A stretch of 64,000 nucleotides of DNA from contig CADAHQ010000006.1 of assembly GCA_902787715.1 (NCBI GenBank), positions 3,311 to 67,310 on the forward strand. Direction: 5' to 3'. This document shows, one piece after another, positions 1 through 64,000 of the stretch. The notes under the pieces are model-generated. The model did no database searches. It was not told the DNA's origin and saw nothing but the letters and a program-made list of their open reading frames with translations. This DNA comes from an uncultured Lachnospiraceae bacterium (GTDB taxonomy: Bacteria > Bacillota > Clostridia > Lachnospirales > Lachnospiraceae). The position numbers and the translations under genes were made by a program. Within the stretch, counting starts at the first letter, position 1. Each line of letters starts with the position of its first letter.

Positions 1-1156
1 TGAGGACCTTGGTGTCATCAAAAAGGCGAAGCAATAGCGGCGTCTTTGATGTCTTGCAAAGGGAGGAGAGGAGGTCTCCGGAATCCTTTCGCACGCCCAG
101 CACGCGAAGGTAGGGGAGAGCGTCTCCTTTCTTGAAGAGTTCCGCATCCTGTGCGGTGATGTGCAACAGCGCATGGCACAGCGCGCGGTCGATGCGGCTT
201 CTCGTGAAGGCTTTGCATTTGGCGCTCTCAGCCAGAGATGTCCAGGTGAAAGGAAGCTCTGTATTTTCCAAAATGCGGTTTGCAAGGTCACCGGGAACAT
301 CGTAAACAGCGGACAATGTAGCTGCGGAGTGGGAACTGAGCTCTGCGCAGAGCATTTCGCTTAAATCATCCGCGGTAATCATGGTGTCCCGCCGAAGGTC
401 CGCGAAGAGTTCCCGAGCCGCCTCCGGAACGGAGCACCCGGGAACGGCGTCGTTCTCGGCAACCGCCTGACGGATTGCGGAGGCGGAGCAGACGGGCGCC
501 GGCTCCGTGTCGTGATATCCGCGGTCGCTCCGCTGTATTGCGCAGGTCTTAAGGGGATACCTGCCGCGGAGAATCGCTTTTTCATACTCTACGGCGAGAA
601 TGTTGTTCGGTTTTGTCAGAAACTCCGCGGCTTCGGGGTCGTATTCCGTAAGTGCAAGGGAGCGGGCTTTCGCGTAGGAATTGCCCTCGTGGACATAGCG
701 TAGAAGAAGCTCCTTAAAATCCGCCGGCTCCGAGACAAGGAAGCGCGCTGCGCGAAGAATCGCGCTGTCGGAACATGTCGCAGTTTCGGCGGAAGTGCCG
801 TCAGATGCAACCATAGCTTCGTTCTCCGCCGATAACGGCGCATCCTCCGCACCGTAGGAGACCACGTCGACGCAGCCTAAGGAGTTGAGGGCGCGGATGC
901 CTGCGGAGGCGAAGTCCTCGGCGCTTGCGGTGGCGCCGAACACGGGAAGCTCCAGGACAAGGTCAACGCCGCAACGAAGGGCCGCTTCGGCGCGGATGTA
1001 TTTGTCGCAGACGGCGGGAACGCCGCGCTGCACAAAATCCCCGCTCATCACGGCGACGACGGCGTCAGCTCCGGTGAGGCGCCGGGTTTCCGCAAGATGA
1101 TGGAGATGTCCGTTGTGAAAAGGGTTGTATTCAGCGATGATTCCCGCAATTTTCAT
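1..1156 (-). CDS. tmcAL: tRNA(Met) cytidine acetate ligase, 3' end cut by window
   Basis: Reading the minus strand from the ATG at 1156 gives MKIAGIIAEYNPFHNGHLHH, the nucleotidyltransferase N-terminus of the YlbM/TmcAL family, with the HNGH nucleotide-binding motif. It continues with VVAVMSGDFVQRG and the frame stays open to base 2, so about 385 residues are present and the C-terminal tail lies outside the window. The family acetylates the wobble cytidine of elongator tRNA-Met using acetate and ATP. It acts in the cytoplasm on tRNA. The gene lies just downstream of the terminator that closes the cyclophilin gene, so it is probably transcribed separately. No frame break was seen where I checked the edge; family assignment is firm. 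Confidence 0.88.
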   Translation of the reverse strand, partial: MKIAGIIAEYNPFHNGHLHHLAETRRLTGADAVVAVMSGDFVQRGVPAVCDKYIRAEAALRCGVDLVLELPVFGATASAEDFASAGIRALNSLGCVDVVSYGAEDAPLSAENEAMVASDGTSAETATCSDSAILRAARFLVSEPADFKELLLRYVHEGNSYAKARSLALTEYDPEAAEFLTKPNNILAVEYEKAILRGRYPLKTCAIQRSDRGYHDTEPAPVCSASAIRQAVAENDAVPGCSVPEAARELFADLRRDTMITADDLSEMLCAELSSHSAATLSAVYDVPGDLANRILENTELPFTWTSLAESAKCKAFTRSRIDRALCHALLHITAQDAELFKKGDALPYLRVLGVRKDSGDLLSSLCKTSKTPLLLRLFDDTKVL

Positions 1157-1182
1157 AGCGATGCCTCCGTAGTTACGGTTAC

Positions 1183-1215
1183 AAAAAATGCCGGACACGA
1201 AAGGGTGCCCGGCAT
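1183..1215 (-). terminator. rho-independent terminator of the cyclophilin operon
   Basis: On the minus strand an 11-bp stem (ATGCCGGGCAC / GTGTCCGGCAT, one G-T pair) with a 6-nt loop is followed by six T. It lies 31 bases past the cyclophilin stop codon and before tmcAL. Confidence 0.85.
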
Positions 1216-1246
1216 CGAGTTGTCCGTGTTCTCGGAACGTGCGCAA

Positions 1247-1765
1247 TCAGCAGCGCTCCGGCTCCGGATAGTCCGTGCCGAACGTCTCCACGGTGACGGT
1301 TTCCATCACAACGGGAGTGAGCGGCTTGTCGCGGAAATCCGTGCGAACGCCTGCGATGGCGTCAACAACCGAAAGGCCTTCCGTCACCTTGCCGAAAGCG
1401 GCATACTCGCCGTCAAGGTGCGGGGACGTCTTGTGCATGATAAAGAACTGGGAGCCTGCGGAGTTCGGGTTCATGGCGCGTGCCATGGAGAGAACGCCGG
1501 GCGTGTGCTTTAAGTCATTGGCAAATCCGTTGTGGGAGAACTCGCCGCGGATCTGATAGCCGGGACCGCCCATGCCGGTACCGTTGGGGCAGCCGCCCTG
1601 AATCATGAAACCGGGGATGACGCGGTGGAAGGTAAGGCCGTTGTAAAAGCCCTTCTTCACAAGGGAAATGAAGTTGTTGACCGTGTTGGGGGCAATCTCG
1701 GGATAGAGCTCAGCCTTCATCACGGAGCCGTCCTTCATGGTAAAGGTTACGATCGGGTTGGACAT
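1247..1765 (-). CDS. cyclophilin-type peptidyl-prolyl cis-trans isomerase
   Basis: The 172-residue protein is a single cyclophilin domain. Family motifs are visible: FHRVIPGFMIQGG around residues 47-59 (with the active-site Arg), GSQFFIM in the centre and the LDGEYAAFGKV segment. There is no signal peptide, so it is cytoplasmic, like PpiB. It catalyses prolyl isomerisation during protein folding. It starts 15 bases downstream of the aspartate kinase stop and ends at a strong terminator, so the two genes form a minus-strand operon. The pairing with aspartate kinase does not itself suggest a metabolic role. Confidence 0.93.
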   Translation of the reverse strand: MSNPIVTFTMKDGSVMKAELYPEIAPNTVNNFISLVKKGFYNGLTFHRVIPGFMIQGGCPNGTGMGGPGYQIRGEFSHNGFANDLKHTPGVLSMARAMNPNSAGSQFFIMHKTSPHLDGEYAAFGKVTEGLSVVDAIAGVRTDFRDKPLTPVVMETVTVETFGTDYPEPERC

Positions 1766-1780
1766 ATTGGTTTTCCTCCT

Positions 1781-3091
1781 TTATTGCACAAACGCGTGGT
1801 AAATCGCGTTGATTGCGGATTCAAAGTCAGCGCCTGCGACACCGATGATGATGTTGAGCTCGCTGGAGCCCTGGTCAATCATGCGGATGTTGACGCCGGC
1901 ATTGTCAAGAGCGCGGAAGATACGGGCTGCAGTACCGTGGTTGGACTTCATGCCGCGACCCACGACGGCGATCAGCGCCAGGTCGGTGGAAATCTCGATG
2001 GAGTCGGGGTTGCAGAGCTTGTGAATCTCCGCGAGAATCGCCTGCTCCTTCTCCTCAAATTCGCTCTGGTGAACGAAGACGGAGAGGGTGTCGATTCCGG
2101 AAGGCATATGCTCGAAGCTGATGCCGTTGTCCTCGAACGCCTGCAGAACCTTGCGTCCGAAACCGATCTCGGCATTCATCATGTCCTTTTCAATGTTGAT
2201 TGCCGTAAAGCCCTTCTTACCGGCGATACCGGTGATGGTGTATGCGGGCTTGCGGGATGTATTCTCCACAATGAACGTTCCCGCATCCTCGGGAGCGTTG
2301 GTGTTTTTGATGTTGATCGGGATGCCCGCGGAGCGAACCGGGAAGATGGCGTCCTCGTGAAGCACGCCTGCGCCCATGTACGAAAGCTCGCGGAGCTCAC
2401 GGTAGGTGATGGTCTCGATGCCCTTCGGGTCACGCACGATGCGGGGGTCGGTTACCAGGAAGCCGGACACGTCGGTCCAGTTCTCGTAAAGGTTGGCAGC
2501 CGCCGCACGGGCTACGATCGATCCGGTGATGTCCGAACCGCCGCGGGAGAAGGTCTTCACGCGACCGTCCGCATAAGACCCGTAGAAACCGGGAATGACG
2601 GCGTGGGTCATGGAAGCCAGCTTCTTGGAGAGCTTTTTGTGGGTAGTGACGTCGTCAAAAGTACCGTCCTCGTGGAAGAAGATGTACTGCGCTGCATCGA
2701 GGAACTCGAAGCCCAGGTAGTTGGCAAGCAGGATACCGTTTAAGTATTCGCCGCGGGAAGCCGCGTAATCCTTGCCGGCATGCTTCGCAAAATTCTCCCG
2801 GATTGTCGCGAATTCCGAATCCAGCGATACGGTGAGGGAAAGTCCGTCGATGATTCCCTGATAGCGATCCTTAATCTGCGCAAGCGCATCGTCGAAATCA
2901 TGGCCTTCCTCGGCGAGAGCATAGCAGTGATAGAGCATGTCCGTCACTTTGGTGTCCGCGCTGTTGCGCTTTCCGGGTGCCGAGGGTACGACGAACCTGC
3001 GGTCCGGATCGGCCTTGATGATATCTTTAACCTTCATAAATTGTTCGGCGCTTGCAAGAGAGCTTCCGCCGAATTTGACGACCTTAATCAT
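1781..3091 (-). CDS. aspartate kinase
   Basis: The 436-residue protein begins MIKVVKFGGSSLASAEQF, the KFGGSS nucleotide-binding signature of aspartokinases. The amino-acid kinase domain fills roughly residues 1-285, with the FSRGGSDITGS aspartate-site motif near residue 180. The remainder is a pair of ACT regulatory domains (INIRMIDQGSSELNIIIGV near the end), so allosteric feedback by lysine or threonine is expected. It phosphorylates aspartate, the first step to lysine, threonine, methionine and diaminopimelate. The start is supported by GGAGG eight bases upstream and by an extended -10 promoter. The paralogue type (I, II or III) cannot be settled here. Confidence 0.95.
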   Translation of the reverse strand: MIKVVKFGGSSLASAEQFMKVKDIIKADPDRRFVVPSAPGKRNSADTKVTDMLYHCYALAEEGHDFDDALAQIKDRYQGIIDGLSLTVSLDSEFATIRENFAKHAGKDYAASRGEYLNGILLANYLGFEFLDAAQYIFFHEDGTFDDVTTHKKLSKKLASMTHAVIPGFYGSYADGRVKTFSRGGSDITGSIVARAAAANLYENWTDVSGFLVTDPRIVRDPKGIETITYRELRELSYMGAGVLHEDAIFPVRSAGIPINIKNTNAPEDAGTFIVENTSRKPAYTITGIAGKKGFTAINIEKDMMNAEIGFGRKVLQAFEDNGISFEHMPSGIDTLSVFVHQSEFEEKEQAILAEIHKLCNPDSIEISTDLALIAVVGRGMKSNHGTAARIFRALDNAGVNIRMIDQGSSELNIIIGVAGADFESAINAIYHAFVQ

Positions 3092-3124
3092 GAAAAAAAC
3101 CTCCGAAAAGAAGTAGCGTCACAT

Positions 3125-3133
3125 AGTATAGCA
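3125..3133 (-). promoter_or_regulatory. extended -10 promoter of the aspartate kinase operon
   Basis: On the minus strand TGCTATACT, an extended -10 element, lies about 35 bases upstream of the start codon. No good -35 box is seen, which is usual for extended -10 promoters. GGAGG at 3100-3104 is the ribosome site. Confidence 0.55.
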
Positions 3134-3224
3134 TACTGCCCCCGAAAAGGGAAGAAAAACTTCATAAATCGCCGTGGAATTGCGCATTTTACGGCGCTCG
3201 GCCACACGGAAAATGCAAAAGGGG

Positions 3225-3253
3225 TTTACAAGAAAATGGCACTGTGATAAAAT
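3225..3253 (+). promoter_or_regulatory. sigma-A promoter of argS
   Basis: TTTACA (3225-3230) and TAAAAT (3248-3253) are separated by exactly 17 bases, 38 bases before the argS start. Confidence 0.75.
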
Positions 3254-3290
3254 AACCGTGTATGTAAACAAAGAAGGCGGGTCTTTTGAA

Positions 3291-5057
3291 ATGAAGAAGA
3301 TGATAACCCGGATAACGGAAATTATGAGCAGCGCATTTGCCGCGTGCGGATACGATGCTTCTTACGGCACGGTGACGGTTTCCAACCGCCCCGACCTGTG
3401 CCAATATCAGTGCAACGGCGCGATGGCCGCTGCAAAACAATACCATAAAGCTCCGATTATGATTGCCGGCGAGGTTGTTGCGGCGGTCGGTGAGCAGGAG
3501 ATGTTTGCATCCTGCGCAGCCGTTGCCCCCGGCTTTATCAATATCACTCTGCGCGGGGAAGCGCTTGCGGATTACGTTCTTGCCATGGGCGGCGCCGAGA
3601 AGTTCGGCGTGGAAGCTGCGGAAAAGCCGAAGACCGTCGTGATTGACTACGGCGGAGCCAATGTGGCAAAGCCCCTGCATGTCGGACATCTCCGTCCGGC
3701 GATTATCGGCGAATCCCTCAAGTACATTCTGCGGTACGCGGGACACAAGGTTATCGGCGATGCGCACCTGGGTGACTGGGGACTTCCCATTGGACTGATT
3801 ATCACGGAGCTTAAGAGAAGACAGCCGGACCTTCCGTATTTCGACCCCGACTTTACGGGAGAGTACCCGACGGAGGCACCGTTCACGGTGTCGGAGCTGG
3901 AGGAGATTTATCCTTTTGCAAGCCAGTACTCCAAGCAGGAAGGCCATGAAGAGTACCGGGATGCCGCGAGAAAGGCAATTCTCGACCTGCAGAAGGGCAA
4001 CCGCGGATACCACGCCCTCTGGAACCATATCATGACGGTTTCCATGGAGGATCTGAAGAAGAATTATGAGAGCCTGAATGTGTATTTCGACCTCTGGAAA
4101 AAGGAGAGCGACGCACAGCCTTACATCCCGGCCATGATTGAGAAGATGAAGGCGGGCGGCTATACACGCATCAGCGAAGGCGCGCTTGTCGTGGATGTCA
4201 AGGAGGAATCCGACACCAAGGAGATTCCGCCCTGCATGATTTTAAAGTCCGACGGAGCGACGCTTTACAACACCACCGACCTGGCGACGATTGTGGAGCG
4301 CATGAAGCTCTTCTCGCCGGACCAGATTGTGTACGTGGTGGACAAGCGGCAGGATCTGTATTTCGATCAGATTTTCCGCTGCGCCCGGAAGACCGGCTTG
4401 GTGAAACCGGAGACGGAGCTTACCTTTATCGGCTTCGGCACCATGAACGGCAAGGACGGAAAGCCCTTTAAGACAAGAGACGGCGGCGTGATGCGTCTGG
4501 AAACGCTTGTCGGAAACATCCGCGACGAGGTGCTCGCGAAGATGGCCGACCGGGAGATTCCGGAGGAGGAGAAGCAGAAGATCGCACAGATTGTCGGTCT
4601 GGCAGCCTTGAAGTACGGCGATCTCTCCAACCAGGCGTCCAAGGATTATATTTTCGATATTGAGCGGTTTACCTCGTTTGAGGGTAACACCGGCCCCTAT
4701 ATTCTCTACACGATGGTGAGAATCAAGTCGATTCTCGCGAAGCTTACGGAGATTCCGGCGATGGTGACAAAGGCCGGGACCCGGGAGCGCGGTCCGGAGG
4801 AGACGAATCTTCTTCTCACGGTTGCCCGCTTCGCAGACATGGTGGAGAAAGCGGCGGCAGAGCTTGCGCCTCACAGAGTTTGCCAGTATCTGTACGAGCT
4901 GGCGGATAACTTCAACGGTTTCTATCACGCCAACAAGATTGTGAGCGAGCCCGACGAAGAGAAGCGCAACGAATGGATTACCATGTTGCAGATTGTTTTG
5001 AAAATTTTCGGTGACGGTACCGGGATGCTTGCAATGGAGACTCCGGACCGGATGTAA
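3291..5057 (+). CDS. argS: arginyl-tRNA synthetase
   Basis: Class I arginyl-tRNA synthetase of 588 residues, charging tRNA-Arg in the cytoplasm. The class I signature appears as HVGHLR within GGANVAKPLHVGHLRPAI near residue 130. The second loop is degenerate (GKPFKTRDGGVMRL), as usual for ArgRS. The C-terminal DALR anticodon-binding domain contains GPYILYTMVRIKSIL. The open frame extends upstream to 3174, but I start at 3291 because the family N-terminus begins there, the promoter -10 ends at 3253, and a purine-rich AAGAAGG lies upstream. It probably is co-transcribed with the next gene 18 bases downstream. Confidence 0.96.
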   Translation: MKKMITRITEIMSSAFAACGYDASYGTVTVSNRPDLCQYQCNGAMAAAKQYHKAPIMIAGEVVAAVGEQEMFASCAAVAPGFINITLRGEALADYVLAMGGAEKFGVEAAEKPKTVVIDYGGANVAKPLHVGHLRPAIIGESLKYILRYAGHKVIGDAHLGDWGLPIGLIITELKRRQPDLPYFDPDFTGEYPTEAPFTVSELEEIYPFASQYSKQEGHEEYRDAARKAILDLQKGNRGYHALWNHIMTVSMEDLKKNYESLNVYFDLWKKESDAQPYIPAMIEKMKAGGYTRISEGALVVDVKEESDTKEIPPCMILKSDGATLYNTTDLATIVERMKLFSPDQIVYVVDKRQDLYFDQIFRCARKTGLVKPETELTFIGFGTMNGKDGKPFKTRDGGVMRLETLVGNIRDEVLAKMADREIPEEEKQKIAQIVGLAALKYGDLSNQASKDYIFDIERFTSFEGNTGPYILYTMVRIKSILAKLTEIPAMVTKAGTRERGPEETNLLLTVARFADMVEKAAAELAPHRVCQYLYELADNFNGFYHANKIVSEPDEEKRNEWITMLQIVLKIFGDGTGMLAMETPDRM

Positions 5058-5075
5058 ACAAGGGAGGGACGAACT

Positions 5076-6428
5076 ATGAGTCGATGGATTCTCAAGGGAA
5101 GACGTTTCTGGCTGGCCGTTGCGGCTTTTGTTGCAGCGATTGTGTTTGTGATGCTGCCGGGACGGATTTCCGCACGCGCCGAAGGCGACAAGGCCGGCGA
5201 CTATGTCAACGCGAAAGATTACGAAGACGGTTATTATGACGGCGAAATCACCGGCGACAGTGCCCGTGTCCGCAAGGAGCCCGGCACGAAAACGCTTGAC
5301 GGAAAGACGAAGAAATCGGGTGATTTGGATGACACCGTGAAGACCGGTGCCGGCAAGCAGGCGATTCTTAAGAAGGGAACCAAGGTCACGATTTGGGGCG
5401 AGAGAAAAGACTCCGATCTTGACACCTGGTATCATATCAAGTTCACGCTGGACGGCGAGGAACTCGAGGGATACGTTTTCAAGGGAAGCTGCTCCCGCAA
5501 GGGTAAGATTACCTTCTCCCCGACGCCTACGCCGGAGCCTACCGCTACACCGGAGCCTACTCCTACAACGGTTGAGCAGAAGGGCGAGCTTATCAATGCT
5601 CCGTCCCCGACCCGTGCTCCCGACACGCAGGAGATGGTTGAGTCGGAGAAGAAGAATCCTTCCAGCAAGTGGAAGTATTTTCTGATTATCGTCGGTATCA
5701 TTCTTCTCGGCGGCGCTGTATTTACCGCAATCACCTGGTTCTCCGAGAAGAAGATCGATGAGGAGATGCACCGCAATAACCGCAGAACCTACGAGGTTGA
5801 GCGTCTGGAGGGCGAGTCCGAAGAGGACTTCCGGGAGGCGCGAAAGAGTGCAATCAAGGGACAGTTGAAGGATCAGACCGACCGCGATATCGCCGATGAG
5901 ATCGGCGTGGACGAGTTCAAGCTCGACCTCGACGGCGTCTTCGACGAGGAGGATGCTACGCAGGGCGCGGTATCCGAGGCGGTAACGGAGGCTGTCACCG
6001 AGGATGCAATCCAGACGGCTGCGGACAGCATGGCAAGCAACGCGGCAGCAGCTGCCGAGGCAGTTGCAGCGGATGCCGCCAACGAGTGGAATACGCAGGA
6101 TGAGGCTTTCTTAAAGCATCTCTCGGAAAATGCCGACGAGCAGGAGAAGGCTCTGATTGCACAGATTGTTCCGAACTATGCTATGAATGAGGATCAGCAG
6201 GGCATTGCCGAGCCGGCAGCACCTGCCGAGCCCGAGGCAACTCCCGAGGTGGTTATCCGCGCGGCTTTGGATGCGCTCAAGGAGCAGGATACGCTGGTTC
6301 ATAAGGAATACGGTGTCGGCGAAGTCATCGACAACAGTGATCCGCAGATTATTCAGGTTCGCTTCGGACGCGATCTTCGCTTCCTGAAGAAGGATCGGCT
6401 TGCAAGAAAGCAACTGGTTGACATGTAA
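5076..6428 (+). CDS. membrane-anchored SH3-domain protein with cytoplasmic Tudor-like tail
   Basis: A 450-residue protein of unknown function with a clear architecture. Residues 1-37 are a signal peptide or anchor ending near ARAEG. Residues about 60-145 form a bacterial SH3-like domain (SARVRKEPGTKTLDG, then WYHIKF and GYVFKG). A Pro-Thr-Glu linker follows, then one transmembrane segment near residues 199-222 (FLIIVGIILLGGAVFTAITW). The long acidic, Ala-rich tail ends in HKEYGVGEVIDN plus IIQVRFG, resembling the CarD/UvrD C-terminal Tudor fold. The SH3 would sit outside and the tail inside, suggesting a wall-to-cytoplasm link; this is inference. The start has GGAGGG upstream. Confidence 0.8.
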   Translation: MSRWILKGRRFWLAVAAFVAAIVFVMLPGRISARAEGDKAGDYVNAKDYEDGYYDGEITGDSARVRKEPGTKTLDGKTKKSGDLDDTVKTGAGKQAILKKGTKVTIWGERKDSDLDTWYHIKFTLDGEELEGYVFKGSCSRKGKITFSPTPTPEPTATPEPTPTTVEQKGELINAPSPTRAPDTQEMVESEKKNPSSKWKYFLIIVGIILLGGAVFTAITWFSEKKIDEEMHRNNRRTYEVERLEGESEEDFREARKSAIKGQLKDQTDRDIADEIGVDEFKLDLDGVFDEEDATQGAVSEAVTEAVTEDAIQTAADSMASNAAAAAEAVAADAANEWNTQDEAFLKHLSENADEQEKALIAQIVPNYAMNEDQQGIAEPAAPAEPEATPEVVIRAALDALKEQDTLVHKEYGVGEVIDNSDPQIIQVRFGRDLRFLKKDRLARKQLVDM

Positions 6429-6448
6429 GCCGTCGAAAATGAATGTGA

Positions 6449-6478
6449 GGGAATGGCGGGCAACCGTCATTCCCTTTT
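6449..6478 (+). terminator. rho-independent terminator
   Basis: An 11-bp stem (GGGAATGGCGG / CCGTCATTCCC, one wobble) with a 4-base loop is followed by TTTT. It lies 20 bases after the SH3-protein gene. Confidence 0.8.
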
Positions 6479-6502
6479 CGTCTGACCACAGGGGGAGGAA
6501 AC

Positions 6503-7267
6503 ATGAAGAAGGTTTTTCTTAAGGATATTCGCGAGATTCTGCCGGCAGTGGTTCGCATGGCGGTCGCTTTCGTGGTGCTCGAACTGGTGATTCTGGTGGC
6601 ATTTGCCGAGAAAAATGCAAGCCTGATTTCCACCGGCCTCTATATGTTTGTGTTTGCACTGGCGCTGTCGGCTTTATACCTTCTCTATTCGGCGGGGCGC
6701 AGCTTTTTGGGCAACCTGCGAAGCGAGACCTACTACAAGGAGCTATCGGAGCAGGGCGTGTCGCGGGTGCGTGCGGTGCTTTGCAAGATTGCTTATTACA
6801 TCGTTGCGCTTTGGGTGTTCCTTGCGGTGTATGCCGCAGCCCTTGCCCTGGATGTGAGCATCTTCAAAAAGAACTACCCCGAGGCTTGGGAGCCCCTTGC
6901 GGAGAAGCTCAATGCCGAGGGAACGCTGTCGTTCACGACATCAAGTGTTGTATCCACGGTGTTTGAGTATATGACGGCGGCATCGGTTCTCGTTGCGCTT
7001 GTGTTTTTCGCAGTGATTATTTCGTTCACCTTTGCGATGCGGCACCGGTTTACGGGAATCGGAAGCGTGCTTTTGTATCTGTTCTTCTTCGGTGCGTTCA
7101 TGAAGTTTTATAAAGTGACCATCAAGGGCAGAAGAGGCGTCGAGCTCCACATTACCGCAGCGGTGATGCAGGTGGTATTGACGGCGGTGCTGATTGTGCT
7201 GACGATTTTGATTTTGGAGAAGAAAACCTTCCCGAAAGAGATTAAGAAAAGACCCGGCGAGGTATGA
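6503..7267 (+). CDS. hypothetical integral membrane protein, six predicted TM segments
   Basis: I do not recognise the family. The 254-residue protein has about six hydrophobic segments, near residues 13-32, 42-64, 92-115, 157-180, 188-205 and 220-242. The layout recalls an ABC exporter permease without its ATPase (no ATPase gene is adjacent). A cytoplasmic loop SETYYKELSEQGVSRVRAV follows the second segment. The start has GGGGGAGG directly upstream. Its own terminator is not clear; two small hairpins follow it. Confidence 0.75.
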   Translation: MKKVFLKDIREILPAVVRMAVAFVVLELVILVAFAEKNASLISTGLYMFVFALALSALYLLYSAGRSFLGNLRSETYYKELSEQGVSRVRAVLCKIAYYIVALWVFLAVYAAALALDVSIFKKNYPEAWEPLAEKLNAEGTLSFTTSSVVSTVFEYMTAASVLVALVFFAVIISFTFAMRHRFTGIGSVLLYLFFFGAFMKFYKVTIKGRRGVELHITAAVMQVVLTAVLIVLTILILEKKTFPKEIKKRPGEV

Positions 7268-7271
7268 CAAT

Positions 7272-7307
7272 TCCGCGAAAGCGGAGACCAGGCGGCCTAC
7301 CGGCCGC
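7272..7307 (+). other. two tandem tetraloop hairpins between genes
   Basis: TCCGC-GAAA-GCGGA (7272-7285) and GCGGCC-TACC-GGCCGC (7292-7307) sit between the membrane protein and the DUF1015 gene. There is no U-tract, so they are not classical terminators. They may stabilise the mRNA or form a structured 5' leader. Confidence 0.4.
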
Positions 7308-7335
7308 ACTATGCCGGTTAAGGAGATAAGAAACC

Positions 7336-8577
7336 ATGGCTGATGTAAAACCTTTTGTCTGTGTCCGTCCGACACAGGAACTTGCTTCGCGTGTTGCGGC
7401 TCTGCCGTACGATGTTTACAACCGTGCGGAGGCGAAGGAGGCGGCTCTGAAGGATCCGCTCTCGTTCCTCAATATCGACCGCGCGGAGAGCAATCTCCCC
7501 GACGATGTGGACACGTATGATCCCCGTGTGTATGCGAAAGCGAAGGAGCTTCTCGACGCCCGCGAGGCAGACGGCACGTATGTGACCGATACCCAGGAGT
7601 GCTATTACGTTTATGAGCTGATTATGGACGGCCGTTCGCAGACGGGCATTGTTGCCTGTGCGTCCATCGACGACTATGCAAACGGCGTGATTAAGAAGCA
7701 TGAGAATACCCGCGAGGAGAAGGAGCAGGACCGCATCCGTCACGTGGACACCTGCAATGCGCAGACCGGTCCGATTTTCCTTGCATACCGCAGCAATGAC
7801 GCTATCGCCGAGGTGGTTGCGAAGGCGAAGGCCACGGAGCCTTTGTATGCATTTACCGCAGACGACGGTATCACCCACAATGTATGGCGCATCGCGGCAA
7901 ATGCAGATGTCGCAGTGATTCGCGAGGCTTTCGCCGGGATGAACGCAATCTACATTGCGGACGGTCATCACCGTGCGGCATCCGCCGTCAAGGTCGGCTT
8001 CCGCCGCCGCGCAGAGGCCGGTTCCTACACCGGCAAGGAGGAGTTTAATTACTTCCTCTCCGTGCTGTTCCCGGAGGATTGCCTGATGATCCTGCCGTAC
8101 AACCGCGTTGTGAAGGACCTGAACGGCCTTTCCAAGGAGGGATTCCTTGCGGCGGTTTCGGAGCATTTTACGGTTCGTAAGGTTGGTAAAGAGGCGTATG
8201 CGCCGACCGCAAAGGCCACGTTTGGCATGTTCTTAGACGACGAGTGGTATGAGCTTGCGGCGAAGGAGGAGCTTACGAAGATTACCGACCCCGTGGCTTC
8301 TTTGGATGTTTCTCTGTTGCAGGATTACCTGCTCGGGCCGGTGCTCGGCATCGGTGATCCCCGCGTTGACAAGCGCATCGATTTCATCGGCGGAATCCGC
8401 GGCTTGGGTGAGCTCGAGCGCAGAGTGCACACCGATATGAAGGTTGCATTTTCCATGTATCCGACCCAGATTACGGAGCTTTTCGCCGTGGCGGATGCAG
8501 GCCTTTTGATGCCGCCGAAGTCCACCTGGTTTGAGCCGAAGCTTCGCAGCGGTCTGTTTATTCACAAATTATCGTAA
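7336..8577 (+). CDS. DUF1015 family protein
   Basis: The 413-residue protein matches DUF1015 in length and pattern: the opening FVCVRPTQELASRVAALPYD, then LSFLNIDRAE, HVDTCNAQTGPIFLAY and the highly conserved IYIADGHHRAASA segment near residue 212. The function of the family is not established; the HH-rich motif hints at a catalytic or metal-binding site. It is cytoplasmic, with no membrane segments. The ribosome site AAGGAGA precedes the start. A terminator follows within 12 bases of the stop, overlapping the leader of the next gene. Confidence 0.9.
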   Translation: MADVKPFVCVRPTQELASRVAALPYDVYNRAEAKEAALKDPLSFLNIDRAESNLPDDVDTYDPRVYAKAKELLDAREADGTYVTDTQECYYVYELIMDGRSQTGIVACASIDDYANGVIKKHENTREEKEQDRIRHVDTCNAQTGPIFLAYRSNDAIAEVVAKAKATEPLYAFTADDGITHNVWRIAANADVAVIREAFAGMNAIYIADGHHRAASAVKVGFRRRAEAGSYTGKEEFNYFLSVLFPEDCLMILPYNRVVKDLNGLSKEGFLAAVSEHFTVRKVGKEAYAPTAKATFGMFLDDEWYELAAKEELTKITDPVASLDVSLLQDYLLGPVLGIGDPRVDKRIDFIGGIRGLGELERRVHTDMKVAFSMYPTQITELFAVADAGLLMPPKSTWFEPKLRSGLFIHKLS

Positions 8578-8588
8578 AGGAGTATACC

Positions 8589-8622
8589 GGCGGATGCGGG
8601 AGAGTCCTGTGTCCGCCTTTTT
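8589..8622 (+). terminator. terminator hairpin abutting the ABC-F start codon
   Basis: A 13-bp stem with three wobble pairs (GGCGGATGCGGGA / TCCTGTGTCCGCC) and a GAG loop is followed by five T. The U-tract ends four bases before the ABC-F ATG. It could end the DUF1015 transcript, act as an attenuator for the ABC-F gene, or both. Confidence 0.7.
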
Positions 8623-8629
8623 CACATGA
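8594..8629 (+). CDS. putative 11-residue leader peptide of the ABC-F gene
   Basis: An ATG at 8594, 11 bases after GGAG (8579-8582), opens MRESPVSAFFT and stops at TGA 8627-8629. The stop overlaps the ABC-F start as ATGA. Its codons run through the terminator stem, so a ribosome translating or stalling on it would disrupt the hairpin. The ABC-F gene has no ribosome site of its own, so it may depend on coupling to this peptide. Leader peptides with terminators are known upstream of antibiotic-resistance ABC-F genes. It is tiny and could be chance. Confidence 0.4.
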   Translation: MRESPVSAFFT

Positions 8630-10179
8630 GCATTTTATCGGTTGAGAACCTTTCCCACGGGTTCGGCGACCGCGCCATCTTCCGGGATGTCACCTTCCGC
8701 CTGCTGGCGGGCGAGCACATCGGACTGGTGGGCGCCAACGGCGAGGGAAAGAGTACGTTTTTTAACATCGTCACGGGTGCTCTGATGCCGGATGAGGGGA
8801 CCATCACGTGGGCGAAAAACGTCCGCGTCGGATACCTCGACCAGCACACGGTTTTAAAGCCCGGCATGACCATCCGCGACGTTTTGGCCTCCGCATTTTC
8901 CTGGCTCTACGAGAAGGAAGAGGAGGTGAACCGCATCTGCGAAGCTATGGGCGATGCGGACGAGGAGACGATGGCGTCGCTCCTCGAGGAGATGGGCGTT
9001 TTGCAGGAGATGCTCGAGCAGCATGATTTCTACACCATCGACACGAAAATTGACGAAATCGGACATGCCTTTGAGCTGGACGCCCTCGGGTTTGACAAGG
9101 ATGTGAGCGAGCTCTCCGGAGGACAGAGAACGAAGGTGCTTCTCGCAAAGCTTTTGTTGGAAAAGCCCGACATTCTCCTGTTGGACGAGCCTACCAACTA
9201 CCTGGACGAGCAGCATATCGACTGGCTGCGGAGGTATCTTGCGGATTATGAGAATGCATTTGTCCTGATTTCCCATGACATGCCGTTCCTAAACAGCGTT
9301 GTCAACGTGATCTGGCATGTGGAAAATGCCCATCTCGAGCGCTATCCCGGGGATTATGACCACTTCCTTGAGGTGTATGAGATGCGCAAGGGGCAGATTG
9401 AGGCGGCCTACAACCGCCAGCAGCAGGAGATTAAGGAGCTCAAGGATTTCGTTGCCCGCAACAAATCCCGCGTGGCTACCCGCAACATGGCCATGTCCCG
9501 CCAGAAGAAGCTTGACAAGATGGACGTGATTGAGCTGGTTCGGGAGAATCCAAAGCCGGAGTTTTCCTTTAAGGAGGCCCGGGTTCCGTCCCGCGTTGTG
9601 GTGGAGACGAAGGACCTTGTCATCGGCTATGACAAGCCCCTCTCGAGACCTTTGAACATCCACATCGAGCGCGGCGAGAGAGTTGTCCTGCGGGGTGCCA
9701 ACGGTATCGGAAAAACGACGCTTCTTAAGAGTATCCTCGGGCTGATCCCCGAAATCTCCGGGAAAGTCATGTTAGGGGATTATCTTTCCATCGGGTATTT
9801 TGAGCAGGAGCTCTCCGACGAGGGAACCAAGACCTGCATGGACGAGTTCTGGGACGAGTATCCTTCGTACACGAACTACGAGGTGCGCGCAGCCCTCGCC
9901 AAATGCGGCCTTACCACCAAGCACATTGAAAGCCAGGTGCGTGTCCTCTCCGGCGGTGAGCAGGCGAAGGTAAGACTCTGCAAGCTGATGAACCGGGAGA
10001 GCAATCTCTTAATCCTGGACGAGCCCACGAACCATCTGGATGTGGACGCGAAGGATGCGCTTCGGAAGGCTTTGTCGGAGTACAAAGGCACCATGATTAT
10101 CGTGTGCCATGAGGCGGAATTTTACGAGGGGCTGGCGACCCGGGTCGTTGAGTGCGGCGAGTGGAGTCTCTTGGCGTAA
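8626..10179 (+). CDS. ABC-F family ATP-binding protein
   Basis: A 517-residue soluble protein with two fused ABC domains and no membrane segments, which defines the ABC-F class of ribosome-acting translation factors. Walker A is GANGEGKST (residues 36-44) in domain 1 and GANGIGKTT in domain 2. Signatures LSGGQ and LSGGE and two DEPTN Walker B motifs are intact. Between them a charged helical linker (around residues 250-300) would reach the peptidyl-tRNA site. Members rescue stalled ribosomes or protect against antibiotics; the sequence alone does not decide which. The start lacks a Shine-Dalgarno and overlaps the stop of a possible leader peptide. Confidence 0.92.
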   Translation: MSILSVENLSHGFGDRAIFRDVTFRLLAGEHIGLVGANGEGKSTFFNIVTGALMPDEGTITWAKNVRVGYLDQHTVLKPGMTIRDVLASAFSWLYEKEEEVNRICEAMGDADEETMASLLEEMGVLQEMLEQHDFYTIDTKIDEIGHAFELDALGFDKDVSELSGGQRTKVLLAKLLLEKPDILLLDEPTNYLDEQHIDWLRRYLADYENAFVLISHDMPFLNSVVNVIWHVENAHLERYPGDYDHFLEVYEMRKGQIEAAYNRQQQEIKELKDFVARNKSRVATRNMAMSRQKKLDKMDVIELVRENPKPEFSFKEARVPSRVVVETKDLVIGYDKPLSRPLNIHIERGERVVLRGANGIGKTTLLKSILGLIPEISGKVMLGDYLSIGYFEQELSDEGTKTCMDEFWDEYPSYTNYEVRAALAKCGLTTKHIESQVRVLSGGEQAKVRLCKLMNRESNLLILDEPTNHLDVDAKDALRKALSEYKGTMIIVCHEAEFYEGLATRVVECGEWSLLA

Positions 10180-10215
10180 ATGTAAGTCTGTCGGCGTGAA
10201 AAAGAAGGAAAAGAC

Positions 10216-11832
10216 ATGGAAAAAGTATGGATTTGGTGTACAATACTATTATGTGCCGTGATGCTTAGCGGCTGCAAGGAGGATGATACTATGAACAATG
10301 AATCTGTGAATACGGTGACCGGAACCACGGCTTCCCCGACGGCTACGGCAACGCCGACGTTGTCGGTGAAGGAGAAATGGGGGGATGTATTTGCCGGGAT
10401 GAAGAAGGCGGATACGCTGAAACTCCCGATTTACAATAACCCGCTGATGACCCAGCGTCTCGGCGCGGATCCGTATGCGCTGGTGTACGACGGTCGCGTG
10501 TATATTTACATGACCGGCGATGTGATTGAGACCGGCGTGGGCGGCAAGCCGGCGGCAAACAGCTATTCCAAAATCAACACTATCAATGTGATCTCTTCGG
10601 ACGACCTTGTAAACTGGACCGACCACGGCTCCATCAAGGCAGCGGGCTTCACGGGCGCTGCTAAGTGGGGCGGTAACTCCTGGGCGCCGGCAGCGGCATG
10701 CAAGGAAATTGACGGAAAGATGCAGTTCTTCCTCTATTTTGCAAACAGCGGAAACGGCATCGGCGTGCTTCGCGCGGACAGCCCCGTGGGACCGTTCGAG
10801 GACCCCATCGGCAAAGCGCTTATCAACCGCAACACCCCGAACTGTGCCAATGTGACGTGGCTCTTTGACCCGGCGGTATTAGTGGACAATGACGGTTCCG
10901 CATATCTCTATGTGGGCGGCGGCGTTCCCGGCGGAAACAGCCCTTCGGCAGACCAGATTGAGCATCCTTACACGGCCCGCATGGTGAAGCTCGGCGACGA
11001 CATGATCTCCCTTGACGGGGATCCGATTTCCCTTGATCCGCCGTTCCTCTTCGAGGATTCCGGCATCAACCGCATAGGCGATACATACTACTACAGTTAC
11101 TGCAGCAACTTTAACGTTGACGGCCATGTAAACCAGAAGAACTATGATATGCACAACGGTGAGATCTGCTACATGACCTCGGCCAATCCGCTCGGACCTT
11201 ACACCTACGCAGGTGCAATTTTGAAAAATCCGGGATACTATTTCGGACCCGGCGGAAACAACCATCACTGCATCTTCGAGTTCGAAGGCAAATACTATAT
11301 CACCTACCATTCGCAGATTCTCGACAAGCCTCTCGGCACGGGCGGCGGATACCGCTGCACGCACATCGATGAGCTGAATCTGCAGGAGGACGGCACCATT
11401 GCCATGGGCAAGGGCACGAAGACCGGCGTTGCGCAGCTTCACAACTTCGATCCCTACAAGGTCGTTCCGGCAGCGACGATGCGCACCATGGGCGGCATTG
11501 AGACAAAGCCTTACGGTGACACCGCGAAGAAGTTCGGCTCGGGCGACATGGTTGTCACGGGCATCGACGAGGGCGACTGGATCAACGTGGCAGGCGTTGA
11601 CTTCGGAACCGACGGCGCAAAGAGCTTTACAGCGAAGTTTGTCGCAGGCGAGGGCAGCGGTGCTGTTGCAATCCGCCTTGACAGCCTCGGCGGCGAGGAT
11701 GTCGGCTACGTTGAAGTGAAGGACGGCGAAGTGTCTGTCGAGCTTCTCACGACCGTGACCGGCGTTCACGACGTGTACTTCCTGTTCGCAGGCAGCGGCT
11801 ATGAATTTGCAAACTGGGGCTTCGGAAAGTAA
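10216..11832 (+). CDS. GH43 arabinoxylan-type glycosidase lipoprotein with CBM6
   Basis: A 538-residue secreted lipoprotein. The signal ends in the lipobox LSGC (residues 17-20), followed by a Thr/Pro/Ala linker to about residue 50. The five-bladed GH43 domain shows GADPYALVYDG near residue 84 (catalytic base Asp), WLFDPAVLVDNDG near residue 216 and HNGEICYMTS near residue 315 (acid Glu). The last hundred residues are a CBM6 module (DEGDWINVAGVDFG to YEFANWGFGK). The closest known type is the XynD-like arabinoxylan arabinofuranohydrolase, which removes arabinose side chains from xylan; exact specificity is inferred. It may be transcribed with the ABC-F gene 36 bases upstream. Confidence 0.88.
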   Translation: MEKVWIWCTILLCAVMLSGCKEDDTMNNESVNTVTGTTASPTATATPTLSVKEKWGDVFAGMKKADTLKLPIYNNPLMTQRLGADPYALVYDGRVYIYMTGDVIETGVGGKPAANSYSKINTINVISSDDLVNWTDHGSIKAAGFTGAAKWGGNSWAPAAACKEIDGKMQFFLYFANSGNGIGVLRADSPVGPFEDPIGKALINRNTPNCANVTWLFDPAVLVDNDGSAYLYVGGGVPGGNSPSADQIEHPYTARMVKLGDDMISLDGDPISLDPPFLFEDSGINRIGDTYYYSYCSNFNVDGHVNQKNYDMHNGEICYMTSANPLGPYTYAGAILKNPGYYFGPGGNNHHCIFEFEGKYYITYHSQILDKPLGTGGGYRCTHIDELNLQEDGTIAMGKGTKTGVAQLHNFDPYKVVPAATMRTMGGIETKPYGDTAKKFGSGDMVVTGIDEGDWINVAGVDFGTDGAKSFTAKFVAGEGSGAVAIRLDSLGGEDVGYVEVKDGEVSVELLTTVTGVHDVYFLFAGSGYEFANWGFGK

Positions 11833-11890
11833 ACGGTGCTCGCGAAAAGATGACGAAAAATTCGGCTTGATATAAAAAAGGTATAAAGCC

Positions 11891-12379
11891 ATGAGTAAAA
11901 AGAAAATAATAATCGGTGTCTGCATCTTTGCAGCACTGCTGATTTGCGTCGGGTTGTATCTTTTGGTTGCCGGATACATCAAACCTATGGCAGATTATAA
12001 AGAATTAACGGATCGATTTGATCAGTACATTGTGAAGTCCTTTGAAAACGATAAGAATATGCACGGTGCTCTTCAGAAGGCCCGGATGGAAATGTCTCTG
12101 TCCGAGTATGAGAATCTGAAGAAGACTCTTCTTGACGAAAACTGGGTTCTAGATGATACCTCGGATTGCCATGATTTCATCTACCTGATTGAGGAAGATA
12201 CCCCTGAGAGTAAGAACGAGCATTTGTCTTATCATGCGTACAAAAAGGATGGTTTCTTAGGCCTGTTACACAACACCACAGTGGTGGATATGTACACGGT
12301 TTTTTCGGGTGACAGGGTGATTATCCAGCTTGGCAGCTCCATTGACTTGAATTATCGTCCGGGGCAGGAAACGAAGTAA
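11891..12379 (+). CDS. small hypothetical membrane-anchored protein
   Basis: I do not recognise this 162-residue protein. Residues 5-27 form a single hydrophobic helix after a KKK stretch, so the N-terminus is inside and the rest is probably extracellular. The remainder is charged and soluble-looking with no cysteine pairs or known motifs. It lies 58 bases after the GH43 gene and ends 21 bases before a strong terminator, so it closes that transcription unit. Confidence 0.65.
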   Translation: MSKKKIIIGVCIFAALLICVGLYLLVAGYIKPMADYKELTDRFDQYIVKSFENDKNMHGALQKARMEMSLSEYENLKKTLLDENWVLDDTSDCHDFIYLIEEDTPESKNEHLSYHAYKKDGFLGLLHNTTVVDMYTVFSGDRVIIQLGSSIDLNYRPGQETK

Positions 12380-12399
12380 CTTTTGAAAAAAAACAAAAT

Positions 12400-12464
12400 A
12401 AGGCTTGACTTTGTCGCGTTAAAGCGTTACACTTTCAACTGGCAAAGTCAGGCCTTCTTTTTTT
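12400..12464 (+). terminator. rho-independent terminator with a long loop
   Basis: A 14-bp stem (AAGGCTTGACTTTG / CAAAGTCAGGCCTT, one wobble) encloses a 29-base loop and is followed by CTTTTTTT. Confidence 0.8.
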
Positions 12465-12510
12465 GTGTCCGCTGCCTCTGTAGGGCGGCGTACGGGCGGC
12501 ACGACATTGC

Positions 12511-12526
12511 ATATACTCGAGTATAT
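12511..12526. promoter_or_regulatory. 16-bp perfect palindrome upstream of the acyl-CoA synthetase
   Basis: ATATACTCGAGTATAT reads the same on both strands and lies 42 bases before the start codon. It is a good candidate operator for a dimeric regulator. A convincing -35/-10 pair around it was not found. Confidence 0.5.
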
Positions 12527-12568
12527 TTTTACGGACGGTCGACGGGCTGCCCGGAATTAGGAGGAAAC

Positions 12569-14197
12569 ATGCCGATTACAGAGTTTTTGGTGCGCAATGC
12601 GCAGCTGTACGGAAACGAAGTCTGCCTGGTGGAGATCAACCCGGCGGAGCAAAAGAGCCGCACCTGGCGGGAGTATGAACTGATTGAGAGCGACCGCGAT
12701 GAGAAGTATCGCCGCGAGATGACCTGGGAGGATTTCGACAGAAAATCCAACCGCTTCGCGAACCTTCTCTTAAGCCGCGGTGTGAAGAAGGGCGATAAGG
12801 TTGCCATCCTTCTTATGAACTGTCTGGAATGGCTGCCGATTTACTTCGGCGTTTTGAAGACCGGTGCGTTGGCGGTTCCCATGAATTACCGCTATACCGC
12901 AGATGAAATCAAGTATTGCCTCGACCTTGCGGACTGCAGCGTCCTTGTGTTCGGACCGGAGTTCGTAGGTCGTGTTGAGGATATCGCGGAGCGAATCCCG
13001 AAGGTGAAGGAGATGTTCTACGTCGGCGAGGACTGCCCGTCGTTTGCGGACAGCTACGAAAAATACGCCGCCTACTGCACCTCGAAGAACCCGAACATCG
13101 CCCTCACGGACGATGACGATGCGGCAATCTATTTCTCGTCCGGTACGACGGGATTCCCGAAGGCTATTTTGCATGCCCACAGAGCACTGGTTTCGTCCTG
13201 CGTGACAGAGCAGAAGCATCACGGTCAGACCCATGACGATGTGTTCCTTTGCATCCCGCCGTTGTATCATACCGGCGCAAAGATGCACTGGTTCGGCAGT
13301 CTCTTAAGCGCCAGCAAGGCAGTGCTTCTCCGCGGCGTCAAGCCCGAGTGGATTATCGAGACGGTTTCCCGCGAGAAGGCCACGATCGTATGGCTTCTGG
13401 TGCCGTGGGCACAGGACATTCTAGACACCATCGACCGCGGTGAGATTGACGTTTCGAAGTACGAGCTCTCCCAGTGGAGACTGATGCATGTCGGTGCACA
13501 GCCCGTTCCGCCGAGCTTGATCAAGCGGTGGAAGGAGCATTTTCCGAATCATGATTACGATACGAACTACGGTCTTTCCGAGTCCATCGGACCCGGCTGT
13601 GTGCATCTCGGAATCGAGAATATCCGCAAAGTCGGCGCCATCGGTGTTCCGGGCTACGGCTGGGAGTGCGATATCGTGGATGAGAACCGCAAGAGTGTGG
13701 CTCAGGGAGAGGTCGGCGAGCTTGCCGTCAAGGGCCCGGGCGTCATGAAATGCTACTACAAGGACGAGGCTGCGACGAAGGCGGTGCTTTCCGAGGACGG
13801 CTGGCTCTACACAGGCGATATGGCGAAGCAGGATGAGGAAGGCTTCATCTACCTCGTTGACCGCAAGAAGGACGTCATCATCATGGGCGGCGAGAACATC
13901 TACCCCGTGCAGATTGAGGATTACCTTCGCGCAAACAACAAGATTGCTGACGTTGCCGTCATCGGTGTTCCGGACGCGCGTCTCGGCGAGGTGACGCTGG
14001 CGGTGATTCAGGTGAAGGAAGGCATGAGCATGACGGAAGAGGAAGTCAACGAATTCTGTCTGGACCTTCCGAGATACAAGAGACCCCGCAAGATCGTCTT
14101 CATGGATGTGCCGAGAAATCCTACCGGCAAGATCGAGAAGCCGAAGCTCCGCAAGCAGTTCTGCGGCGGAAGCCTTGTAGAAGCGCAGATTAAGTAA
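12569..14197 (+). CDS. acyl-CoA synthetase (AMP-forming acid-CoA ligase)
   Basis: A 542-residue adenylate-forming enzyme. The AMP-binding loop YFSSGTTGFPKA lies near residue 188. Further signatures are YGLSESIG, YTGDMAKQDEEGFIYLVDRKKD and the C-terminal GKIEKPKLR with the catalytic Lys. It activates a carboxylic acid to acyl-AMP and then acyl-CoA in the cytoplasm; the substrate (fatty, aromatic or short-chain) is not evident. I start at 12569, after AGGAGG, although the frame stays open to 12383 across a terminator. The symporter gene 59 bases downstream suggests uptake followed by CoA activation. Confidence 0.9.
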   Translation: MPITEFLVRNAQLYGNEVCLVEINPAEQKSRTWREYELIESDRDEKYRREMTWEDFDRKSNRFANLLLSRGVKKGDKVAILLMNCLEWLPIYFGVLKTGALAVPMNYRYTADEIKYCLDLADCSVLVFGPEFVGRVEDIAERIPKVKEMFYVGEDCPSFADSYEKYAAYCTSKNPNIALTDDDDAAIYFSSGTTGFPKAILHAHRALVSSCVTEQKHHGQTHDDVFLCIPPLYHTGAKMHWFGSLLSASKAVLLRGVKPEWIIETVSREKATIVWLLVPWAQDILDTIDRGEIDVSKYELSQWRLMHVGAQPVPPSLIKRWKEHFPNHDYDTNYGLSESIGPGCVHLGIENIRKVGAIGVPGYGWECDIVDENRKSVAQGEVGELAVKGPGVMKCYYKDEAATKAVLSEDGWLYTGDMAKQDEEGFIYLVDRKKDVIIMGGENIYPVQIEDYLRANNKIADVAVIGVPDARLGEVTLAVIQVKEGMSMTEEEVNEFCLDLPRYKRPRKIVFMDVPRNPTGKIEKPKLRKQFCGGSLVEAQIK

Positions 14198-14208
14198 AAC
14201 GTAAGAAA

Positions 14209-14227
14209 TCCGCGGCAAATCCGCGGA
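14209..14227 (+). other. intercistronic hairpin
   Basis: TCCGCGG-CAAAT-CCGCGGA lies between the ligase and symporter genes. It has no U-tract and may stabilise or process the mRNA rather than terminate it. Confidence 0.4.
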
Positions 14228-14256
14228 CACAATAAAAGAAACGGAGATTATCCCCC

Positions 14257-15858
14257 ATGTTAATTGCTCTGACCTCTATTATGCTGGTGTGCTTTTTCGC
14301 CCTGATGATTTTCGTCGGATGGCGCTGCAAGAAGCATGCAACCGATGTTAACGGATTCGTTCTCGGCGGCCGCAACGTAGGCCCGTGGCTTACAGCATTT
14401 GCCTTCGGAACGTCCTATTTCTCGGCGGTTATCTTCGTCGGTTACGCAGGCCAGTTCGGCTGGAACTTCGGTCTTGCCAGCACCTGGATCGGTCTCGGAA
14501 ACGCGTTCATCGGCTCACTCCTTGCCTGGGAGATTTTGGGACGCCGCACGCGTATCATGACCAGACACCTCGACACCAAGACAATGCCCGACTTCTTCGA
14601 GAAGCGCTTCGGTTCCAAGGGACTGAAGATTGCGGCTGCATTTATCGTGTTTGTGTTCATGATTCCGTACACCGCATCGTTGTACAACGGTCTTTCCAGC
14701 CTTTTCAACATCGTGTTTGACATTCCGTACTGGGTTGTTATCGCGGTGATGGCAGTGCTCACGGCCATCTACGTCATCTTCGGCGGTTACATGGCCACGG
14801 CCATCAACGATTTTATCCAGGGTATCATCATGTTAGTGGGTATCGTCTCCGTGGTTTTGGCGGTTCTTGCCAAGAACGGCGGCTTCTCGCAGGCGGTTGC
14901 CAAGCTCTCCCAGAGTGAGGTTATCATGGCAAGCGGCGATAAGCTGAACGGCGGTTACGCAAGCTTCTTCGGTCCGGATCCGCTGCAGCTTCTGTTCGTT
15001 GTTCTGCTTACCTCCCTCGGTACCTGGGGCCTTCCGCAGATGATCGGCAAATTCTACTCCATCAAGAACGAAGGTTCCATCAAGAAGGGAACCATTATCT
15101 CCACGTTCTTCGCGGTTGTGGTTGCCGGCGGTTGCTATTTCCTCGGCGGTTTCGGACGGCTCTTCAGTAACTCCGAAGCCATCAAGTACAGCAAGGAAGG
15201 CAAGATTCTTTTCGACAGCATCATTCCGGCTATGCTCTCCGAGCTTCCCGCAGTGATTATCTCCATTGTTATCGTTCTTGTCCTTGCGGCTTCCATGTCG
15301 ACGTTGTCGTCCCTGGTTCTCACCTCCAGCTCGACTCTTACGCTAGACGTTATCGCGCCGGCTTCCAAGGAGGAGATGAGCGAGAAAAAGAAGGTCGGCA
15401 TCATGCGGCTCTTCATCATTTTCTTCGTGCTTGTATCCGCAGTGCTTGCGGTTTTGAAGGACAGTTTGAACATCACCTTCATCGCACAGATGATGGGTGT
15501 TTCGTGGGGCGCTATGGCAGGTGCATTCCTTGCACCGTTCATGTACGGCCTCTACTCGAAGCGTGTGACGAAGCCTGCGGTTGCGGTGAGCTTCATCTTT
15601 GCAATCGGCATGACGATCATGCAGCTTCTGGTATCCTTCGGCACCATCACTCTTGACAAGGAAACCGTGATCGGTTACATCTTCAAATCCTCCATCAACT
15701 CCGGTGTTGTGTCCATGGTCGGCGGCCTTATTCTGGTTCCGATTGTAAGCCTTATCACCAAGAAGCCGGATGCGGCGAAGGTTGATGCGATGTTCGCTTG
15801 CTATGACCAGAAGGTTACGACGGAAGTTAAGATGCGCGAGCGTCTCGAGGAGAAGTAA
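14257..15858 (+). CDS. sodium:solute symporter family transporter
   Basis: A 533-residue protein of the SSS family with about 13 transmembrane segments. Typical features include the first helix followed by DVNGFVLGGRNVGPWL, then GTSYFSAVIFVGYAGQFGWN and the conserved ASMSTLSSLVLTSSSTLTLD segment in TM8 that carries the sodium-site serines. It would import an organic substrate with Na+. Next to an acid-CoA ligase a carboxylate is the likely cargo, but this is inference. The start has an ACGGAG ribosome site; a terminator follows. Confidence 0.9.
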   Translation: MLIALTSIMLVCFFALMIFVGWRCKKHATDVNGFVLGGRNVGPWLTAFAFGTSYFSAVIFVGYAGQFGWNFGLASTWIGLGNAFIGSLLAWEILGRRTRIMTRHLDTKTMPDFFEKRFGSKGLKIAAAFIVFVFMIPYTASLYNGLSSLFNIVFDIPYWVVIAVMAVLTAIYVIFGGYMATAINDFIQGIIMLVGIVSVVLAVLAKNGGFSQAVAKLSQSEVIMASGDKLNGGYASFFGPDPLQLLFVVLLTSLGTWGLPQMIGKFYSIKNEGSIKKGTIISTFFAVVVAGGCYFLGGFGRLFSNSEAIKYSKEGKILFDSIIPAMLSELPAVIISIVIVLVLAASMSTLSSLVLTSSSTLTLDVIAPASKEEMSEKKKVGIMRLFIIFFVLVSAVLAVLKDSLNITFIAQMMGVSWGAMAGAFLAPFMYGLYSKRVTKPAVAVSFIFAIGMTIMQLLVSFGTITLDKETVIGYIFKSSINSGVVSMVGGLILVPIVSLITKKPDAAKVDAMFACYDQKVTTEVKMRERLEEK

Positions 15859-15891
15859 TTCAAAACACAGTAAAACAAAAGACAGCGATAG

Positions 15892-15935
15892 ACGCAGGGC
15901 TTTCCGCCGTGATTAGACGGGGCCTTGCGTTTTTT
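15892..15935 (+). terminator. rho-independent terminator of the symporter gene
   Basis: Outer stem ACGCAGGGC / GCCTTGCGT (one wobble) with an inner stem-loop, followed by five T. Confidence 0.8.
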
Positions 15936-15943
15936 GCGTTTTT

Positions 15944-15992
15944 GGTCATCCGGTCATCCGGCAATTCGGCTTGCAATTCACCTTGGTCATCC
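15944..15992 (+). repeat. short direct repeats GGTCATCC
   Basis: GGTCATCC occurs at 15944-15951, 15952-15959 and 15985-15992, and GCAATTC occurs twice between the second and third copies. They fill part of the gene-free stretch 15859-16211, which otherwise holds a terminator, an AT-rich run, a promoter and a 5' leader of about 130 bases. Confidence 0.6.
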
Positions 15993-16042
15993 GGCAGATT
16001 GCTTAAAACTGTAAATAATTAAACTAAAACTTTAAATTGTTA

Positions 16043-16071
16043 TTGACAAACTTCTAAAACCATGGTATGGT
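16043..16071 (+). promoter_or_regulatory. sigma-A promoter of the DUF2975/XRE pair
   Basis: A perfect TTGACA (16043-16048), a 17-base spacer and TATGGT (16066-16071). The transcript would have a leader of about 130 bases. Confidence 0.75.
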
Positions 16072-16211
16072 ATTCTTGCCGGCAGGGAACTGCGCCAACG
16101 CATGCCGTCCGATCAGCGGCAGTGCAGGCGCCATATCAAAACGGTAAGCCGAAGGAATATCGGCATGGGAAGCGAGGGATGGATTTCCCCGTTCCCGTTA
16201 GGAGGAAAATC

Positions 16212-16823
16212 ATGGATAAGAAGTCAAAGAAGAGTTTGTTTTTTCAGCAGGTTTGCTCGGCCATAGCATTGGCCATCATATTGCTGTTGCTGTTTCAGGC
16301 GAAGGATTTCATCGTTGCGGCGGTGTCCGGGAATGACAGCTACGATGTCCGCCTTGTGGAGGAGGATACGCTTAAGAACGGTCAGCAGGTATATCGGTTG
16401 TTCAAGAACAACGAAGACTATGGGGATGTGGATTACAACAACTACAACCTTCTGGACGAGAACGGCAATACCGATTACCGCTATTGCCACCTGATTCAGT
16501 CGGCGCGGTCCCTTGCATTTTGCGTAATCCTCGGAGCGATGATGCTGGTTGTCATCGTCATGGTGATGAGCGCTTCGAAGGGGACGCCGTTCACGCATAA
16601 AAACGCCAACCGGATCCGGCTGATCGGTGTTTTGCAGTTCGGCCTCGCAATCGTACCGGGGCTGGTGAAGTTCCTGATGACATTTTTCCGCTTTGATTAC
16701 GTGAGCACACCGCTCACCATGGAGGGCTTCTACATGTTCGTGATCGGATTTGCCATCATGGTAATCGCCCAGGTATTTGACTACGGCGTAAAGCTTCAGG
16801 AGGATATCGATTCCATCGCATGA
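16212..16823 (+). CDS. DUF2975 family membrane protein
   Basis: A 203-residue membrane protein with four hydrophobic segments near residues 14-30, 97-115, 135-155 and 172-192. A polar extracytoplasmic loop (residues about 35-95) separates the first two. The KGTPFTHKNANRIRLIG segment between TM2 and TM3 is characteristic of DUF2975. Families of this type are usually paired with a small XRE regulator, as here 55 bases downstream. The role is unknown; the pair is thought to act as a regulatory unit. I start at 16212 after GGAGG; the frame stays open upstream into the promoter. Confidence 0.85.
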   Translation: MDKKSKKSLFFQQVCSAIALAIILLLLFQAKDFIVAAVSGNDSYDVRLVEEDTLKNGQQVYRLFKNNEDYGDVDYNNYNLLDENGNTDYRYCHLIQSARSLAFCVILGAMMLVVIVMVMSASKGTPFTHKNANRIRLIGVLQFGLAIVPGLVKFLMTFFRFDYVSTPLTMEGFYMFVIGFAIMVIAQVFDYGVKLQEDIDSIA

Positions 16824-16878
16824 CGCCGAAAAACGCAGCTTATGTGGTAGTCGCGACACAACGAAACGGAGAAATTGT

Positions 16879-17088
16879 ATGGGAATTATCATAAGACTTG
16901 ACCGCATGATGGCGGATCGGAAAATGTCTCTGAACGAGCTGGCGGAGAAGGTCGGCATGACCAACGTGAACCTCTCCAACCTAAAGACGGGGAAAATGAA
17001 GGGTATTCGTTTTGAAACTCTGGATGCAATCTGCAAGGTGTTGGATTGTCAGCCCGGAGATCTGATGGAGTACAAGCCGGAGAATTGA
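16879..17088 (+). CDS. small XRE-family transcriptional regulator (YozG-like)
   Basis: A 69-residue protein consisting of a single Cro/C1 helix-turn-helix (LNELAEKVGMTNVNLSNLKTG), followed by RFETLDAICKVLDCQPGDLM, the standard end of the YozG-like family. It would bind DNA as a dimer. Its linkage to DUF2975 is a recurring pair in Firmicutes. The natural target is likely its own promoter region, including the repeats at 15944-15992, but this is inference. Confidence 0.9.
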   Translation: MGIIIRLDRMMADRKMSLNELAEKVGMTNVNLSNLKTGKMKGIRFETLDAICKVLDCQPGDLMEYKPEN

Positions 17089-17174
17089 ATGAAGCGAAAG
17101 TCTTTGATTATATCCGGGAGGACGAGCGCTTCATAGGGATTCTTTCCGAATTCAGGAAACATGCTGTGGAGTAA
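17085..17174 (+). CDS. possible 29-residue small protein coupled to the XRE gene
   Basis: A TTG at 17085 overlaps the XRE stop (TTGA) and opens a frame that includes AKVFDYIREDERFIGILSEF and ends at TAA 17172. The peptide is charged, amphipathic and without odd codons, so it could be real and translationally coupled, or the decayed tail of a longer gene. I know of no family match. Confidence is low because of its size and rare start codon. Confidence 0.3.
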   Translation: MNEAKVFDYIREDERFIGILSEFRKHAVE

Positions 17175-17207
17175 AACAAAGGCGGGGCAGGTTAGCTGCT
17201 CCGCCTT
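17173..17207 (-). terminator. terminator of the GH2 gene (possibly bidirectional)
   Basis: A 12-bp stem (AAGGCGGAGCAG / CTGCCCCGCCTT on the minus strand, one wobble) with a 5-base loop is followed by TGTTTTAC. In the plus direction it follows the XRE operon but lacks a T-run. Confidence 0.7.
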
Positions 17208-17215
17208 AAACTATG

Positions 17216-20200
17216 TCATTCAAACCTGAACGACAGCAGGTCAAAATCGGTTCCCGGAAGGAATATGAAATTTACCGCGCAAGCTCCGTGTACGGGATCC
17301 AAGGCAAATGTGAACGTTTCTACCTCATCGGTCTTCGGTATGTCGATGATTTGCGTTTCGGCTGCGCCGTCCTTCGTAAAATGCAGATGTATCGTGCATT
17401 GCGGCGCGTGCGAGCGGCCGGTAACTGTGATTGTACGGGCGCCTCGCTCACCGAAGTCGAAGGTGCCGAAGGCAAGGTCAACGTTGTTGGAGATGCCGTA
17501 GATGCCGTCTTCGGTTATGTTGTAGGCGTCGCCGCTTGCGTGCAAAAGCTCGGTCACGCCGATCTCGGCCCACGCCTTGTCGATTCGCTCAAAGACGAAC
17601 CCGTGAAGGGAAAGCCGGAACGGAACGAGGATGGATATGCTCGTCACGCCCCGCAGGCGCTTCGCAAGCCGGAAGGTGTTTGGCTGATAGTGGTTGTACC
17701 AGCTCTTAGCCTCGTAATTGCCGCGGAAGAGGAGCGTCCCGGAGGGGCCGGGAATTCCTTCCCAAATCTCGATCGGAACCGTGTCGGAGAACGAGAAAAT
17801 CGGGATTGTAATCCGGTCGGAACCGTAATCGCCGAAATCCACATGCGTAAAATGCACCCTAGACGGTTCGTCGGCGCTGAAGACGCCGCCGTCGAAGCTG
17901 AGTTTAACGGGAGCGCTGCTGTCGTCGGCGCGGATGGCGTTAACAAAGGTGTAGGGATCGACGGTGGCCTTCCCGAGACCGATGTTGGTAAACGTCAGGG
18001 AGGATATGACATCCTCGACGGTTTTGTTATTGTTTGCAAAGGCGTAGAGCATATAATCCGGCTCGTCCCCGAGAGCAGTCAGAAGGACAGAATGCCCATC
18101 CTCCTGTAGCGTCAGAGTGACTGCAGCGGAGTCAATGCCGTCCTTTGTGAGGGCACGGAATGTGATATCGGTAAGCGTTGCATCGACCGGGAGAACCGTC
18201 GCCTCGATAAGAGCGGTTTTACAGTCCGGTGAGAGGGTGTAAACGCCGTCGTTACAAGGGGCCCCGGATACCACACGAAGGGATATCTTCCGGGCGGGAA
18301 TCTCCGAAAGAATTGCTTCGTCGGTGATGCGGGGAACCACTTCTCCGGAAGCACAGACGCCCTCGGTCGGGGGAGACCGCCTGCAGCGACAGGGTTGCCC
18401 CCGGAAGTCCGGGAGACTCTACGGTGACATCAATCGGACCGGGCGTTTTCTTCGCTGCAAGAAGAAGCAACAGGCGGCCGGAGAAGAGCCTCCGGGAAAT
18501 GCCCTTGTACTCCTCATAATCGGTGCTGTCGCCGTTGTCCATGCCGACCAGACGGGCGGCGCCGGTGACGGTTACGTTCATGCGATTGCGGGCGTTGGCG
18601 ACGAAGGTGCCGCGATCGTCGATGGTTGAGACCTCGATGAAAATCATATCTTCACCGTCGGCCGTGAGCGTCGTCTTGTCCGGGGAGAGCACGATCTTTG
18701 CGGGATCTCCGAAGGAGCGCTGCGTATCCGTTGCCGCAATGCGGCCGTCGAAATCGTAGGCTACAGCCGTGAGCGTTCCCTTTTTGTACGGAAGGCGCCA
18801 GGAGCCGTGAAGGGAGTTGCCGTGCGAATGGTCCAGGGTGAATTTGCCGAGGGATGTCCGGTCGGACGATTCGGCGTCATCCCACTGGGCGAACAGCTCG
18901 ATCTCCGGGCAGTTGGAGAAGACCTGCACGTCAATCATCTGGCCGTCGTTAAAGTCCCAGTACGGTACAATGTGGACCATGGGGTGCCTCGCCGGATCGG
19001 TCCAGCCGGCCTGGTAGATGTAATAGGAATCCTTCGGGAAGCCTGCGGTGTCGCATTGGCCGAAGAAGGAATTTTTCGAGTGGTAGGGCGTGGGCTCGCC
19101 GATGTAATCCCAACCGGTCCAGATGAATTGGCCGAGGGAATACTCTTTGTCGCGGTCCCCGAGAATGACCGTCGTGGGGTCCTTTGCGCCCCAGTTGGTG
19201 GAGCAGTTGGAGAGGGAGGAGCACTGGCCGTCGGGGAAGGTGAGAAGCCGCACATCCGCCGGAAAATGATACACACCGCGGCTCTGTACCGTGGAGGAGG
19301 TTTCGCTTCCGTAGATGTTCCAGTGCGGGTAGCGCGTATGGTGCTCGTCGTAAATGCGCTCCAAGTAGTTGTAGCCGGACGCCTCCAAAAGGTCTGCGCA
19401 GCGCTGCGCGCCCTCCCAGGCCACATAGTTTGAGCCTATGGTGATATAGGCGTGGTGACGGTAATCCAGGGTGCGAACATAATCCCGAAGCTCACGTGTG
19501 ATACGCAGACCGTTTGCGGTATGCGTGTCATAAATCTCGTTTCCGATGCTCCAGAATACAACGGAGGGGCGGTTCCGGTCGCGGCGGATCCAGGAGGCGA
19601 TATCCTCCTTCCAGTGATCCGCGAAGAAGGTCGCATAGTCGTGGTCGGTCTTGTGCAGTTCCCACATGTCAAACGCCTCGGAGTCCACGAGAATACCAAG
19701 CTCATCGCAGAGATCCATAAACTCGACTGAGGGCGGGTTGTGAGAAGTGCGGACGGCGTTCACGCCCATCGAAAGAAGGGAGAGAAGCTGCCGCTTCGTC
19801 GCGATTTTGTTGACCGCGGCACCTAAAGCGCCGAGGTCATGGTGCATGCAGGCGCCGTGGAGCTTTACATGGCGGCCGTTTAAGAAGAAACCGTGTTCGG
19901 GGTCGAGGCGCACCGAGCGAAAACCGATGCACTCTGTGCGGGAATCGGCGAGACGGAATTCGCGGGTCAGCTCGTCCGCAGGCACGAGAAGCTCTGTCGT
20001 CAGCTCATAGAGATACGGGGAAGCGATATCCCAGGCGCGGGCATCCTTCACCGTCAGCACCTGCGTGGAGAAAGAGATTTCCCCTTGCTTTTCGGCGGAT
20101 TTGCAGAATCTTGGGGAAGTGCCTTCCGGGGACAGAAAGGCTTCCGAAGAAGCGACGGGATTGCCTTCCGCATCCCGCAGCGTACAGCGCAGAAGTGCGC

Positions 20201-20768
20201 GCTCATACGCATCCGAAACGACATCCGCGTCGACGGAGAGCAGACTTTCCCCGGGGAAAATGCCAAGACCGCCGTCCGATTCGCAGGCAGGGGTAGCAAC
20301 GGCATAGACTCCGCCTTCCTTCAGGTAGGCGGCGCCATGGTCGATGCGATAGCAGTTTCGGTAGATACCGGCGCCCGAGTACCAACGCGTATTGGGGGAT
20401 TCGTAGCGGCAGGTCACGACCAGCGTGTTGTCGCCTGCTACGAGATACGGTGTGATTTCGAAAACGGTCTGCGAGTACCCGTAGGGCCAGGTGTGGACAA
20501 GGGTGCCGTTGATATAAAAACGGGAATCCATGTAAACGCCGTCAAATTCCAAAAAGACATGGGCTGCCTTTCCGTCGTAGAAAAGTGTGCGCACGTAACT
20601 GCCGATGCAGGTCTCGTAGAGGTCGGAAACCTGCCCGATCAAAAAGTCGTGGGGGATGTCCACGGGCGCAAAACCCGCGCCTTTTCCGGCGGCAGAGAGA
20701 ATATCGTCCTCGGCCGTGCCGATGGGAAATTTGCGGAAGCGAAAGTCGTTGTTTATCAATGTTTTCAT
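17216..20768 (-). pseudogene. GH2 beta-galactosidase, split by a one-base frameshift
   Basis: The minus strand from 20768 encodes a glycoside hydrolase family 2 enzyme. After the N-terminal sandwich domain (RWYSGAGIYRNC) come the acid/base Glu in FWSIGNEIYDTH (about residue 411) and the nucleophile Glu in IYGSETSS (about residue 489). Domains typical of long GH2 proteins follow, ending in a CBM6-like module. The first frame runs off at 18252 with a nonsense tail; the true continuation (VPRITDEAILSEIPARK) is in another frame. Removing one base from the five-G run at 18369-18373 restores about 1,183 residues. It may be a real mutation, phase variation or a sequence error. The enzyme is cytoplasmic, acting on beta-galactosides. 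Confidence 0.85.
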
Positions 20769-20816
20769 GGGAAACTCCTGAGGAGCCGGCAAAAAGCGGC
20801 AGGATGTATTTTCCTC

Positions 20817-20845
20817 ATTGTAGCGAAAAAAGAGGGGGAAGGCAA
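20817..20845 (-). promoter_or_regulatory. sigma-A promoter of the GH2 gene
   Basis: On the minus strand TTGCCT and TACAAT are 17 bases apart, with the -10 box about 50 bases upstream of the ATG. An inverted repeat TCGGA-N6-TCCGA (20858-20873) sits just upstream of the -35 and could bind an activator. Confidence 0.55.
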
Positions 20846-20913
20846 TGGGTGAAACTGTCGGAAATTTGTCCGAAAATGGCAACTTCCGGAACAGAATCCG
20901 CATTTTTCGCCTC

Positions 20914-20941
20914 TTGACAAACCCGTTTTCGGTGGTATAAT
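20914..20941 (+). promoter_or_regulatory. sigma-A promoter of thrS
   Basis: TTGACA (20914-20919), 16-base spacer and perfect TATAAT (20936-20941), with an extended TGG before the -10. Confidence 0.85.
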
Positions 20942-20947
20942 CGGATA

Positions 20948-21194
20948 CAACAAGCAAAACTGTGAAGGAGAAAGCAGTACGCACGAGAGTTTGCGAACAG
21001 AGAAGGGCGCATGCGAAAGCAGGCTGAGAGCGCCCGGCGGAAGCTGTGCGGAAGACCGTCTCCCGAGTGACCCCAATCCGGTCCGGCGACTCCGTTACCG
21101 TCAGAATTGAGTGGGCCTTTCGGCCAAGCAGGGTGGAACCGCGAATTATTCGTCCCTGTTGATACACTTTCGTGTGTCAACAGGGGCTTTCTTT
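20948..21194 (+). promoter_or_regulatory. T-box riboswitch (tRNA-Thr) controlling thrS
   Basis: The leader between promoter and thrS carries the conserved T-box AGGGTGGAACCGCG at 21130-21143, directly followed by a terminator hairpin. Upstream lies a Stem I with the AACAGAGAA element and, in the specifier position (GAAG-ACC-GTCTCCCGAG), the threonine codon ACC at 21055-21057. Uncharged tRNA-Thr would pair with this codon and, through its CCA end, with the T-box bulge, forming the antiterminator and allowing thrS transcription. Family identity is certain; the exact specifier codon is a visual reading. Confidence 0.9.
21154..21194 (+). terminator. T-box regulated terminator before thrS
   Basis: A 14-bp stem (CCCTGTTGATACAC / GTGTGTCAACAGGG, one wobble) with a TTTC loop, followed by GCTTTCTTT. 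It competes with the antiterminator formed by the T-box sequence. Confidence 0.85.
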
Positions 21195-21247
21195 GTTGAC
21201 ACGAAACAAACGAGTGTTGTGCGAAAGCACAGAGAAAGGAGCGGTAC

Positions 21248-23062
21248 ATGAAAATTTTGTACAACAACGGTTCCGTGGCGGAGTGCCCGGAAGAGGAAGT
21301 AACGCACGTCCTGAGACATTCGGCGGCACATATCATGGCACAGGCAATCCAGAGACTCTGGCCGGATGCCGATTTTGCGTACGGTCCCGCGACGGAGAGG
21401 GGCTTTTACTATGACGTCGACCTCGGCGACCGGAAGCTTACGGACGAGGATCTCGCCGCGATTGAAGCCGAGATGAAGAAAATCACGAAGGAAAATCTTC
21501 CCTTCAAGACCTTCGAACTCGGCCGTGAGGAAGCGCTCTCGTTCCTGCACGGACGAGGCGCCAAATACAAGGAGGAGCACATCGGCGATCTGCCCGAGGA
21601 CGCGAGAATCACGTTCTATCAGCAGGGCGACTATGTCGATATGTGCGTCGGCCCGCACATCACGTATACGAAGGCTTTGAAGGCGTTCAAGATTACGATG
21701 CAGAGCGGCGCTTACTGGAAGAACGACGCAAAGAACAAGATGCTCACGAGAATCAACGGCGTTGCATTTGCCACGGCCGAGGAGCTTGCGGAGTATGAGA
21801 AGCAGATGGAGGAGGCAAAGTCCCGCGACCATCGCAAGATCGGCAAGGACATGGGCCTCTTTATGACGGACGACCTGGTAGGACGCGGTCTTCCCATGTT
21901 CCTTCCCCGCGGTTACACGGTGTGGAGAGAGCTTGAGAATTACATCCGCGACAAGGAGTTGAAGCTCGGTTACCAGCACGTTCTGACGCCCTGCGTAGGT
22001 ACGGTTGCTCTGTATGAGACGTCCGGCCACTGGGCACACTACAAGGCAAACATGTTCCCGCCCATGGAGGTGGAAGGAGAGAGCTTCGTGCTTCGTCCCA
22101 TGAACTGCCCGCACCACATGATGATTTATGCCAACAAGCCCCACAGCTACCGCGAGCTACCGATCCGTATCGGCGAGATCGCACACGATTTCCGCTTTGA
22201 GTCCAGCGGCACCCTCAAGGGCATCGAGAGAGGCCGCCATTTCTGCCAGAACGACGCGCACCTCTTCGTGACGCCTGAACAGATCAAGGATGAGGTCAGC
22301 AAGGTTGTGGACCTGATTTTCGAGGTATACAAGGATTTCCAGATTACGGACTACCGCTGCGTATTGTCGCTCCGCGACCCGGCCGACACGGAGAAGTATC
22401 ATCCGGACGACGAGATGTGGAACATGGCGGAAAATGCGCTCCGCGAAGTTTTGAACGAGATCGGTATCTCGTACACGGAGGAGATCGGTGAGGCTGCATT
22501 TTACGGGCCGAAGCTGGATGTCAACGTGAAGCCCGCCGTCGGTGCGGAGTACACGCTCTCCACGTGCCAGCTGGACTTCTGTCTGCCGATGAAGTTCAAC
22601 CTCAAGTACATCGACAAAAACAGCGAGGAGAAGACGCCTGTGGTTCTGCACCGCGCAATCCTGGGCTCCCTCGACCGTTTCATGGCTTACATCATCGAGG
22701 AGACGAAGGGCAAATTCCCGACGTGGCTCGCACCTCTGCAGGTGAAGGTTCTTCCGGTTTCCGAGAAGACGAACGAGTATGCTGCGAAGGTCAACGAGGC
22801 GCTCGAGAATGCCGGCATCCGCACGCAGCTTGACGACCGCAACGAGAAGATCGGTTACAAGATCCGCGAGGCACGTATGGACCGCGTTCCGTACATGCTT
22901 GTCGTAGGTCCGAAGGAGGCCGAGGAAGGCCTTGTGTCCGTCCGCAGCCGCTTCGCAGGCGATGAGGGTCAGAAGGACCTCAAGGAGTTCATCCGCGCCG
23001 TCCGCGAGGAGATTGACAACCGCGTAATCCGCGAGACGATCGTTGAGGAGAACGCACAGTAA
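21248..23062 (+). CDS. thrS: threonyl-tRNA synthetase
   Basis: A class II threonyl-tRNA synthetase of 604 residues. The editing domain motif HSAAH (H24 and H28) begins almost at the N-terminus, so the usual TGS domain of about 60 residues is missing. The catalytic domain shows motif 2 (FRFESSGTLKGIERGRHFCQ), zinc ligands in MNCPHHM, and the C-terminal anticodon-binding domain. It charges tRNA-Thr in the cytoplasm. The start follows AAAGGAG. Expression should rise on threonine starvation through the T-box leader. No clear terminator follows it. Confidence 0.97.
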   Translation: MKILYNNGSVAECPEEEVTHVLRHSAAHIMAQAIQRLWPDADFAYGPATERGFYYDVDLGDRKLTDEDLAAIEAEMKKITKENLPFKTFELGREEALSFLHGRGAKYKEEHIGDLPEDARITFYQQGDYVDMCVGPHITYTKALKAFKITMQSGAYWKNDAKNKMLTRINGVAFATAEELAEYEKQMEEAKSRDHRKIGKDMGLFMTDDLVGRGLPMFLPRGYTVWRELENYIRDKELKLGYQHVLTPCVGTVALYETSGHWAHYKANMFPPMEVEGESFVLRPMNCPHHMMIYANKPHSYRELPIRIGEIAHDFRFESSGTLKGIERGRHFCQNDAHLFVTPEQIKDEVSKVVDLIFEVYKDFQITDYRCVLSLRDPADTEKYHPDDEMWNMAENALREVLNEIGISYTEEIGEAAFYGPKLDVNVKPAVGAEYTLSTCQLDFCLPMKFNLKYIDKNSEEKTPVVLHRAILGSLDRFMAYIIEETKGKFPTWLAPLQVKVLPVSEKTNEYAAKVNEALENAGIRTQLDDRNEKIGYKIREARMDRVPYMLVVGPKEAEEGLVSVRSRFAGDEGQKDLKEFIRAVREEIDNRVIRETIVEENAQ

Positions 23063-23113
23063 TCCCGCAAAAAAACACCGTCCGGGTTTAATCACGTGTG
23101 CATAAGGAAGGGT

Positions 23114-23138
23114 CAATTGGAAAACTAAATTCCAGTTG
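23114..23138. promoter_or_regulatory. inverted repeat upstream of the TetR gene
   Basis: CAATTGGAA and TTCCAGTTG (one wobble) are separated by 7 bases and lie 48 bases before the TetR start codon. The symmetry fits a TetR operator. Confidence 0.45.
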
Positions 23139-23185
23139 CCCCATCTCCCGGGCTATCGTGGAAATCAAATGGGAGAAGCAATAAA

Positions 23186-23743
23186 ATGGCAAACTTCACT
23201 AAAAAAGCAATAGAAGCCTCCTTCATAAAGCTTTTGACGGAACGACCGATTTCTCAAATTACAGTCAAGGATATCGTGACTGACTGCGGAATTAATCGCA
23301 ATACTTTTTATTATTATTTCGAAGATATTCCGAAGTTAATAGAAACCATCGTTGAGGAGGATGCCGCCGCAATCATCCAAACATATCCAACCTTTGACGA
23401 CTTTGGAGATTGTCTGGAAGCAGTTCTTGATACGGCTTTGTCCAAAAAACAAGCCGTTTTGCATATCTATCATTCGGCAAATCGCGATATTTATGAAATG
23501 TATCTTTGGAAGGTCTGTGATTATGCTATCGAGGTGTACCTGTCAACCGTACTGCGGGGACATAAAATCAAAGAAAACGATTTGGACATCATGAAAAAAT
23601 ATCTTTCCAGTTTGGGGTTTGGGATTGTTTCAAACTGGTTAAGAAACGATATGAGCGACGATATTCGTACTGTTTTAACGCGACTTATGGATATCAAAAA
23701 AGGAATGCTTAGGGAAATGATCCATCGTTGTGAAGAAACATAG
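23186..23743 (+). CDS. TetR family transcriptional regulator
   Basis: A 185-residue protein. The N-terminal TetR helix-turn-helix is clear: FTKKAIEASFIKLLTERPIS, then ITVKDIVTDCGINRNTFYYY (residues about 25-45). The C-terminal half is an all-helical ligand-binding and dimer domain of the YbiH/DhaS-like length. It likely represses the DUF308-MMPL-YhgE genes that follow. Its coding sequence is visibly richer in AT and in AAA/ATT codons than thrS, the first sign of an acquired block. Confidence 0.92.
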   Translation: MANFTKKAIEASFIKLLTERPISQITVKDIVTDCGINRNTFYYYFEDIPKLIETIVEEDAAAIIQTYPTFDDFGDCLEAVLDTALSKKQAVLHIYHSANRDIYEMYLWKVCDYAIEVYLSTVLRGHKIKENDLDIMKKYLSSLGFGIVSNWLRNDMSDDIRTVLTRLMDIKKGMLREMIHRCEET

Positions 23744-23789
23744 AGTCAGACAAACAACTGTAATTTGTCTGGAATTCAGCCGAATCAAT

Positions 23790-23826
23790 ACCCAATGCCT
23801 GAAAATTAGGCATTGGGTGTTTTTTT
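23790..23826 (+). terminator. rho-independent terminator of the TetR gene
   Basis: A perfect 11-bp stem (ACCCAATGCCT / AGGCATTGGGT) with a 7-base loop, followed by G and seven T within the tract. Confidence 0.9.
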
Positions 23827-23893
23827 GTCCATATATAAAATGGGGGCAAGGCACTATACTGACAGCAGAATCATCAAAGGAGGTTTGTAATCT

Positions 23894-24502
23894 ATGAAAA
23901 CACGTTCCGTCGCACCAATGAAAATCGCCAAAATCGGATACATCGTGGTATCGGTACTGTTTTGCATAGCCGGCATTTTATTTATCGCGTTGTCGGAAAT
24001 ATCAACGAAGATCGTCGGAATCGAAATCGGCATCGCCGCAATCGTTTTCGGTATTGTGAAATTGATCGGCTATTTTTCCAAAGATCTGTATCGGTTGGCA
24101 TTTCAGTTTGATTTGGAATTCGGAATTATGATGGTGATATTGGGGACAATCGTTCTTTTCCATCCCGAAAATCTGATGGCTTTCATTGCCGCAGCTTTCG
24201 GCATTGCCATTCTGTTTGACGGGCTGTTCAAAATTCGGATTGCACTGGATGCCAAACGTTTCGGTATCAAAGATTGGTGGCTTATTCTTTCCTTGGCAAT
24301 TATCGCAGGAATCATAGGTGTTGCCCTTATTTTTGATTCTGCATTCGGCGCAGGAGTGCTGACAATTCTAATGGGCGTTTCATTTCTTTCCGAAGGGATA
24401 CTTAATCTCTATACCGTCATCAGAACGGTTTTAATTGTCAAAAACCAAGTGCCCGATTTTGTTGAAACAGATACAATTGAATTTTTCGAAAGGGATAGGT
24501 GA
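23894..24502 (+). CDS. DUF308 (HdeD-like) membrane protein
   Basis: A 202-residue protein with six transmembrane segments arranged as three hairpins, the pattern of the HdeD/DUF308 family (for example FGIMMVILGTIVLFHPENLM and the GISFLSEGIL-like end). Family members are linked to acid and membrane stress in some bacteria, but no enzyme activity is known. A good AGGAGG precedes the start. Its stop TGA overlaps the alternative GTG start of the MMPL gene, so the two are translationally linked. Confidence 0.85.
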   Translation: MKTRSVAPMKIAKIGYIVVSVLFCIAGILFIALSEISTKIVGIEIGIAAIVFGIVKLIGYFSKDLYRLAFQFDLEFGIMMVILGTIVLFHPENLMAFIAAAFGIAILFDGLFKIRIALDAKRFGIKDWWLILSLAIIAGIIGVALIFDSAFGAGVLTILMGVSFLSEGILNLYTVIRTVLIVKNQVPDFVETDTIEFFERDR

Positions 24503-24507
24503 AGATC

Positions 24508-26607
24508 ATGCGTCTTGCAAAGTCGGTAGTAAAACACCGCATCCTGATCCTGATACTGACGGTTATTCTTATGATACCGTCGGTTATCGGTATGATCAAT
24601 ACACGAGTCAATTATGATATGCTTACATATCTGCCGTCGGATATGGAAACGGTTATCGGTCAGAATGAACTGCTGAAGGATTTTGATAAAGGAGCTTTTA
24701 CGTTTCTGATATTCGAGGATATGCCAAACAAGGACGTGGCGAAGCTGAAAGAAAAGATCGAAGCCATTGACCACGTAGATACTGTTCTTTGGTACGATTC
24801 TCTTGCGGATCTGTCCATACCGATGGAACTGCTGCCGGATGCGGTTTACAAGGAGTTTAACTCCGGTCACTCAACAATGATGGCGGTGTTTTTCGATACG
24901 GGAACGTCGGACGGACTTACAATGGACGCAGTAGAGGAGATCCGGTCCGTCTGCGGAAAACAGTGCTTTGTTTCCGGTATGACAGCGCTTGTCGTGGATC
25001 TGAAAGACCTTTGTGAAAAAGAGGAGCCGATTTACGTAGGTCTTGCCGTGGTGCTTGCCTGCGTCGCTATGGTCGCTTTGCTTGACGGTTGGCTTATTCC
25101 TTTTGTGTTTCTTGCCTCTATCGGCGCGATGATCATTCTCAACCTCGGAACGAATATTTTCTTCGGTGAGATCTCCTACATAACCAAAGCTCTGTCCGCC
25201 GTTCTTCAGCTTGCCGTGACTATGGACTATTCCATCTTTCTTTGGCACAGTTATAACGAGCAGCGGGAAAAGCATTCTGACAACAAAGAGGCAATGGCGG
25301 TCGCCGTCAAGGAAACACTTACGAGTGTGGTCGGGAGCTCCATTACAACGATCGCCGGCTTTGTGGCCCTGTGCTTTATGAGCTTCACCCTGGGCCGCGA
25401 CCTCGGGATCGTTATGGCAAAGGGTGTTCTGCTCGGCGTTATCGGCTGTGTGACCGTGCTGCCGGCGCTGATCCTTGTTCTTGATAAACCGCTTCAGAAA
25501 ACGAGACATCGCTCGATCATCCCGCCCATGGGAAAATATGCGAATGGTGTTGTAAAGGCTTTTCCGGTGTTTCTCATCATTTTTGCAATTCTCGTAGCCC
25601 CCGCTTATTACGGATACAGCAAAGCGAACGATGAAGTGTATTACGATATGGGAGAGTGCCTGCCGGAGGATATGAATTACGTGATATCCAATTCCAAACT
25701 TCGTGAGGACTTCGATATTGCTTCTACTCACATGATCCTTGTTGACAGCAAGCTCCCTGCAAAATCCGTCAAGAATATGATGGCCGAAATGAAAAACGTC
25801 GACGGCGTAAAATATGTTTTGGGGCTTGAGTCGGTCATCGGTTCCCGCGTGCCGGAAGAAATTCTGCCCGACAGCGTAAAATCCATTCTTGAAAGCGATC
25901 GGTGGGAACTGTTACTTATTAACTCCGAATACAAAGCAGCAAGTGATGATGTAAATGAGCAGATTGACAAGCTTAACACTGTCCTTAAAAAATACGATGA
26001 AAACGGCATGCTGATTGGCGAAGCCCCGTGTATGAAGGATATGATTGAAACGACGGGACACGATTTTGCCGTCGTTACCGCTGTATCAGTTATCGCAATA
26101 TTCCTCATCATTCTGCTCGTGGAAAAGAGTATCTCTCTCCCGTTCATCCTGATTGCTGTGATCGAAGTCGGCATATTCATCAATCTCGGTTTGACGCATT
26201 ATCTCGGTCAGAGTATGGCGTTTATCACCCCAATATGTATCAGCACGATTCAGCTCGGCGCTACCGTCGACTATGCAATTCTGATGACGACACGTTACAA
26301 AGCAGAACGAATTGCGGGCAGAGATAAGAAAAATGCCGTTTGGACGGCCCTCTATACGTCCATTCCGTCCATCATCGTTTCCGGTATGGGCCTGTTTGCA
26401 GCAACATTCGGTGTTGCACTTTATTCGGACATCGAAATCATCAGTTCAATGTGTATGCTCATGGCAAGAGGAGCTATTATCAGTATGCTCCTTGTCATCT
26501 TCGTTCTGCCGGCGTTGTTTATGTTGTTTGATAAAATCATCTGTAAAACAACTCTCGGTATGACTAAAATAAAACCTATAAAAACGGAGGTCTCTATCAA
26601 TGAATAA
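24508..26607 (+). CDS. MMPL family RND-type exporter
   Basis: A protein of 699 residues with two repeats of one TM helix, a large extracytoplasmic domain and five TM helices, the MMPL layout (YdfJ-like). The first repeat contains TMDYSIFLWHSYNE and the second ATVDYAILMTTRYKAER, the conserved proton-relay segment. It would export a lipid or drug-like compound using the proton gradient. I start at ATG 24508; a GTG at 24499 would add three residues. It overlaps the next gene by 8 bases. A TetR, MMPL, YhgE order is common in Firmicutes. Confidence 0.88.
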   Translation: MRLAKSVVKHRILILILTVILMIPSVIGMINTRVNYDMLTYLPSDMETVIGQNELLKDFDKGAFTFLIFEDMPNKDVAKLKEKIEAIDHVDTVLWYDSLADLSIPMELLPDAVYKEFNSGHSTMMAVFFDTGTSDGLTMDAVEEIRSVCGKQCFVSGMTALVVDLKDLCEKEEPIYVGLAVVLACVAMVALLDGWLIPFVFLASIGAMIILNLGTNIFFGEISYITKALSAVLQLAVTMDYSIFLWHSYNEQREKHSDNKEAMAVAVKETLTSVVGSSITTIAGFVALCFMSFTLGRDLGIVMAKGVLLGVIGCVTVLPALILVLDKPLQKTRHRSIIPPMGKYANGVVKAFPVFLIIFAILVAPAYYGYSKANDEVYYDMGECLPEDMNYVISNSKLREDFDIASTHMILVDSKLPAKSVKNMMAEMKNVDGVKYVLGLESVIGSRVPEEILPDSVKSILESDRWELLLINSEYKAASDDVNEQIDKLNTVLKKYDENGMLIGEAPCMKDMIETTGHDFAVVTAVSVIAIFLIILLVEKSISLPFILIAVIEVGIFINLGLTHYLGQSMAFITPICISTIQLGATVDYAILMTTRYKAERIAGRDKKNAVWTALYTSIPSIIVSGMGLFAATFGVALYSDIEIISSMCMLMARGAIISMLLVIFVLPALFMLFDKIICKTTLGMTKIKPIKTEVSINE

Positions 26608-28807
26608 GCTATCATTCAAAATTACGGCAATTATCTTATGCGCCGTTTTATGCCTTTCGAGTGTCATTACGGTGTTTGCCATGACAAACGATAAAACCGA
26701 AGAGCAAAAAAAAGATGCGGTCACAGCAACAACCACCGCCAATACAGATAAAGACTCAACGAAAGATGAAACTGTGTATGTCTTGGCAGGAGCCGACGGT
26801 TCTGTTCAGAAAATTATTGTAAGCGACTGGATAAAAAATGCTTTAGGCGCTGCTTCCATTACCGATTCCACCGGGCTTTCCGATATTGAAAACGTAAAGG
26901 GCAATGAGTCCTACACAATCAGCGGAAACGCCAAGGTTTGGGATGCACAAGGCAACGATATTTACTATCGGGGCAATATTGAAAAAGAACTGCCCGTAGG
27001 CATGACTGTCACCTACACGCTCGATGGCAAGAAAGTTTCCGCCGATGAGATTGCGGGTAAGACCGGCAAAGTAAGCATTCGATTTGATTACGATAACAGA
27101 CAGTATGAAATGGTAAAAATCGACGGTAAAGAAGAAAGGATTTATGTTCCTTTTGCGATGCTCACGGGTATGCTTCTTGATAACGAGCATTTCCGCAATG
27201 TTGAAGTAACGAACGGTAAGATTATCAACGACGGCGATCGCACGGCAGTCGTGGGAATTGCACTTCCAGGATTACAGGAAAATCTCGGCATCAGCAAAGA
27301 CAAACTTAACATTCCCGATTACGTGGAAATCACTGCGGACGCTTCCGATTTCAGTTTTGGAATGACCGTTACTTTTGCCACCAATGAACTGTTCAATAAC
27401 TTTAATACATCAAAGCTTGATTCTGACGACGACCTGACAGGTTACATACGAGAACTTTCCGACGGAATGAAGCAGTTGCTTGACGGATCGTCAGCACTCT
27501 ATGGTGGACTTACTACACTGCTTGACAAATCGAAAGAGCTTGTATCCGGGATCAACCAGCTTGCTGACGGTGCGAAAGTATTGAAAGACGGTGCTGTTTC
27601 CGTTGATGACGGTGCAGGACAGTTGAAGGCAGGCGCTGCAGAACTAGCTGGCGGTCTTAATACTTTGAAAGGTAACAATGACACGCTCAACGGCGGAGCC
27701 AAGCAAGTTTTTGAAACCTTGCTTTCTACCGCAGAAACGCAGATCAAAGCCGGCGGCATTTCGGTTCCCACTCTTACCATTGATAATTACGCTCAAGTGT
27801 TGACCGGTGTGATCAATTCTCTTGACGAAACCTCTGTATATAACCAGGCACTCGCACAGGTCACTGCCGCCGTGGAGAAAAACAGACCGCTTATCGTAGA
27901 AAAGGTTACGGCTGCCGTTCGTGAACAAGTGGCTGCCGGAGTAACCGACGCCGTTCGTGAACAGGTTGCGGCAGGTGTGACCGCCGCCGTGCGCGAACAG
28001 GTTTCTGAGCAAGTGATCGTTGCCGCTACCGGAATGAGCAAATCCGATTACGAAGCTGCCGTTTCCGCAGGAATGATTCCCGCAGAAACGCAGAATTCCA
28101 TTTCCGCTGCAATTGAAGTGCAGATGCAGACAAATGAAGTTAAAGCACTGATTGAATCCAATATCACGGCAAAAATGGAAAGTGACGAAATCAAGTCGAC
28201 CGTAAAAGCAAACACCGACGCGCAGATGCAGACCGAAGAAATTCAGAAAACGGTTGCGGATAATGTTGAATTGCAGGTAAAACAGGCAATTTCCGAAAAT
28301 ATGGCTTCCGATGAAGTCAAAGCAAAGCTTGCGGCTGCATCTGAAGGTGCAAAATCAATCATTTCTCTGAAGACCTCTCTTGACAGCTACAATGCATTTT
28401 ATCTCGGACTTTTGACTTATACAAATGGTGTTGCCTCTGCCGCAGACGGGGCATCTTCTCTTGCTTCAGGTGCCTCCGATCTTAAGGATGGCACGGCTCA
28501 GCTCAAAGCCGGAGCCGCTACACTTTTCGATGGTATCCTGCAGTTGAAAAACGGAGCCCCTGCTTTAGTTGACGGCGTATCTCAGCTGAAAAACGGAGCA
28601 ATGCAGTTAAGTGACGGACTGAAGAAGTTCAACGAGGAAGGCGTTCAAAAGATTATTGAGCTTGTGGGCAACGATATGAAAGGTTTTGTTACTCGCTTGA
28701 AGGCAACGATAGACGTATCAAAGAATTACCGAAATTTCTCCGGCATCAGCGATGATATGGGAGGTCAAGTCAAATTCATCTATCGTACAGAAGAAATATC
28801 CAAGTAA
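26600..28807 (+). CDS. YhgE/Pip-like secreted repeat protein
   Basis: A 735-residue protein with a signal peptide (residues 1-28). Two runs of the X-L-x-D-G-x-x-x-L-x-x-G pattern typical of YhgE/Pip proteins (for example LLDGSSALYGGLTTLLDKSK and later LFDGILQLKNGAPALVDGVS) flank a long helical centre. Within the centre are three 12-residue repeats of the form VTAAVREQVAAG. It probably forms an elongated periplasm-side coiled coil working with the MMPL exporter, with which it overlaps. It lacks the C-terminal ABC-2 permease helices of full YhgE. Function inferred from context. Confidence 0.8.
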   Translation: MNKLSFKITAIILCAVLCLSSVITVFAMTNDKTEEQKKDAVTATTTANTDKDSTKDETVYVLAGADGSVQKIIVSDWIKNALGAASITDSTGLSDIENVKGNESYTISGNAKVWDAQGNDIYYRGNIEKELPVGMTVTYTLDGKKVSADEIAGKTGKVSIRFDYDNRQYEMVKIDGKEERIYVPFAMLTGMLLDNEHFRNVEVTNGKIINDGDRTAVVGIALPGLQENLGISKDKLNIPDYVEITADASDFSFGMTVTFATNELFNNFNTSKLDSDDDLTGYIRELSDGMKQLLDGSSALYGGLTTLLDKSKELVSGINQLADGAKVLKDGAVSVDDGAGQLKAGAAELAGGLNTLKGNNDTLNGGAKQVFETLLSTAETQIKAGGISVPTLTIDNYAQVLTGVINSLDETSVYNQALAQVTAAVEKNRPLIVEKVTAAVREQVAAGVTDAVREQVAAGVTAAVREQVSEQVIVAATGMSKSDYEAAVSAGMIPAETQNSISAAIEVQMQTNEVKALIESNITAKMESDEIKSTVKANTDAQMQTEEIQKTVADNVELQVKQAISENMASDEVKAKLAAASEGAKSIISLKTSLDSYNAFYLGLLTYTNGVASAADGASSLASGASDLKDGTAQLKAGAATLFDGILQLKNGAPALVDGVSQLKNGAMQLSDGLKKFNEEGVQKIIELVGNDMKGFVTRLKATIDVSKNYRNFSGISDDMGGQVKFIYRTEEISK
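27903..28010 (+). repeat. three tandem 36-bp coding repeats
   Basis: Three imperfect copies of a 36-base unit encode VTAAVREQVAAG, VTDAVREQVAAG and VTAAVREQVSEQ inside the YhgE-like gene. Confidence 0.7.
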
Positions 28808-28812
28808 ACAAT

Positions 28813-28842
28813 ACGGCGGCGGGGATTTCTCCCAGCCGCCGT
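28813..28842. terminator. GC-rich hairpin after the YhgE-like gene
   Basis: ACGGCGGC / GCCGCCGT with an inner GGGG/TCCC pairing lies 6 bases after the stop. T-runs are weak on both sides (ATTTATTATG on plus, TATTGTTTAC on minus), so it may serve both directions. Confidence 0.6.
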
Positions 28843-28849
28843 GCATTTA

Positions 28850-29136
28850 TTATGTGTATATCAAATCATTATTGACTGTTTCCGTTGCCGTTTTCCGTAC
28901 TGCGTTTATCTGTGGTACCCAAAGCATTTGTTTTTCTGCTTTGAGCGTTTCCGTGATACCTTCATTTTCGACAAGGTCTTTTACCAGTCGAAGGAACGTA
29001 TCCTTCGACTGTTCGTTCAAATCTGCAAGATAACCGTTCAGCTTTCCACTTGTCATCAGCTCGGTGTAAACGGTCTTGTGGCCAGTAATCTGTGCTCAAA
29101 ATCGTCCAAGTAATAGTGTTTTCTTTCATCGTTCAT
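28850..29136 (-). pseudogene. TnpV transposon protein remnant
   Basis: The minus strand encodes the C-terminal half of a TnpV-type transposon protein (TSGKLNGYLADLNEQ, then LKAEKQMLWVPQINAVRKTA). The upstream part in frame (HKTVYTELM) has no start, while a fragment like the family N-terminus (MKENTITW) opens in another frame at 29129 after AAAAGGAGG. The gene is therefore internally deleted and frameshifted. TnpV is carried by conjugative and mobilizable transposons of Firmicutes. It marks an old mobile-element edge beside the AT-rich block. Confidence 0.7.
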
Positions 29137-29207
29137 AGTTCTCGCCTCCTTTTCCTATATTGTAGGCGATAACAAGAAATAAATCGAATGTGTGGATTTA
29201 TAATAAT

Positions 29208-29248
29208 AGAAAAAACGCCCAGAAAAGCATTTCGCCTTTCTGAGCGTT
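29208..29248 (-). terminator. terminator of the XRE regulator gene
   Basis: On the minus strand AACGCTCAGAAA / TTTCTGGGCGTT (one mismatch) with an 11-base loop runs into TTTTTTC. It lies about 95 bases after the XRE stop. Confidence 0.75.
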
Positions 29249-29298
29249 ATTCTTTGCCTTTGCGATGCTACGGTATTGTTTTGGAATTACTTCCTTAT

Positions 29299-29331
29299 CC
29301 ACCCGTGGTATTTGCCCGGGCGGCGTTTTTT
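29299..29331 (+). terminator. orphan plus-strand terminator
   Basis: CCACCCG / CGGGCGG (6 of 7 pairs) is followed by CG and six T. No plus-strand gene lies directly upstream, so it may be left from an earlier gene order before the block at 23-29 kb arrived. Confidence 0.4.
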
Positions 29332-29342
29332 ATCAAGCACGA

Positions 29343-29876
29343 TCAATCTTTGTCATTGTACGTCTGCTGTGCAGACTCGACGAGGCAGCAGGCCTCGACT
29401 TTCCACTCGCGGCAGGAGTAGAATCCCTTGTCCGCGTAGAACATCGCTTCCTTCGCGTAGGAGCTTGCTTCCGATGCGGAAACTCCTGCGGACTTTGCAT
29501 GAGCAAGACAGCTCATGGTGTATACCGCGCACGCTTCGTCGTAGAAGAGATTGTCGGTCTGCAGAAGGGGCTTCACGGTGGAAGCAGCTCCGCGGAAATC
29601 TCCGCTGCGGTAGAGCGCCTTTGCCTTCATGATCGGACGGGAATCTCCCTCGGTCTCTGTGATGGAGAGGCGGCGATCCTCCGGCGTCAGAAGGTGGATG
29701 GAAATATCCAGCTTCTTGGAGAGATACTCCAAAGTTTTAATTGACGGAATAGCAGTTCCGCTCTCAATCTGGGAGAGCATATTGCGGGTAATGAAATCCC
29801 CGACTACCTGACTCTGGGTGAGCTTCTTGGCAAGCCGGGCTTCCTTGATGATGCGTCCGATTTCAGCACGATCCAT
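29343..29876 (-). CDS. XRE-family regulator with C-terminal helical repeat domain
   Basis: A 177-residue protein. An N-terminal Cro/C1 HTH (IIKEARLAKKLTQSQVVGDF, ITRNMLSQIESGTAIPSIKT) is followed by a TPR-like helical domain (KAKALYRSGDFRGAASTVKP) as in Rgg/PlcR-like regulators, which bind peptides. I start at the ATG at 29876, nine bases after AGGAGG; another ATG two codons upstream is too close. It is divergent from the DUF885 lipoprotein gene, and TTTACA boxes in the shared 290-base region may be its operators. Confidence 0.85.
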   Translation of the reverse strand: MDRAEIGRIIKEARLAKKLTQSQVVGDFITRNMLSQIESGTAIPSIKTLEYLSKKLDISIHLLTPEDRRLSITETEGDSRPIMKAKALYRSGDFRGAASTVKPLLQTDNLFYDEACAVYTMSCLAHAKSAGVSASEASSYAKEAMFYADKGFYSCREWKVEACCLVESAQQTYNDKD

Positions 29877-29957
29877 ACACATTTTCCTCCTTTTTACTGT
29901 TCTGTGTTTGCGCCTGTCTCTGGGCATGTTTATCTGTTTATTCATCGGGATAAACCC

Positions 29958-30023
29958 GTAAACTTCATTTACAACCATCTGAATTGTAACAGATATTTAC
30001 AGAAAATGCAAGACGCTTTTACA
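29958..30023. promoter_or_regulatory. TTTACA boxes in the divergent intergenic region
   Basis: GTAAA-CTTCA-TTTAC forms an inverted repeat at 29958-29972. Further TTTACA copies lie at 29996-30001 and 30018-30023. They precede the promoter of the DUF885 gene and could be operators of the divergent XRE regulator. The rest of 29877-30166 holds that promoter and a 95-base leader. Confidence 0.35.
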
Positions 30024-30042
30024 ATCTTTTCACAGTTTTTTG

Positions 30043-30071
30043 TTGAAAAATATGTGTCCGCACCCTATAAT
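30043..30071 (+). promoter_or_regulatory. sigma-A promoter of the DUF885 lipoprotein gene
   Basis: TTGAAA (30043-30048), 17-base spacer and perfect TATAAT (30066-30071). Confidence 0.85.
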
Positions 30072-30166
30072 GTAACATATATGTGCGTTCGCGACAATTG
30101 GGGGATTCGTCCCGCGTGCGTCTGCGTATATGAGGCAAATACTCTTACAGAGAAAGGTTTTTTACT

Positions 30167-32056
30167 ATGAAGAGAATCAATGTTTGGAAACGGGGATTCT
30201 GTCTTCTTCTTGCCATTGTCATGGTGCTTGCAGGTTGTACCAATGAGAAGGCCCAGAAGAGAGAGTCCGGAAACAATACCGCGGCGACACCGACGCCGAC
30301 GGAAGCAGCGGCGCCCACCGTCACCGCTACACCTACGGTTGAGCCGGCAACCCCGACTCCCACCGAAGCGGTAGCAACGCCTACCCCGACCCCTTTGAAC
30401 CGCTATGCGACGAAGGAAGAGGAGCAGGAGGCATTTACCAAGTTCCTCGATGAGGTGTTCGTCGATTTCATCGGAACCAACGAGATGATTGTGCATTTTA
30501 CGCTGGAGCATCCCGAGAAATACGGTATCACCACGGATTTCATCCTCGAGGAGGAGGCGTCTGATTTTGCAGCCACCTATGAGGATATGATGCAGTATGC
30601 GGATCGTCTGCATGAGTTCAACTACGACAATCTGACGGCTGCACAGAAGGTCAATTACGACCGTCTTGACTATGAAATCCGCTATTCCGAGAAGGCCAAG
30701 GGCGTGAAGGCCTGCATGAACTACCTGATGTGTGAGAACAGCAACTCCGTGAGCAACCTCTCGACGTATCTCACCGAGTATGCGTTTCCGGAGAAGAAGG
30801 ATATCGACAATTTTGTGTCCGTCTTAAAGTCCATGCCCGCATACCTGGATTCCCTCGGAAAGTTGATGAAGAGCCTCTGCGAGGAAGGTTACACCCCGAC
30901 CCAGGGAATGTACGACACCACCGTGGAGAACATCGAAAACATCGGAAAGCTTGAGAACAATGTCATCCTCGCCGCCTTCCGTGAGAATGCGAAGGAAGCC
31001 GGCCTTGAGGATGAGGTTTACAACAGCTATGTGACGCTTGTTGAGGAGACGCTGAAGGCGGAGGTTTGCCCGGCATTTGACAAGCTTATGACTACGGTGA
31101 AGGGACTGGAGAGCTACATTTCGGAGCCGAAGCCGCTTGCCTCCATTGAGGGCGGCAAGGCTTACTACGAAGTGCTTGCACAGACGACCACCGGTTCCAA
31201 CTGGACCGTGGATAAGATGTATGAGTACCTTCTCGACAAGTCCCAGAACATGATCAAGGATTATCTCAATATCTACTCCAAGGATAAGGATGCCTTTGAC
31301 CGCGCCGGTGAGATGCAGTACGGCACCAGAGATTTCACCACGATTCTGGATGATCTGAAGAAGCGTACCGCACAGGAGTATCCGAAGATCCGCGATACGA
31401 ATTACATCGTTTCCGCTCTGCCGGATGAGCTGTGCGTGGAGGGTATCCTCGCGTACTTCATGAGTCCGCAGTATGACAACCCTGACCGCAAGGTTATCCG
31501 TGTGAACCCGAAGAACAAGAGCGGCGACATCGAGCTGTTCTCGACCCTTGCACACGAGGGTTATCCGGGACACCTGTACCAGGATGAGTACTTCCGCATG
31601 TCGGAAGGTTATCACCCGATCAACTCGGCTCTGAGCTACACCGGTTACATGGAAGGCTGGGCAACCATGATGGGTACGAACGCTTACCTTTGGGCAACCA
31701 ACGGAGATGCCAACGCTTCCTTCATCTTTGACTTCGACTACACCTACTCCATGTCCATCGTGGCTTGCTGCGATATGGGTATCAACTACTTCAACTGGTC
31801 CAAGGACGAGCTTAAGAAGTTCTTGAGCAAGAACTACTTAAGCGAGAGTGCAGCCGACGAGATCATCGCCATGGTTGTTGCGGATCCCGCGATTTATCTT
31901 CCTTACACTCTCAGCCATTTCCAGTGCATGGACATCATCGAAGAGCTGATGACGACGAAGGGTATGACGAAGATGCAGGCGTACGAGGCCTTCCTCAAGG
32001 TAGGCCCCTGCAGCCTTGACGTGCTTCGCAAGAACCTGGGAATCAGTCCCGAATAA
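30167..32056 (+). CDS. DUF885 family lipoprotein, probable metallopeptidase
   Basis: A 629-residue lipoprotein. The signal ends in the lipobox LAGC near residue 24, then a Thr-Pro-rich linker to about residue 78. The DUF885 domain shows its zinc motif LAHEGYPGHLYQ (H463, E464, H469), matching the family HExxPGH pattern, with the conserved Glu further on (YMEGWATMMG). DUF885 proteins are thought to be zinc-dependent peptidases on the cell surface; the substrate is unknown. The lipid anchor places it outside the membrane. A strong promoter precedes it and a terminator follows. Confidence 0.9.
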   Translation: MKRINVWKRGFCLLLAIVMVLAGCTNEKAQKRESGNNTAATPTPTEAAAPTVTATPTVEPATPTPTEAVATPTPTPLNRYATKEEEQEAFTKFLDEVFVDFIGTNEMIVHFTLEHPEKYGITTDFILEEEASDFAATYEDMMQYADRLHEFNYDNLTAAQKVNYDRLDYEIRYSEKAKGVKACMNYLMCENSNSVSNLSTYLTEYAFPEKKDIDNFVSVLKSMPAYLDSLGKLMKSLCEEGYTPTQGMYDTTVENIENIGKLENNVILAAFRENAKEAGLEDEVYNSYVTLVEETLKAEVCPAFDKLMTTVKGLESYISEPKPLASIEGGKAYYEVLAQTTTGSNWTVDKMYEYLLDKSQNMIKDYLNIYSKDKDAFDRAGEMQYGTRDFTTILDDLKKRTAQEYPKIRDTNYIVSALPDELCVEGILAYFMSPQYDNPDRKVIRVNPKNKSGDIELFSTLAHEGYPGHLYQDEYFRMSEGYHPINSALSYTGYMEGWATMMGTNAYLWATNGDANASFIFDFDYTYSMSIVACCDMGINYFNWSKDELKKFLSKNYLSESAADEIIAMVVADPAIYLPYTLSHFQCMDIIEELMTTKGMTKMQAYEAFLKVGPCSLDVLRKNLGISPE

Positions 32057-32091
32057 GGCGTTGTAAGCCGTATAACAACAGATTGACACAG

Positions 32092-32129
32092 ATGCCGGCC
32101 GGCGGGAAAACCCGTTGGCCGGCATTTTT
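32092..32129 (+). terminator. rho-independent terminator of the DUF885 gene
   Basis: A 15-bp stem with two wobbles (ATGCCGGCCGGCGGG / CCCGTTGGCCGGCAT), AAAA loop and TTTT. Confidence 0.9.
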
Positions 32130-32161
32130 CGAAAAATAATTGTAAAATTCAACAAAAAGAA

Positions 32162-32190
32162 TTGAATAATTCGCGAAAAATTGGTAAAAT
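32162..32190 (+). promoter_or_regulatory. sigma-A promoter of the EF-G-like gene
   Basis: TTGAAT (32162-32167) and TAAAAT (32185-32190) with a 17-base spacer, 54 bases before the start codon. Confidence 0.7.
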
Positions 32191-32243
32191 CAACACATGG
32201 TTTTCGCTTCAGCGGAACACTACGATATTGGAGGGTTACAAAC

Positions 32244-34331
32244 ATGCAGACTTACAAGTACGAGAAGATCCGCAACGTCGCGGTATTGGGTCACGGCGGC
32301 TGCGGTAAGACAACTCTCGTGGAAGCCATGGCATATACGACGGGAATCACAAAGCGTATGGGCCGTGTAGAGGAAGGCAACACCATCAGTGACTACGACA
32401 AGGAAGAGCAGAAGAGACTGTTCTCCATCAGCACGACGCTGGTGCCGATTCTCTGGGAGGATACGAAGATCAATTTCCTGGATACCCCGGGTTATTTCGA
32501 TTTTGTCGGTGAGGTTGAGGAAGCTATCAGCGCAGCGGACGCTGCCGTCATCGTTGTTTCTGCGAAGGCAGGCATCGAAGTCGGTACGAAGAAGGCTTGG
32601 GACCTGTGCGAGCGCTACAAGCTGCCGCGCATGTTCTTTGTCACCGACATGGATGATGACAACGCAAGTTTCCGAAACGTGGTTGAGGCTCTGAAGGCGG
32701 ATTACGGCAACCGTATCGCTCCGTTCCACACCCCGATTCGTGAGAATGAGAAGTTCGTGGGATTCGTTAACGTCGTGAAGAAGGCAGGACGCCGCTTCTC
32801 GAACAACCTCGGCGAGTACGTCGACGGTGACATCCCCGAGTACTGCATGGAGTACACCAATGCATACCGCGACGCCCTGATGGAGTCCATCGCGGAGACC
32901 AGCGAAGACCTGATGAACAAGTTCTTCGAGGGCGAAGAGTTCACGATGGTGGAGATTGAGAACGCCATCCGCAGCGGTGTTGCATCCTGCGATATGATTC
33001 CGGTTCTCTGCGGTTCCGGCGTTCAGGCGAGAGGAACGTTTGCGCTTTTGCAGGCAATCGACAAGTATTTCCCGTCGCCGAACAAGAACGTCATCACCGG
33101 TATGAGCCAGAAGACCGAGACCACCTTCTTCGCGGACTACGATGCGAACAAGGATTTCTCGGCCCGCGTCTTCAAGACCATCGCCGATCCGTTTATCGGC
33201 AAATTCTCCCTGATCAAGGTTTGCTCCGGCATCCTGAAGTCCGATTCCGTGATTTACAACGCGAACAAGGGCACCGAGGAAAAGCTGTCCCGCCTGTATG
33301 TGTTGCGCGGCAAGGAGCAGATTGAAGTGAAGGAGCTGTACGCCGGCGATATCGGTGCCATCGGAAAGCTTTCCGACACTCAGACCGGTGACACGCTTTC
33401 GACGAAAGCCAACCCGATTATCTACGATCCGATTAAGATGTCCGTTCCGTACACTTACGTTCGCTACGAGGCGAAGAACAAGGGCGATGACGACAAGGTT
33501 TCGCAGGCTCTTGCAAAGTTGATGGAAGAGGACAAGACCTTAAAGACCGTCAACGACACCGAAAACCGTCAGGCTCTTCTGTACGGTATCGGCGAGCAGC
33601 AGATTGATGTCACCGTGAGCAAGCTTCTTTCCCGTTACAAGGTTGAGGTTGTCACCTCCAAGCCGAAGGTAGCTTACCGCGAGACGATCCGCAAGAAGGT
33701 TCAGGTCCAGGGCCGCCACAAGAAGCAGTCCGGCGGTGCCGGCCAGTTCGGTGACGTTATCATGACCTTCGAGCCTTCGGGCGATCTTGAGACGCCTTAC
33801 ATCTTCGAAGAGAAGATCTTCGGCGGTTCCGTTCCGAGAAACTTCTTCCCGGCGGTTGAAAAGGGTGTGCAGGAGAGTGTTCTCGCAGGACCTCTCGCAG
33901 GCTACCCGGTTGTGGGTATCAAGGCTACGCTCATCGACGGTTCCTACCATCCGGTAGACTCCAACGAAATGGCATTCAAGCTCGCTGCCCGCAAGGCGTT
34001 CAAGGCCGGTATCATGGACGCTACGCCGATTATCCTCGAGCCCATCGCTTCCATGAAGGTTGTGGTTCCGGACAAGTTCACCGGTGATATCATGGGTGAC
34101 CTGAGCAAGCGCCGCGGCCGCGTTCTGGGTATGAACCCCATCGCCGGCGGCAAGCAGGAGATTATCGCGGACATCCCGATGTCCGAGCTCTACGGTTACT
34201 CCACGGATCTTCGTTCCATGACCGGCGGTATCGGCGACTACTCCTATGAGTTCGCCCGCTACGAGCCCGCTCCTTCGGATGTTCAGGCGAAGGTTATCGA
34301 CGAGGCCGAGAAGGTTGAAGACGACGAGTAA
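32244..34331 (+). CDS. elongation factor G-like translational GTPase (paralogue)
   Basis: A 695-residue protein with the five EF-G domains. The P-loop is GHGGCGKTT (residues 16-24). The G3 motif reads DTPGYFDF, so the catalytic His of EF-G (DTPGH) is Tyr84. The G4 motif reads TDMD instead of NKMD. Domain IV (GAGQFGDV, then domain V RRGRVLGMNP) is well conserved. This fits the EF-G paralogue group of Firmicutes rather than the main fusA, which normally sits with rpsL/rpsG. It binds ribosomes; its exact role is unknown. The start follows GGAGGG; the frame is open further upstream. Confidence 0.9.
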   Translation: MQTYKYEKIRNVAVLGHGGCGKTTLVEAMAYTTGITKRMGRVEEGNTISDYDKEEQKRLFSISTTLVPILWEDTKINFLDTPGYFDFVGEVEEAISAADAAVIVVSAKAGIEVGTKKAWDLCERYKLPRMFFVTDMDDDNASFRNVVEALKADYGNRIAPFHTPIRENEKFVGFVNVVKKAGRRFSNNLGEYVDGDIPEYCMEYTNAYRDALMESIAETSEDLMNKFFEGEEFTMVEIENAIRSGVASCDMIPVLCGSGVQARGTFALLQAIDKYFPSPNKNVITGMSQKTETTFFADYDANKDFSARVFKTIADPFIGKFSLIKVCSGILKSDSVIYNANKGTEEKLSRLYVLRGKEQIEVKELYAGDIGAIGKLSDTQTGDTLSTKANPIIYDPIKMSVPYTYVRYEAKNKGDDDKVSQALAKLMEEDKTLKTVNDTENRQALLYGIGEQQIDVTVSKLLSRYKVEVVTSKPKVAYRETIRKKVQVQGRHKKQSGGAGQFGDVIMTFEPSGDLETPYIFEEKIFGGSVPRNFFPAVEKGVQESVLAGPLAGYPVVGIKATLIDGSYHPVDSNEMAFKLAARKAFKAGIMDATPIILEPIASMKVVVPDKFTGDIMGDLSKRRGRVLGMNPIAGGKQEIIADIPMSELYGYSTDLRSMTGGIGDYSYEFARYEPAPSDVQAKVIDEAEKVEDDE

Positions 34332-34362
34332 TTCGTTCGCAACAATGGATTTTGTTTATTCG

Positions 34363-34393
34363 CTGCAGAGGCCGTTTTCCACGACCTCTGCAG
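34363..34393 (+). terminator. hairpin after the EF-G-like gene, no U-tract
   Basis: A perfect 9-bp stem CTGCAGAGG / CCTCTGCAG with a 13-base loop. The following bases are not T-rich, so termination may be partial and the next four genes may be read through. Confidence 0.45.
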
Positions 34394-34430
34394 TATGCTG
34401 TATTGGAATATCGGAAACTGAGGGAGTAGT

Positions 34431-35597
34431 ATGTTTCGGAGAATGACGGAACAGGAGATAGCCATTCGTAAAATTCACGATCTCCGGATGGTGGCGGTCT
34501 ACGAATTCACGGAGGCTGTCAGTGGGGGTAAAATCAATCCCCGGGGGACGGACCCGGACCGCGACGGCTGCACGGCGGTCACGGTTTTGTACGGGGACAA
34601 TGAGCAGATTACCCTGAGCGAGCTCGACCCGTACTATGAAGTTTTAATCGGCAGGGTGTTTGAGCTCTACGGCGAAGCGGCAAATCCTTCCGCCATCCTG
34701 ATGAACGAGAAAACCCGGGCGCTGTTTGAGAGCGGACGATTTACGGAGGAGGCGCATTTTCAGCGGGAGTTTCTCGCAAAAGAAGGCGCCGCAATGCCGT
34801 ATCTGCCCTTCAATGCCCGCGACAACCGCATGTTTCTGCCGGTGGCCACGTTTGTGCTGAAGGCGGCCTGCGGGATTCTGGAGCGGGAGGCGACGGTGGT
34901 TTCCAAAAGCTTCGGCTGGCGCGGAAGAGGGGCCGTCACGCTGCATTCCCGGGGCGTGGACACGCTGCTTCCGGTGGAGGTGGTCATGGCCCGGGAACGG
35001 GAGTACCGCATCCATGTGGGGGAATGGCCGGAGCCGGGCTGCCTGGATTCGCTGCAGATTGATGAGAGCTGGGACAACGACGGGATGGAGGTGGCATTTG
35101 CCACGCGTAAAGGAAATCTGACCGGACGGTTTTCCTGCCGGCTTTCGGAGAACGGCGCGGAGATTTTGTATGACGCGAGTCAGGACGGAAAGCAGGTGTA
35201 TTACAACCGGGAGAAGATCCCCGGGGAGCCGTTTTTACAGGCGGTTCCGGAAAACCTTCGAAGGCTGTTACCGGCGGACATTCCGTTCTCCGCGGCATAT
35301 CGGCTTCCATTGGGAATCATTTACGTTGTCTCAGGGGAGACGAAGCAATATCAGGACATTCAAAAGACCGATTACTGTTCGGCACTTTTGTTTCCGGAGG
35401 CGGAGTATGCCGAGCTCCGGGCATGGACTTTGGTTGAGAACCGGACGACGAAGGTGGTTCTTCGGAAGAATTCCGTCTGTATGAGGCGTGCAATGCTTGA
35501 GGACGGGCGAATCCAGACATACTTTGAGCCGGAGATTGCGGGGGCTTCCGGCATCTATAAGACGGAGCTTGCCGGAAGGTATTTTCTGAGCGAATAA
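34431..35597 (+). CDS. hypothetical protein, first gene of the AAA+/TelA cluster
   Basis: I do not recognise this 388-residue protein. It has no signal peptide or membrane helix, so it is cytoplasmic. Sequence features are a helical start (residues 1-25), a stretch with several acidic turns (RGTDPDRDGC, DNEQITLSELD) and a beta-rich second half. It has no visible nucleotide-binding motif. The gene ends 21 bases before the large AAA+ gene and opens a run of four tightly spaced genes, so it is probably a partner of that machine. Ribosome site GAGGGAG is present. Confidence 0.7.
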   Translation: MFRRMTEQEIAIRKIHDLRMVAVYEFTEAVSGGKINPRGTDPDRDGCTAVTVLYGDNEQITLSELDPYYEVLIGRVFELYGEAANPSAILMNEKTRALFESGRFTEEAHFQREFLAKEGAAMPYLPFNARDNRMFLPVATFVLKAACGILEREATVVSKSFGWRGRGAVTLHSRGVDTLLPVEVVMAREREYRIHVGEWPEPGCLDSLQIDESWDNDGMEVAFATRKGNLTGRFSCRLSENGAEILYDASQDGKQVYYNREKIPGEPFLQAVPENLRRLLPADIPFSAAYRLPLGIIYVVSGETKQYQDIQKTDYCSALLFPEAEYAELRAWTLVENRTTKVVLRKNSVCMRRAMLEDGRIQTYFEPEIAGASGIYKTELAGRYFLSE

Positions 35598-35618
35598 GAC
35601 CGAAAGAGGGAGAAAACG

Positions 35619-37841
35619 ATGGGTATTTTTAATTCGAACCGGGCAGAGACCGACGTAAAACGGGCGGAGCGGCTGCAGCGGGAATGCAAGGCGCGGAACA
35701 ATCCGCAGGGCAGACAGCTTTCGGAGGCCCTTGCACAGTATCAGGAAGATGAGGAATACCGGGTAATCCGGCCGTTTTCGCTGTTTCTTGACGTGATCGA
35801 GGTTATCCTGGCCAATCCCAATTTCGCCAGAGATACCGGCAAAGACACCCTGCGGTACGGCGAGAACATTTACCGACGCATGTTTTTCATGGACGAAAAC
35901 ACGCCGGAGTTCGAACAGCTCAGCAGGTATTTTCTGGAGATGTTCGACCGGGACGGCGTTGTCGCGCGGCGGTTTTTCCTTCCCGAGTTGTATGATCTCT
36001 TCTTTGAACCGGCCAACTATTTGCGCCTGGTGCGGTTGATGCCGACAACGCGGTTGATTGAAAAAGAGAAAAAGTATATTGTGGACTTTGCGACGCAGAT
36101 TCGCGGGTACTGCTCCAACGAGGAGATGTTTACGACCACGGTTGCCGCTTACGTCGCTCGCATCGCTGCGGAGGAGGACCCAAAGACGGTTGCAACGGAG
36201 ATTTACACCGATTTCCGCCGCCTCCTGGGAATCTATTCCGTGAGCGAGGAGCGCATCGCGACGGCAGAGCAGAAGCTTGACGCCGTGGAGCTTGCAACGG
36301 GGCGGCTTTCCGATACGCTGAACCTTTCGGAAGAGCGCATGCGGGCAGCAGCGCAGCTTTCGGAATCGACACTGAAGACGGTTAAGAACTTTACCGACGG
36401 GGAAGTCGCGAGAGTCACATCCCGCGTCAATTCCCTGACGGATACCATGCGGAAGGAGCATGCCGCATTTGTCGAAAACCAGCAGGCGATTGTGTTTGCG
36501 CAGAGGGACGAGCTTATAAACAGCGTCGTCTCGGAGAGCCGGGAAAAACTCACGGAGCTTCGCAAGGAGGCCGACGGTATCTCCGCTAAGCTTCGGGAGG
36601 AGATTCTCTGGGCGAACCGGGAGTCCGCTTCGGTAATTGCCAAAACCGACGAATTCCTACGGGACAACACCCGGATTCAGGAGGTGTTTGCAAACGCAGA
36701 TGAGAGCCGCGAGCTGAGCCGGAAGATTGACAAGCTCATGGTCCTTAACGACACTCCTGTTAACACCGCGCAGCATGCGGCAAATGCACCCGCAGAGGCA
36801 AGCCCGGTAGATTTCGCCGGCACGGGAGCCGCGGCGGGAGTGTATCTTGCGGGCCCGCGGGAAGTCGGGCATTTTCCGGAGATCCCCGAGGAGCGGGAGA
36901 TTCCGCCCGTAAGCCCTCTGCTGGATACGAAGATTCCGTTCCGCGAGCGGTTCGAAACCGCCATGAAGGCGAAGGAAGACATGGCGAATCAGGGCGTTTT
37001 GTTCCACCGGATGTTCGACGATGTGCTGGCGGCGGTCATGGAGAACTCGAACCCCTACCTGATCGGTCCTTCCGGCTGCGGAAAGACGTATATGGTAAGG
37101 CAGATTGCATCGATTCTTTCCCTCGATTATGTGGACATCGGATACATCAACGAGGAATATGACATCCTCGGCTTCCAGACCGCCAACGGCGGCTACAGCA
37201 GACCGAACTTTTATCGTTGCTACAAATACGGCAAGATTGCATTTTGCGACGAGCTGGACAACGGCAACAGCCGCGCCACGGTGAAGCTGAATTCCTTCCT
37301 GACCAACACGGAGGAGGCGAGCTACAGCTTCCCGAACGGGGAAAATGTACCGCGCCACCCGAATTTCCGGATTGTGGCTGCGGGCAACACCACCGGCAAC
37401 GGCGCGGACGAGAATTACAACTCCCGCGAGAAGATCGAGGAATCGGTACAGCAGCGTTTCACGCCGATCTACGTCGGCTATGACAACCGGATGGAAGAGG
37501 AGATCATGATTGATTATCCCGAGTGGTTCCGGTTCCTGGTGGCATTCCGCGCCGCGACGGACGCCTGGACGAAGCACACCCACGCGGGTGCCGCCGGCAT
37601 CATCACGACCCGCGATGCCTCCAAAATATGCCGCTATCTGGACAACGGAAGCTTCAGCGCGCAGAAGATTCTGGAGTACGAATTTATCCAGACAAAGGAT
37701 GAGGAATATCTGGAGTTTTTGGATAAAAACCTTCGCGACCAGCTGGCGAGGATGACGAAGCCCTGCGCGGAGATTTACAAGCTGTTCCACGACCGGGTAC
37801 AGGAGATTATCACGGGGAAGGATACCCTTCGCACCGTGTGA
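35619..37841 (+). CDS. AAA+ ATPase (MoxR/AAA_5 type) with long N-terminal coiled-coil region
   Basis: A 740-residue soluble protein. Residues 1-200 are helical with no known match, about 210-385 predict as coiled coil, and a Pro/Ala-rich linker follows. The AAA+ module fills about 450-700: Walker A GPSGCGKT (483-490), Walker B IAFCDELDN (D544, E545), sensor-1 AAGNTTG (N590) and a likely arginine finger in ESVQQRF. The layout resembles dynein-related MoxR-like ATPases that work with VWA proteins. The next gene may supply a VWA-like partner and the fourth gene is TelA. Its substrate is unknown. Confidence 0.88.
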   Translation: MGIFNSNRAETDVKRAERLQRECKARNNPQGRQLSEALAQYQEDEEYRVIRPFSLFLDVIEVILANPNFARDTGKDTLRYGENIYRRMFFMDENTPEFEQLSRYFLEMFDRDGVVARRFFLPELYDLFFEPANYLRLVRLMPTTRLIEKEKKYIVDFATQIRGYCSNEEMFTTTVAAYVARIAAEEDPKTVATEIYTDFRRLLGIYSVSEERIATAEQKLDAVELATGRLSDTLNLSEERMRAAAQLSESTLKTVKNFTDGEVARVTSRVNSLTDTMRKEHAAFVENQQAIVFAQRDELINSVVSESREKLTELRKEADGISAKLREEILWANRESASVIAKTDEFLRDNTRIQEVFANADESRELSRKIDKLMVLNDTPVNTAQHAANAPAEASPVDFAGTGAAAGVYLAGPREVGHFPEIPEEREIPPVSPLLDTKIPFRERFETAMKAKEDMANQGVLFHRMFDDVLAAVMENSNPYLIGPSGCGKTYMVRQIASILSLDYVDIGYINEEYDILGFQTANGGYSRPNFYRCYKYGKIAFCDELDNGNSRATVKLNSFLTNTEEASYSFPNGENVPRHPNFRIVAAGNTTGNGADENYNSREKIEESVQQRFTPIYVGYDNRMEEEIMIDYPEWFRFLVAFRAATDAWTKHTHAGAAGIITTRDASKICRYLDNGSFSAQKILEYEFIQTKDEEYLEFLDKNLRDQLARMTKPCAEIYKLFHDRVQEIITGKDTLRTV

Positions 37842-37856
37842 TGAGGATGAGGAGCA

Positions 37857-38765
37857 ATGGAGGGTAACAGTCTTTCGGAGAGGGAGTTGCGGAGCCTGTC
37901 GGTGGGACAGTTCGGTGCATTTCCCGTATACAATCTGACCTTTGCCTCGGTGCGGGACCTGCGGGGGTTCCTTGCGGGAGCGCCGGAGATGAAGGAAGTG
38001 TTAAGGCGCTCGGAGGATGCGTCCAAAGAGGAACTGGAGAGCTTCCTGAATCTCGCAAAATGCCTGCAGATGGTGAACTTAAAGGCGTCCCGCTCCAACG
38101 CGGCAGAGCCTGCATTTGTCGGGAATCGGCCAAACGTGCCGGCCTATGTCGCAGGTGCGCCCAAGAATATGTACCGGATTGCCCGCGCAAAGGAGAAGAA
38201 GGTCGTGCAGGTGCTGATTAACCTCACGTACGCGGGGAACACCACGGCGGCGCAGATTAGAAACCGCGGCATTCTTGCACTGAACCTGGTGCGCGTGCTG
38301 GAGCAGAACGGGTATATCGTTGATTTCCGGGCATTTGAAGCAACCTTCGAGGATAATGCGGTCTGCCTGTGCGACGTCGTGCTGAAAAAGCCCGGCGGGA
38401 AGCTGAATCCGGAGAGCTGCTATTACCCCCTTTGCGAACAGCTGGTTTTGCGCCACGCGGTGGGGCTTTTACAGAAGATGAGCCTTCGGATCAAGCCGGA
38501 GGAATCCAGCGGGAGGCTTTCCGACGAGAAGCTTGCGGAGCTTTTGCTTCTCAACCGGCAGTGGAAGATTTCCCTCGGAAACGGTCCCGCGGCAAATGCA
38601 TCCCCCAATAAAGGGAAGCCCGGCCGGCGCCAGATCTTTCTCGGGACGCCCGCAAGCCTCGGGATCACCGGCGGAGACATCTACCGGGATGCCGACAGCT
38701 TTTTACGAAGCCTGAAGCTTGCGGACATGATAACGGTACCGAAATATGAGTCGGAAGAGGAGTGA
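37857..38765 (+). CDS. hypothetical protein with a possible VWA-like fold lacking the metal site
   Basis: A 302-residue protein starting 15 bases after the AAA+ gene. The core (VVQVLINLTYAGNTTAAQIR, then ALNLVRVLEQNGYIVDFRAF) has the strand-loop-helix-strand order of a von Willebrand A domain, but the metal motif DxSxS is replaced by NLTYAG. It resembles phage and bacterial proteins grouped as DUF7192-like; I am not certain of that assignment. MoxR-type ATPases usually have a VWA partner, which supports this reading. No membrane segment or signal peptide. The stop overlaps the region of the next start. Confidence 0.6.
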   Translation: MEGNSLSERELRSLSVGQFGAFPVYNLTFASVRDLRGFLAGAPEMKEVLRRSEDASKEELESFLNLAKCLQMVNLKASRSNAAEPAFVGNRPNVPAYVAGAPKNMYRIARAKEKKVVQVLINLTYAGNTTAAQIRNRGILALNLVRVLEQNGYIVDFRAFEATFEDNAVCLCDVVLKKPGGKLNPESCYYPLCEQLVLRHAVGLLQKMSLRIKPEESSGRLSDEKLAELLLLNRQWKISLGNGPAANASPNKGKPGRRQIFLGTPASLGITGGDIYRDADSFLRSLKLADMITVPKYESEEE

Positions 38766-38767
38766 CA

Positions 38768-39805
38768 ATGGACGAAAAAACTGAAGTGAAATACCTGCGG
38801 GTGCTGGTGGACAACGGATTCTCCGATGTCCCGGAGAGCCGCCTTCCGGAGATCGAAGCGGCGCTTGCAGAGCTGGATGTGTCAAACATCGGCAGCATCA
38901 CAAGCTTCGGAAGCGATACCCAGAAGCATATGGCGGAGCTGTCCCAGCTGGTAATCAACAACTTAAACTCCTCGAGCGTAAACAATGTCGATGAGCTGAT
39001 GCAAAAGACCATCGAAACCTTGGTGGATATCAACGACAATCCCCCGGAAAATACCCCCGCCATCCTCTTTTGGAAAAAGCGAAATCGGTCGGTTGCGGTG
39101 CGGAAGCAATACGATGAGGCCTCCCGGAACGTGGATCGGATTGCGCAGGTTTTGGAGGACCATCAGGTGCGGCTTCTTCGGGACTGCGGACTTTTAAACC
39201 AGCTCTTTTCCCTGAATGAGGAGTATTACCACGAGGCGGCCATCAAGATTGCCGCCGTAAAACTGAAGGCGGATGAGCTTCGTGCGGAGGTTATCGCGGG
39301 GGACGGTGCCGTGGAGGACACGTGGCGAAACACGATTATCGACCGGCTGGAGCGGAGAGCCACCGAGCTTGCCACAACCCGGGTGATTTCCCGTCAACAG
39401 GCGGCACAGATTCGTATGCTGCAGGCGAATTTTGCGATGATTGCCGACAAGCTGCAGTCTGCGCTCTACACCACGATTCCGCTTTGGAAGAGCCAGATTG
39501 TGCTGGCACTCGGTGCGGAGCATGCGAGGGCGGCGCTGCAGACCGACCGCTCCGTCAATGAGATGACGAACCGTCTTCTGGTGCAGAACGCGCAGAATCT
39601 TAAAAATGTAACAGTGGAAACCCAGAAGGCCTACGGGGAAAACAGCATCCGGCCGGAGACGTTAGCGGAGATGAACCGGTCCCTCATCGAAAGCTTCGAC
39701 GAGGTGATGCGCATCCAGAGCGAGAACCGGATCAAGAGGGAGTCCGCGGAGCAGGAGCTTTCCCGAATCGACCGGGAGCTTTCGTCAGGTATTCTCCGCG
39801 ACTGA
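38768..39805 (+). CDS. TelA family protein (toxic anion resistance)
   Basis: A 345-residue soluble protein of the TelA/KlaA family, recognisable from LNQLFSLNEEYYHEAAIKIA, then TRVISRQQAAQIRMLQANFA and TIPLWKSQIVLALGAEHAR. It is mostly helical. TelA was named for tellurite resistance, but its true role is unclear; it is often linked with Ter stress-response genes. Here it follows an AAA+ and a VWA-like gene with no gap, so a common complex is likely. I start at ATG 38768 after a GAGGAG; a GTG at 38762 would add two residues. Confidence 0.9.
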   Translation: MDEKTEVKYLRVLVDNGFSDVPESRLPEIEAALAELDVSNIGSITSFGSDTQKHMAELSQLVINNLNSSSVNNVDELMQKTIETLVDINDNPPENTPAILFWKKRNRSVAVRKQYDEASRNVDRIAQVLEDHQVRLLRDCGLLNQLFSLNEEYYHEAAIKIAAVKLKADELRAEVIAGDGAVEDTWRNTIIDRLERRATELATTRVISRQQAAQIRMLQANFAMIADKLQSALYTTIPLWKSQIVLALGAEHARAALQTDRSVNEMTNRLLVQNAQNLKNVTVETQKAYGENSIRPETLAEMNRSLIESFDEVMRIQSENRIKRESAEQELSRIDRELSSGILRD

Positions 39806-39818
39806 CGCGCGAATCCGA

Positions 39819-39847
39819 TTGACAACAACGGCAAAGGTTGTTACACT
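39819..39847 (+). promoter_or_regulatory. sigma-A promoter of the phosphatase/shikimate kinase gene
   Basis: TTGACA (39819-39824), 17-base spacer and TACACT (39842-39847). The spacer contains the inverted repeat AACAAC-N7-GTTGTT (39824-39842), which could be a repressor site overlapping the promoter. Confidence 0.7.
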
Positions 39848-39882
39848 GTGAAGCGAAAAGATTTACCTGACGGGAGTTACTG

Positions 39883-40914
39883 ATGTTTCGAAGGTTTTAT
39901 CCGGCGGAAATGGCCGAATCCTCCTACGATATCAACTACGAAGAGTTGTATCGGAAGGGGTACCGCGGCCTGATTTACGACATTGACAACACGCTTGTGG
40001 AGCACGGCGCCGACGCGAATGCGGAGGTGGTCGCGCTGTTTCGTCGTCTCAATAAGATCGGCTTCCGCATCTGCCTTCTGTCGAACAACAAGGCCCCCCG
40101 GGTGCGCCGCTTTTACCGAGGAGCGCGCGTCAAGGGCGTAAAACTGCATTACATTTTCAATGCGCAGAAGCCCCGCCGCCGCAACTATTTAAAGGCGATG
40201 GTCCTGATGCGCACCACGAAGAAGAACACGCTCTTTATCGGAGACCAGCTCTTCACGGATGTATACGGGGCGAATCGCTCCGGAATCCGCTCGATTCTCG
40301 TAAAACCGATCAACAAGGCGGAGGAGGTGCAGATTGTCGCCAAGCGGAAGCTTGAGCGCATCGTGATGCATTTCTACCGTAGGAACCGTTGGGAGAAGAT
40401 GCATCAGCTGAACGTCGTTTTGATTGGATTTGCCGGGTGCGGTAAGAGTACGGTCGGGGAGCTTCTGGCGAAGGAGATGGGCTTTGATTTCATCGATACC
40501 GACCGCTATATTGAGGAAAAGGTCGGCATGACCATCTCGGAAATCTTTAAAACCAAAGGAGAAGAGTATTTCCGGGATCTTGAGAGCATGGCGCTAAAGG
40601 GAATTCTGAAATCCCGGACGCACACGGTGATTGCCGCCGGGTCCGGAATGCCGATCCGGCAGAAGAACCAGAAGATGCTTCGAAAACTGGGAACCGTCGT
40701 TTACCTAAACGGAAGCGAAGAGGAGATGAACAAGCGCATGATGACGTTGGACCTCTCCGAAAGGCCGGTTCTGGCTGCGGAGAAGACGGACGAGGACCGG
40801 AAGCAGCTTTTCCTGCGCTGGCGTTTTGTCTATCCGATGGTTGCTCACCGGACTGTGGATATTGACGACCGCACCGCGGAACAGGTCGCGGATGCGGTGA
40901 AGGATGCCCTGTAG
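39883..40914 (+). CDS. YqeG-type HAD phosphatase fused to shikimate kinase
   Basis: A 343-residue two-domain protein. Residues 1 to about 170 are a YqeG family HAD IIIA phosphatase (catalytic DIDNTL with D33 and D35, LSNNK, FIGDQLFTDVYGAN). Residues about 174-343 are shikimate kinase: P-loop GFAGCGKST (182-190), DFIDTDRYIEE, EYFRDLES and the lid RPVL. The usual GGG substrate motif is GSG here. The kinase phosphorylates shikimate in aromatic amino acid synthesis, matching the next gene aroQ. The fusion is intact, with no stop between domains. The role of the phosphatase half is unknown. Confidence 0.9.
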   Translation: MFRRFYPAEMAESSYDINYEELYRKGYRGLIYDIDNTLVEHGADANAEVVALFRRLNKIGFRICLLSNNKAPRVRRFYRGARVKGVKLHYIFNAQKPRRRNYLKAMVLMRTTKKNTLFIGDQLFTDVYGANRSGIRSILVKPINKAEEVQIVAKRKLERIVMHFYRRNRWEKMHQLNVVLIGFAGCGKSTVGELLAKEMGFDFIDTDRYIEEKVGMTISEIFKTKGEEYFRDLESMALKGILKSRTHTVIAAGSGMPIRQKNQKMLRKLGTVVYLNGSEEEMNKRMMTLDLSERPVLAAEKTDEDRKQLFLRWRFVYPMVAHRTVDIDDRTAEQVADAVKDAL

Positions 40915-40940
40915 GCGAGGGCACGAGGAAAGGAGAAGAA

Positions 40941-41405
40941 ATGGCACCGGTTAAAACATTGTTGGTTGTGAACGGACCGAATCTCACGATGCTCGGACGA
41001 AGAGAGCCGACCATCTACGGCAGTGAGACTTATGAGGATCTGCAGAATTTTCTGCGGGCGGAAGCCGCGAAGCGTGGGTATCTTGTGGAAATCTTCCAGA
41101 GCAACTCCGAGGGGGAGATTGTGACGCGGTTAAACCGCGCGATGTCCGGCAGATACAGCGGAATTATCATCAATCCCGCGGCTTACACTCACTACAGCTA
41201 TGCGATTTACGACGCTCTGCTGATGCTTTCGGCACCGAAGGTTGAGGTGCATCTTTCGAATATTTACAACCGCGAATCCTTCCGGAGTCAGAGCGTGACC
41301 GCGGGAGCCTGCGACCGGCAGATCTTCGGCAGAGGCTTCTTCAGCTATGCGGATGCGATGGATGTGATTACGATGATTCTTGACGAGCGCGCGAAGGGGC
41401 AGTAG
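40941..41405 (+). CDS. aroQ: type II 3-dehydroquinate dehydratase
   Basis: A 154-residue enzyme of the type II dehydroquinase family: VVNGPNLTMLGRREPTIYG (catalytic Arg and Tyr), then QSNSEGEIV, IINPAAYTHYS and VEVHLSNIYNRE with the active-site His. It dehydrates 3-dehydroquinate to 3-dehydroshikimate, the shikimate pathway step before the reduction that feeds shikimate kinase. It forms a dodecamer in known members. It lies 26 bases after the kinase fusion, with AAAGGAG upstream, so the two steps are co-expressed. Confidence 0.96.
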   Translation: MAPVKTLLVVNGPNLTMLGRREPTIYGSETYEDLQNFLRAEAAKRGYLVEIFQSNSEGEIVTRLNRAMSGRYSGIIINPAAYTHYSYAIYDALLMLSAPKVEVHLSNIYNRESFRSQSVTAGACDRQIFGRGFFSYADAMDVITMILDERAKGQ

Positions 41406-41482
41406 GCTTCGCGGCGATACAGGCGCCCACAGGGCGCGCGACGGCGCAAAGATGCGTCAAATGCGATTACAGGGGAATTGTT

Positions 41483-42559
41483 ATGAAGACTTGGGAACGT
41501 GCACTGCCGGTTCTTTCGGACCTCTCGGTAGATGCGATGATTGTGAAGGACATGGCCAATGTCCGTTATTTGAGCGGGTACAAAAACGATACCGGTGAGC
41601 TGTTGCTTTTTGCGGACGGCAGCGCGTATCTTCTTACGGACTTCCGTTTTCTGATTCAGGCCCGGGCGGAGGCGAAGGACTGTGAAGTCTGCGACATCGC
41701 CGGGACCACGTACGCCGCATTGACGGCGAAGCTTCTGACGGAGCACAGCGCAGCGAGCGTCGCGTTCGAGCGGGATGCGGTGAATTTCCGGGAGTATGAG
41801 GAGTTTGCGCGGGAGTGCACCCAGCGCCTGGTTCCCGCGGACAACGTGCTGATTGATCTTCGGAAGGTGAAAACCACGGAGGAGCTGGTGCTTCTTCGCC
41901 GCGCGGAGAGCATCGGAGACGAGGCATTTGCAAGGATTCTTAAGGACCTCCGTCCCGGGGTGACGGAGACCGAGATTGCGGCGAAGCTTACGTACTACAT
42001 GTGCGAAGCCGGCGCTTCCGGCAATTCCTTCCCGCCCATTGTGGCCTCCGGCGTGAATTCGTCGATGCCCCATGCCATGCCGGGCGCGAAGCCGCTTGCG
42101 GAGGGCGATTTCGTCACGATGGACTTCGGCTGCGTGTACGAAGGGTACTGCTCGGACATGACCCGCACGGTGGTTTTGGGCCGCGCGGATGCGAAGCAGC
42201 GGGAGATTTACGAGACGGTTCTGCGGGCGCAGACCGAGACTTTGGCGGCGCTGCACGCAGGTATGCGCGGGAAAGAAATCGACGCGGTTGCGCGGGATAT
42301 CATCAACGCGGCAGGTTTCGAGGGGTGCTTCGGGCACGGCCTCGGACACAGCGTGGGGTTGGAGATTCACGAGCCGCCCTATGCGAACTACCGGAGCGAC
42401 GAGATCGTGAAGGCCGGCATGCTGATGACGGTGGAGCCCGGCATCTATATCGACGGCTTCGGCGGCGTCCGGATCGAGGATCTCACGGTGGTTACGGAGG
42501 AGGGACACGAGAATCTGGCCCATTCCCCGAAGGAATTGATTGAGATTCCGGTGCGGTAA
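41483..42559 (+). CDS. M24 family Xaa-Pro aminopeptidase
   Basis: A 358-residue enzyme with the creatinase-like N-terminal domain (about 1-125) and the pita-bread M24 domain. Metal ligands are visible in VTMDFGCVYEGYCSDMTRTV (two Asp), HGLGHSVGLEIHEPP (His), LMTVEPGIY (Glu) and IEDLTVV (Glu). It removes N-terminal residues preceding proline in the cytoplasm. The order aroQ, aminopeptidase, efp is conserved in many Firmicutes. Ribosome site AGGGGA precedes the ATG. Confidence 0.94.
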   Translation: MKTWERALPVLSDLSVDAMIVKDMANVRYLSGYKNDTGELLLFADGSAYLLTDFRFLIQARAEAKDCEVCDIAGTTYAALTAKLLTEHSAASVAFERDAVNFREYEEFARECTQRLVPADNVLIDLRKVKTTEELVLLRRAESIGDEAFARILKDLRPGVTETEIAAKLTYYMCEAGASGNSFPPIVASGVNSSMPHAMPGAKPLAEGDFVTMDFGCVYEGYCSDMTRTVVLGRADAKQREIYETVLRAQTETLAALHAGMRGKEIDAVARDIINAAGFEGCFGHGLGHSVGLEIHEPPYANYRSDEIVKAGMLMTVEPGIYIDGFGGVRIEDLTVVTEEGHENLAHSPKELIEIPVR

Positions 42560-42592
42560 GGGAAAGAATTTTCGCATTTTTCGAAAAAAATG

Positions 42593-42621
42593 TTGCAAAC
42601 CATGCGCAAATAGGATAAACT
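42593..42621 (+). promoter_or_regulatory. sigma-A promoter of efp
   Basis: TTGCAA (42593-42598) and TAAACT (42616-42621), 17-base spacer, 43 bases before the start codon. Confidence 0.65.
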
Positions 42622-42664
42622 TACCTCAACTATGTAGAAATGTTTCTTTGAAGGAGGAACTTTT

Positions 42665-43222
42665 ATGCTGTCAGCAGGAGAATTCAGAAACGGCGTAACC
42701 CTGGAGATTGATAATGCGGTTTATCAGGTTGTCGAGTTTCAGCACGTAAAGCCCGGCAAGGGAGCCGCTTTCGTTCGTACGAAGCTGAAGGATATCAAGA
42801 ACGGAGGCGTTGTTGAAAGAACCTTCCGTCCTACTGAGAAATTCCCTCAGGCACACATCGAAAGACTGGATATGCAGTATCTCTATGAAGACGGAGATAT
42901 GTATAACTTCATGAATACGGAGACGTATGATCAGATTGCGATGACGGCCGAGCAGGTCGGCGACGCACTCAAGTTCGTCAAGGAGAACGAGATGGTCAAG
43001 ATGCTTTCGCATCAGGGTCAGGTATTTGCCATCGAGCCTCCGATGTTTGTTGAGCTTCAGATCACATCCACGGAGCCCGGTTTCAAGGGTGATACCGCTA
43101 CGGGTGCTACGAAGCCTGCAATTGTGGAGACCGGTGCAACCGTACTGGTTCCGCTCTTTGTCAACGAAGGCGAGGTTATTCAGATCGATACGCGTACCGG
43201 AGAGTATATGAAGCGTGTTTGA
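42665..43222 (+). CDS. efp: elongation factor P
   Basis: A 185-residue protein with the three beta-barrel domains of EF-P. The N-terminal loop reads [15 protein letters not shown], with Lys (about residue 32) at the tip that is modified in many species. The OB domain ends with [14 protein letters not shown], the standard C-terminus. It binds the ribosome between the P and E sites and relieves stalls at polyproline stretches. This is relevant here, since several neighbours have Pro-rich linkers. AAGGAGG precedes the start. No modification enzyme gene is nearby. Confidence 0.97.
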
Positions 43223-43239
43223 TGTAATGTAATCTTCAG

Positions 43240-43267
43240 ATCCCGGGAGTACGCTCCCGGGATTTTT
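43240..43267 (+). terminator. rho-independent terminator of efp
   Basis: A perfect 10-bp stem (ATCCCGGGAG / CTCCCGGGAT) with TACG loop and TTTT. Confidence 0.92.
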
Positions 43268-43308
43268 CGTGCTTTTTTTCTTAAAATACGTGTTTTTCGG
43301 AGGTTGCC

Positions 43309-44160
43309 ATGGCTATTCGTATCGTGTCCGACAGTACCAGTGATCTTTCCAAGGAGCAGATTGACCGGTACGGAATTACGATCCTTCCGCTGTGTATCAT
43401 CATGGACGGAAAGAGCTACTACGACTGGGAGGAGATTACCCCGACAGAGATTTACGCCTGGGCAGACGCGAACAAGACGACGCCGAAGACGGCGGCCGTC
43501 ACCTTTGAAATTCTCGAGCAGCGTCTGACTCCCATGATGGAGGCGGGAGATGACATCATCTTCATCGGTATTTCCGAGGATATGAGCACCACCTGCAACG
43601 TCGTTCGGATGTTTGCCGACGAGCATGAATACAAGCGGCTATTCGTCATCAATTCCGAGAACCTTTCCACCGGTATCGGCCTGCAGGTTCTCAAGGCAGC
43701 GGAGATGGCGGAGGCGGGAAGCAGCACGGAGGAGATTGTCGAGGCCATCAGCGCCGCAAGAGGCCGCGTTCGCGCAAGCTTTATCGTGGATACCCTTACG
43801 TATCTTGCCCGCGGCGGTCGCTGCAAGGCAACGACGGCTTTCTTAGGCAATGCGTTGAAGATTCACCCGATGATTTCCGTTGTGGACGGCAAGATGGGCG
43901 TAGCCAAGAAATACCGCGGCAACATGATTTCGTCGATGGAGCACTATATGGCCGACCTCGCGGAGGAGTTGAACAACGCGGAGACGAAGCGCGTGTTCAT
44001 CACCCACTCCCAGGGCGACCCTGCGACGGTGGAGCGCGCGAGGGCGTTTCTGTCGGGAATGAACCGCTTTGAGGAGATCTGTGAAACCAAGGCCGGCGGT
44101 GTCATCTCAAGCCACTGCGGACCGAAGACCATCGGCATTTTGTATTACGTGAAGGAATGA
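43309..44160 (+). CDS. DegV family fatty-acid binding protein
   Basis: A 283-residue DegV protein, beginning IRIVSDSTSDLSKEQ and carrying the conserved ASFIVDTLTYLARGGR segment and the C-terminal GGVISSHCGPKTIGILYY. The family binds a fatty acid between two domains and includes FakB, which presents the fatty acid to FakA for phosphorylation; no fakA gene is in the window. Cytoplasmic. GGAGG lies just before the ATG. It stands alone between two terminators. Confidence 0.93.
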   Translation: MAIRIVSDSTSDLSKEQIDRYGITILPLCIIMDGKSYYDWEEITPTEIYAWADANKTTPKTAAVTFEILEQRLTPMMEAGDDIIFIGISEDMSTTCNVVRMFADEHEYKRLFVINSENLSTGIGLQVLKAAEMAEAGSSTEEIVEAISAARGRVRASFIVDTLTYLARGGRCKATTAFLGNALKIHPMISVVDGKMGVAKKYRGNMISSMEHYMADLAEELNNAETKRVFITHSQGDPATVERARAFLSGMNRFEEICETKAGGVISSHCGPKTIGILYYVKE

Positions 44161-44236
44161 TTGCGGATGCATTTGCCGAAGGGTTACGGAGGCGGATGCG
44201 TACGGTTTGCGAAAAGATATGCGGAGAATGATACTT

Positions 44237-44271
44237 GCGCCTGCGGGAGAAGAGCCCGCGGGCGCTTTTTT
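44237..44271 (+). terminator. rho-independent terminator after the DegV gene
   Basis: An 11-bp stem (GCGCCTGCGGG / CCCGCGGGCGC, one wobble), 7-base loop and six T. Confidence 0.88.
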
Positions 44272-44294
44272 CTGTGATGCAGATGGCTAAAAGG

Positions 44295-44323
44295 TTGCTA
44301 TTTGACGAGAAGTGTGGTAGAAT
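44295..44323 (+). promoter_or_regulatory. probable promoter of the cdaA operon
   Basis: TTGCTA (44295-44300) and TAGAAT (44318-44323) with a 17-base spacer. The leader of about 80 bases that follows contains small hairpins (GCCTC-AGGGGG-GAGGC at about 44360-44375 and one ending before the start); it matches no riboswitch I know. Confidence 0.6.
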
Positions 44324-44412
44324 AACTCATACTATGAGTACTGTCGGGAAGTGTGCCCGGACGCCTCAGGGGGGAGGCAGCAGGCAGACGGTTCTCGGAA
44401 ACCGAGGTAACT

Positions 44413-44838
44413 ATGATAAACAACGAAAAGATTCGCCTTATGACGAAACTCGCCGTGTATGAAAACGGCGACGGTCGCGAGGACATGGCGGTTGCCAACT
44501 ATTTCCGGTCGGATTACATCCGGCACGAGATTTTGAAGACGATCCTTGCGGTCACCTTCGGAAGTTTGATCCTTTTGGCGCTTGTCATCGCGTATAAGCT
44601 TGACTTTATACTGGACAACGCCCTGGACCTGAACTACAAACTGCTGGGCAGGCAGGTCCTGGTGGTTTACCTGATTCTTCAGGTCGTGTTCGTTTCCATC
44701 ACCTGGATCGGATATCGGATTTATTATCTGCGGTCCCACACGCGTCTGAACCGCTATTACCGCCTTCTCTCCAAGGTCCGCAAGATCGAGGAGAAGGAAG
44801 AGCGGCAGAAAGACTTGTTAGAGGGATGGGGGGAATGA
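44413..44838 (+). CDS. small two-TM membrane protein, first gene of the cdaA operon
   Basis: A 141-residue protein of unknown family. Two transmembrane helices lie near residues 42-60 and 82-102, with a charged C-terminal helix (KVRKIEEKEERQKDLLEG) inside the cell. I start at ATG 44413, which has GAGGT upstream, although the frame is open from 44353. The stop lies 4 bases before the next gene, so the two are co-translated. A partner role for the next membrane protein is likely. Confidence 0.75.
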   Translation: MINNEKIRLMTKLAVYENGDGREDMAVANYFRSDYIRHEILKTILAVTFGSLILLALVIAYKLDFILDNALDLNYKLLGRQVLVVYLILQVVFVSITWIGYRIYYLRSHTRLNRYYRLLSKVRKIEEKEERQKDLLEGWGE

Positions 44839-44842
44839 ACCG

Positions 44843-46465
44843 ATGATGCTCTTGTTTGAACTTCGTGCCAAGATTACGGCACTCTACCAGAAGTACGATT
44901 ACTGGATTAACTTAGGACTCCGTTTTGTCCTGTTACTGTTTGCATTTAACCGCATCGCCAAGATGCTTCCGTACAGCAGGGGACTTTGCAAGAGCCCGAC
45001 AATCATTGCAATTTCGCTGGTTTGCGCGTTCCTGCCGTCCGGCCTGACGGTGGTCATCGCGGCAATCTACGTGGCATTGCAAATCGTGGCTGCGGAATCG
45101 CCGATTCTGGCAGTTCTGGTGTTCGCGTTATTCATGATTTGCTATTGCTTCTTCCTACGGTTTACGCCCCGCGAGGGAGCATCCATGATTGCAACGCCGG
45201 TTTTGATGTCCTACGGCATACCGTATGCGGTTCCGCTTTTGCTTGGACTGTTTTCCAACCTGCTCTCCATCGTTCCGATGTGTTGCGGTGTATTTGCCTA
45301 CTACACGATTGCGTTTGTGCGGGAGAACATCGACACCCTCGCCAAATACAACCTCCGCAAGGAGCCCCAGGAGATTTTCATCTCCGTTTTGGATCAGCTT
45401 TTGAAGAATCCGTCAATGTACGTTGTCATGCTGATTCTTGCCATCGTGGTTGTGGCTGTGTACTTTGTGCGCCGTATCAACATGGATTATGCGTTTGAAA
45501 TCAGTATCGCCGTCGGTACCGGCGTGATGATGCTCGGCTACATCATCGGCGATCTGAAGTACGATATGGGCATCCGCATCGCAGGCATGGTTTTCGGATC
45601 ATTAATCTGCGCGGGTGTAACTCTGGTTCTGTTGTTCTTCGTGCGCGTGCTGCAATATGCCGCCGCGGAGCGCGTGGAGTTTGAGGATGACGATTACTTC
45701 TACTACGTGAAGGCGATTCCGAAGCTCAAGGCAGGTGCTCCGAAGCGCAAGGAGAAGAAGGTAATCCGCCGCCGCAAGGCCGACGAGGATGACGACGACG
45801 ATGAATTGATGGAAGATACGGCCCTCGGGCTGATTGACTTCAGCAATAAGGCAGTGGAAGGATTGGCCGCGGACAAGGGTCGCAAGACTGCGGAACCGGT
45901 TCCGGAAGAGGACGAGGACGACGAATTCGGCGACGATATCGGAGAACTCACCGTAAAGCCGCGCCGCTATGAGACCCGCGTCGGTGACGGTGCGGACGGT
46001 GCTGCACCCGCCGCAAAGCCTGCAAAGGCAACCGCAGCGACCGCTGCGCCTGCAGCATCCGCAAAGGCGGCAGCCGTCCGTATGGATGAGGATGACGACG
46101 ACGATTTCGACGACATCGCGCCCGCTCCGAAGAAGGCTCCCGCACCTGCGAAGAAGAGTGCTTCCGGAAAGAAAGCCGCAACCGGCAAGAGGTCTGCAAC
46201 AGGCACAAAGAAGGCAGCTTCCGGAAAGAGCACAAGCGCTTCGGCTGCCCCTGCATCCAAGACAGCATCCGCAGCATCCGCAGCCCCTGCGGCAGCACCG
46301 AAGGCGGAGAAGAAGCCTGCGCCGGTTGTTCCGGCGAAACCTGCAACCGCATTTCTCGACGACGATGACGACGATGAGGATGAGCAGGTCATTTACGATT
46401 ATTTCCCGGACGGAGCAAAGAACGGTGATGTCGGTGCTCCCACGGAGGACGAGGACTACCTGTAA
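44843..46465 (+). CDS. multi-pass membrane protein with acidic Ala/Lys/Pro low-complexity tail
   Basis: A 540-residue protein of unknown function. Residues 1-275 hold about seven or eight transmembrane helices. The tail (residues about 285-540) is low complexity: DDDD/EDE clusters alternate with Ala/Lys/Pro runs (KKAPAPAKKSASGKKAATGK), resembling histone H1-like sequences, and it would face the cytoplasm. It ends with GDVGAPTEDEDYL. The gene directly precedes cdaA, so a link to cyclic di-AMP or wall control is suspected. It could be involved in assembling membrane complexes; I do not invent an activity. Confidence 0.75.
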   Translation: MMLLFELRAKITALYQKYDYWINLGLRFVLLLFAFNRIAKMLPYSRGLCKSPTIIAISLVCAFLPSGLTVVIAAIYVALQIVAAESPILAVLVFALFMICYCFFLRFTPREGASMIATPVLMSYGIPYAVPLLLGLFSNLLSIVPMCCGVFAYYTIAFVRENIDTLAKYNLRKEPQEIFISVLDQLLKNPSMYVVMLILAIVVVAVYFVRRINMDYAFEISIAVGTGVMMLGYIIGDLKYDMGIRIAGMVFGSLICAGVTLVLLFFVRVLQYAAAERVEFEDDDYFYYVKAIPKLKAGAPKRKEKKVIRRRKADEDDDDDELMEDTALGLIDFSNKAVEGLAADKGRKTAEPVPEEDEDDEFGDDIGELTVKPRRYETRVGDGADGAAPAAKPAKATAATAAPAASAKAAAVRMDEDDDDDFDDIAPAPKKAPAPAKKSASGKKAATGKRSATGTKKAASGKSTSASAAPASKTASAASAAPAAAPKAEKKPAPVVPAKPATAFLDDDDDDEDEQVIYDYFPDGAKNGDVGAPTEDEDYL

Positions 46466-46535
46466 AAACAGGACTCGAACACAATATGGCCGTGGGCCGC
46501 GGAATGCAGCATAGACGGTCGGAAAGGAGATTCGC

Positions 46536-47396
46536 ATGGGCGCGTTGGCAGATGCTTTTCGGAATGCATTCAACTGGGTATCGCTTCCGAAGTTCGGTGT
46601 ATCGGACGTCATTGAGATTCTTTTGATTGCTTTTCTGATTTACCATTTGATCAACTGGATTAAACAGACACGCGCATGGTATCTGGTCAAGGGACTGATT
46701 GTTCTCGTTGTCGTATGGTTCGTTGCGACAATCTTTGAATTCAGCGCGATTTTGTGGATCTTCCGAAACGCATTAAGCGTCGGTATCCTTGCGATTTTCA
46801 TCATTTTCCAGCCGGAGCTCCGGCGAGCTCTGGAGCAGTTGGGACAGCGTAACATCGTAGGTTTCTTCGGCACCAAGGGAAGCGGCGAGCGCTTCTCCGA
46901 TGAGACCCGCGAGGAGATTATCGCGGCGATGCTTGCCATGGCCGAGGTGAAGACCGGTGCCCTGATTATCATCGAGGAAAACGTTTCGCTGGAGGAGTAC
47001 GAGAAGCGCGGTATCGCTCTGGATGCCGTGGTTACCTCCGCACTCCTGATTAACATTTTCGAACACAACACGCCTCTGCACGACGGCGCCGTGATTGTTC
47101 GCGGAAACCGTGCTGTGGCGGCAACCTGTATTTTGCCGGTGTCGGAGAACATGCGGCTCTCGAAGGAGCTCGGCATGCGTCACCGTGCGGGTGTCGGTGT
47201 CAGTGAGGTTACGGACTGCCTTACGCTGATCGTTTCCGAGGAAAACGGAAAGATGGCGATTGCGCAGCACGGACAGCTGATTCGCGATGTCTCGGAGGCA
47301 GTTCTCCGCAGCAAGCTGACGGAGAGTCAGAACAAGCCTACCGGAAGCAGACGGCGCTTCAGAAAGGAATGGAAGAACCATGAAGGACAAGCTTAG
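46536..47396 (+). CDS. cdaA: diadenylate cyclase CdaA
   Basis: A 286-residue membrane cyclase. Three hydrophobic helices lie near residues 24-41, 50-68 and 72-91. The DAC domain follows with the catalytic DGA (residues 183-185, in LHDGAVIV) and RHR (215-217, in MRHRAGVGVSEVTD). It makes cyclic di-AMP from two ATP; the nucleotide controls potassium and osmolyte uptake and cell-wall balance. The reading frame overlaps the cdaR start by 17 bases, as in other Firmicutes. AAAGGAG precedes the ATG. Confidence 0.97.
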   Translation: MGALADAFRNAFNWVSLPKFGVSDVIEILLIAFLIYHLINWIKQTRAWYLVKGLIVLVVVWFVATIFEFSAILWIFRNALSVGILAIFIIFQPELRRALEQLGQRNIVGFFGTKGSGERFSDETREEIIAAMLAMAEVKTGALIIIEENVSLEEYEKRGIALDAVVTSALLINIFEHNTPLHDGAVIVRGNRAVAATCILPVSENMRLSKELGMRHRAGVGVSEVTDCLTLIVSEENGKMAIAQHGQLIRDVSEAVLRSKLTESQNKPTGSRRRFRKEWKNHEGQA

Positions 47397-48669
47397 AGCT
47401 ATGCTCACGCGAAATGTCGCGATGAAGCTTGTCTCCATCGTGCTCGCATTATTAGTATGGGTGACCATCATCAATCTGTCCGATCCGACGGTAACCAAGA
47501 CCATCACCGGAATCCCGATTGAGTGGAGAAACGAGGATCTCGTCAAATCGGATACAACCGCATATGTCACGGAGGCAAGCAAGGAAGTGACCATTCGCAT
47601 CGAGGGCGTTCGCTCGAAGATTGCGGACCTTTCGGCATCGGACTTTGTCGCTTACATCGATTTCAGCGAGATGAGCAACGTCTATGCGGTGCCTGTTCAT
47701 GTGGAAGCGAAGAACGCCGAGGTTGCCAAGAATACCGACATTCTCAAGCAGTCGATGATGATGATGTCGGGCAAATTGGAAGAGACCACCACGAAGCAAT
47801 TGAACATCATCGTAAACACGAAAAATGCAGATGAGCGTTTCTATGCACGTGTGAGTTACCAGTCGCAGTATCAAGCGAACCTGTTCGGATCCAAGTCCCT
47901 TGTCGACAGCGTGGCCAAGCTGGTTGCTGATGTTGACCTCCAGGGGGCGACTCAGGATGTTTCCAAGCAGAATGTGCCTTTTGTGGCGTATGACTGGGAT
48001 AACAACGTCGTCGATTTGAAGGACATCGGTATTCCGGAAAACATGTCCAAAATCGAGGTGCAGTTCGAGCTTCTTCCGATTCAGGAGAAGAAGATCGAAG
48101 TAGATGTGTCCGCTGTCCCGATTATGCGCGGACAGGCTATTCGCAGCGTGGAACACACGACGTCCATCCGTCTAGCCGGTAGACGCGAGGTGTTGAACGC
48201 TGTTGGTGACACCATCAAAGTGAATTATATCAACAAAGGCCGGGAAGAGTTGATTGCCACGTTGGAGGACAACGACGTCGATATCAAGAAATTCCTTCCG
48301 AACGAAGGAAGAGACTTGTATCTGGTAGACGGCAAGCAGACGATTTCCGTCAAGATTGTGGTGGATAAGCTGGATCAGAAGAATCTCACCGTGAAGACGA
48401 CGGACATCCGGATCCAGGGGCTTACCAAATCGCTTGCGGCGGCATTTGACGAAGAGACTGTCGCTGTGACGGTCTGGGATTTCAAGGAGAAGCTGACCGA
48501 GTACGTGGAGACGAACCTCGGTTTGTATGTTGATTTATCGGAAGTGGTTGAGGAAGGTACTGTCACTGTCGAGCTTCGTTCGACGTCGGAAACCGTGGAC
48601 AAGAGTCTTTCCGAGGAGCCTGTCAAGGTAACTCTGACGGTAACGAAAGCGCAGGAGGATGACACATAG
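47380..48669 (+). CDS. cdaR: CdaR, YbbR-domain regulator of CdaA
   Basis: A 429-residue protein with one N-terminal transmembrane helix (residues about 13-31) and four YbbR domains outside the membrane. The first domain contains VTKTITGIPIEWRNEDLV, and later copies repeat the beta pattern (KIEVQFELLPIQEKKIEVDV and similar). CdaR binds CdaA through its membrane part and modulates cyclic di-AMP synthesis. The start overlaps cdaA by 17 bases. In Bacillus glmM follows; here an HPr-like gene does. Confidence 0.93.
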   Translation: MKDKLRAMLTRNVAMKLVSIVLALLVWVTIINLSDPTVTKTITGIPIEWRNEDLVKSDTTAYVTEASKEVTIRIEGVRSKIADLSASDFVAYIDFSEMSNVYAVPVHVEAKNAEVAKNTDILKQSMMMMSGKLEETTTKQLNIIVNTKNADERFYARVSYQSQYQANLFGSKSLVDSVAKLVADVDLQGATQDVSKQNVPFVAYDWDNNVVDLKDIGIPENMSKIEVQFELLPIQEKKIEVDVSAVPIMRGQAIRSVEHTTSIRLAGRREVLNAVGDTIKVNYINKGREELIATLEDNDVDIKKFLPNEGRDLYLVDGKQTISVKIVVDKLDQKNLTVKTTDIRIQGLTKSLAAAFDEETVAVTVWDFKEKLTEYVETNLGLYVDLSEVVEEGTVTVELRSTSETVDKSLSEEPVKVTLTVTKAQEDDT

Positions 48670-48701
48670 GAGCAGGGTGTATTTGGGGAAAGGAGTAGCG
48701 T

Positions 48702-48968
48702 ATGGTTTCGGGAAAAGCAGTTGTGATTAACGAGAAGGGGTTGCATATCAAGCCTGCGGGAAAGATGAGCAGCATAGCTCTCTCGTATCCCTGCATGGCG
48801 TACCTCGTGATCCGCGAGTACCGCGTGAATGCAAAGAGCGTTTTGGGTATTCTGAGCGCCCAGGTGAAGAAGGGCGAGGAGATTGAGGTTGTCTGCGACG
48901 GCGAGGGCGAGGAGGACGCGCTTCGCGAGCTTTTGGCAGCGGTCGAGGCAGGATTTGACCTCGCGTAA
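48702..48968 (+). CDS. HPr-family phosphocarrier protein
   Basis: An 88-residue HPr fold. The active-site loop reads GLHIKPAGK with His15 present, but the usual Arg17 is Lys. The regulatory Ser46 site is kept (NAKSVLGIL). So it could be phosphorylated by enzyme I or HPr kinase; the Lys change may alter transfer. It sits directly behind cdaR with an AAAGGAG site, an unusual place for HPr. It may be an HPr paralogue with a regulatory role, as Crh is in Bacillus. No other PTS gene is in the window. Confidence 0.85.
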   Translation: MVSGKAVVINEKGLHIKPAGKMSSIALSYPCMAYLVIREYRVNAKSVLGILSAQVKKGEEIEVVCDGEGEEDALRELLAAVEAGFDLA

Positions 48969-49005
48969 GCGGCGGCAGATTCTAACGAAAATCTATGTTT
49001 GAGAC

Positions 49006-49044
49006 CGAAGTGCTTTGTATGAGTTGATTGTATGGAGCACTTCG
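49006..49044 (+). other. inverted repeat between the HPr and leuA genes
   Basis: CGAAGTGCT / AGCACTTCG, a perfect 9-bp stem with a 21-base loop, ends 20 bases before the leuA start. The T-run is poor (TTGTATTT), so it is a weak terminator or a leuA leader element. Confidence 0.45.
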
Positions 49045-49064
49045 TTGTATTTCGGAGAGTGACT

Positions 49065-50738
49065 ATGGACAACGTGGGAAGATACAAGAGATTCCAGACG
49101 CCGCCGTACCCGGAACGGCGCTGGCCCAATACGGTGATTTCCAAAGCGCCGGTCTGGTGCAGCGTGGATCTGCGGGACGGTAATCAGGCGCTTGTGGAGC
49201 CGATGACGGTGGAGGAGAAGCGGAAGCTTTTCGCCCTTTTGTATGAACTCGGTTTCCGCGAGATTGAGGTCGGTTTCCCGGCGGCATCTGCGACGGAGCG
49301 TGAATTCGTGCGCGAACTTGCGGAAAACGGCGTCCCTGAGGATGTGTACATTCAGGTGCTTTTGCAGTGCCGCCCGGAGCAGATTGATGCGACGTTTGAG
49401 GCGATTCGCGGTCTTCCCCGCGTGATCATGCACATCTATAATCCCACTTCCGTGTTGCAGCGGGAGGTTGTATTCGGCAAATCCAAAGAGGAGATTTTGC
49501 AGATTCCGGTGGACGCCGTTAAGCGGATTCGTGAGCTGGAGGCATCCTTTGACGGAGAGCTTGTGTTGGAGTACTCGCCGGAGAGCTTCAGCGGCACGGA
49601 ACCGGATTATGCGCTTGAGGTCTGCAACGCCGTTCTGAACGCCTGGGAGCCGTCGGCGAAACGGCGGGCCATCATCAATCTCCCGGAGACGGTGGAGCTC
49701 AACACGCCCAACATCTTCGCCGACCAGGTGGAGTGGGTTGCCGACCGCCTTGCTTTCCGCGAGTTTGTCACTGTGAGCGTCCATACCCACAACGACCGCG
49801 GAACCGGCATCGCCAGCGCGGAATTAGCGCTTCTTGCGGGGGCCGACCGCGTTGAGGGCACGTTGTTCGGCAACGGCGAGAGAACCGGCAACATGGATGT
49901 TTTGACACTTGCTTACAATCTGTATGCTACGGGAATCGAGCCCGGGCTGCAGCTTTCGAATATCAATGCCATTCTGGAGAGCTATGAGGAACTGGTGAAG
50001 ATGCCGGTTTCCCCGAGACATCCGTACGCGGGACGGTTCGCTTTCACCGCATTTTCCGGCGGGCATCAGGACGCCATCAGCAAGGGGTTTGCGGCGATGG
50101 CAAAGGATCCTTCCGGCGAGTGGAAGGTGCCGTATCTGTTGATCGATCCGGCGGACATCGGGCGCACCTACGAGACGGTTGTGCGCATCAACGCGCAGTC
50201 CGGCAAGGGCGGCGTTGCGTACGTTCTCAAGGATTACTACGGCTTCCATCTTCCCAAGGAGATGCACCGCGAGTTCGGTGCGCGGGTCCAGAAGATGGCC
50301 GAAACCCTCGGCGGAGAGCTCACCCGCGAGGATATTTTCAATCTGTTCCGGAGCGAGTACCTGGAGAAAAAGTCGCCGTTGCATTTTCTGCGGTGCAGCA
50401 TCGACGACCGCACCGACACGGAGGATGCTTTCACAACCCACGCACATCTGGTGTACACGTACCGCGGGGAAGAGGCCGAGCTGGATTGCTACGGCAACGG
50501 TCCAATCGATGCGGTGAAGAAGGGGCTGCAGGAGAATCTGGGCCGCAACATCCGGCTTCTGGATTACTCCGAGCATGCGTTAAATTCAGGCTCCGAGGCG
50601 CAGGCTGCCGCTTACGTCCGGATGCAGGATCTCACCACCGGAAAGACAACCTACGGCGTGGGAATCAGTTCGAACATTACGAGAGCTTCCATCCGCGCGA
50701 TGTTCTGCGCGATGAACCGGCTTTCGGACGACAAATGA
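49065..50738 (+). CDS. leuA: 2-isopropylmalate synthase
   Basis: A 557-residue enzyme of the long LeuA type. The TIM-barrel catalytic part has CSVDLRDGNQALVEPM, then EVGFPAASATEREF and the metal motif HTHNDRGTGIASAELALLAGA. The C-terminal LeuA regulatory domain (SIDDRTDTEDAFTTHAHLVY) gives leucine feedback. It condenses acetyl-CoA with 2-ketoisovalerate, the first step of leucine synthesis. I prefer the start at 49065 (GGAGAG upstream) over 49032, which would add 11 residues without a ribosome site. leuBCD are not adjacent. Confidence 0.96.
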   Translation: MDNVGRYKRFQTPPYPERRWPNTVISKAPVWCSVDLRDGNQALVEPMTVEEKRKLFALLYELGFREIEVGFPAASATEREFVRELAENGVPEDVYIQVLLQCRPEQIDATFEAIRGLPRVIMHIYNPTSVLQREVVFGKSKEEILQIPVDAVKRIRELEASFDGELVLEYSPESFSGTEPDYALEVCNAVLNAWEPSAKRRAIINLPETVELNTPNIFADQVEWVADRLAFREFVTVSVHTHNDRGTGIASAELALLAGADRVEGTLFGNGERTGNMDVLTLAYNLYATGIEPGLQLSNINAILESYEELVKMPVSPRHPYAGRFAFTAFSGGHQDAISKGFAAMAKDPSGEWKVPYLLIDPADIGRTYETVVRINAQSGKGGVAYVLKDYYGFHLPKEMHREFGARVQKMAETLGGELTREDIFNLFRSEYLEKKSPLHFLRCSIDDRTDTEDAFTTHAHLVYTYRGEEAELDCYGNGPIDAVKKGLQENLGRNIRLLDYSEHALNSGSEAQAAAYVRMQDLTTGKTTYGVGISSNITRASIRAMFCAMNRLSDDK

Positions 50739-50764
50739 GGCTTGGCTGAGTAACGGAGGGGTTT

Positions 50765-51502
50765 ATGGTTATTGCGGCTATCGTTGCCGGCGGAATGGGG
50801 AGCCGGATGGGGACGACAATTCCGAAACAGTTTTTGCGGCTCGGTTCGCGAAGGATTCTTTTGTGGTCGGTGGAGACCTTTCTTCATCATCCGCAGGTGG
50901 ACACGGTGGTTGTAGGCGTGCCGCGGGAGTGGCTCGCTTATGCAGGCGCCCTGTTCGACGAGCAGATTCCCGGGGAGCGGAGACGGAGAGTGCTTCTCAC
51001 GGAGGGCGGTGCCAACCGGAATGAGACGCTGTGGCGCATCACGGAGGTTGTGATGGCCAAATGCAAGGCGCCCCAGGACACTGTTCTTCTCACCCACGAC
51101 GCGGTTCGGCCCTTTGTGACGGAGAAGATGATTACGGACAATATCGAAGCGCTTCAAAAAGCCGGAGCAGGCTGCGCGGTGACCACGGCGATTCCGTCCG
51201 TGGATACAGTGCTTCGATTAAACGAAAACGGTACGGTGCGGGATGTTCCGCCCCGAAGCCGGATGTGGCTTGCACAGACGCCCCAGACCGTGTTCCTCGG
51301 TGACTGGCGTGCTCTGTATGCGGGGATGACCCTGGAGGAGCGGGAGATGCGGACGGACCTAAGCGGCTGTTATCACGCCGCCGGAAAGTGCGTCTTTACG
51401 GTGCAGGGCGACCGCGGAAACGTCAAGATTACAACGCCGGAGGACTACGAAGCCGCGGTAGTTCGCGTGGAAAAGGCGAAGGAGGGGAAAACGAATGTAT
51501 GA
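50765..51502 (+). CDS. IspD/TarI family cytidylyltransferase
   Basis: A 245-residue nucleotidyltransferase: AAIVAGGMGSRMGTTIPKQF is the CTP-binding loop and THDAVRPFVTEKMITDNIEA the central motif. It joins CTP with methylerythritol-4-phosphate (IspD, isoprenoids) or ribitol-5-phosphate (TarI, wall teichoic acid). The DAVRPFVT...NI pattern leans to TarI, and the overlapping glf gene for galactofuranose favours envelope polymer synthesis, but I cannot exclude IspD. No ispF or tarJ is near. The stop overlaps glf by 8 bases. Confidence 0.85.
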   Translation: MVIAAIVAGGMGSRMGTTIPKQFLRLGSRRILLWSVETFLHHPQVDTVVVGVPREWLAYAGALFDEQIPGERRRRVLLTEGGANRNETLWRITEVVMAKCKAPQDTVLLTHDAVRPFVTEKMITDNIEALQKAGAGCAVTTAIPSVDTVLRLNENGTVRDVPPRSRMWLAQTPQTVFLGDWRALYAGMTLEEREMRTDLSGCYHAAGKCVFTVQGDRGNVKITTPEDYEAAVVRVEKAKEGKTNV

Positions 51503-52592
51503 CTATCTGATTGTCGGAGCCGGCCTGTACGGCGCGACATTTGCCTATGAGGCGAAGCGGAAAGGGAAGAGCGTCTGCGTCATCGACCGCCGCGACCACA
51601 TTGCGGGCAATGCCTATTGCAAGGATGTGGAGGGGATTCCGGTGCATTGGTACGGAGCGCACATCTTCCATACCTCAAACCGCGAAATCTGGGATTTTGT
51701 GAACCGGTTCGCCGATTTCAACAACTATATCAACTCCCCGGTGGCTGTGTACAAGGACGAGCTCTACAACCTGCCGTTTAACATGAACACCTTTAGCCGC
51801 CTCTGGAATATCAAAACACCGCAGGAGGCCAAGGATATCATCGCGGCACAGATTGCGGCAGAGGGTATCACGGAGCCGAAAAACCTGGAGGAGCAGGCCA
51901 TCTCCATGGTGGGCCGGGATGTGTTTGAGAAGCTTGTGAAGGGCTACACGGAGAAGCAGTGGGGACGCGACTGTAAGGACCTGCCGGCGTCCATCATTAA
52001 GCGCCTTCCCCTTCGGTTTACCTACGACAACAACTATTTCAATGACCGCTATCAGGGCATTCCTACGGAAGGATACACCGCCATGGTTGAGCGGATGCTT
52101 GAGGGCATCGAGGTGCAGCTGGGCGTTGATTATCTGAAGGACCGCGAGGCGTGGAATGCGAAGGCGAAGAAGGTGGTTTACACCGGAGCAATCGATGAAT
52201 TTTACGGGTATTGCTACGGAAATCTTGCCTACCGCAAGGTGACCTTTGAGCATGAGCTGCTGGATACCGACAACTACCAGGGCAACGCCGTTGTGAATTA
52301 CACGGAGCGGGAGATTCCGTACACGCGAATCATCGAGCATAAGCATTTTGTGTTCGGAAAGCAGGAGAAGACCGTGATCTCCAAGGAGTATCCCACGGAG
52401 TGGAAGCCCGGCGAGGAGCCTTATTATCCGGTGGGAGATGACAAAAACCGCGCGCTCTATGAGCGGTATCGCCAACTCGCCGCGGGGGATACGAAGATTA
52501 TCTTCGGCGGCCGCCTCGGCGAATACAAGTACTACGACATGGACAAGGTGATTGCCTCCGCGCTTGCAAAAAGCGCCGAGGAACTGGCTTGA
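51495..52592 (+). CDS. glf: UDP-galactopyranose mutase
   Basis: A 365-residue flavoenzyme. The FAD-binding start reads YLIVGAGLYGATFAYEAKRK, then VIDRRDHIAGNAYC and HWYGAHIFHTSNREIWDFVN. The middle holds the mobile loop (YTEKQWGRDCKDLPASIIKR, with catalytic Arg) and the C-terminal GRLGEYKYYDMDKVI. It interconverts UDP-galactopyranose and UDP-galactofuranose for surface polysaccharides. It overlaps the preceding cytidylyltransferase gene by 8 bases and ends at a bidirectional terminator. Confidence 0.96.
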   Translation: MYDYLIVGAGLYGATFAYEAKRKGKSVCVIDRRDHIAGNAYCKDVEGIPVHWYGAHIFHTSNREIWDFVNRFADFNNYINSPVAVYKDELYNLPFNMNTFSRLWNIKTPQEAKDIIAAQIAAEGITEPKNLEEQAISMVGRDVFEKLVKGYTEKQWGRDCKDLPASIIKRLPLRFTYDNNYFNDRYQGIPTEGYTAMVERMLEGIEVQLGVDYLKDREAWNAKAKKVVYTGAIDEFYGYCYGNLAYRKVTFEHELLDTDNYQGNAVVNYTEREIPYTRIIEHKHFVFGKQEKTVISKEYPTEWKPGEEPYYPVGDDKNRALYERYRQLAAGDTKIIFGGRLGEYKYYDMDKVIASALAKSAEELA

Positions 52593-52604
52593 AAGGATAT
52601 GAAA

Positions 52605-52641
52605 AAGCGCCTGACCGCGAAGGTTCGGCGCTTTGCTTTTT
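52605..52641. terminator. bidirectional terminator between glf and htrA
   Basis: AAGCGCCTGACC / GGTTCGGCGCTT (one mismatch, one wobble) with a GCGAA loop. T-runs follow on both strands (TGCTTTTT on plus, TTTTTC on minus), so it ends both convergent genes. Confidence 0.85.
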
Positions 52642-52666
52642 GTTACGGAAATGCTTTGATTCCCTT

Positions 52667-53878
52667 TTACTCCTCGGGAAGCTTCTCGCGTTCCATCAAG
52701 GTGACGGGAATGACGATTTCCTCGCGGTTGCCGTCCTGCTCGCGGCTGATCCGCACCTGAATCACGGTGCCGGCGCGGTAGGAGGTGACGCGGTTTATGA
52801 GCTGCGATGTCTCGTACACGCGGATGTCGTTGACGGAGAGAATGATGTCACCGGAAAGGATGCCTGCTGCTTCCGCAGAACCGCCCGGCACGACAGCTTT
52901 TACGTAAACGCCGCGGGGCCAGCCGAAATCCTCCTGCATGCCGGTGGTGACAGCGGTGATGTAGACGCCGAGATATCCGGCCTCCTCCGTCGGAAAATGC
53001 TCCGTCTTCTTCAGCTCCGCAAGAATCGGTATCGCCTGGGAAACCGGAATGGCAAAGCCCATGCTTTCCACGGAACGGGCGGAGTATTTGGCGGAATTGA
53101 TGCCGATGACTTCGCCGCGAAGGTTTACCAAAGCTCCGCCGCTGTTGCCGGGATTAATGGCAGCGTCGGTCTGAATCAGCTCCATGGGACCGACGGTGGT
53201 TTCCACAACGCGCTCGACAGCGCTGACATAGCCGACCGTGACGGAGGTGCCGCGCCCTAAGGAATTACCGACGGCAAATACCATCTCGCCGCAATGGGGT
53301 TCGGTGTCCTGCGCGAGGGTAGCCACGGCGATGGCGCTCTTCGAAGTATCCGCAAGCTTATCGTAGGGAACCGTGAGAATCGCCAGGTCCCCGACTTCAT
53401 CGGCGCCCAGCAGAGAAACCTCGGCGGTGCTTCCGTCCGCGAAGGTCACGGTGATTTTCGTGGCGTCACTCACAACATGGTTGTTGGTGGCGATATATAA
53501 AGTGTCATTTTCCAAAGCAAGGATGATGCCGGAGCCCTGGGTGGACCCGACGTTCTGGCGTCCCCAGTCGTCGTAGCCGGTCACGTCGCTCTCCACCTGA
53601 ACGATGCTCGACAGAACCTTTTCAATCAACTCCGGGAGATGTACATCCCCGAGGAGCAGAACCTCACCGGAACCGGTATAGGGGATGGCGTCATTCGGAA
53701 CGGGAGATGCCGTGGGGGTTGCTGCGGCCACCGTAGGGGTAGCCTTTTGGGACTTCCGCGGGCGAGCCTCCTCCGTGTCGTCCGTGAACGCACGAAGACC
53801 GCAGGTAACGCCGTAAAATACACCCGCAGCGACGCCTGCAAACAAAAAGAAGAGCAATGTTTTTTTGAGAATTCTCAT
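52667..53878 (-). CDS. HtrA-type serine protease (trypsin + PDZ)
   Basis: A 403-residue membrane-anchored protease. One helix near residues 7-27 anchors it, then a Thr/Pro linker. The trypsin-like domain has the triad H134 (IATNNHVV), D164 (GDLAIL) and S246 (NPGNSGGAL). A PDZ domain follows (GVYVKAVVPGGSAEAAGILS, then GDIILSVNDIRV). It degrades damaged proteins outside the membrane. I start at 53878, eight bases after AGGAGG; the longer open frame upstream covers the promoter region. It is divergent from the clpX-like gene, with 211 bases between. Confidence 0.94.
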   Translation of the reverse strand: MRILKKTLLFFLFAGVAAGVFYGVTCGLRAFTDDTEEARPRKSQKATPTVAAATPTASPVPNDAIPYTGSGEVLLLGDVHLPELIEKVLSSIVQVESDVTGYDDWGRQNVGSTQGSGIILALENDTLYIATNNHVVSDATKITVTFADGSTAEVSLLGADEVGDLAILTVPYDKLADTSKSAIAVATLAQDTEPHCGEMVFAVGNSLGRGTSVTVGYVSAVERVVETTVGPMELIQTDAAINPGNSGGALVNLRGEVIGINSAKYSARSVESMGFAIPVSQAIPILAELKKTEHFPTEEAGYLGVYITAVTTGMQEDFGWPRGVYVKAVVPGGSAEAAGILSGDIILSVNDIRVYETSQLINRVTSYRAGTVIQVRISREQDGNREEIVIPVTLMEREKLPEE

Positions 53879-53980
53879 CGGATTCCTCCTCGTGTAAACT
53901 GCAACCGGTTTCATGATAACGGGAGAATGTGTTTGATTTGTGACGGCTTTGTTAAACTCCGCGGGAAGCGACCGGCGCAC

Positions 53981-54009
53981 TTGCATTTGCCGCTGTTTCA
54001 TAGTAAAAT
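53981..54009 (+). promoter_or_regulatory. sigma-A promoter of the clpX-like gene
   Basis: TTGCAT (53981-53986) and TAAAAT (54004-54009) with a 17-base spacer, 80 bases before the start. Confidence 0.7.
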
Positions 54010-54089
54010 AATGTCGTCCCGCCGGATGCGCAGGCGGGAGCAAACCGGGGAGAATAATACGTACCAAGTGAGGAAAGAAGGGAATTATT

Positions 54090-55604
54090 ATGGCAGACGA
54101 TTCGGATAAAAAGAACAACGGCGAAGAGCGCTTTTGCATGATGTGCAGAAGACCGGAGAGCGAGGTGGGACCCCTTGTGACCATGCCGCCGGGACTCACG
54201 CTTTGCAACCACTGCATGCAGGATATGATGAACCAGGCGATGCGCCTCTTCCAGCATCGAAATGAGACCACGGACCGGAGAAACAAACCGGAATCCGCGG
54301 AGGACGATACGAAGAAAAAGGCTTCGGAGGAAAACGACTCTTCGGCGGACGCTTCGAAGTCCGGTGACAGCAACCCTTCTCAGACGAAGGAGGACGGCAA
54401 AACCGGAAATAACGGCGACGGATTCGGCATCCCCATCGGCGGCCTTCGTTTCATCATCCCGGAGATGATGCAGAATAACAATCCGCGGGTGAAGCCGAAG
54501 AAGAAGCCCAAGGAGGAAGAGCTTCCGGATGTGATGGATATCGCCAACCTTCCCGTGCCCCACGAGATCAAGGCAAGACTCGACGAGTATGTCATCGGGC
54601 AGGAGCACGCCAAGAAGGTTATGAGCGTTGCAGTCTACAACCACTATAAGCGTGTTCGCCGTCAGGAGGAGGAAGCATTTAAGGACGACGTGGTGATTGA
54701 GAAGTCCAACATGCTGATGATCGGACCCACGGGCTGCGGTAAGACGTACCTGGTGCAGACCCTGGCAAGACTTCTCAACGTGCCGCTTGCCATCACCGAC
54801 GCGACCTCCCTTACGGAGGCCGGCTACATCGGCGACGACGTGGAGAGCGTTCTGTCGAAACTTTTGGCGGCAGCGGACAACGACGTGGAGAAGGCGGAGC
54901 ACGGCATCGTCTTCATCGATGAGATTGACAAGATCGCAAAGAAGAAAAATACCACAAGCCGCGATGTCAGCGGTGAGAGTGTACAGCAGGGCCTTTTGAA
55001 ACTTTTGGAGGGAGCGGACGTGGAAGTTCCGGTGGGGGCTTCCAGCAAGAACGCCATGGTTCCGCAGACCACCGTCAACACGAAGAACATTCTCTTCATC
55101 TGCGGCGGCGCCTTCCCGGGCCTTGATGAGATTGTAAAGACGCGGCTTACGAAGTCGTTTACCATGGGCTTCAACTCCCATCTGAAGGACTCCTTCGACG
55201 ATGATCCCGACCTTCTGTCGAAGACGACCATGGAGGACCTTCGCGAGTACGGCATGATTCCGGAGTTTATCGGAAGACTTCCCATGGTGTTCGCTCTGCG
55301 GGGCCTTGACAAGGAAGCGATGAAGCGGATACTGACTGAGCCGAAAAATGCAATCCTGAAGCAGTATCAGAAGCTTCTCGCCATGGATGAGGTGAAGCTT
55401 CTCTTCGATGATTCCGCTCTCGAGGTGATTGCGGAGGAGGCGGTCCGCAGGGACACCGGAGCCCGCGCACTTCGCTCCATAATCGAGGAATTTATGCTGG
55501 ATATCATGTATGAAATTCCGAAGGATGACACCATCGGAACCGTCACCATCACCGGGGATTACATCCTCGGAAAGGGAGCTCCGGTAATCGAGATGCGTGC
55601 GTAA
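54090..55604 (+). CDS. ClpX-type AAA+ unfoldase with an extended linker
   Basis: A 504-residue protein, longer than the usual 410-430. Zinc ligands C16, C19, C39 and C42 form the N-terminal zinc domain. A charged Ser/Asp/Lys linker of about 80 residues follows, then the AAA+ core: Walker A GPTGCGKT (212-219), Walker B FIDEIDK (D277, E278), GYIGDDVES pore region and RRDTGARALRSI sensor 2. The ClpP-docking loop reads MGF (359-361) instead of IGF. It may be the main ClpX or a second copy; clpP is not in the window. Pairing with htrA suggests protein quality control. Confidence 0.9.
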   Translation: MADDSDKKNNGEERFCMMCRRPESEVGPLVTMPPGLTLCNHCMQDMMNQAMRLFQHRNETTDRRNKPESAEDDTKKKASEENDSSADASKSGDSNPSQTKEDGKTGNNGDGFGIPIGGLRFIIPEMMQNNNPRVKPKKKPKEEELPDVMDIANLPVPHEIKARLDEYVIGQEHAKKVMSVAVYNHYKRVRRQEEEAFKDDVVIEKSNMLMIGPTGCGKTYLVQTLARLLNVPLAITDATSLTEAGYIGDDVESVLSKLLAAADNDVEKAEHGIVFIDEIDKIAKKKNTTSRDVSGESVQQGLLKLLEGADVEVPVGASSKNAMVPQTTVNTKNILFICGGAFPGLDEIVKTRLTKSFTMGFNSHLKDSFDDDPDLLSKTTMEDLREYGMIPEFIGRLPMVFALRGLDKEAMKRILTEPKNAILKQYQKLLAMDEVKLLFDDSALEVIAEEAVRRDTGARALRSIIEEFMLDIMYEIPKDDTIGTVTITGDYILGKGAPVIEMRA

Positions 55605-55627
55605 CCCAAAATCGGTGAATTTTGCGA

Positions 55628-55653
55628 AAAACCCTTGCCTCGGCAAGGGTTTT
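55628..55653 (+). terminator. rho-independent terminator of the clpX-like gene
   Basis: AAAACCCTTGCC / GGCAAGGGTTTT, 12-bp self-complementary arms with a very short loop, 23 bases after the stop. Confidence 0.8.
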
Positions 55654-55663
55654 GCAATATAAT
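55635..55663 (+). promoter_or_regulatory. promoter overlapping the terminator, for the zinc-ribbon gene
   Basis: TTGCCT (55635-55640), 17-base spacer and TATAAT (55658-55663). The -35 box is part of the terminator stem, so the two signals share bases. A leader of about 95 bases follows. Confidence 0.65.
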
Positions 55664-55764
55664 ATACTATCATGGTATATTCCGCGGATTTCGGAACAGT
55701 TCGAGTGCGCGACCGCGGACCGTAATATAAGAACAAGCGCGTAGGCGCAGAAAGAAGGAGCGAT

Positions 55765-57057
55765 ATGTTTTGCAATAAGTGTGGAAATCAATTGCTTCCC
55801 GGTGCGATGTTCTGCGGCGTGTGCGGCGCGAAGCAGGAGATCGCCGAGGCTCTCAACGAGGCTACGGCGGATCTGAATGCAGCGACGGCACAGGTAACCG
55901 AGACCGTGGCAGCGGTTCCGGAGCAGGCAGCGGCAGTGGCAACCGAAGCGACCGCAGCTACGGAACAGGTAGCAGCGACGGCGGCTGCAGCAGTGGAGAC
56001 GATTCCCGAGCAGGCGGCAGCGGTTGTTGCCGAGACAGCAGAGTCGATTCCCGAAACGCCGGTTATCCCGGAGGCACCCGTATATCAGCAGCCCGTATTT
56101 GAACAGCCTGTGGCACCTGCACCTGCAGCGCCCGAGGCACCCGTATATCAGCAGCCTGTATTTGAACAGCCCGTAGCTCCTGCACCGGCAGCTCCCGAGG
56201 CTCCTGTATATCAGCAGCCCGCAGCGCCCGAGGCTCCGGTTTACCAGCAGCCCGCAGCACCCGAGGCTCCGGTTTACCAGCAGCCCGCAGCACCCGTATA
56301 TCAGCAGCCGGCAGCACCGGAACAGCCGATGTACCAGCAGCCTGTATATCAGCAGCCGACAGCTCCTGTGTATCCGCAGCAGGCAGCCCCGATGTACCAG
56401 CAGCCTTACCAGGCACCCGGTTACCCGCAGCCTGCGGCACCGGCCAAGAAGAAGTCCAAGGCTCCGGTGATCATCATTTGCATTTTCCTCATTCTTGCGA
56501 TTCTCGTGGGAAGCGGTATTGCATATCTTACGTTCTTTGATAAGAACGGTGAGAAGAAGCTCTTCGGTATCGATTTGAACATCTTCGACTTCTCGCAGCT
56601 CTCCGCCAAGGAGAAGGAGGCATTCCAGGAGCTCGTTGAGCCTATTGACGAGGCATTTGCCGGCCTCAGCGCCCGCAAGTTCAAGAAGAACCTGGCGGAT
56701 TATGCGGTTGACTACGCATGCCGTATGTTCGGTTCCGACGACGTAGAGGATATGCTCGAGAAGAACTATGATAAGTACCTCAAGAAGGCCTGCGGCGGTG
56801 TCGCTGAGGTAACGAGCGAGAAGGCTTATCTGATGTATGAGATCAAGGATACCGACGGTCTCCGCGGCAAGATCAAGAAGGAGATGGGCGCTACCGTAGA
56901 GATTAAGAAGGCTTACCTTGTAGAGAACATCTGCGAGTACACCGGCAGCGAGGGCAAGCAGCTGATGTCGGATCTTTACATCTTCTACAACGACGGAGAT
57001 GAGTGGAACATTTTGTTGATCGGAGAGAACAGTCTGAAGGCATTCGGTCTCGAGTAA
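55765..57057 (+). CDS. zinc-ribbon membrane protein with P/A/Q repeat region
   Basis: A 430-residue protein. Residues 3-23 form a zinc ribbon (CNKCG and CGVCG). An Ala/Glu-rich helical part leads into tandem repeats (about 105-225) built on APEAPVYQQP with VFEQPVAPAPA insertions. One transmembrane helix follows near residues 238-258 (VIIICIFLILAILVGSGIAY), and the last 165 residues are a globular domain outside the membrane. The zinc ribbon and repeats are probably cytoplasmic. No family match is known to me for the outer domain. The promoter sits in the upstream terminator. Confidence 0.82.
   Translation: MFCNKCGNQLLPGAMFCGVCGAKQEIAEALNEATADLNAATAQVTETVAAVPEQAAAVATEATAATEQVAATAAAAVETIPEQAAAVVAETAESIPETPVIPEAPVYQQPVFEQPVAPAPAAPEAPVYQQPVFEQPVAPAPAAPEAPVYQQPAAPEAPVYQQPAAPEAPVYQQPAAPVYQQPAAPEQPMYQQPVYQQPTAPVYPQQAAPMYQQPYQAPGYPQPAAPAKKKSKAPVIIICIFLILAILVGSGIAYLTFFDKNGEKKLFGIDLNIFDFSQLSAKEKEAFQELVEPIDEAFAGLSARKFKKNLADYAVDYACRMFGSDDVEDMLEKNYDKYLKKACGGVAEVTSEKAYLMYEIKDTDGLRGKIKKEMGATVEIKKAYLVENICEYTGSEGKQLMSDLYIFYNDGDEWNILLIGENSLKAFGLE
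56070..56400 (+). repeat. coding tandem repeats (APEAPVYQQP type)
   Basis: A unit of about 63 bases occurs twice, followed by several shorter 30-33 base units encoding APEAPVYQQPA. The array can expand or contract by recombination. Confidence 0.75.
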
Positions 57058-57094
57058 TGCCCGGGTTCGGAAACGGTTAAGAAGAAGGATTTAC

Positions 57095-57131
57095 GGGAGA
57101 CCGGTGCCGAGCGTACCGGCCTCCCGTGTTT
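57095..57131 (+). terminator. weak terminator after the zinc-ribbon gene
   Basis: GGGAGACCGGT / ACCGGCCTCCC (one mismatch), 9-base loop, then GTGTTT. The T-run is short. Confidence 0.55.
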
Positions 57132-57187
57132 GAAGACAGGGGATTACGCCGCCTCGGGCGGTAACTATTGAAAGGTGCGTCTTTTAT

Positions 57188-58747
57188 GTGGGGAAAAGAC
57201 GAGTGCGTATCAGGATGAAACGATTGAAACCATGGATGACGGGGAAAAATGTTGCAACCGCCGTGTTTTTGCTGTTGGCGGACTGGCTGGTGATCACGGC
57301 CGTATGGATGAAGGTCCGGTTCGGAACCATCGATATGACCACGATTCTGTTCCAGCTGAAGGTGCCCATGAGCGGCGCCGACCCCGGTAACTTTTACGAG
57401 ATCTTTATTTTGCTTCTGACCGTAGGAACGGCGATGCTTCTTGCGGAGATCGGATTGCTGTTCCTGGTTCGGAAGTGGCGGGCAAACCGGCTCGCCAAAG
57501 CGAAAAATGCAGGTGTTCCGGGAGGCATCCTCTCGTGGCGCCGTATCATCGCTCTCGGGCTGATGATTGCAGCCCTGTGCTTTGTGGGGTACCGGCTCCA
57601 CATCGTGCGGTATGTTGTGAATCAGTTCGGCAACTCGCCGATTTACGACGACGAGTACCGGTATCCGGAGAATACCGCGATTGCGGCTCCGGAGAATAAG
57701 CGAAACCTCATCTTCATCTATATGGAGTCCATGGAGTGCACCTACGCGGACAAAGAGCACGGCGGCACGGCGGCGACCAATATGATTCCGGAGATGACGG
57801 AACTCGCCCTTAACAATGTGAATTTTACGCCGGAGGGAAGCACGCAGTTAAACGGCGCCGTGCCTGTGGTGGGGACGACGTGGACCATGGCGTCCCTTGT
57901 GGCCCAGACTTCGGGCGTGCCGCTCACGATTCCTATCGGCGAGAACGCCATGGGGAAGCACGCATATAAAACATTCCTTCCCGGGGTTTACTCCTTAGGA
58001 CAAGTGCTTCGGGATAACGGCTATGAGCTTTCGTTCCTGCTGGGGTCGGAGAAGGAGTTCTCCGGCGCGGACATCTTTCTTTCCACCCACGGCGACTACA
58101 AGATTCTCGATCTGAACACCTATCGGAACAACGGAAAGCTTCCGAAGGACTACTTTGTATGGTGGGGCTTCGAGGATATGAAGGTCTATGACTTCGCGAA
58201 GGAGGAGCTTACAGCCCTTGCCGCGGGAGACAAGCCCTTTGCATTTACGATGATGACCATGGACACGCATTTTACGAACGGCCTTCGGTGCGATCTGTGT
58301 CCGGTTACGTATCCGGACCAGTACAGCAACGTCATCGCGTGCGCGTCCAAACAGCTGGATAGCTTCCTTTCATGGCTTTCGGAGCAGCCGTACTACGAAA
58401 ACACCACCGTGGTGATTGTCGGCGATCATCCCACCATGGACACGAAATATATCACCTCCCTTGCGTACGCAAAGGACAGCTACGAGAGAAAAGCGTACTG
58501 CGCGATTTTGAATTCCGCGGTATCCTACGAGCTTCCGTATGCGCGGCAGTTCACTTCCATGGATATGTATCCGACGACCCTTGCGGCCATGGGATTTAAA
58601 ATCTCGGGGGACCGTCTGGGCATCGGTGTGAACCTGTTCTCGAACGAGCCGACGATGCTTGAGAAGTACGGAAAGAAGAAGCTGGACGACCTTTTGGAGG
58701 AGCGTTCGGACTTCTATGACACCCTGATTTACGGGAAGGAAGAGTGA
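57188..58747 (+). CDS. LTA synthase family phosphoglycerol transferase (sulfatase fold)
   Basis: A 519-residue membrane enzyme of the LtaS/OpgB type. Three membrane helices lie near residues 21-40, 66-90 and 115-134, then the extracellular catalytic domain: LIFIYMESMECTYADKEHGG (metal Glu), STQLNGAVPVVGTTWTMASL (nucleophile Thr), MTMDTHF and VVIVGDHPTMD (metal ligands). It transfers glycerol-phosphate to teichoic acid or to a glycan. The family start is uncertain: I use GTG 57188 with AAAGG upstream, though ATG 57215 is possible. Confidence 0.87.
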   Translation: MGKRRVRIRMKRLKPWMTGKNVATAVFLLLADWLVITAVWMKVRFGTIDMTTILFQLKVPMSGADPGNFYEIFILLLTVGTAMLLAEIGLLFLVRKWRANRLAKAKNAGVPGGILSWRRIIALGLMIAALCFVGYRLHIVRYVVNQFGNSPIYDDEYRYPENTAIAAPENKRNLIFIYMESMECTYADKEHGGTAATNMIPEMTELALNNVNFTPEGSTQLNGAVPVVGTTWTMASLVAQTSGVPLTIPIGENAMGKHAYKTFLPGVYSLGQVLRDNGYELSFLLGSEKEFSGADIFLSTHGDYKILDLNTYRNNGKLPKDYFVWWGFEDMKVYDFAKEELTALAAGDKPFAFTMMTMDTHFTNGLRCDLCPVTYPDQYSNVIACASKQLDSFLSWLSEQPYYENTTVVIVGDHPTMDTKYITSLAYAKDSYERKAYCAILNSAVSYELPYARQFTSMDMYPTTLAAMGFKISGDRLGIGVNLFSNEPTMLEKYGKKKLDDLLEERSDFYDTLIYGKEE

Positions 58748-58756
58748 CCGGGACAC

Positions 58757-58785
58757 TTGCAAGTCCTACTCTTCTGTGATAAGAT
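58757..58785 (+). promoter_or_regulatory. sigma-A promoter of the HD-domain gene
   Basis: TTGCAA (58757-58762) and TAAGAT (58780-58785), 17-base spacer. Confidence 0.65.
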
Positions 58786-58852
58786 AAAGAATGCACAATT
58801 TGTGCGATTTTGTGAGAATTAGCCCGCAGCAGGCGGACGGAGAGGAGACACG

Positions 58853-60733
58853 ATGGTCGGTTCGATTTCGGAATTGTATCGCGAATATAAAAAGCGCCTG
58901 GACGATGTCGATCAGATTGAGCGTGAACTCCTGGATACCGACAATCTGGAGGACTGGCTTGAGCGTCTGAACAGAAAATCCGAACTGATCCGCAAGTATT
59001 ACAAGCAGACGGAGCGGGAGATCAACACCCTGATTAACCCGATTCTCTATGAGGAGAAGCCTCTCGATGACGAGACCGCAATGGAGCTCTACGAGGGCGC
59101 CTACAGCTATTACCGCGAGGTCATGTGCGACGACGTGATGGAGTCGCAGATGTTCGTGCGGCTGTGGGAGTATTTTGCGCAGAAGGGCGACGAGTACAAC
59201 GAGCGGTCCTGCCGGTGTGCCTTCTCCAACAATGCTTTCTTAAACGTGGAAGGCAATCTCCGAAAGCTCGCAATGGAGCAGGCGGAGTGGGTTGCCGGCT
59301 ACATGGACAAGATTGACCATCTGCGCCGGATTCACAAAAACGACGAAGATTTTTACGTGGATGTGCAGCGCGTGCTCGGCACCCTGCGCAGCCGTTATCA
59401 AATGGAAAAAGCCCAGTTTGAGCCCAACATCGAGCGCATGATCGAGTGCTTCAACGACTTCTCGAAGATCCGCAGATACCGCCAGTACTTCGATGATGAG
59501 CACTGGGAGTCGATTGAGAAGCCTCTCGAGGACATCGGCACCGATGTTTTGTTCATGGCGGTGCTGCATTGGAATTCCCTGCCTGACAAATTGAAAGAGA
59601 CCCTGGGCCCGACGTATCCCCTCGGGTTCATCGAGCAGACCAAGCTGCCGCCGCACAAGAGAAACATGAAGGTGTACGTCGGCTACATTGTGTATGCCTT
59701 TTATTCGGGTCTTTTAAAGCCGGAGCAGACGTTTACGCTGCTTCGTTCCTACAGCCATTCCATCGACAAGGAATACGATTTCAACGACCCCGACTGGTAC
59801 AACCAGCCTGCCGACAGCCGCTTCTCCGTTTTGACCACAACGACGAAGCCGATGCTTGAGATGATTGAGGCCTTCAACTGCGACAAGGCGAAGAAGGTCC
59901 GCATGAAGGCCGAGCTGTTCTACGAGATTTCCACCTACATCGAGACTATCCCGCGACAGTGCGCGTGCAAGGAGTATCTCGACCAGGCGCTCTATCATAT
60001 GTTGTACGATCTGATCTCCTTCATCGACGAGGATGATATGGCCATTGAATTTATCGACTGTATGATTATCAGCCGGCAGATGGCGACCCTCATCCACACC
60101 GTGATGACCGCGAAGCTGTGCGAGGCCATCTTAAAGCCCCTCATCCACGAGCATCCGGAGATGTTTTTGACGGTGCTTTCGGTGGACGACCCTGAGGAGG
60201 TGGCCGACTATGAGGAGCTTCTTGTCAAGCTTATGTACAATGCGGCGCGGTGCCACGACATCGGCAAGATTCTGATCGCCAACATCGTGAACACCCAGAT
60301 TCGCCGGTTGTCCGACATGGAGTACTCCTACATCAAATTCCACCCCAAGTGGAGTTACGAGATTCTCATGCGGAATCGAAACCTCCAGACTTACGCGGAG
60401 ATTGCCCTCGGGCACCACAGAAGCTACGACGGCAAGAGCGGTTATCCGATGTACTTCAACAATCAGAAGAGCAAATTCCGCATCCTCATCGATCTGCTCA
60501 CCATCTGCGACTGCATGGACGCAGCGACGGACGTGTTCGGCCGGAACTACACCAAGGGCAAGACCTTTGATTCCGTCTTGGCGGAGTTTAAGCGGGCCGC
60601 CGGGACCCACTACAATCCGGAAATCGTGCAGTTCATCCTGGAGAACGAAGAGCTTAGGGACACCCTTCGCAACCTGACTTCCATGGAGGGACGTGCGGAC
60701 CTGTATTTCCACATTTACCGACGTTACCGGTAG
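58853..60733 (+). CDS. HD-GYP-like phosphohydrolase with a large helical N-terminus
   Basis: A 626-residue cytoplasmic protein. The first 400 residues are helical with no known match, starting with a coiled coil. The C-terminal third holds an HD domain: RCHDIGKI (H468, D469) and LGHHRSYDGKSGYP (H521, H522), close to the HD-GYP signature HHE..DG.GYP but with Arg at the Glu position. HD-GYP enzymes break down cyclic di-GMP; activity here is uncertain because of that change. No GGDEF gene lies in the window. The start has GGAGAGGAG upstream. Confidence 0.85.
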   Translation: MVGSISELYREYKKRLDDVDQIERELLDTDNLEDWLERLNRKSELIRKYYKQTEREINTLINPILYEEKPLDDETAMELYEGAYSYYREVMCDDVMESQMFVRLWEYFAQKGDEYNERSCRCAFSNNAFLNVEGNLRKLAMEQAEWVAGYMDKIDHLRRIHKNDEDFYVDVQRVLGTLRSRYQMEKAQFEPNIERMIECFNDFSKIRRYRQYFDDEHWESIEKPLEDIGTDVLFMAVLHWNSLPDKLKETLGPTYPLGFIEQTKLPPHKRNMKVYVGYIVYAFYSGLLKPEQTFTLLRSYSHSIDKEYDFNDPDWYNQPADSRFSVLTTTTKPMLEMIEAFNCDKAKKVRMKAELFYEISTYIETIPRQCACKEYLDQALYHMLYDLISFIDEDDMAIEFIDCMIISRQMATLIHTVMTAKLCEAILKPLIHEHPEMFLTVLSVDDPEEVADYEELLVKLMYNAARCHDIGKILIANIVNTQIRRLSDMEYSYIKFHPKWSYEILMRNRNLQTYAEIALGHHRSYDGKSGYPMYFNNQKSKFRILIDLLTICDCMDAATDVFGRNYTKGKTFDSVLAEFKRAAGTHYNPEIVQFILENEELRDTLRNLTSMEGRADLYFHIYRRYR

Positions 60734-60768
60734 GAGAAAAAGTATTTTTGTAATTCCTGTTTTTGGGC

Positions 60769-60797
60769 TTTACTTTGCGATTTGTTTGTGTTAGAAT
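60769..60797 (+). promoter_or_regulatory. probable promoter of glnS
   Basis: TTTACT (60769-60774) and TAGAAT (60792-60797), 17-base spacer. Confidence 0.5.
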
Positions 60798-60825
60798 GCG
60801 TTAAATATTTTTTTTGGAGGCTGCA

Positions 60826-62529
60826 ATGGCTACGGAGATGAACATGGATTTGGTGGAGAATACCACCGAGCCGGTATCCAAGAATTTTATTGAGATGATT
60901 ATTGAAAAGGACCTTGCGGAGGGCATTTGTACGAAGGTTATCACGCGATTTCCGCCGGAGCCGAACGGCTACCTCCACATCGGTCATGCAAAATCCATAT
61001 TGTTGAATTACGGTCTGGCGAAGAAGTACGGCGGCCAGTTCAACCTGCGGTTTGACGACACGAACCCCACGAAAGAGAAGACGGAGTTTGTGGAATCCAT
61101 CGCGCAGGATGTACGGTGGCTCGGTGCGGATTTCGAGGACCGTTTGTTTTTTGCTTCCGACTATTTCGCTGAGATGTACGAGGCGGCAATCCGCCTGATC
61201 AAGAAGGGCAAGGCCTTCGTGTGCGACCTTACGGCGGACGAGATCCGTGAGTACCGCGGAACCCTGACGGAGCCCGGCAAGAACAGCCCGTACCGCGACA
61301 GAAGCATCGAGGAGAACCTTCGCCTCTTCGAGGGGATGAAGAACGGGGAGTTCCCGGACGGCTCGAAGGTGCTGCGCGCCAAGATTGACATGGCTTCGCC
61401 AAACATCAACATGCGCGACCCGGTCATCTACCGCGTTGCCCGCATGACGCACCACAACACGGGAGATGCGTGGTGCATTTACCCCATGTATGACTTCGCG
61501 CATCCGATTGAGGACGCCGTGGAGGGTGTTACGCACTCCATCTGTACCCTGGAGTTTGAGGATCACCGCCCGCTGTATGACTGGGTGATGATTGAGTGCG
61601 GGTACAAGAAGAGTCCGGAAGACACGCCGAAACAGATTGAATTTGCCAAGATGTACCTGACCAATGTGGTCACGGGCAAGAGATATATCAAGAGACTTGT
61701 GGAGGACGGCACGGTGGACGGCTGGGATGACCCGCGCCTCGTGACCATCGCGGCACTTCGCCGCCGCGGCTTTACGCCGGAGTCCCTCAAGCTCTTTATG
61801 GAGCTGTGCGGTGTTTCCAAGAGCAATTCCTCGGTGGATTACGCCATGCTCGAGTACTGTATCCGCGAGGACCTGAAGCTTAAGAAGTCCCGCGTGATGG
61901 CGGTTGTGGATCCCGTGAAGCTTGTTATCGACAACTATCCCGAGGGCGTGACGGAGGATGTTACGGTCTCGAACAATCCGGAAAATGAAGCCCTGGGCAG
62001 CCGTACGGTTCCCTTCGGACGCGAGCTTTACATCGAGAGAGAGGACTTCATGATCGAGCCGCCGAAGAAGTATTTCCGCCTCTTCCCCGGCAACGAGGTG
62101 CGTCTTATGGGCGCTTACTTCGTTCGCTGCACGGGCTTCGACACCGATGCGGAGGGCAATGTGACCTGCGTTCACTGCACCTATGACCCTGCCACAAAGG
62201 GCGGCGAGTGCGCCGACCGCAAGGTCAAGGGTACGATTCACTGGGTTAACGCAGCGACGGCGGTTCCTGCCACAATCCGACTCTACGAAAATCTGGTGGA
62301 CGAGGAGAAGGGCGTGTACGACGAGGAGACCGGAAAGGTCAATGTCAATCCGAATTCGCTCGTGATCCGTGAGGGCTTTGTGGAGTCTTCCGTTGCCGGC
62401 GCGGTTGCATTTGACACCTTCCAGTTCCTGCGCAACGGTTACTTCTGCGTCGACTGCAAGGATTCGACGCCGGAGAAGCTTGTGTTCAACCGTGTCTGCT
62501 CCATGAAGAGCAGCTACAAGCCGGCCTGA
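60826..62529 (+). CDS. glnS: glutaminyl-tRNA synthetase
   Basis: A 567-residue class I enzyme. The HIGH motif is in [16 protein letters not shown], followed by [12 protein letters not shown]. The KMSKS region reads [15 protein letters not shown], a deviation from the usual MSKRKL. The C-terminal anticodon domains end in [16 protein letters not shown]. It attaches glutamine to tRNA-Gln. The presence of GlnRS means the cell need not rely only on GatCAB amidation for Gln-tRNA. I start at ATG 60826 after TTGGAGG; a TTG at 60814 is in frame but not needed. Confidence 0.95.
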
Positions 62530-62565
62530 TTACCACCTGCGGCACCCGCATAAACGGAGGAACCG

Positions 62566-63294
62566 ATGAAGGAACAACTCTACACCATCCCGGTTAACGA
62601 TGCATTTGACGCGGACACCGAGTGCCCCGTCTGTGCGATTTACGAGAAGCTGGAGTCGGATGCAATCGATTTCGTCATGGGACCGAGCTACATGGAAGAC
62701 GACGTCCGCATGGAGACGAACGCAAAGGGCTTCTGCGCAAAGCATCTGCAGCAGATGTATAAGAACCAGAACCGTCTTGGGCTGGGGCTTATGATGCTTA
62801 CGTATATCGAGAGACAGCAGAAGGAGATCAAGGCGCTTTCGGAGAAGAAACGCGGCGCGGTGTCTTTGTTCAAAAAGAGCGAGGGCGATGCGCTGGCGGC
62901 CTATCTTGCGAAGCAGCAGTGCACCTGTTACGTGTGCGACCGCATGGCGCGCAACTACGACCGGTACCTTGTGACGATTCTGTATCTCTACAAAAACGAC
63001 GCGGATTTCCGCGACAAATTCGCCCGCAGCAAGGGCTTCTGTATGAAACACTACGGGGAGCTGCACGAGATGGCGCCGGCGCATTTGGGGAAGGGGATTC
63101 TCGAGGAGTTCGACACCTGCATGAACCGTATCTTTCAGGAAAATCTGGCCCGCGTTCGGGACGATTTGGAGTGGTTCACCGACAAGTTCGACTACCGGAA
63201 TGCCGATGCGCCGTGGAAGAATTCGAAGGATGCCCTGATTCGGGCGATTCTTAAGACAAATGCCGTTTCCGTGGAGGAGAAGGCAAAGAAGTAA
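62566..63294 (+). CDS. DUF6062 family protein
   Basis: A 242-residue soluble protein with two Cys pairs (CPVC near residue 20 and CYVC near residue 122), each followed by GFCxKH (GFCAKH and GFCMKH). This doubled CxxC...CxKH pattern defines DUF6062 and suggests two metal sites from internal duplication. The function is unknown. It lies 36 bases after glnS with an ACGGAGG ribosome site and may be co-transcribed with it. Confidence 0.88.
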   Translation: MKEQLYTIPVNDAFDADTECPVCAIYEKLESDAIDFVMGPSYMEDDVRMETNAKGFCAKHLQQMYKNQNRLGLGLMMLTYIERQQKEIKALSEKKRGAVSLFKKSEGDALAAYLAKQQCTCYVCDRMARNYDRYLVTILYLYKNDADFRDKFARSKGFCMKHYGELHEMAPAHLGKGILEEFDTCMNRIFQENLARVRDDLEWFTDKFDYRNADAPWKNSKDALIRAILKTNAVSVEEKAKK

Positions 63295-63343
63295 CGCCTG
63301 CGGATGAATTTTCCGCGAGGGCGAAGGAAAGGAAATCGGTGTC

Positions 63344-63859
63344 ATGAGAGGTGACGGTTGTTATACCGAATGTACGGTGCGCAAGGTGCCGACGATGAAG
63401 GACGGAGCCCTGAAGGGCCTGTTGATTTGCGCGGGGCTTGCGGTGACGCTTTTGGGGATGCTTGTGCATCCGTTGATTCTGCTTGTTGCAGCAGCTTTAT
63501 GGTATGTGATCACGCTGCTCTGGCCGCGGTTTTCCGTGGTTTATGAGTATGTTTTCGTGGACGGGCAGCTGGATTTTGATAAGATTCTCGGCGGCAATGC
63601 GCGCAAGAACGCAAAGCGCATCGACCTGGAGCAGGTGATTACGGTTGCTCCGGAGAAATCCCATGCTCTCGATTCCTACAACAACCGCGAGGGAATCCGG
63701 AAGTTCGATTTCACGTCCTGCTCGAAGGAGGAGGGACACAAGGTGTATGTCATCATCCACCAGTCCCCGAAGGAGATCGAGCGGATTGCGTTCGAGCCGG
63801 ACGAGACCCTTCTTGCACTGATGAAGCAGAAGGCGCCCAGAAAGATCAGTGAGTATTAA
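63344..63859 (+). CDS. DUF6106 family protein
   Basis: A 171-residue protein with two closely spaced hydrophobic helices (residues about 24-42 and 44-61), then a PH-like soluble domain (YVFVDGQLDFDKILGGNARK, KRIDLEQVITVAPEK). This matches DUF6106, a family of unknown role in Clostridia. The N-terminus and C-terminal domain are probably cytoplasmic. It lies between DUF6062 and guaB and may share their transcript. Confidence 0.82.
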   Translation: MRGDGCYTECTVRKVPTMKDGALKGLLICAGLAVTLLGMLVHPLILLVAAALWYVITLLWPRFSVVYEYVFVDGQLDFDKILGGNARKNAKRIDLEQVITVAPEKSHALDSYNNREGIRKFDFTSCSKEEGHKVYVIIHQSPKEIERIAFEPDETLLALMKQKAPRKISEY

Positions 63860-63885
63860 TAATTTATATAAAAAGGAGGCAGACT

Positions 63886-64000
63886 ATGGCTACTATTATC
63901 GGAGACGGCATCACATTTGACGACGTGTTGCTGGTTCCCTCCTACTCGGAGGTGATTCCCAATCAGGTGGAGCTCGGTACGGAGCTGACGCATTCCATCA
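63886..64000 (+). CDS. guaB: IMP dehydrogenase, 5' end only
   Basis: The ATG at 63886 follows AAAAGGAGG by six bases and opens a frame with GITFDDVLLVPSYSEVIPNQ, the N-terminus of IMP dehydrogenase. Only about 38 codons lie in the window. The enzyme oxidises IMP to XMP for guanine nucleotide synthesis. Identity is secure from the start alone. Confidence 0.93.
   Translation, partial: MATIIGDGITFDDVLLVPSYSEVIPNQVELGTELTHSI

Follow-up and report, generated by a model that had tools for sequence, protein, structure and literature searches.

The question raised by this locus is whether four closely spaced genes encode the parts of a single machine and, if so, what that machine might do. They lie in a window of 64,000 nucleotides, the whole stretch of DNA that was analysed, from an uncultured Lachnospiraceae bacterium, and are called A, B, C and D here in the order of transcription. 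The earlier note on this DNA read them as one unit made up of a protein of no recognised kind, a coiled-coil AAA+ ATPase, a VWA-like protein and a TelA protein, and supposed that they might form an undescribed stress or defense complex. The sections below follow the four genes through related genomes, through phages and through the protein families to which they belong, before the possible functions are weighed.

A compact unit of four genes

The features on which the argument draws are as follows.

34431-35597, plus strand: gene A, 388 aa, without a known family, first gene of the unit
35619-37841, plus strand: gene B, 740 aa, AAA+ ATPase of the MoxR/CbbQ/NorQ/phage-CobS type
35619-36938, plus strand: N-terminal helical/coiled-coil arm of B, approximately residues 1-440
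37065-37088, plus strand: Walker A of B, GPSGCGKT, residues 483-490
37236-37253, plus strand: Walker B of B, IAFCDE, residues 540-545
37386-37613, plus strand: from sensor 1 (N590) to sensor 2 (R665) of B, with R603 and R613 as arginine-finger candidates
37857-38765, plus strand: gene C, 302 aa, DUF7192/phrog_1909 family, neighbor and likely partner of B
38220-38237, plus strand: NLTYAG, residues 122-127 of C, where a VWA domain has its DxSxS site
38768-39805, plus strand: gene D, 345 aa from ATG 38768 or 347 aa from GTG 38762, divergent TelA family
34363-34403, no strand assigned: left border, inverted repeat 3′ of the EF-G gene, CTGCAGAGG ... CCTCTGCAG, placed by alignments with loci L164 and L160
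39818-39851, plus strand: right border, sigma-70-like promoter TTGACA-17-TACACT of the next gene, placed by empty-site alignments

The four reading frames, their coordinates and their common strand are as the earlier note had them, and so is the spacing of 21 bases between A and B, 15 between B and C, and 2 between C and D, the last of these with the ATG start of D at 38768; the GTG start at 38762 would instead make a 4-base overlap. No 19-residue window in A, B, C or D rises above 1.4 on the Kyte-Doolittle scale, and because they have no strongly hydrophobic segment, all four proteins look cytosolic. No integrase or transposase was recognized by Pfam among the four genes.

The four genes travel together

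When C was used as a query, 12 of the 22 genomes of the genus gave a match, and exactly these 12, with none of the remaining 10, were returned by a profile of A, by the TelA family and by a profile of C. In each of the 12 there is a single TelA match, which adjoins C, and a single match to the A profile; B is present at all 12 loci (the window and L022-L032), and tblastn recovered A at full length in L023 and L024. Agreement of this kind would be very unlikely by chance if the genomes were independent, an estimate that ignores their relatedness. Of the 22, nine fall below a standard of 90% completeness and 5% contamination.

In wider samples, C alone as query found 2 of 150 genomes of the family Lachnospiraceae, the C profile found 3 of 299 family genomes (2 of 298 genera), and across the phylum the profile found 1 of 398 genomes, which was the window's own. 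The same profile run against genome contigs produced 48 loci, mostly titled as Lachnospiraceae and related Clostridia and many of them from rumen or gut. B and C are present in 48/48, D in 47/48 and A in 46/48; the two loci that lack A (L061 and L079) start within B, the one that lacks D (L078) stops within C, and in the two remotest loci (L079 and L080) D was found only via Pfam and an iterated profile. The order A-B-C-D is kept in all 48 as far as the contigs reach, with median gaps of 3, 3 and 2 bases for A-B, B-C and C-D (47, 48 and 47 junctions) and with 45/47, 48/48 and 47/47 of these junctions within 100 bases; gap starts were taken at the first in-frame start codon, which makes individual values approximate, the extreme of -289 among them.

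The genes also appear to have evolved together. Among the 45 complete loci, pairwise protein distances correlate between the four genes with r of 0.65-0.95, as against a maximum of 0.28 in 500 permutations per pair. Against the nearest relative, dN/dS is 0.07-0.19 for the four genes, and for more distant relatives it reaches up to 0.26, with a high dS and rough values; judged by these ratios, all four genes are under purifying selection. No conserved fifth gene was found among the 25 largest ORF clusters: those that occur in more than six loci besides A-D are, in the examples listed, opposite-strand or other-frame readings within A-D, and the remaining clusters reflect local synteny in at most six loci. 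The earlier note had let its proposal stand or fall with the co-occurrence of the four genes elsewhere, and they clearly do recur, in 48 further loci and in 12 of the 22 genus genomes. Its view of the genes as one unit is upheld by this recurrence, by the low dN/dS and by the presence of A, C and TelA in the same 12 genomes.

The cassette comes and goes as a whole

The gene that follows the operon (39883-40914) is found in 21 of the 22 genus genomes, and the site comparison consists of the 21 genus loci cut around it. EF-G directly adjoins this next gene, at about 90-280 bases, in 12 of the 21 (L155-L157, L160, L164 and L168-L174), and the cassette sits between the two in five (L154, L158 and L161-L163). 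In L167 a gap of about 0.8 kb separates EF-G from the next gene and leaves space for another gene, and in L159, L165 and L166 neither EF-G nor the cassette lies within the cut, longer stretches revealing other ORFs between EF-G and the next gene. The 10 genus members without the cassette thus comprise six with the direct junction, one with the 0.8-kb gap and three with other genes, and the direct junction is also seen in six members that carry the cassette elsewhere (G152, G154, G156, G160, G166 and G169). When empty sites were aligned with the flanks of the window, the promoter of the next gene was recognizable in 5/5 and the EF-G inverted repeat in 2/5 (G158 and G170), which places the extra stretch of the window at about 34404-39817, containing A-D only. 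On this comparison of sites, the cassette has been gained or lost as a whole. The conserved order, the tiny gaps, the identical set of 12 of 22 genomes and the empty-site comparison all speak against the notion that four unrelated genes have come to lie side by side by chance, an explanation that the genome census refutes and that deserves practically no credence.

Protein B: an AAA+ motor with a long arm

The AAA+ module of B is intact, as the earlier note had proposed on the basis of its Walker A, Walker B and sensor motifs: K489, D544, E545, N590, R603, R613 and R665 are invariant in 49/49 B proteins, residues that would serve as the Walker, sensor and candidate arginine-finger positions. 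Pfam places AAA_5 at residues 481-614 (7.8e-10, over the cut-off), phrog_249 matches at 1e-30, and among solved structures phmmer ranks NorQ (3e-4 and 2e-3) and CbbQ (1.5e-3) first for the AAA+ part. The full-length B profile reached no solved structure at 1e-3, and the bpMoxR score of 19.2 bits is under the cut-off of 27. In an hhalign comparison with nine phage ATPases, described below, the B profile scored 99.9% (4.9e-36 over 218 columns); an IMG/VR scan with B returned 14 loci that are similar around Walker A only, and the AAA+ DNA segment had no match in E. coli genomes. By these family and profile matches, B is an AAA+ protein of the MoxR/CbbQ/NorQ/phage-CobS kind.

The arm that precedes this module has no family match over a curated cut-off. 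Pro and Gly are scarce over residues 51-370, where four of the six windows of 70 residues have a hydrophobic periodicity of 96-102 degrees. In hhalign, two arm segments gave no match to D or C, and one segment gave none to A.

Protein C: a DUF7192 protein and probable partner of B

C belongs with DUF7192 (PF23822), which it matches at 6.7e-14 (52.3 bits against a cut-off of 27), and with phrog_1909 (2e-17); all 47 of the 47 C-family members match DUF7192 at E ≤ 1, the best at 3.5e-24. The earlier note saw in C a VWA-like protein with NLTYAG in place of the DxSxS metal site, and this motif is indeed found at residues 122-127. At the position of the MIDAS Asp, the 48 C proteins have N in 30, K in 12, D in 5 and Q in 1, and at the position of the first MIDAS Ser they have A in 23, T in 22 and S in 3; the DxSxS-T-D MIDAS is missing in nearly all of the 48. 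A crude Chou-Fasman profile of C was too weak to bear out the strand order that the note had read as VWA-like.

Whether C nevertheless has a VWA ancestry was addressed with hhalign, which set 47 bacterial and 10 phage C members against 55 VWA domains (28 CoxE-type and 27 VWA_2, from 30 loci each, with 2 CoxE and 3 VWA_2 dropped because no open frame had D-x-[ST]-x-S). The probability was 0.7% against CoxE (score 18.5, with 10.2-21.4 for five column-shuffled controls), 0.1% against VWA_2 (10.4, with 8.6-10.0 for five such controls) and 0.5% against the joint set (17.2, with 10.0-16.3 for five), such that the C profile stands about one point over all five shuffles for VWA_2 and the joint set and under one shuffle for CoxE. 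The positive control, CoxE against VWA_2, gave 99.3%. Of the two affinities that the earlier note had put forward for a search, then, DUF7192 holds at 6.7e-14, while VWA homology went undetected in this profile-profile comparison with 55 VWA domains, at probabilities of 0.1-0.7%. The best C-VWA alignment, itself insignificant, places N122 on the MIDAS Asp, as might be expected of a worn VWA domain, and is offered as a lead only.

Work on NorQ-NorD reports that co-purification with the motor survives mutation of the MIDAS, and that a similar finger serves McrC, a protein lacking any VWA domain, in contacting its own motor (PMC9976466, PMC13036017). By analogy with these two cases, a MIDAS-less or non-VWA partner for B is mechanically plausible.

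A related gene pair in phages

Nine phage loci were inspected, three of them reached via DUF7192 (phiM5, Silverleaf and Tourach) and six via the ATPase (A511, G1, Tunturi_4, LeBron, Alteromonas PT11-V19 and Jobypre). In 9/9 a gene that matches phrog_1909 follows the ATPase as the first larger gene on its downstream side, and in Jobypre a single small gene separates the two; the partner in A511 matches phrog_1909 at 1.3e-10, its best family being phrog_7005, and the one in Alteromonas PT11-V19 at 4.9e-7. The match to phrog_249 was checked for six of the nine ATPases, the other three being identified by tblastn and annotation, and at 254-425 aa all nine are too short to hold the 440-residue arm of B.

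Hundreds of phage records contain relatives of the B-C pair, often under the label “porphyrin biosynthesis” (phrog_249) or “hypothetical”. The ATPase has relatives in 372 phage records, including 236 of Staphylococcus and 2 of Lactobacillus phages; the C protein of L067 reaches 238 (again with 236 from Staphylococcus and 2 from Lactobacillus), and in 191 of these the match spans 80% or more of its length, with about 25% identity among the rows listed (best 25%, 4e-10), and a mycobacteriophage member of DUF7192 reaches 127. The window's own C reaches phiM5 over 21% of its length only, and C had no relative in IMG/VR pattern scans and no match in plasmids. Protein A had no phage match in tblastn. 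A “tellurite-resistance” gene of phiM5 was considered as a TelA and set aside, being only 146 aa.

On the strength of these homologies and of the shared gene order, B-C is a bacterial version of a tailed-phage gene pair. In a tree of 13 B modules and the nine phage ATPases the bacterial modules form one group, with very long branches that leave the direction of transfer unsettled. The neighborhood survey that the earlier note had suggested came out in two ways: all four genes co-occur in loci titled mostly as Lachnospiraceae and related Clostridia, and in the nine phage loci the AAA+/DUF7192 pair stands without A and D beside it. The note's idea of a MoxR-type ATPase with a partner gene agrees with what is seen, C adjoining B throughout and the pairing extending to phages. 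No tested function of the phage pair was found in the literature searched.

Proteins A and D

Protein A has no Pfam, NCBIfam, PHROG or PADLOC family, and neither its profile nor its sequence gave a credible solved-structure match; only scattered weak family matches occur among its 45 members. It does have conserved W, P and G residues, and it is the fastest changing of the four, with a mean column identity of 52% as compared with 61% for B, 55% for C and 67% for D in 13-sequence alignments. The A profile, which was run on the genus, found no relatives outside the cassette loci, and hhalign found no match between A and either D or C.

At the family level the fourth protein is a TelA, as D matches PF05816 at 4.1e-65 (220.5 bits against a cut-off of 30). 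Of the two most remote D proteins, one scores 30.4 bits and the other 28.4, the latter under the cut-off. TelA itself is common, occurring in 163 of 299 sampled Lachnospiraceae family genomes (156 over the cut-off), and among the rows listed most family TelA proteins score about 1e-125, whereas cassette D scores about 1e-65. When the D profile was run on eight family genomes with TelA scores in the range of D, one of the eight had a match, which was short and partial, and in five loci D is only 224-236 aa. By these scores D is a divergent branch of TelA, and because it is divergent and sometimes shortened, canonical TelA functions may not carry over. Behind the cassette of a single locus, L075, come a gene resembling XpaC (PF10112, 1.5e-11) and a canonical TelA. 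The flanking genes other than those of L075 give no consistent hint on role.

What the cassette may do

The reading that we favor, at a probability of roughly 0.42, is that the four genes encode one cytosolic, ATP-driven remodeling machine that protects the cell envelope under stress; our confidence in the four-gene unit as such is much higher. B would form the AAA+ motor ring, and C would be its dedicated partner, docking where NorD, CbbO or McrC dock on their own motors, and would direct the activity of the ring. The long helical arm of B and D together would provide a scaffold, probably near the membrane, with A as a dedicated target or receptor, and ATP hydrolysis would remodel or assemble the D/A scaffold and so protect the envelope, for example against antimicrobial peptides or toxic anions. 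We infer the joint function as one complex, the roles of the parts and the role at the envelope; the last of these derives from the TelA membership of D and from the neighborhood in L075, and the analogy with NorD derives from the pairing of C with B, not from the fold of C. TelA and XpaC have been linked to nisin and tellurite tolerance, a Listeria telA mutant being cited as more sensitive (PMC12791056), and TelA is described as a component of sub-membrane structures (PMC7824862).

Two alternatives take the patchy distribution and the chaperone-like motor as their respective starting points. An accessory anti-phage or other conflict system, in which the phage-type AAA+/DUF7192 pair is turned on phages and A and D serve as cassette-borne sensor and effector, would suit the patchy presence among close species, the presence or absence of the whole cassette at a site where other genes are found in some relatives, and the phage relatives of B and C, and predicted MoxR-vWA ternary conflict systems do exist (PMC7159879). 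However, the PADLOC models gave nothing for A, C or D and, for B, weak P-loop matches only (IetA at 16.8 bits, mad8 at 15.7 bits); nuclease, NADase, protease and pore families are missing from the Pfam matches of A-D; and the 34 family-tested genes of the flanks are housekeeping genes or vary by locus, none being a known defense gene by its Pfam name. We consider such a system unlikely, if still worth keeping in mind, and the stress or defense complex of the earlier note is left with a distribution that fits an accessory stress or conflict system on the one hand, and, on the other, with weak P-loop matches in PADLOC and no known defense gene by Pfam name among those 34 flanking genes. A chaperone for cofactor insertion or enzyme maturation that works like NorQD or CbbQO seems slightly less likely again; A would then be the client enzyme or its adaptor, and D would contribute an accessory coiled coil. 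Such a chaperone would account for NorQ and CbbQ being the closest solved structures to the AAA+ part, and for an A gene that comes first in the operon, has one match per genus genome and retains its W, P and G residues, but A has no recognizable enzyme or metal-binding family, ORF clustering revealed no client enzyme gene that recurs in the flanks, and C lacks the MIDAS.

It is also imaginable that a phage assembly module has been domesticated, with B-C a morphogenesis chaperone pair kept to build a particle or filament. Phages of Staphylococcus, Listeria and Mycobacterium often carry homologues of B-C, and a jumbo-phage MoxR-vWA pair has been proposed to act in virion assembly (PMC7824862), yet no capsid, tail or lysis family is named by Pfam among the 34 flanking genes, the phage searches with C in IMG/VR and with A in tblastn found nothing, and the long branches of the tree leave the direction of transfer undecided. 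This explanation strikes us as improbable.

The cassette might further represent an AAA+ machine of a new class, with a motor of the phage AAA+/DUF7192 type coupled to a TelA scaffold and to the new family A. Its ATPase would then be the first one devoted to the assembly or disassembly of TelA structures, and in DUF7192 the AAA+ proteins would have a partner of a novel type, either a MIDAS-less VWA domain or another fold, common to phages and bacteria; this is a speculative proposal, about which we are rather doubtful. A TelA protein tied to a motor and two partners would in any case offer a biochemical handle on the TelA family, since the action of the motor on D can be measured, and the clean presence or absence of the cassette among close species opens it to direct genetics.

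Comparison with known systems

No description of the four-gene cassette was found in the open-access literature, subscription literature lying largely outside the search, and it is provisionally regarded as undescribed. The Ter system comes to mind because of TelA, but its component set is not that of the cassette neighborhood: in PMC7824862, TerD, TerC, TerB, phosphoribosyltransferase and HAD genes are listed alongside TelA, and TerB, TerC, TerD and the phosphoribosyltransferase are absent from the operon and the 34 flanking genes, HAD-type genes lying beside the cassette in places (the next gene of the window, as judged by eye, and NT5C in L071). The XpaC-TelA pair of Firmicutes resembles the cassette in that D is of the TelA family, and differs in that no XpaC (PF10112) match occurs among the four genes, D is divergent, and the XpaC-like gene and canonical TelA adjoin the cassette in L075 only.

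For the motor, there are parallels in NorQ/NorD and CbbQ/CbbO, where, as in B-C, a motor of the same broad AAA+ group is encoded next to a dedicated partner; NorQ and CbbQ act together with theirs (PMC9976466 and PMC13036017). Their partner is a VWA protein, whereas C has neither the MIDAS nor detectable VWA homology, and the cassette differs as well by the long N-terminal arm of B and by two extra genes. The predicted MoxR-vWA ternary conflict systems of PMC7159879 likewise encode a MoxR AAA+ protein in the same operon as a partner and one further, third protein; by the Pfam names of A, C and D, the cassette has neither a vWA match in C nor the third component of those systems, and TelA was not found in the main text of that paper. 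The jumbo-phage pair of PMC7824862 is similar in joining a phage-borne MoxR ATPase to a partner gene, but there the vWA partner carries a fused metallopeptidase, for which C has no match, and that paper treats the MoxR-vWA pair and TelA separately.

The phage pair of phrog_249 and phrog_1909 resembles B-C in the AAA+ module, in the homology of the partner and in gene order, and it differs from the cassette in that A and D do not adjoin it and its ATPases have no long arm; a study of the bacterial cassette could thus also explain a common phage gene pair.

A variable site between the EF-G gene and the next gene

Within the genus, the junction between the EF-G gene and the gene to the right of the cassette (window 34332-39882) is variable: among the 21 loci compared, the two flanking genes adjoin directly in 12, the four-gene cassette lies between them in 5, and other ORFs occupy the site in genomes G151, G153 and G168 (longer stretches L178, L179 and L180). 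By reading of their sequences, the G151 ORF, of 942 aa, looks secreted, and those of G153 and G168 are recombinase-like and regulator-like. The right-hand neighbour was recognised by eye:

Window 39883-40914: HAD-type phosphatase-like, fused to a shikimate-kinase-like P-loop domain

The cassette TelA and its downstream neighbours

In five divergent loci (L044, L058, L075, L079 and L080), the cassette TelA (gene D) is merely 224-236 aa long, and this short form is perhaps a natural minimal TelA. Two arrangements involving D are as follows:

L075:9760-13080: cassette TelA, XpaC-like gene (PF10112) and canonical TelA, consecutive
L047:10976-14647: TPR protein, 1224 aa, 16 bases past D

The start of the L047 protein is, on our reading, presumably J-domain-like, without a Pfam match to the J domain. 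Loci L030, L031 and L032 are the same as L043, L040 and L048, respectively; the gene directly after D in L030 matches a zinc-ribbon family, and in L031 the gene after D is followed by a TPM-domain gene. By eye, the starts of the genes after D in L040 and L048 resemble that of the zinc-ribbon gene.

Related gene pairs in phages

Because a DUF7192-related gene lies beside the phage AAA+ gene labelled “porphyrin biosynthesis” in all nine phage loci inspected (L081, L083, L084 and L088-L093), that label is probably wrong for the AAA+ in these loci. One of them carries two genes of phrog_1909, the phage family related to DUF7192:

L084:3592-4437 and 7508-8356: gp139 and gp131, Mycobacterium phage Tourach

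Matches to a mycobacteriophage DUF7192-type member fall at 202 places over 127 phage records, which suggests that paralogues of these genes are common in phages.
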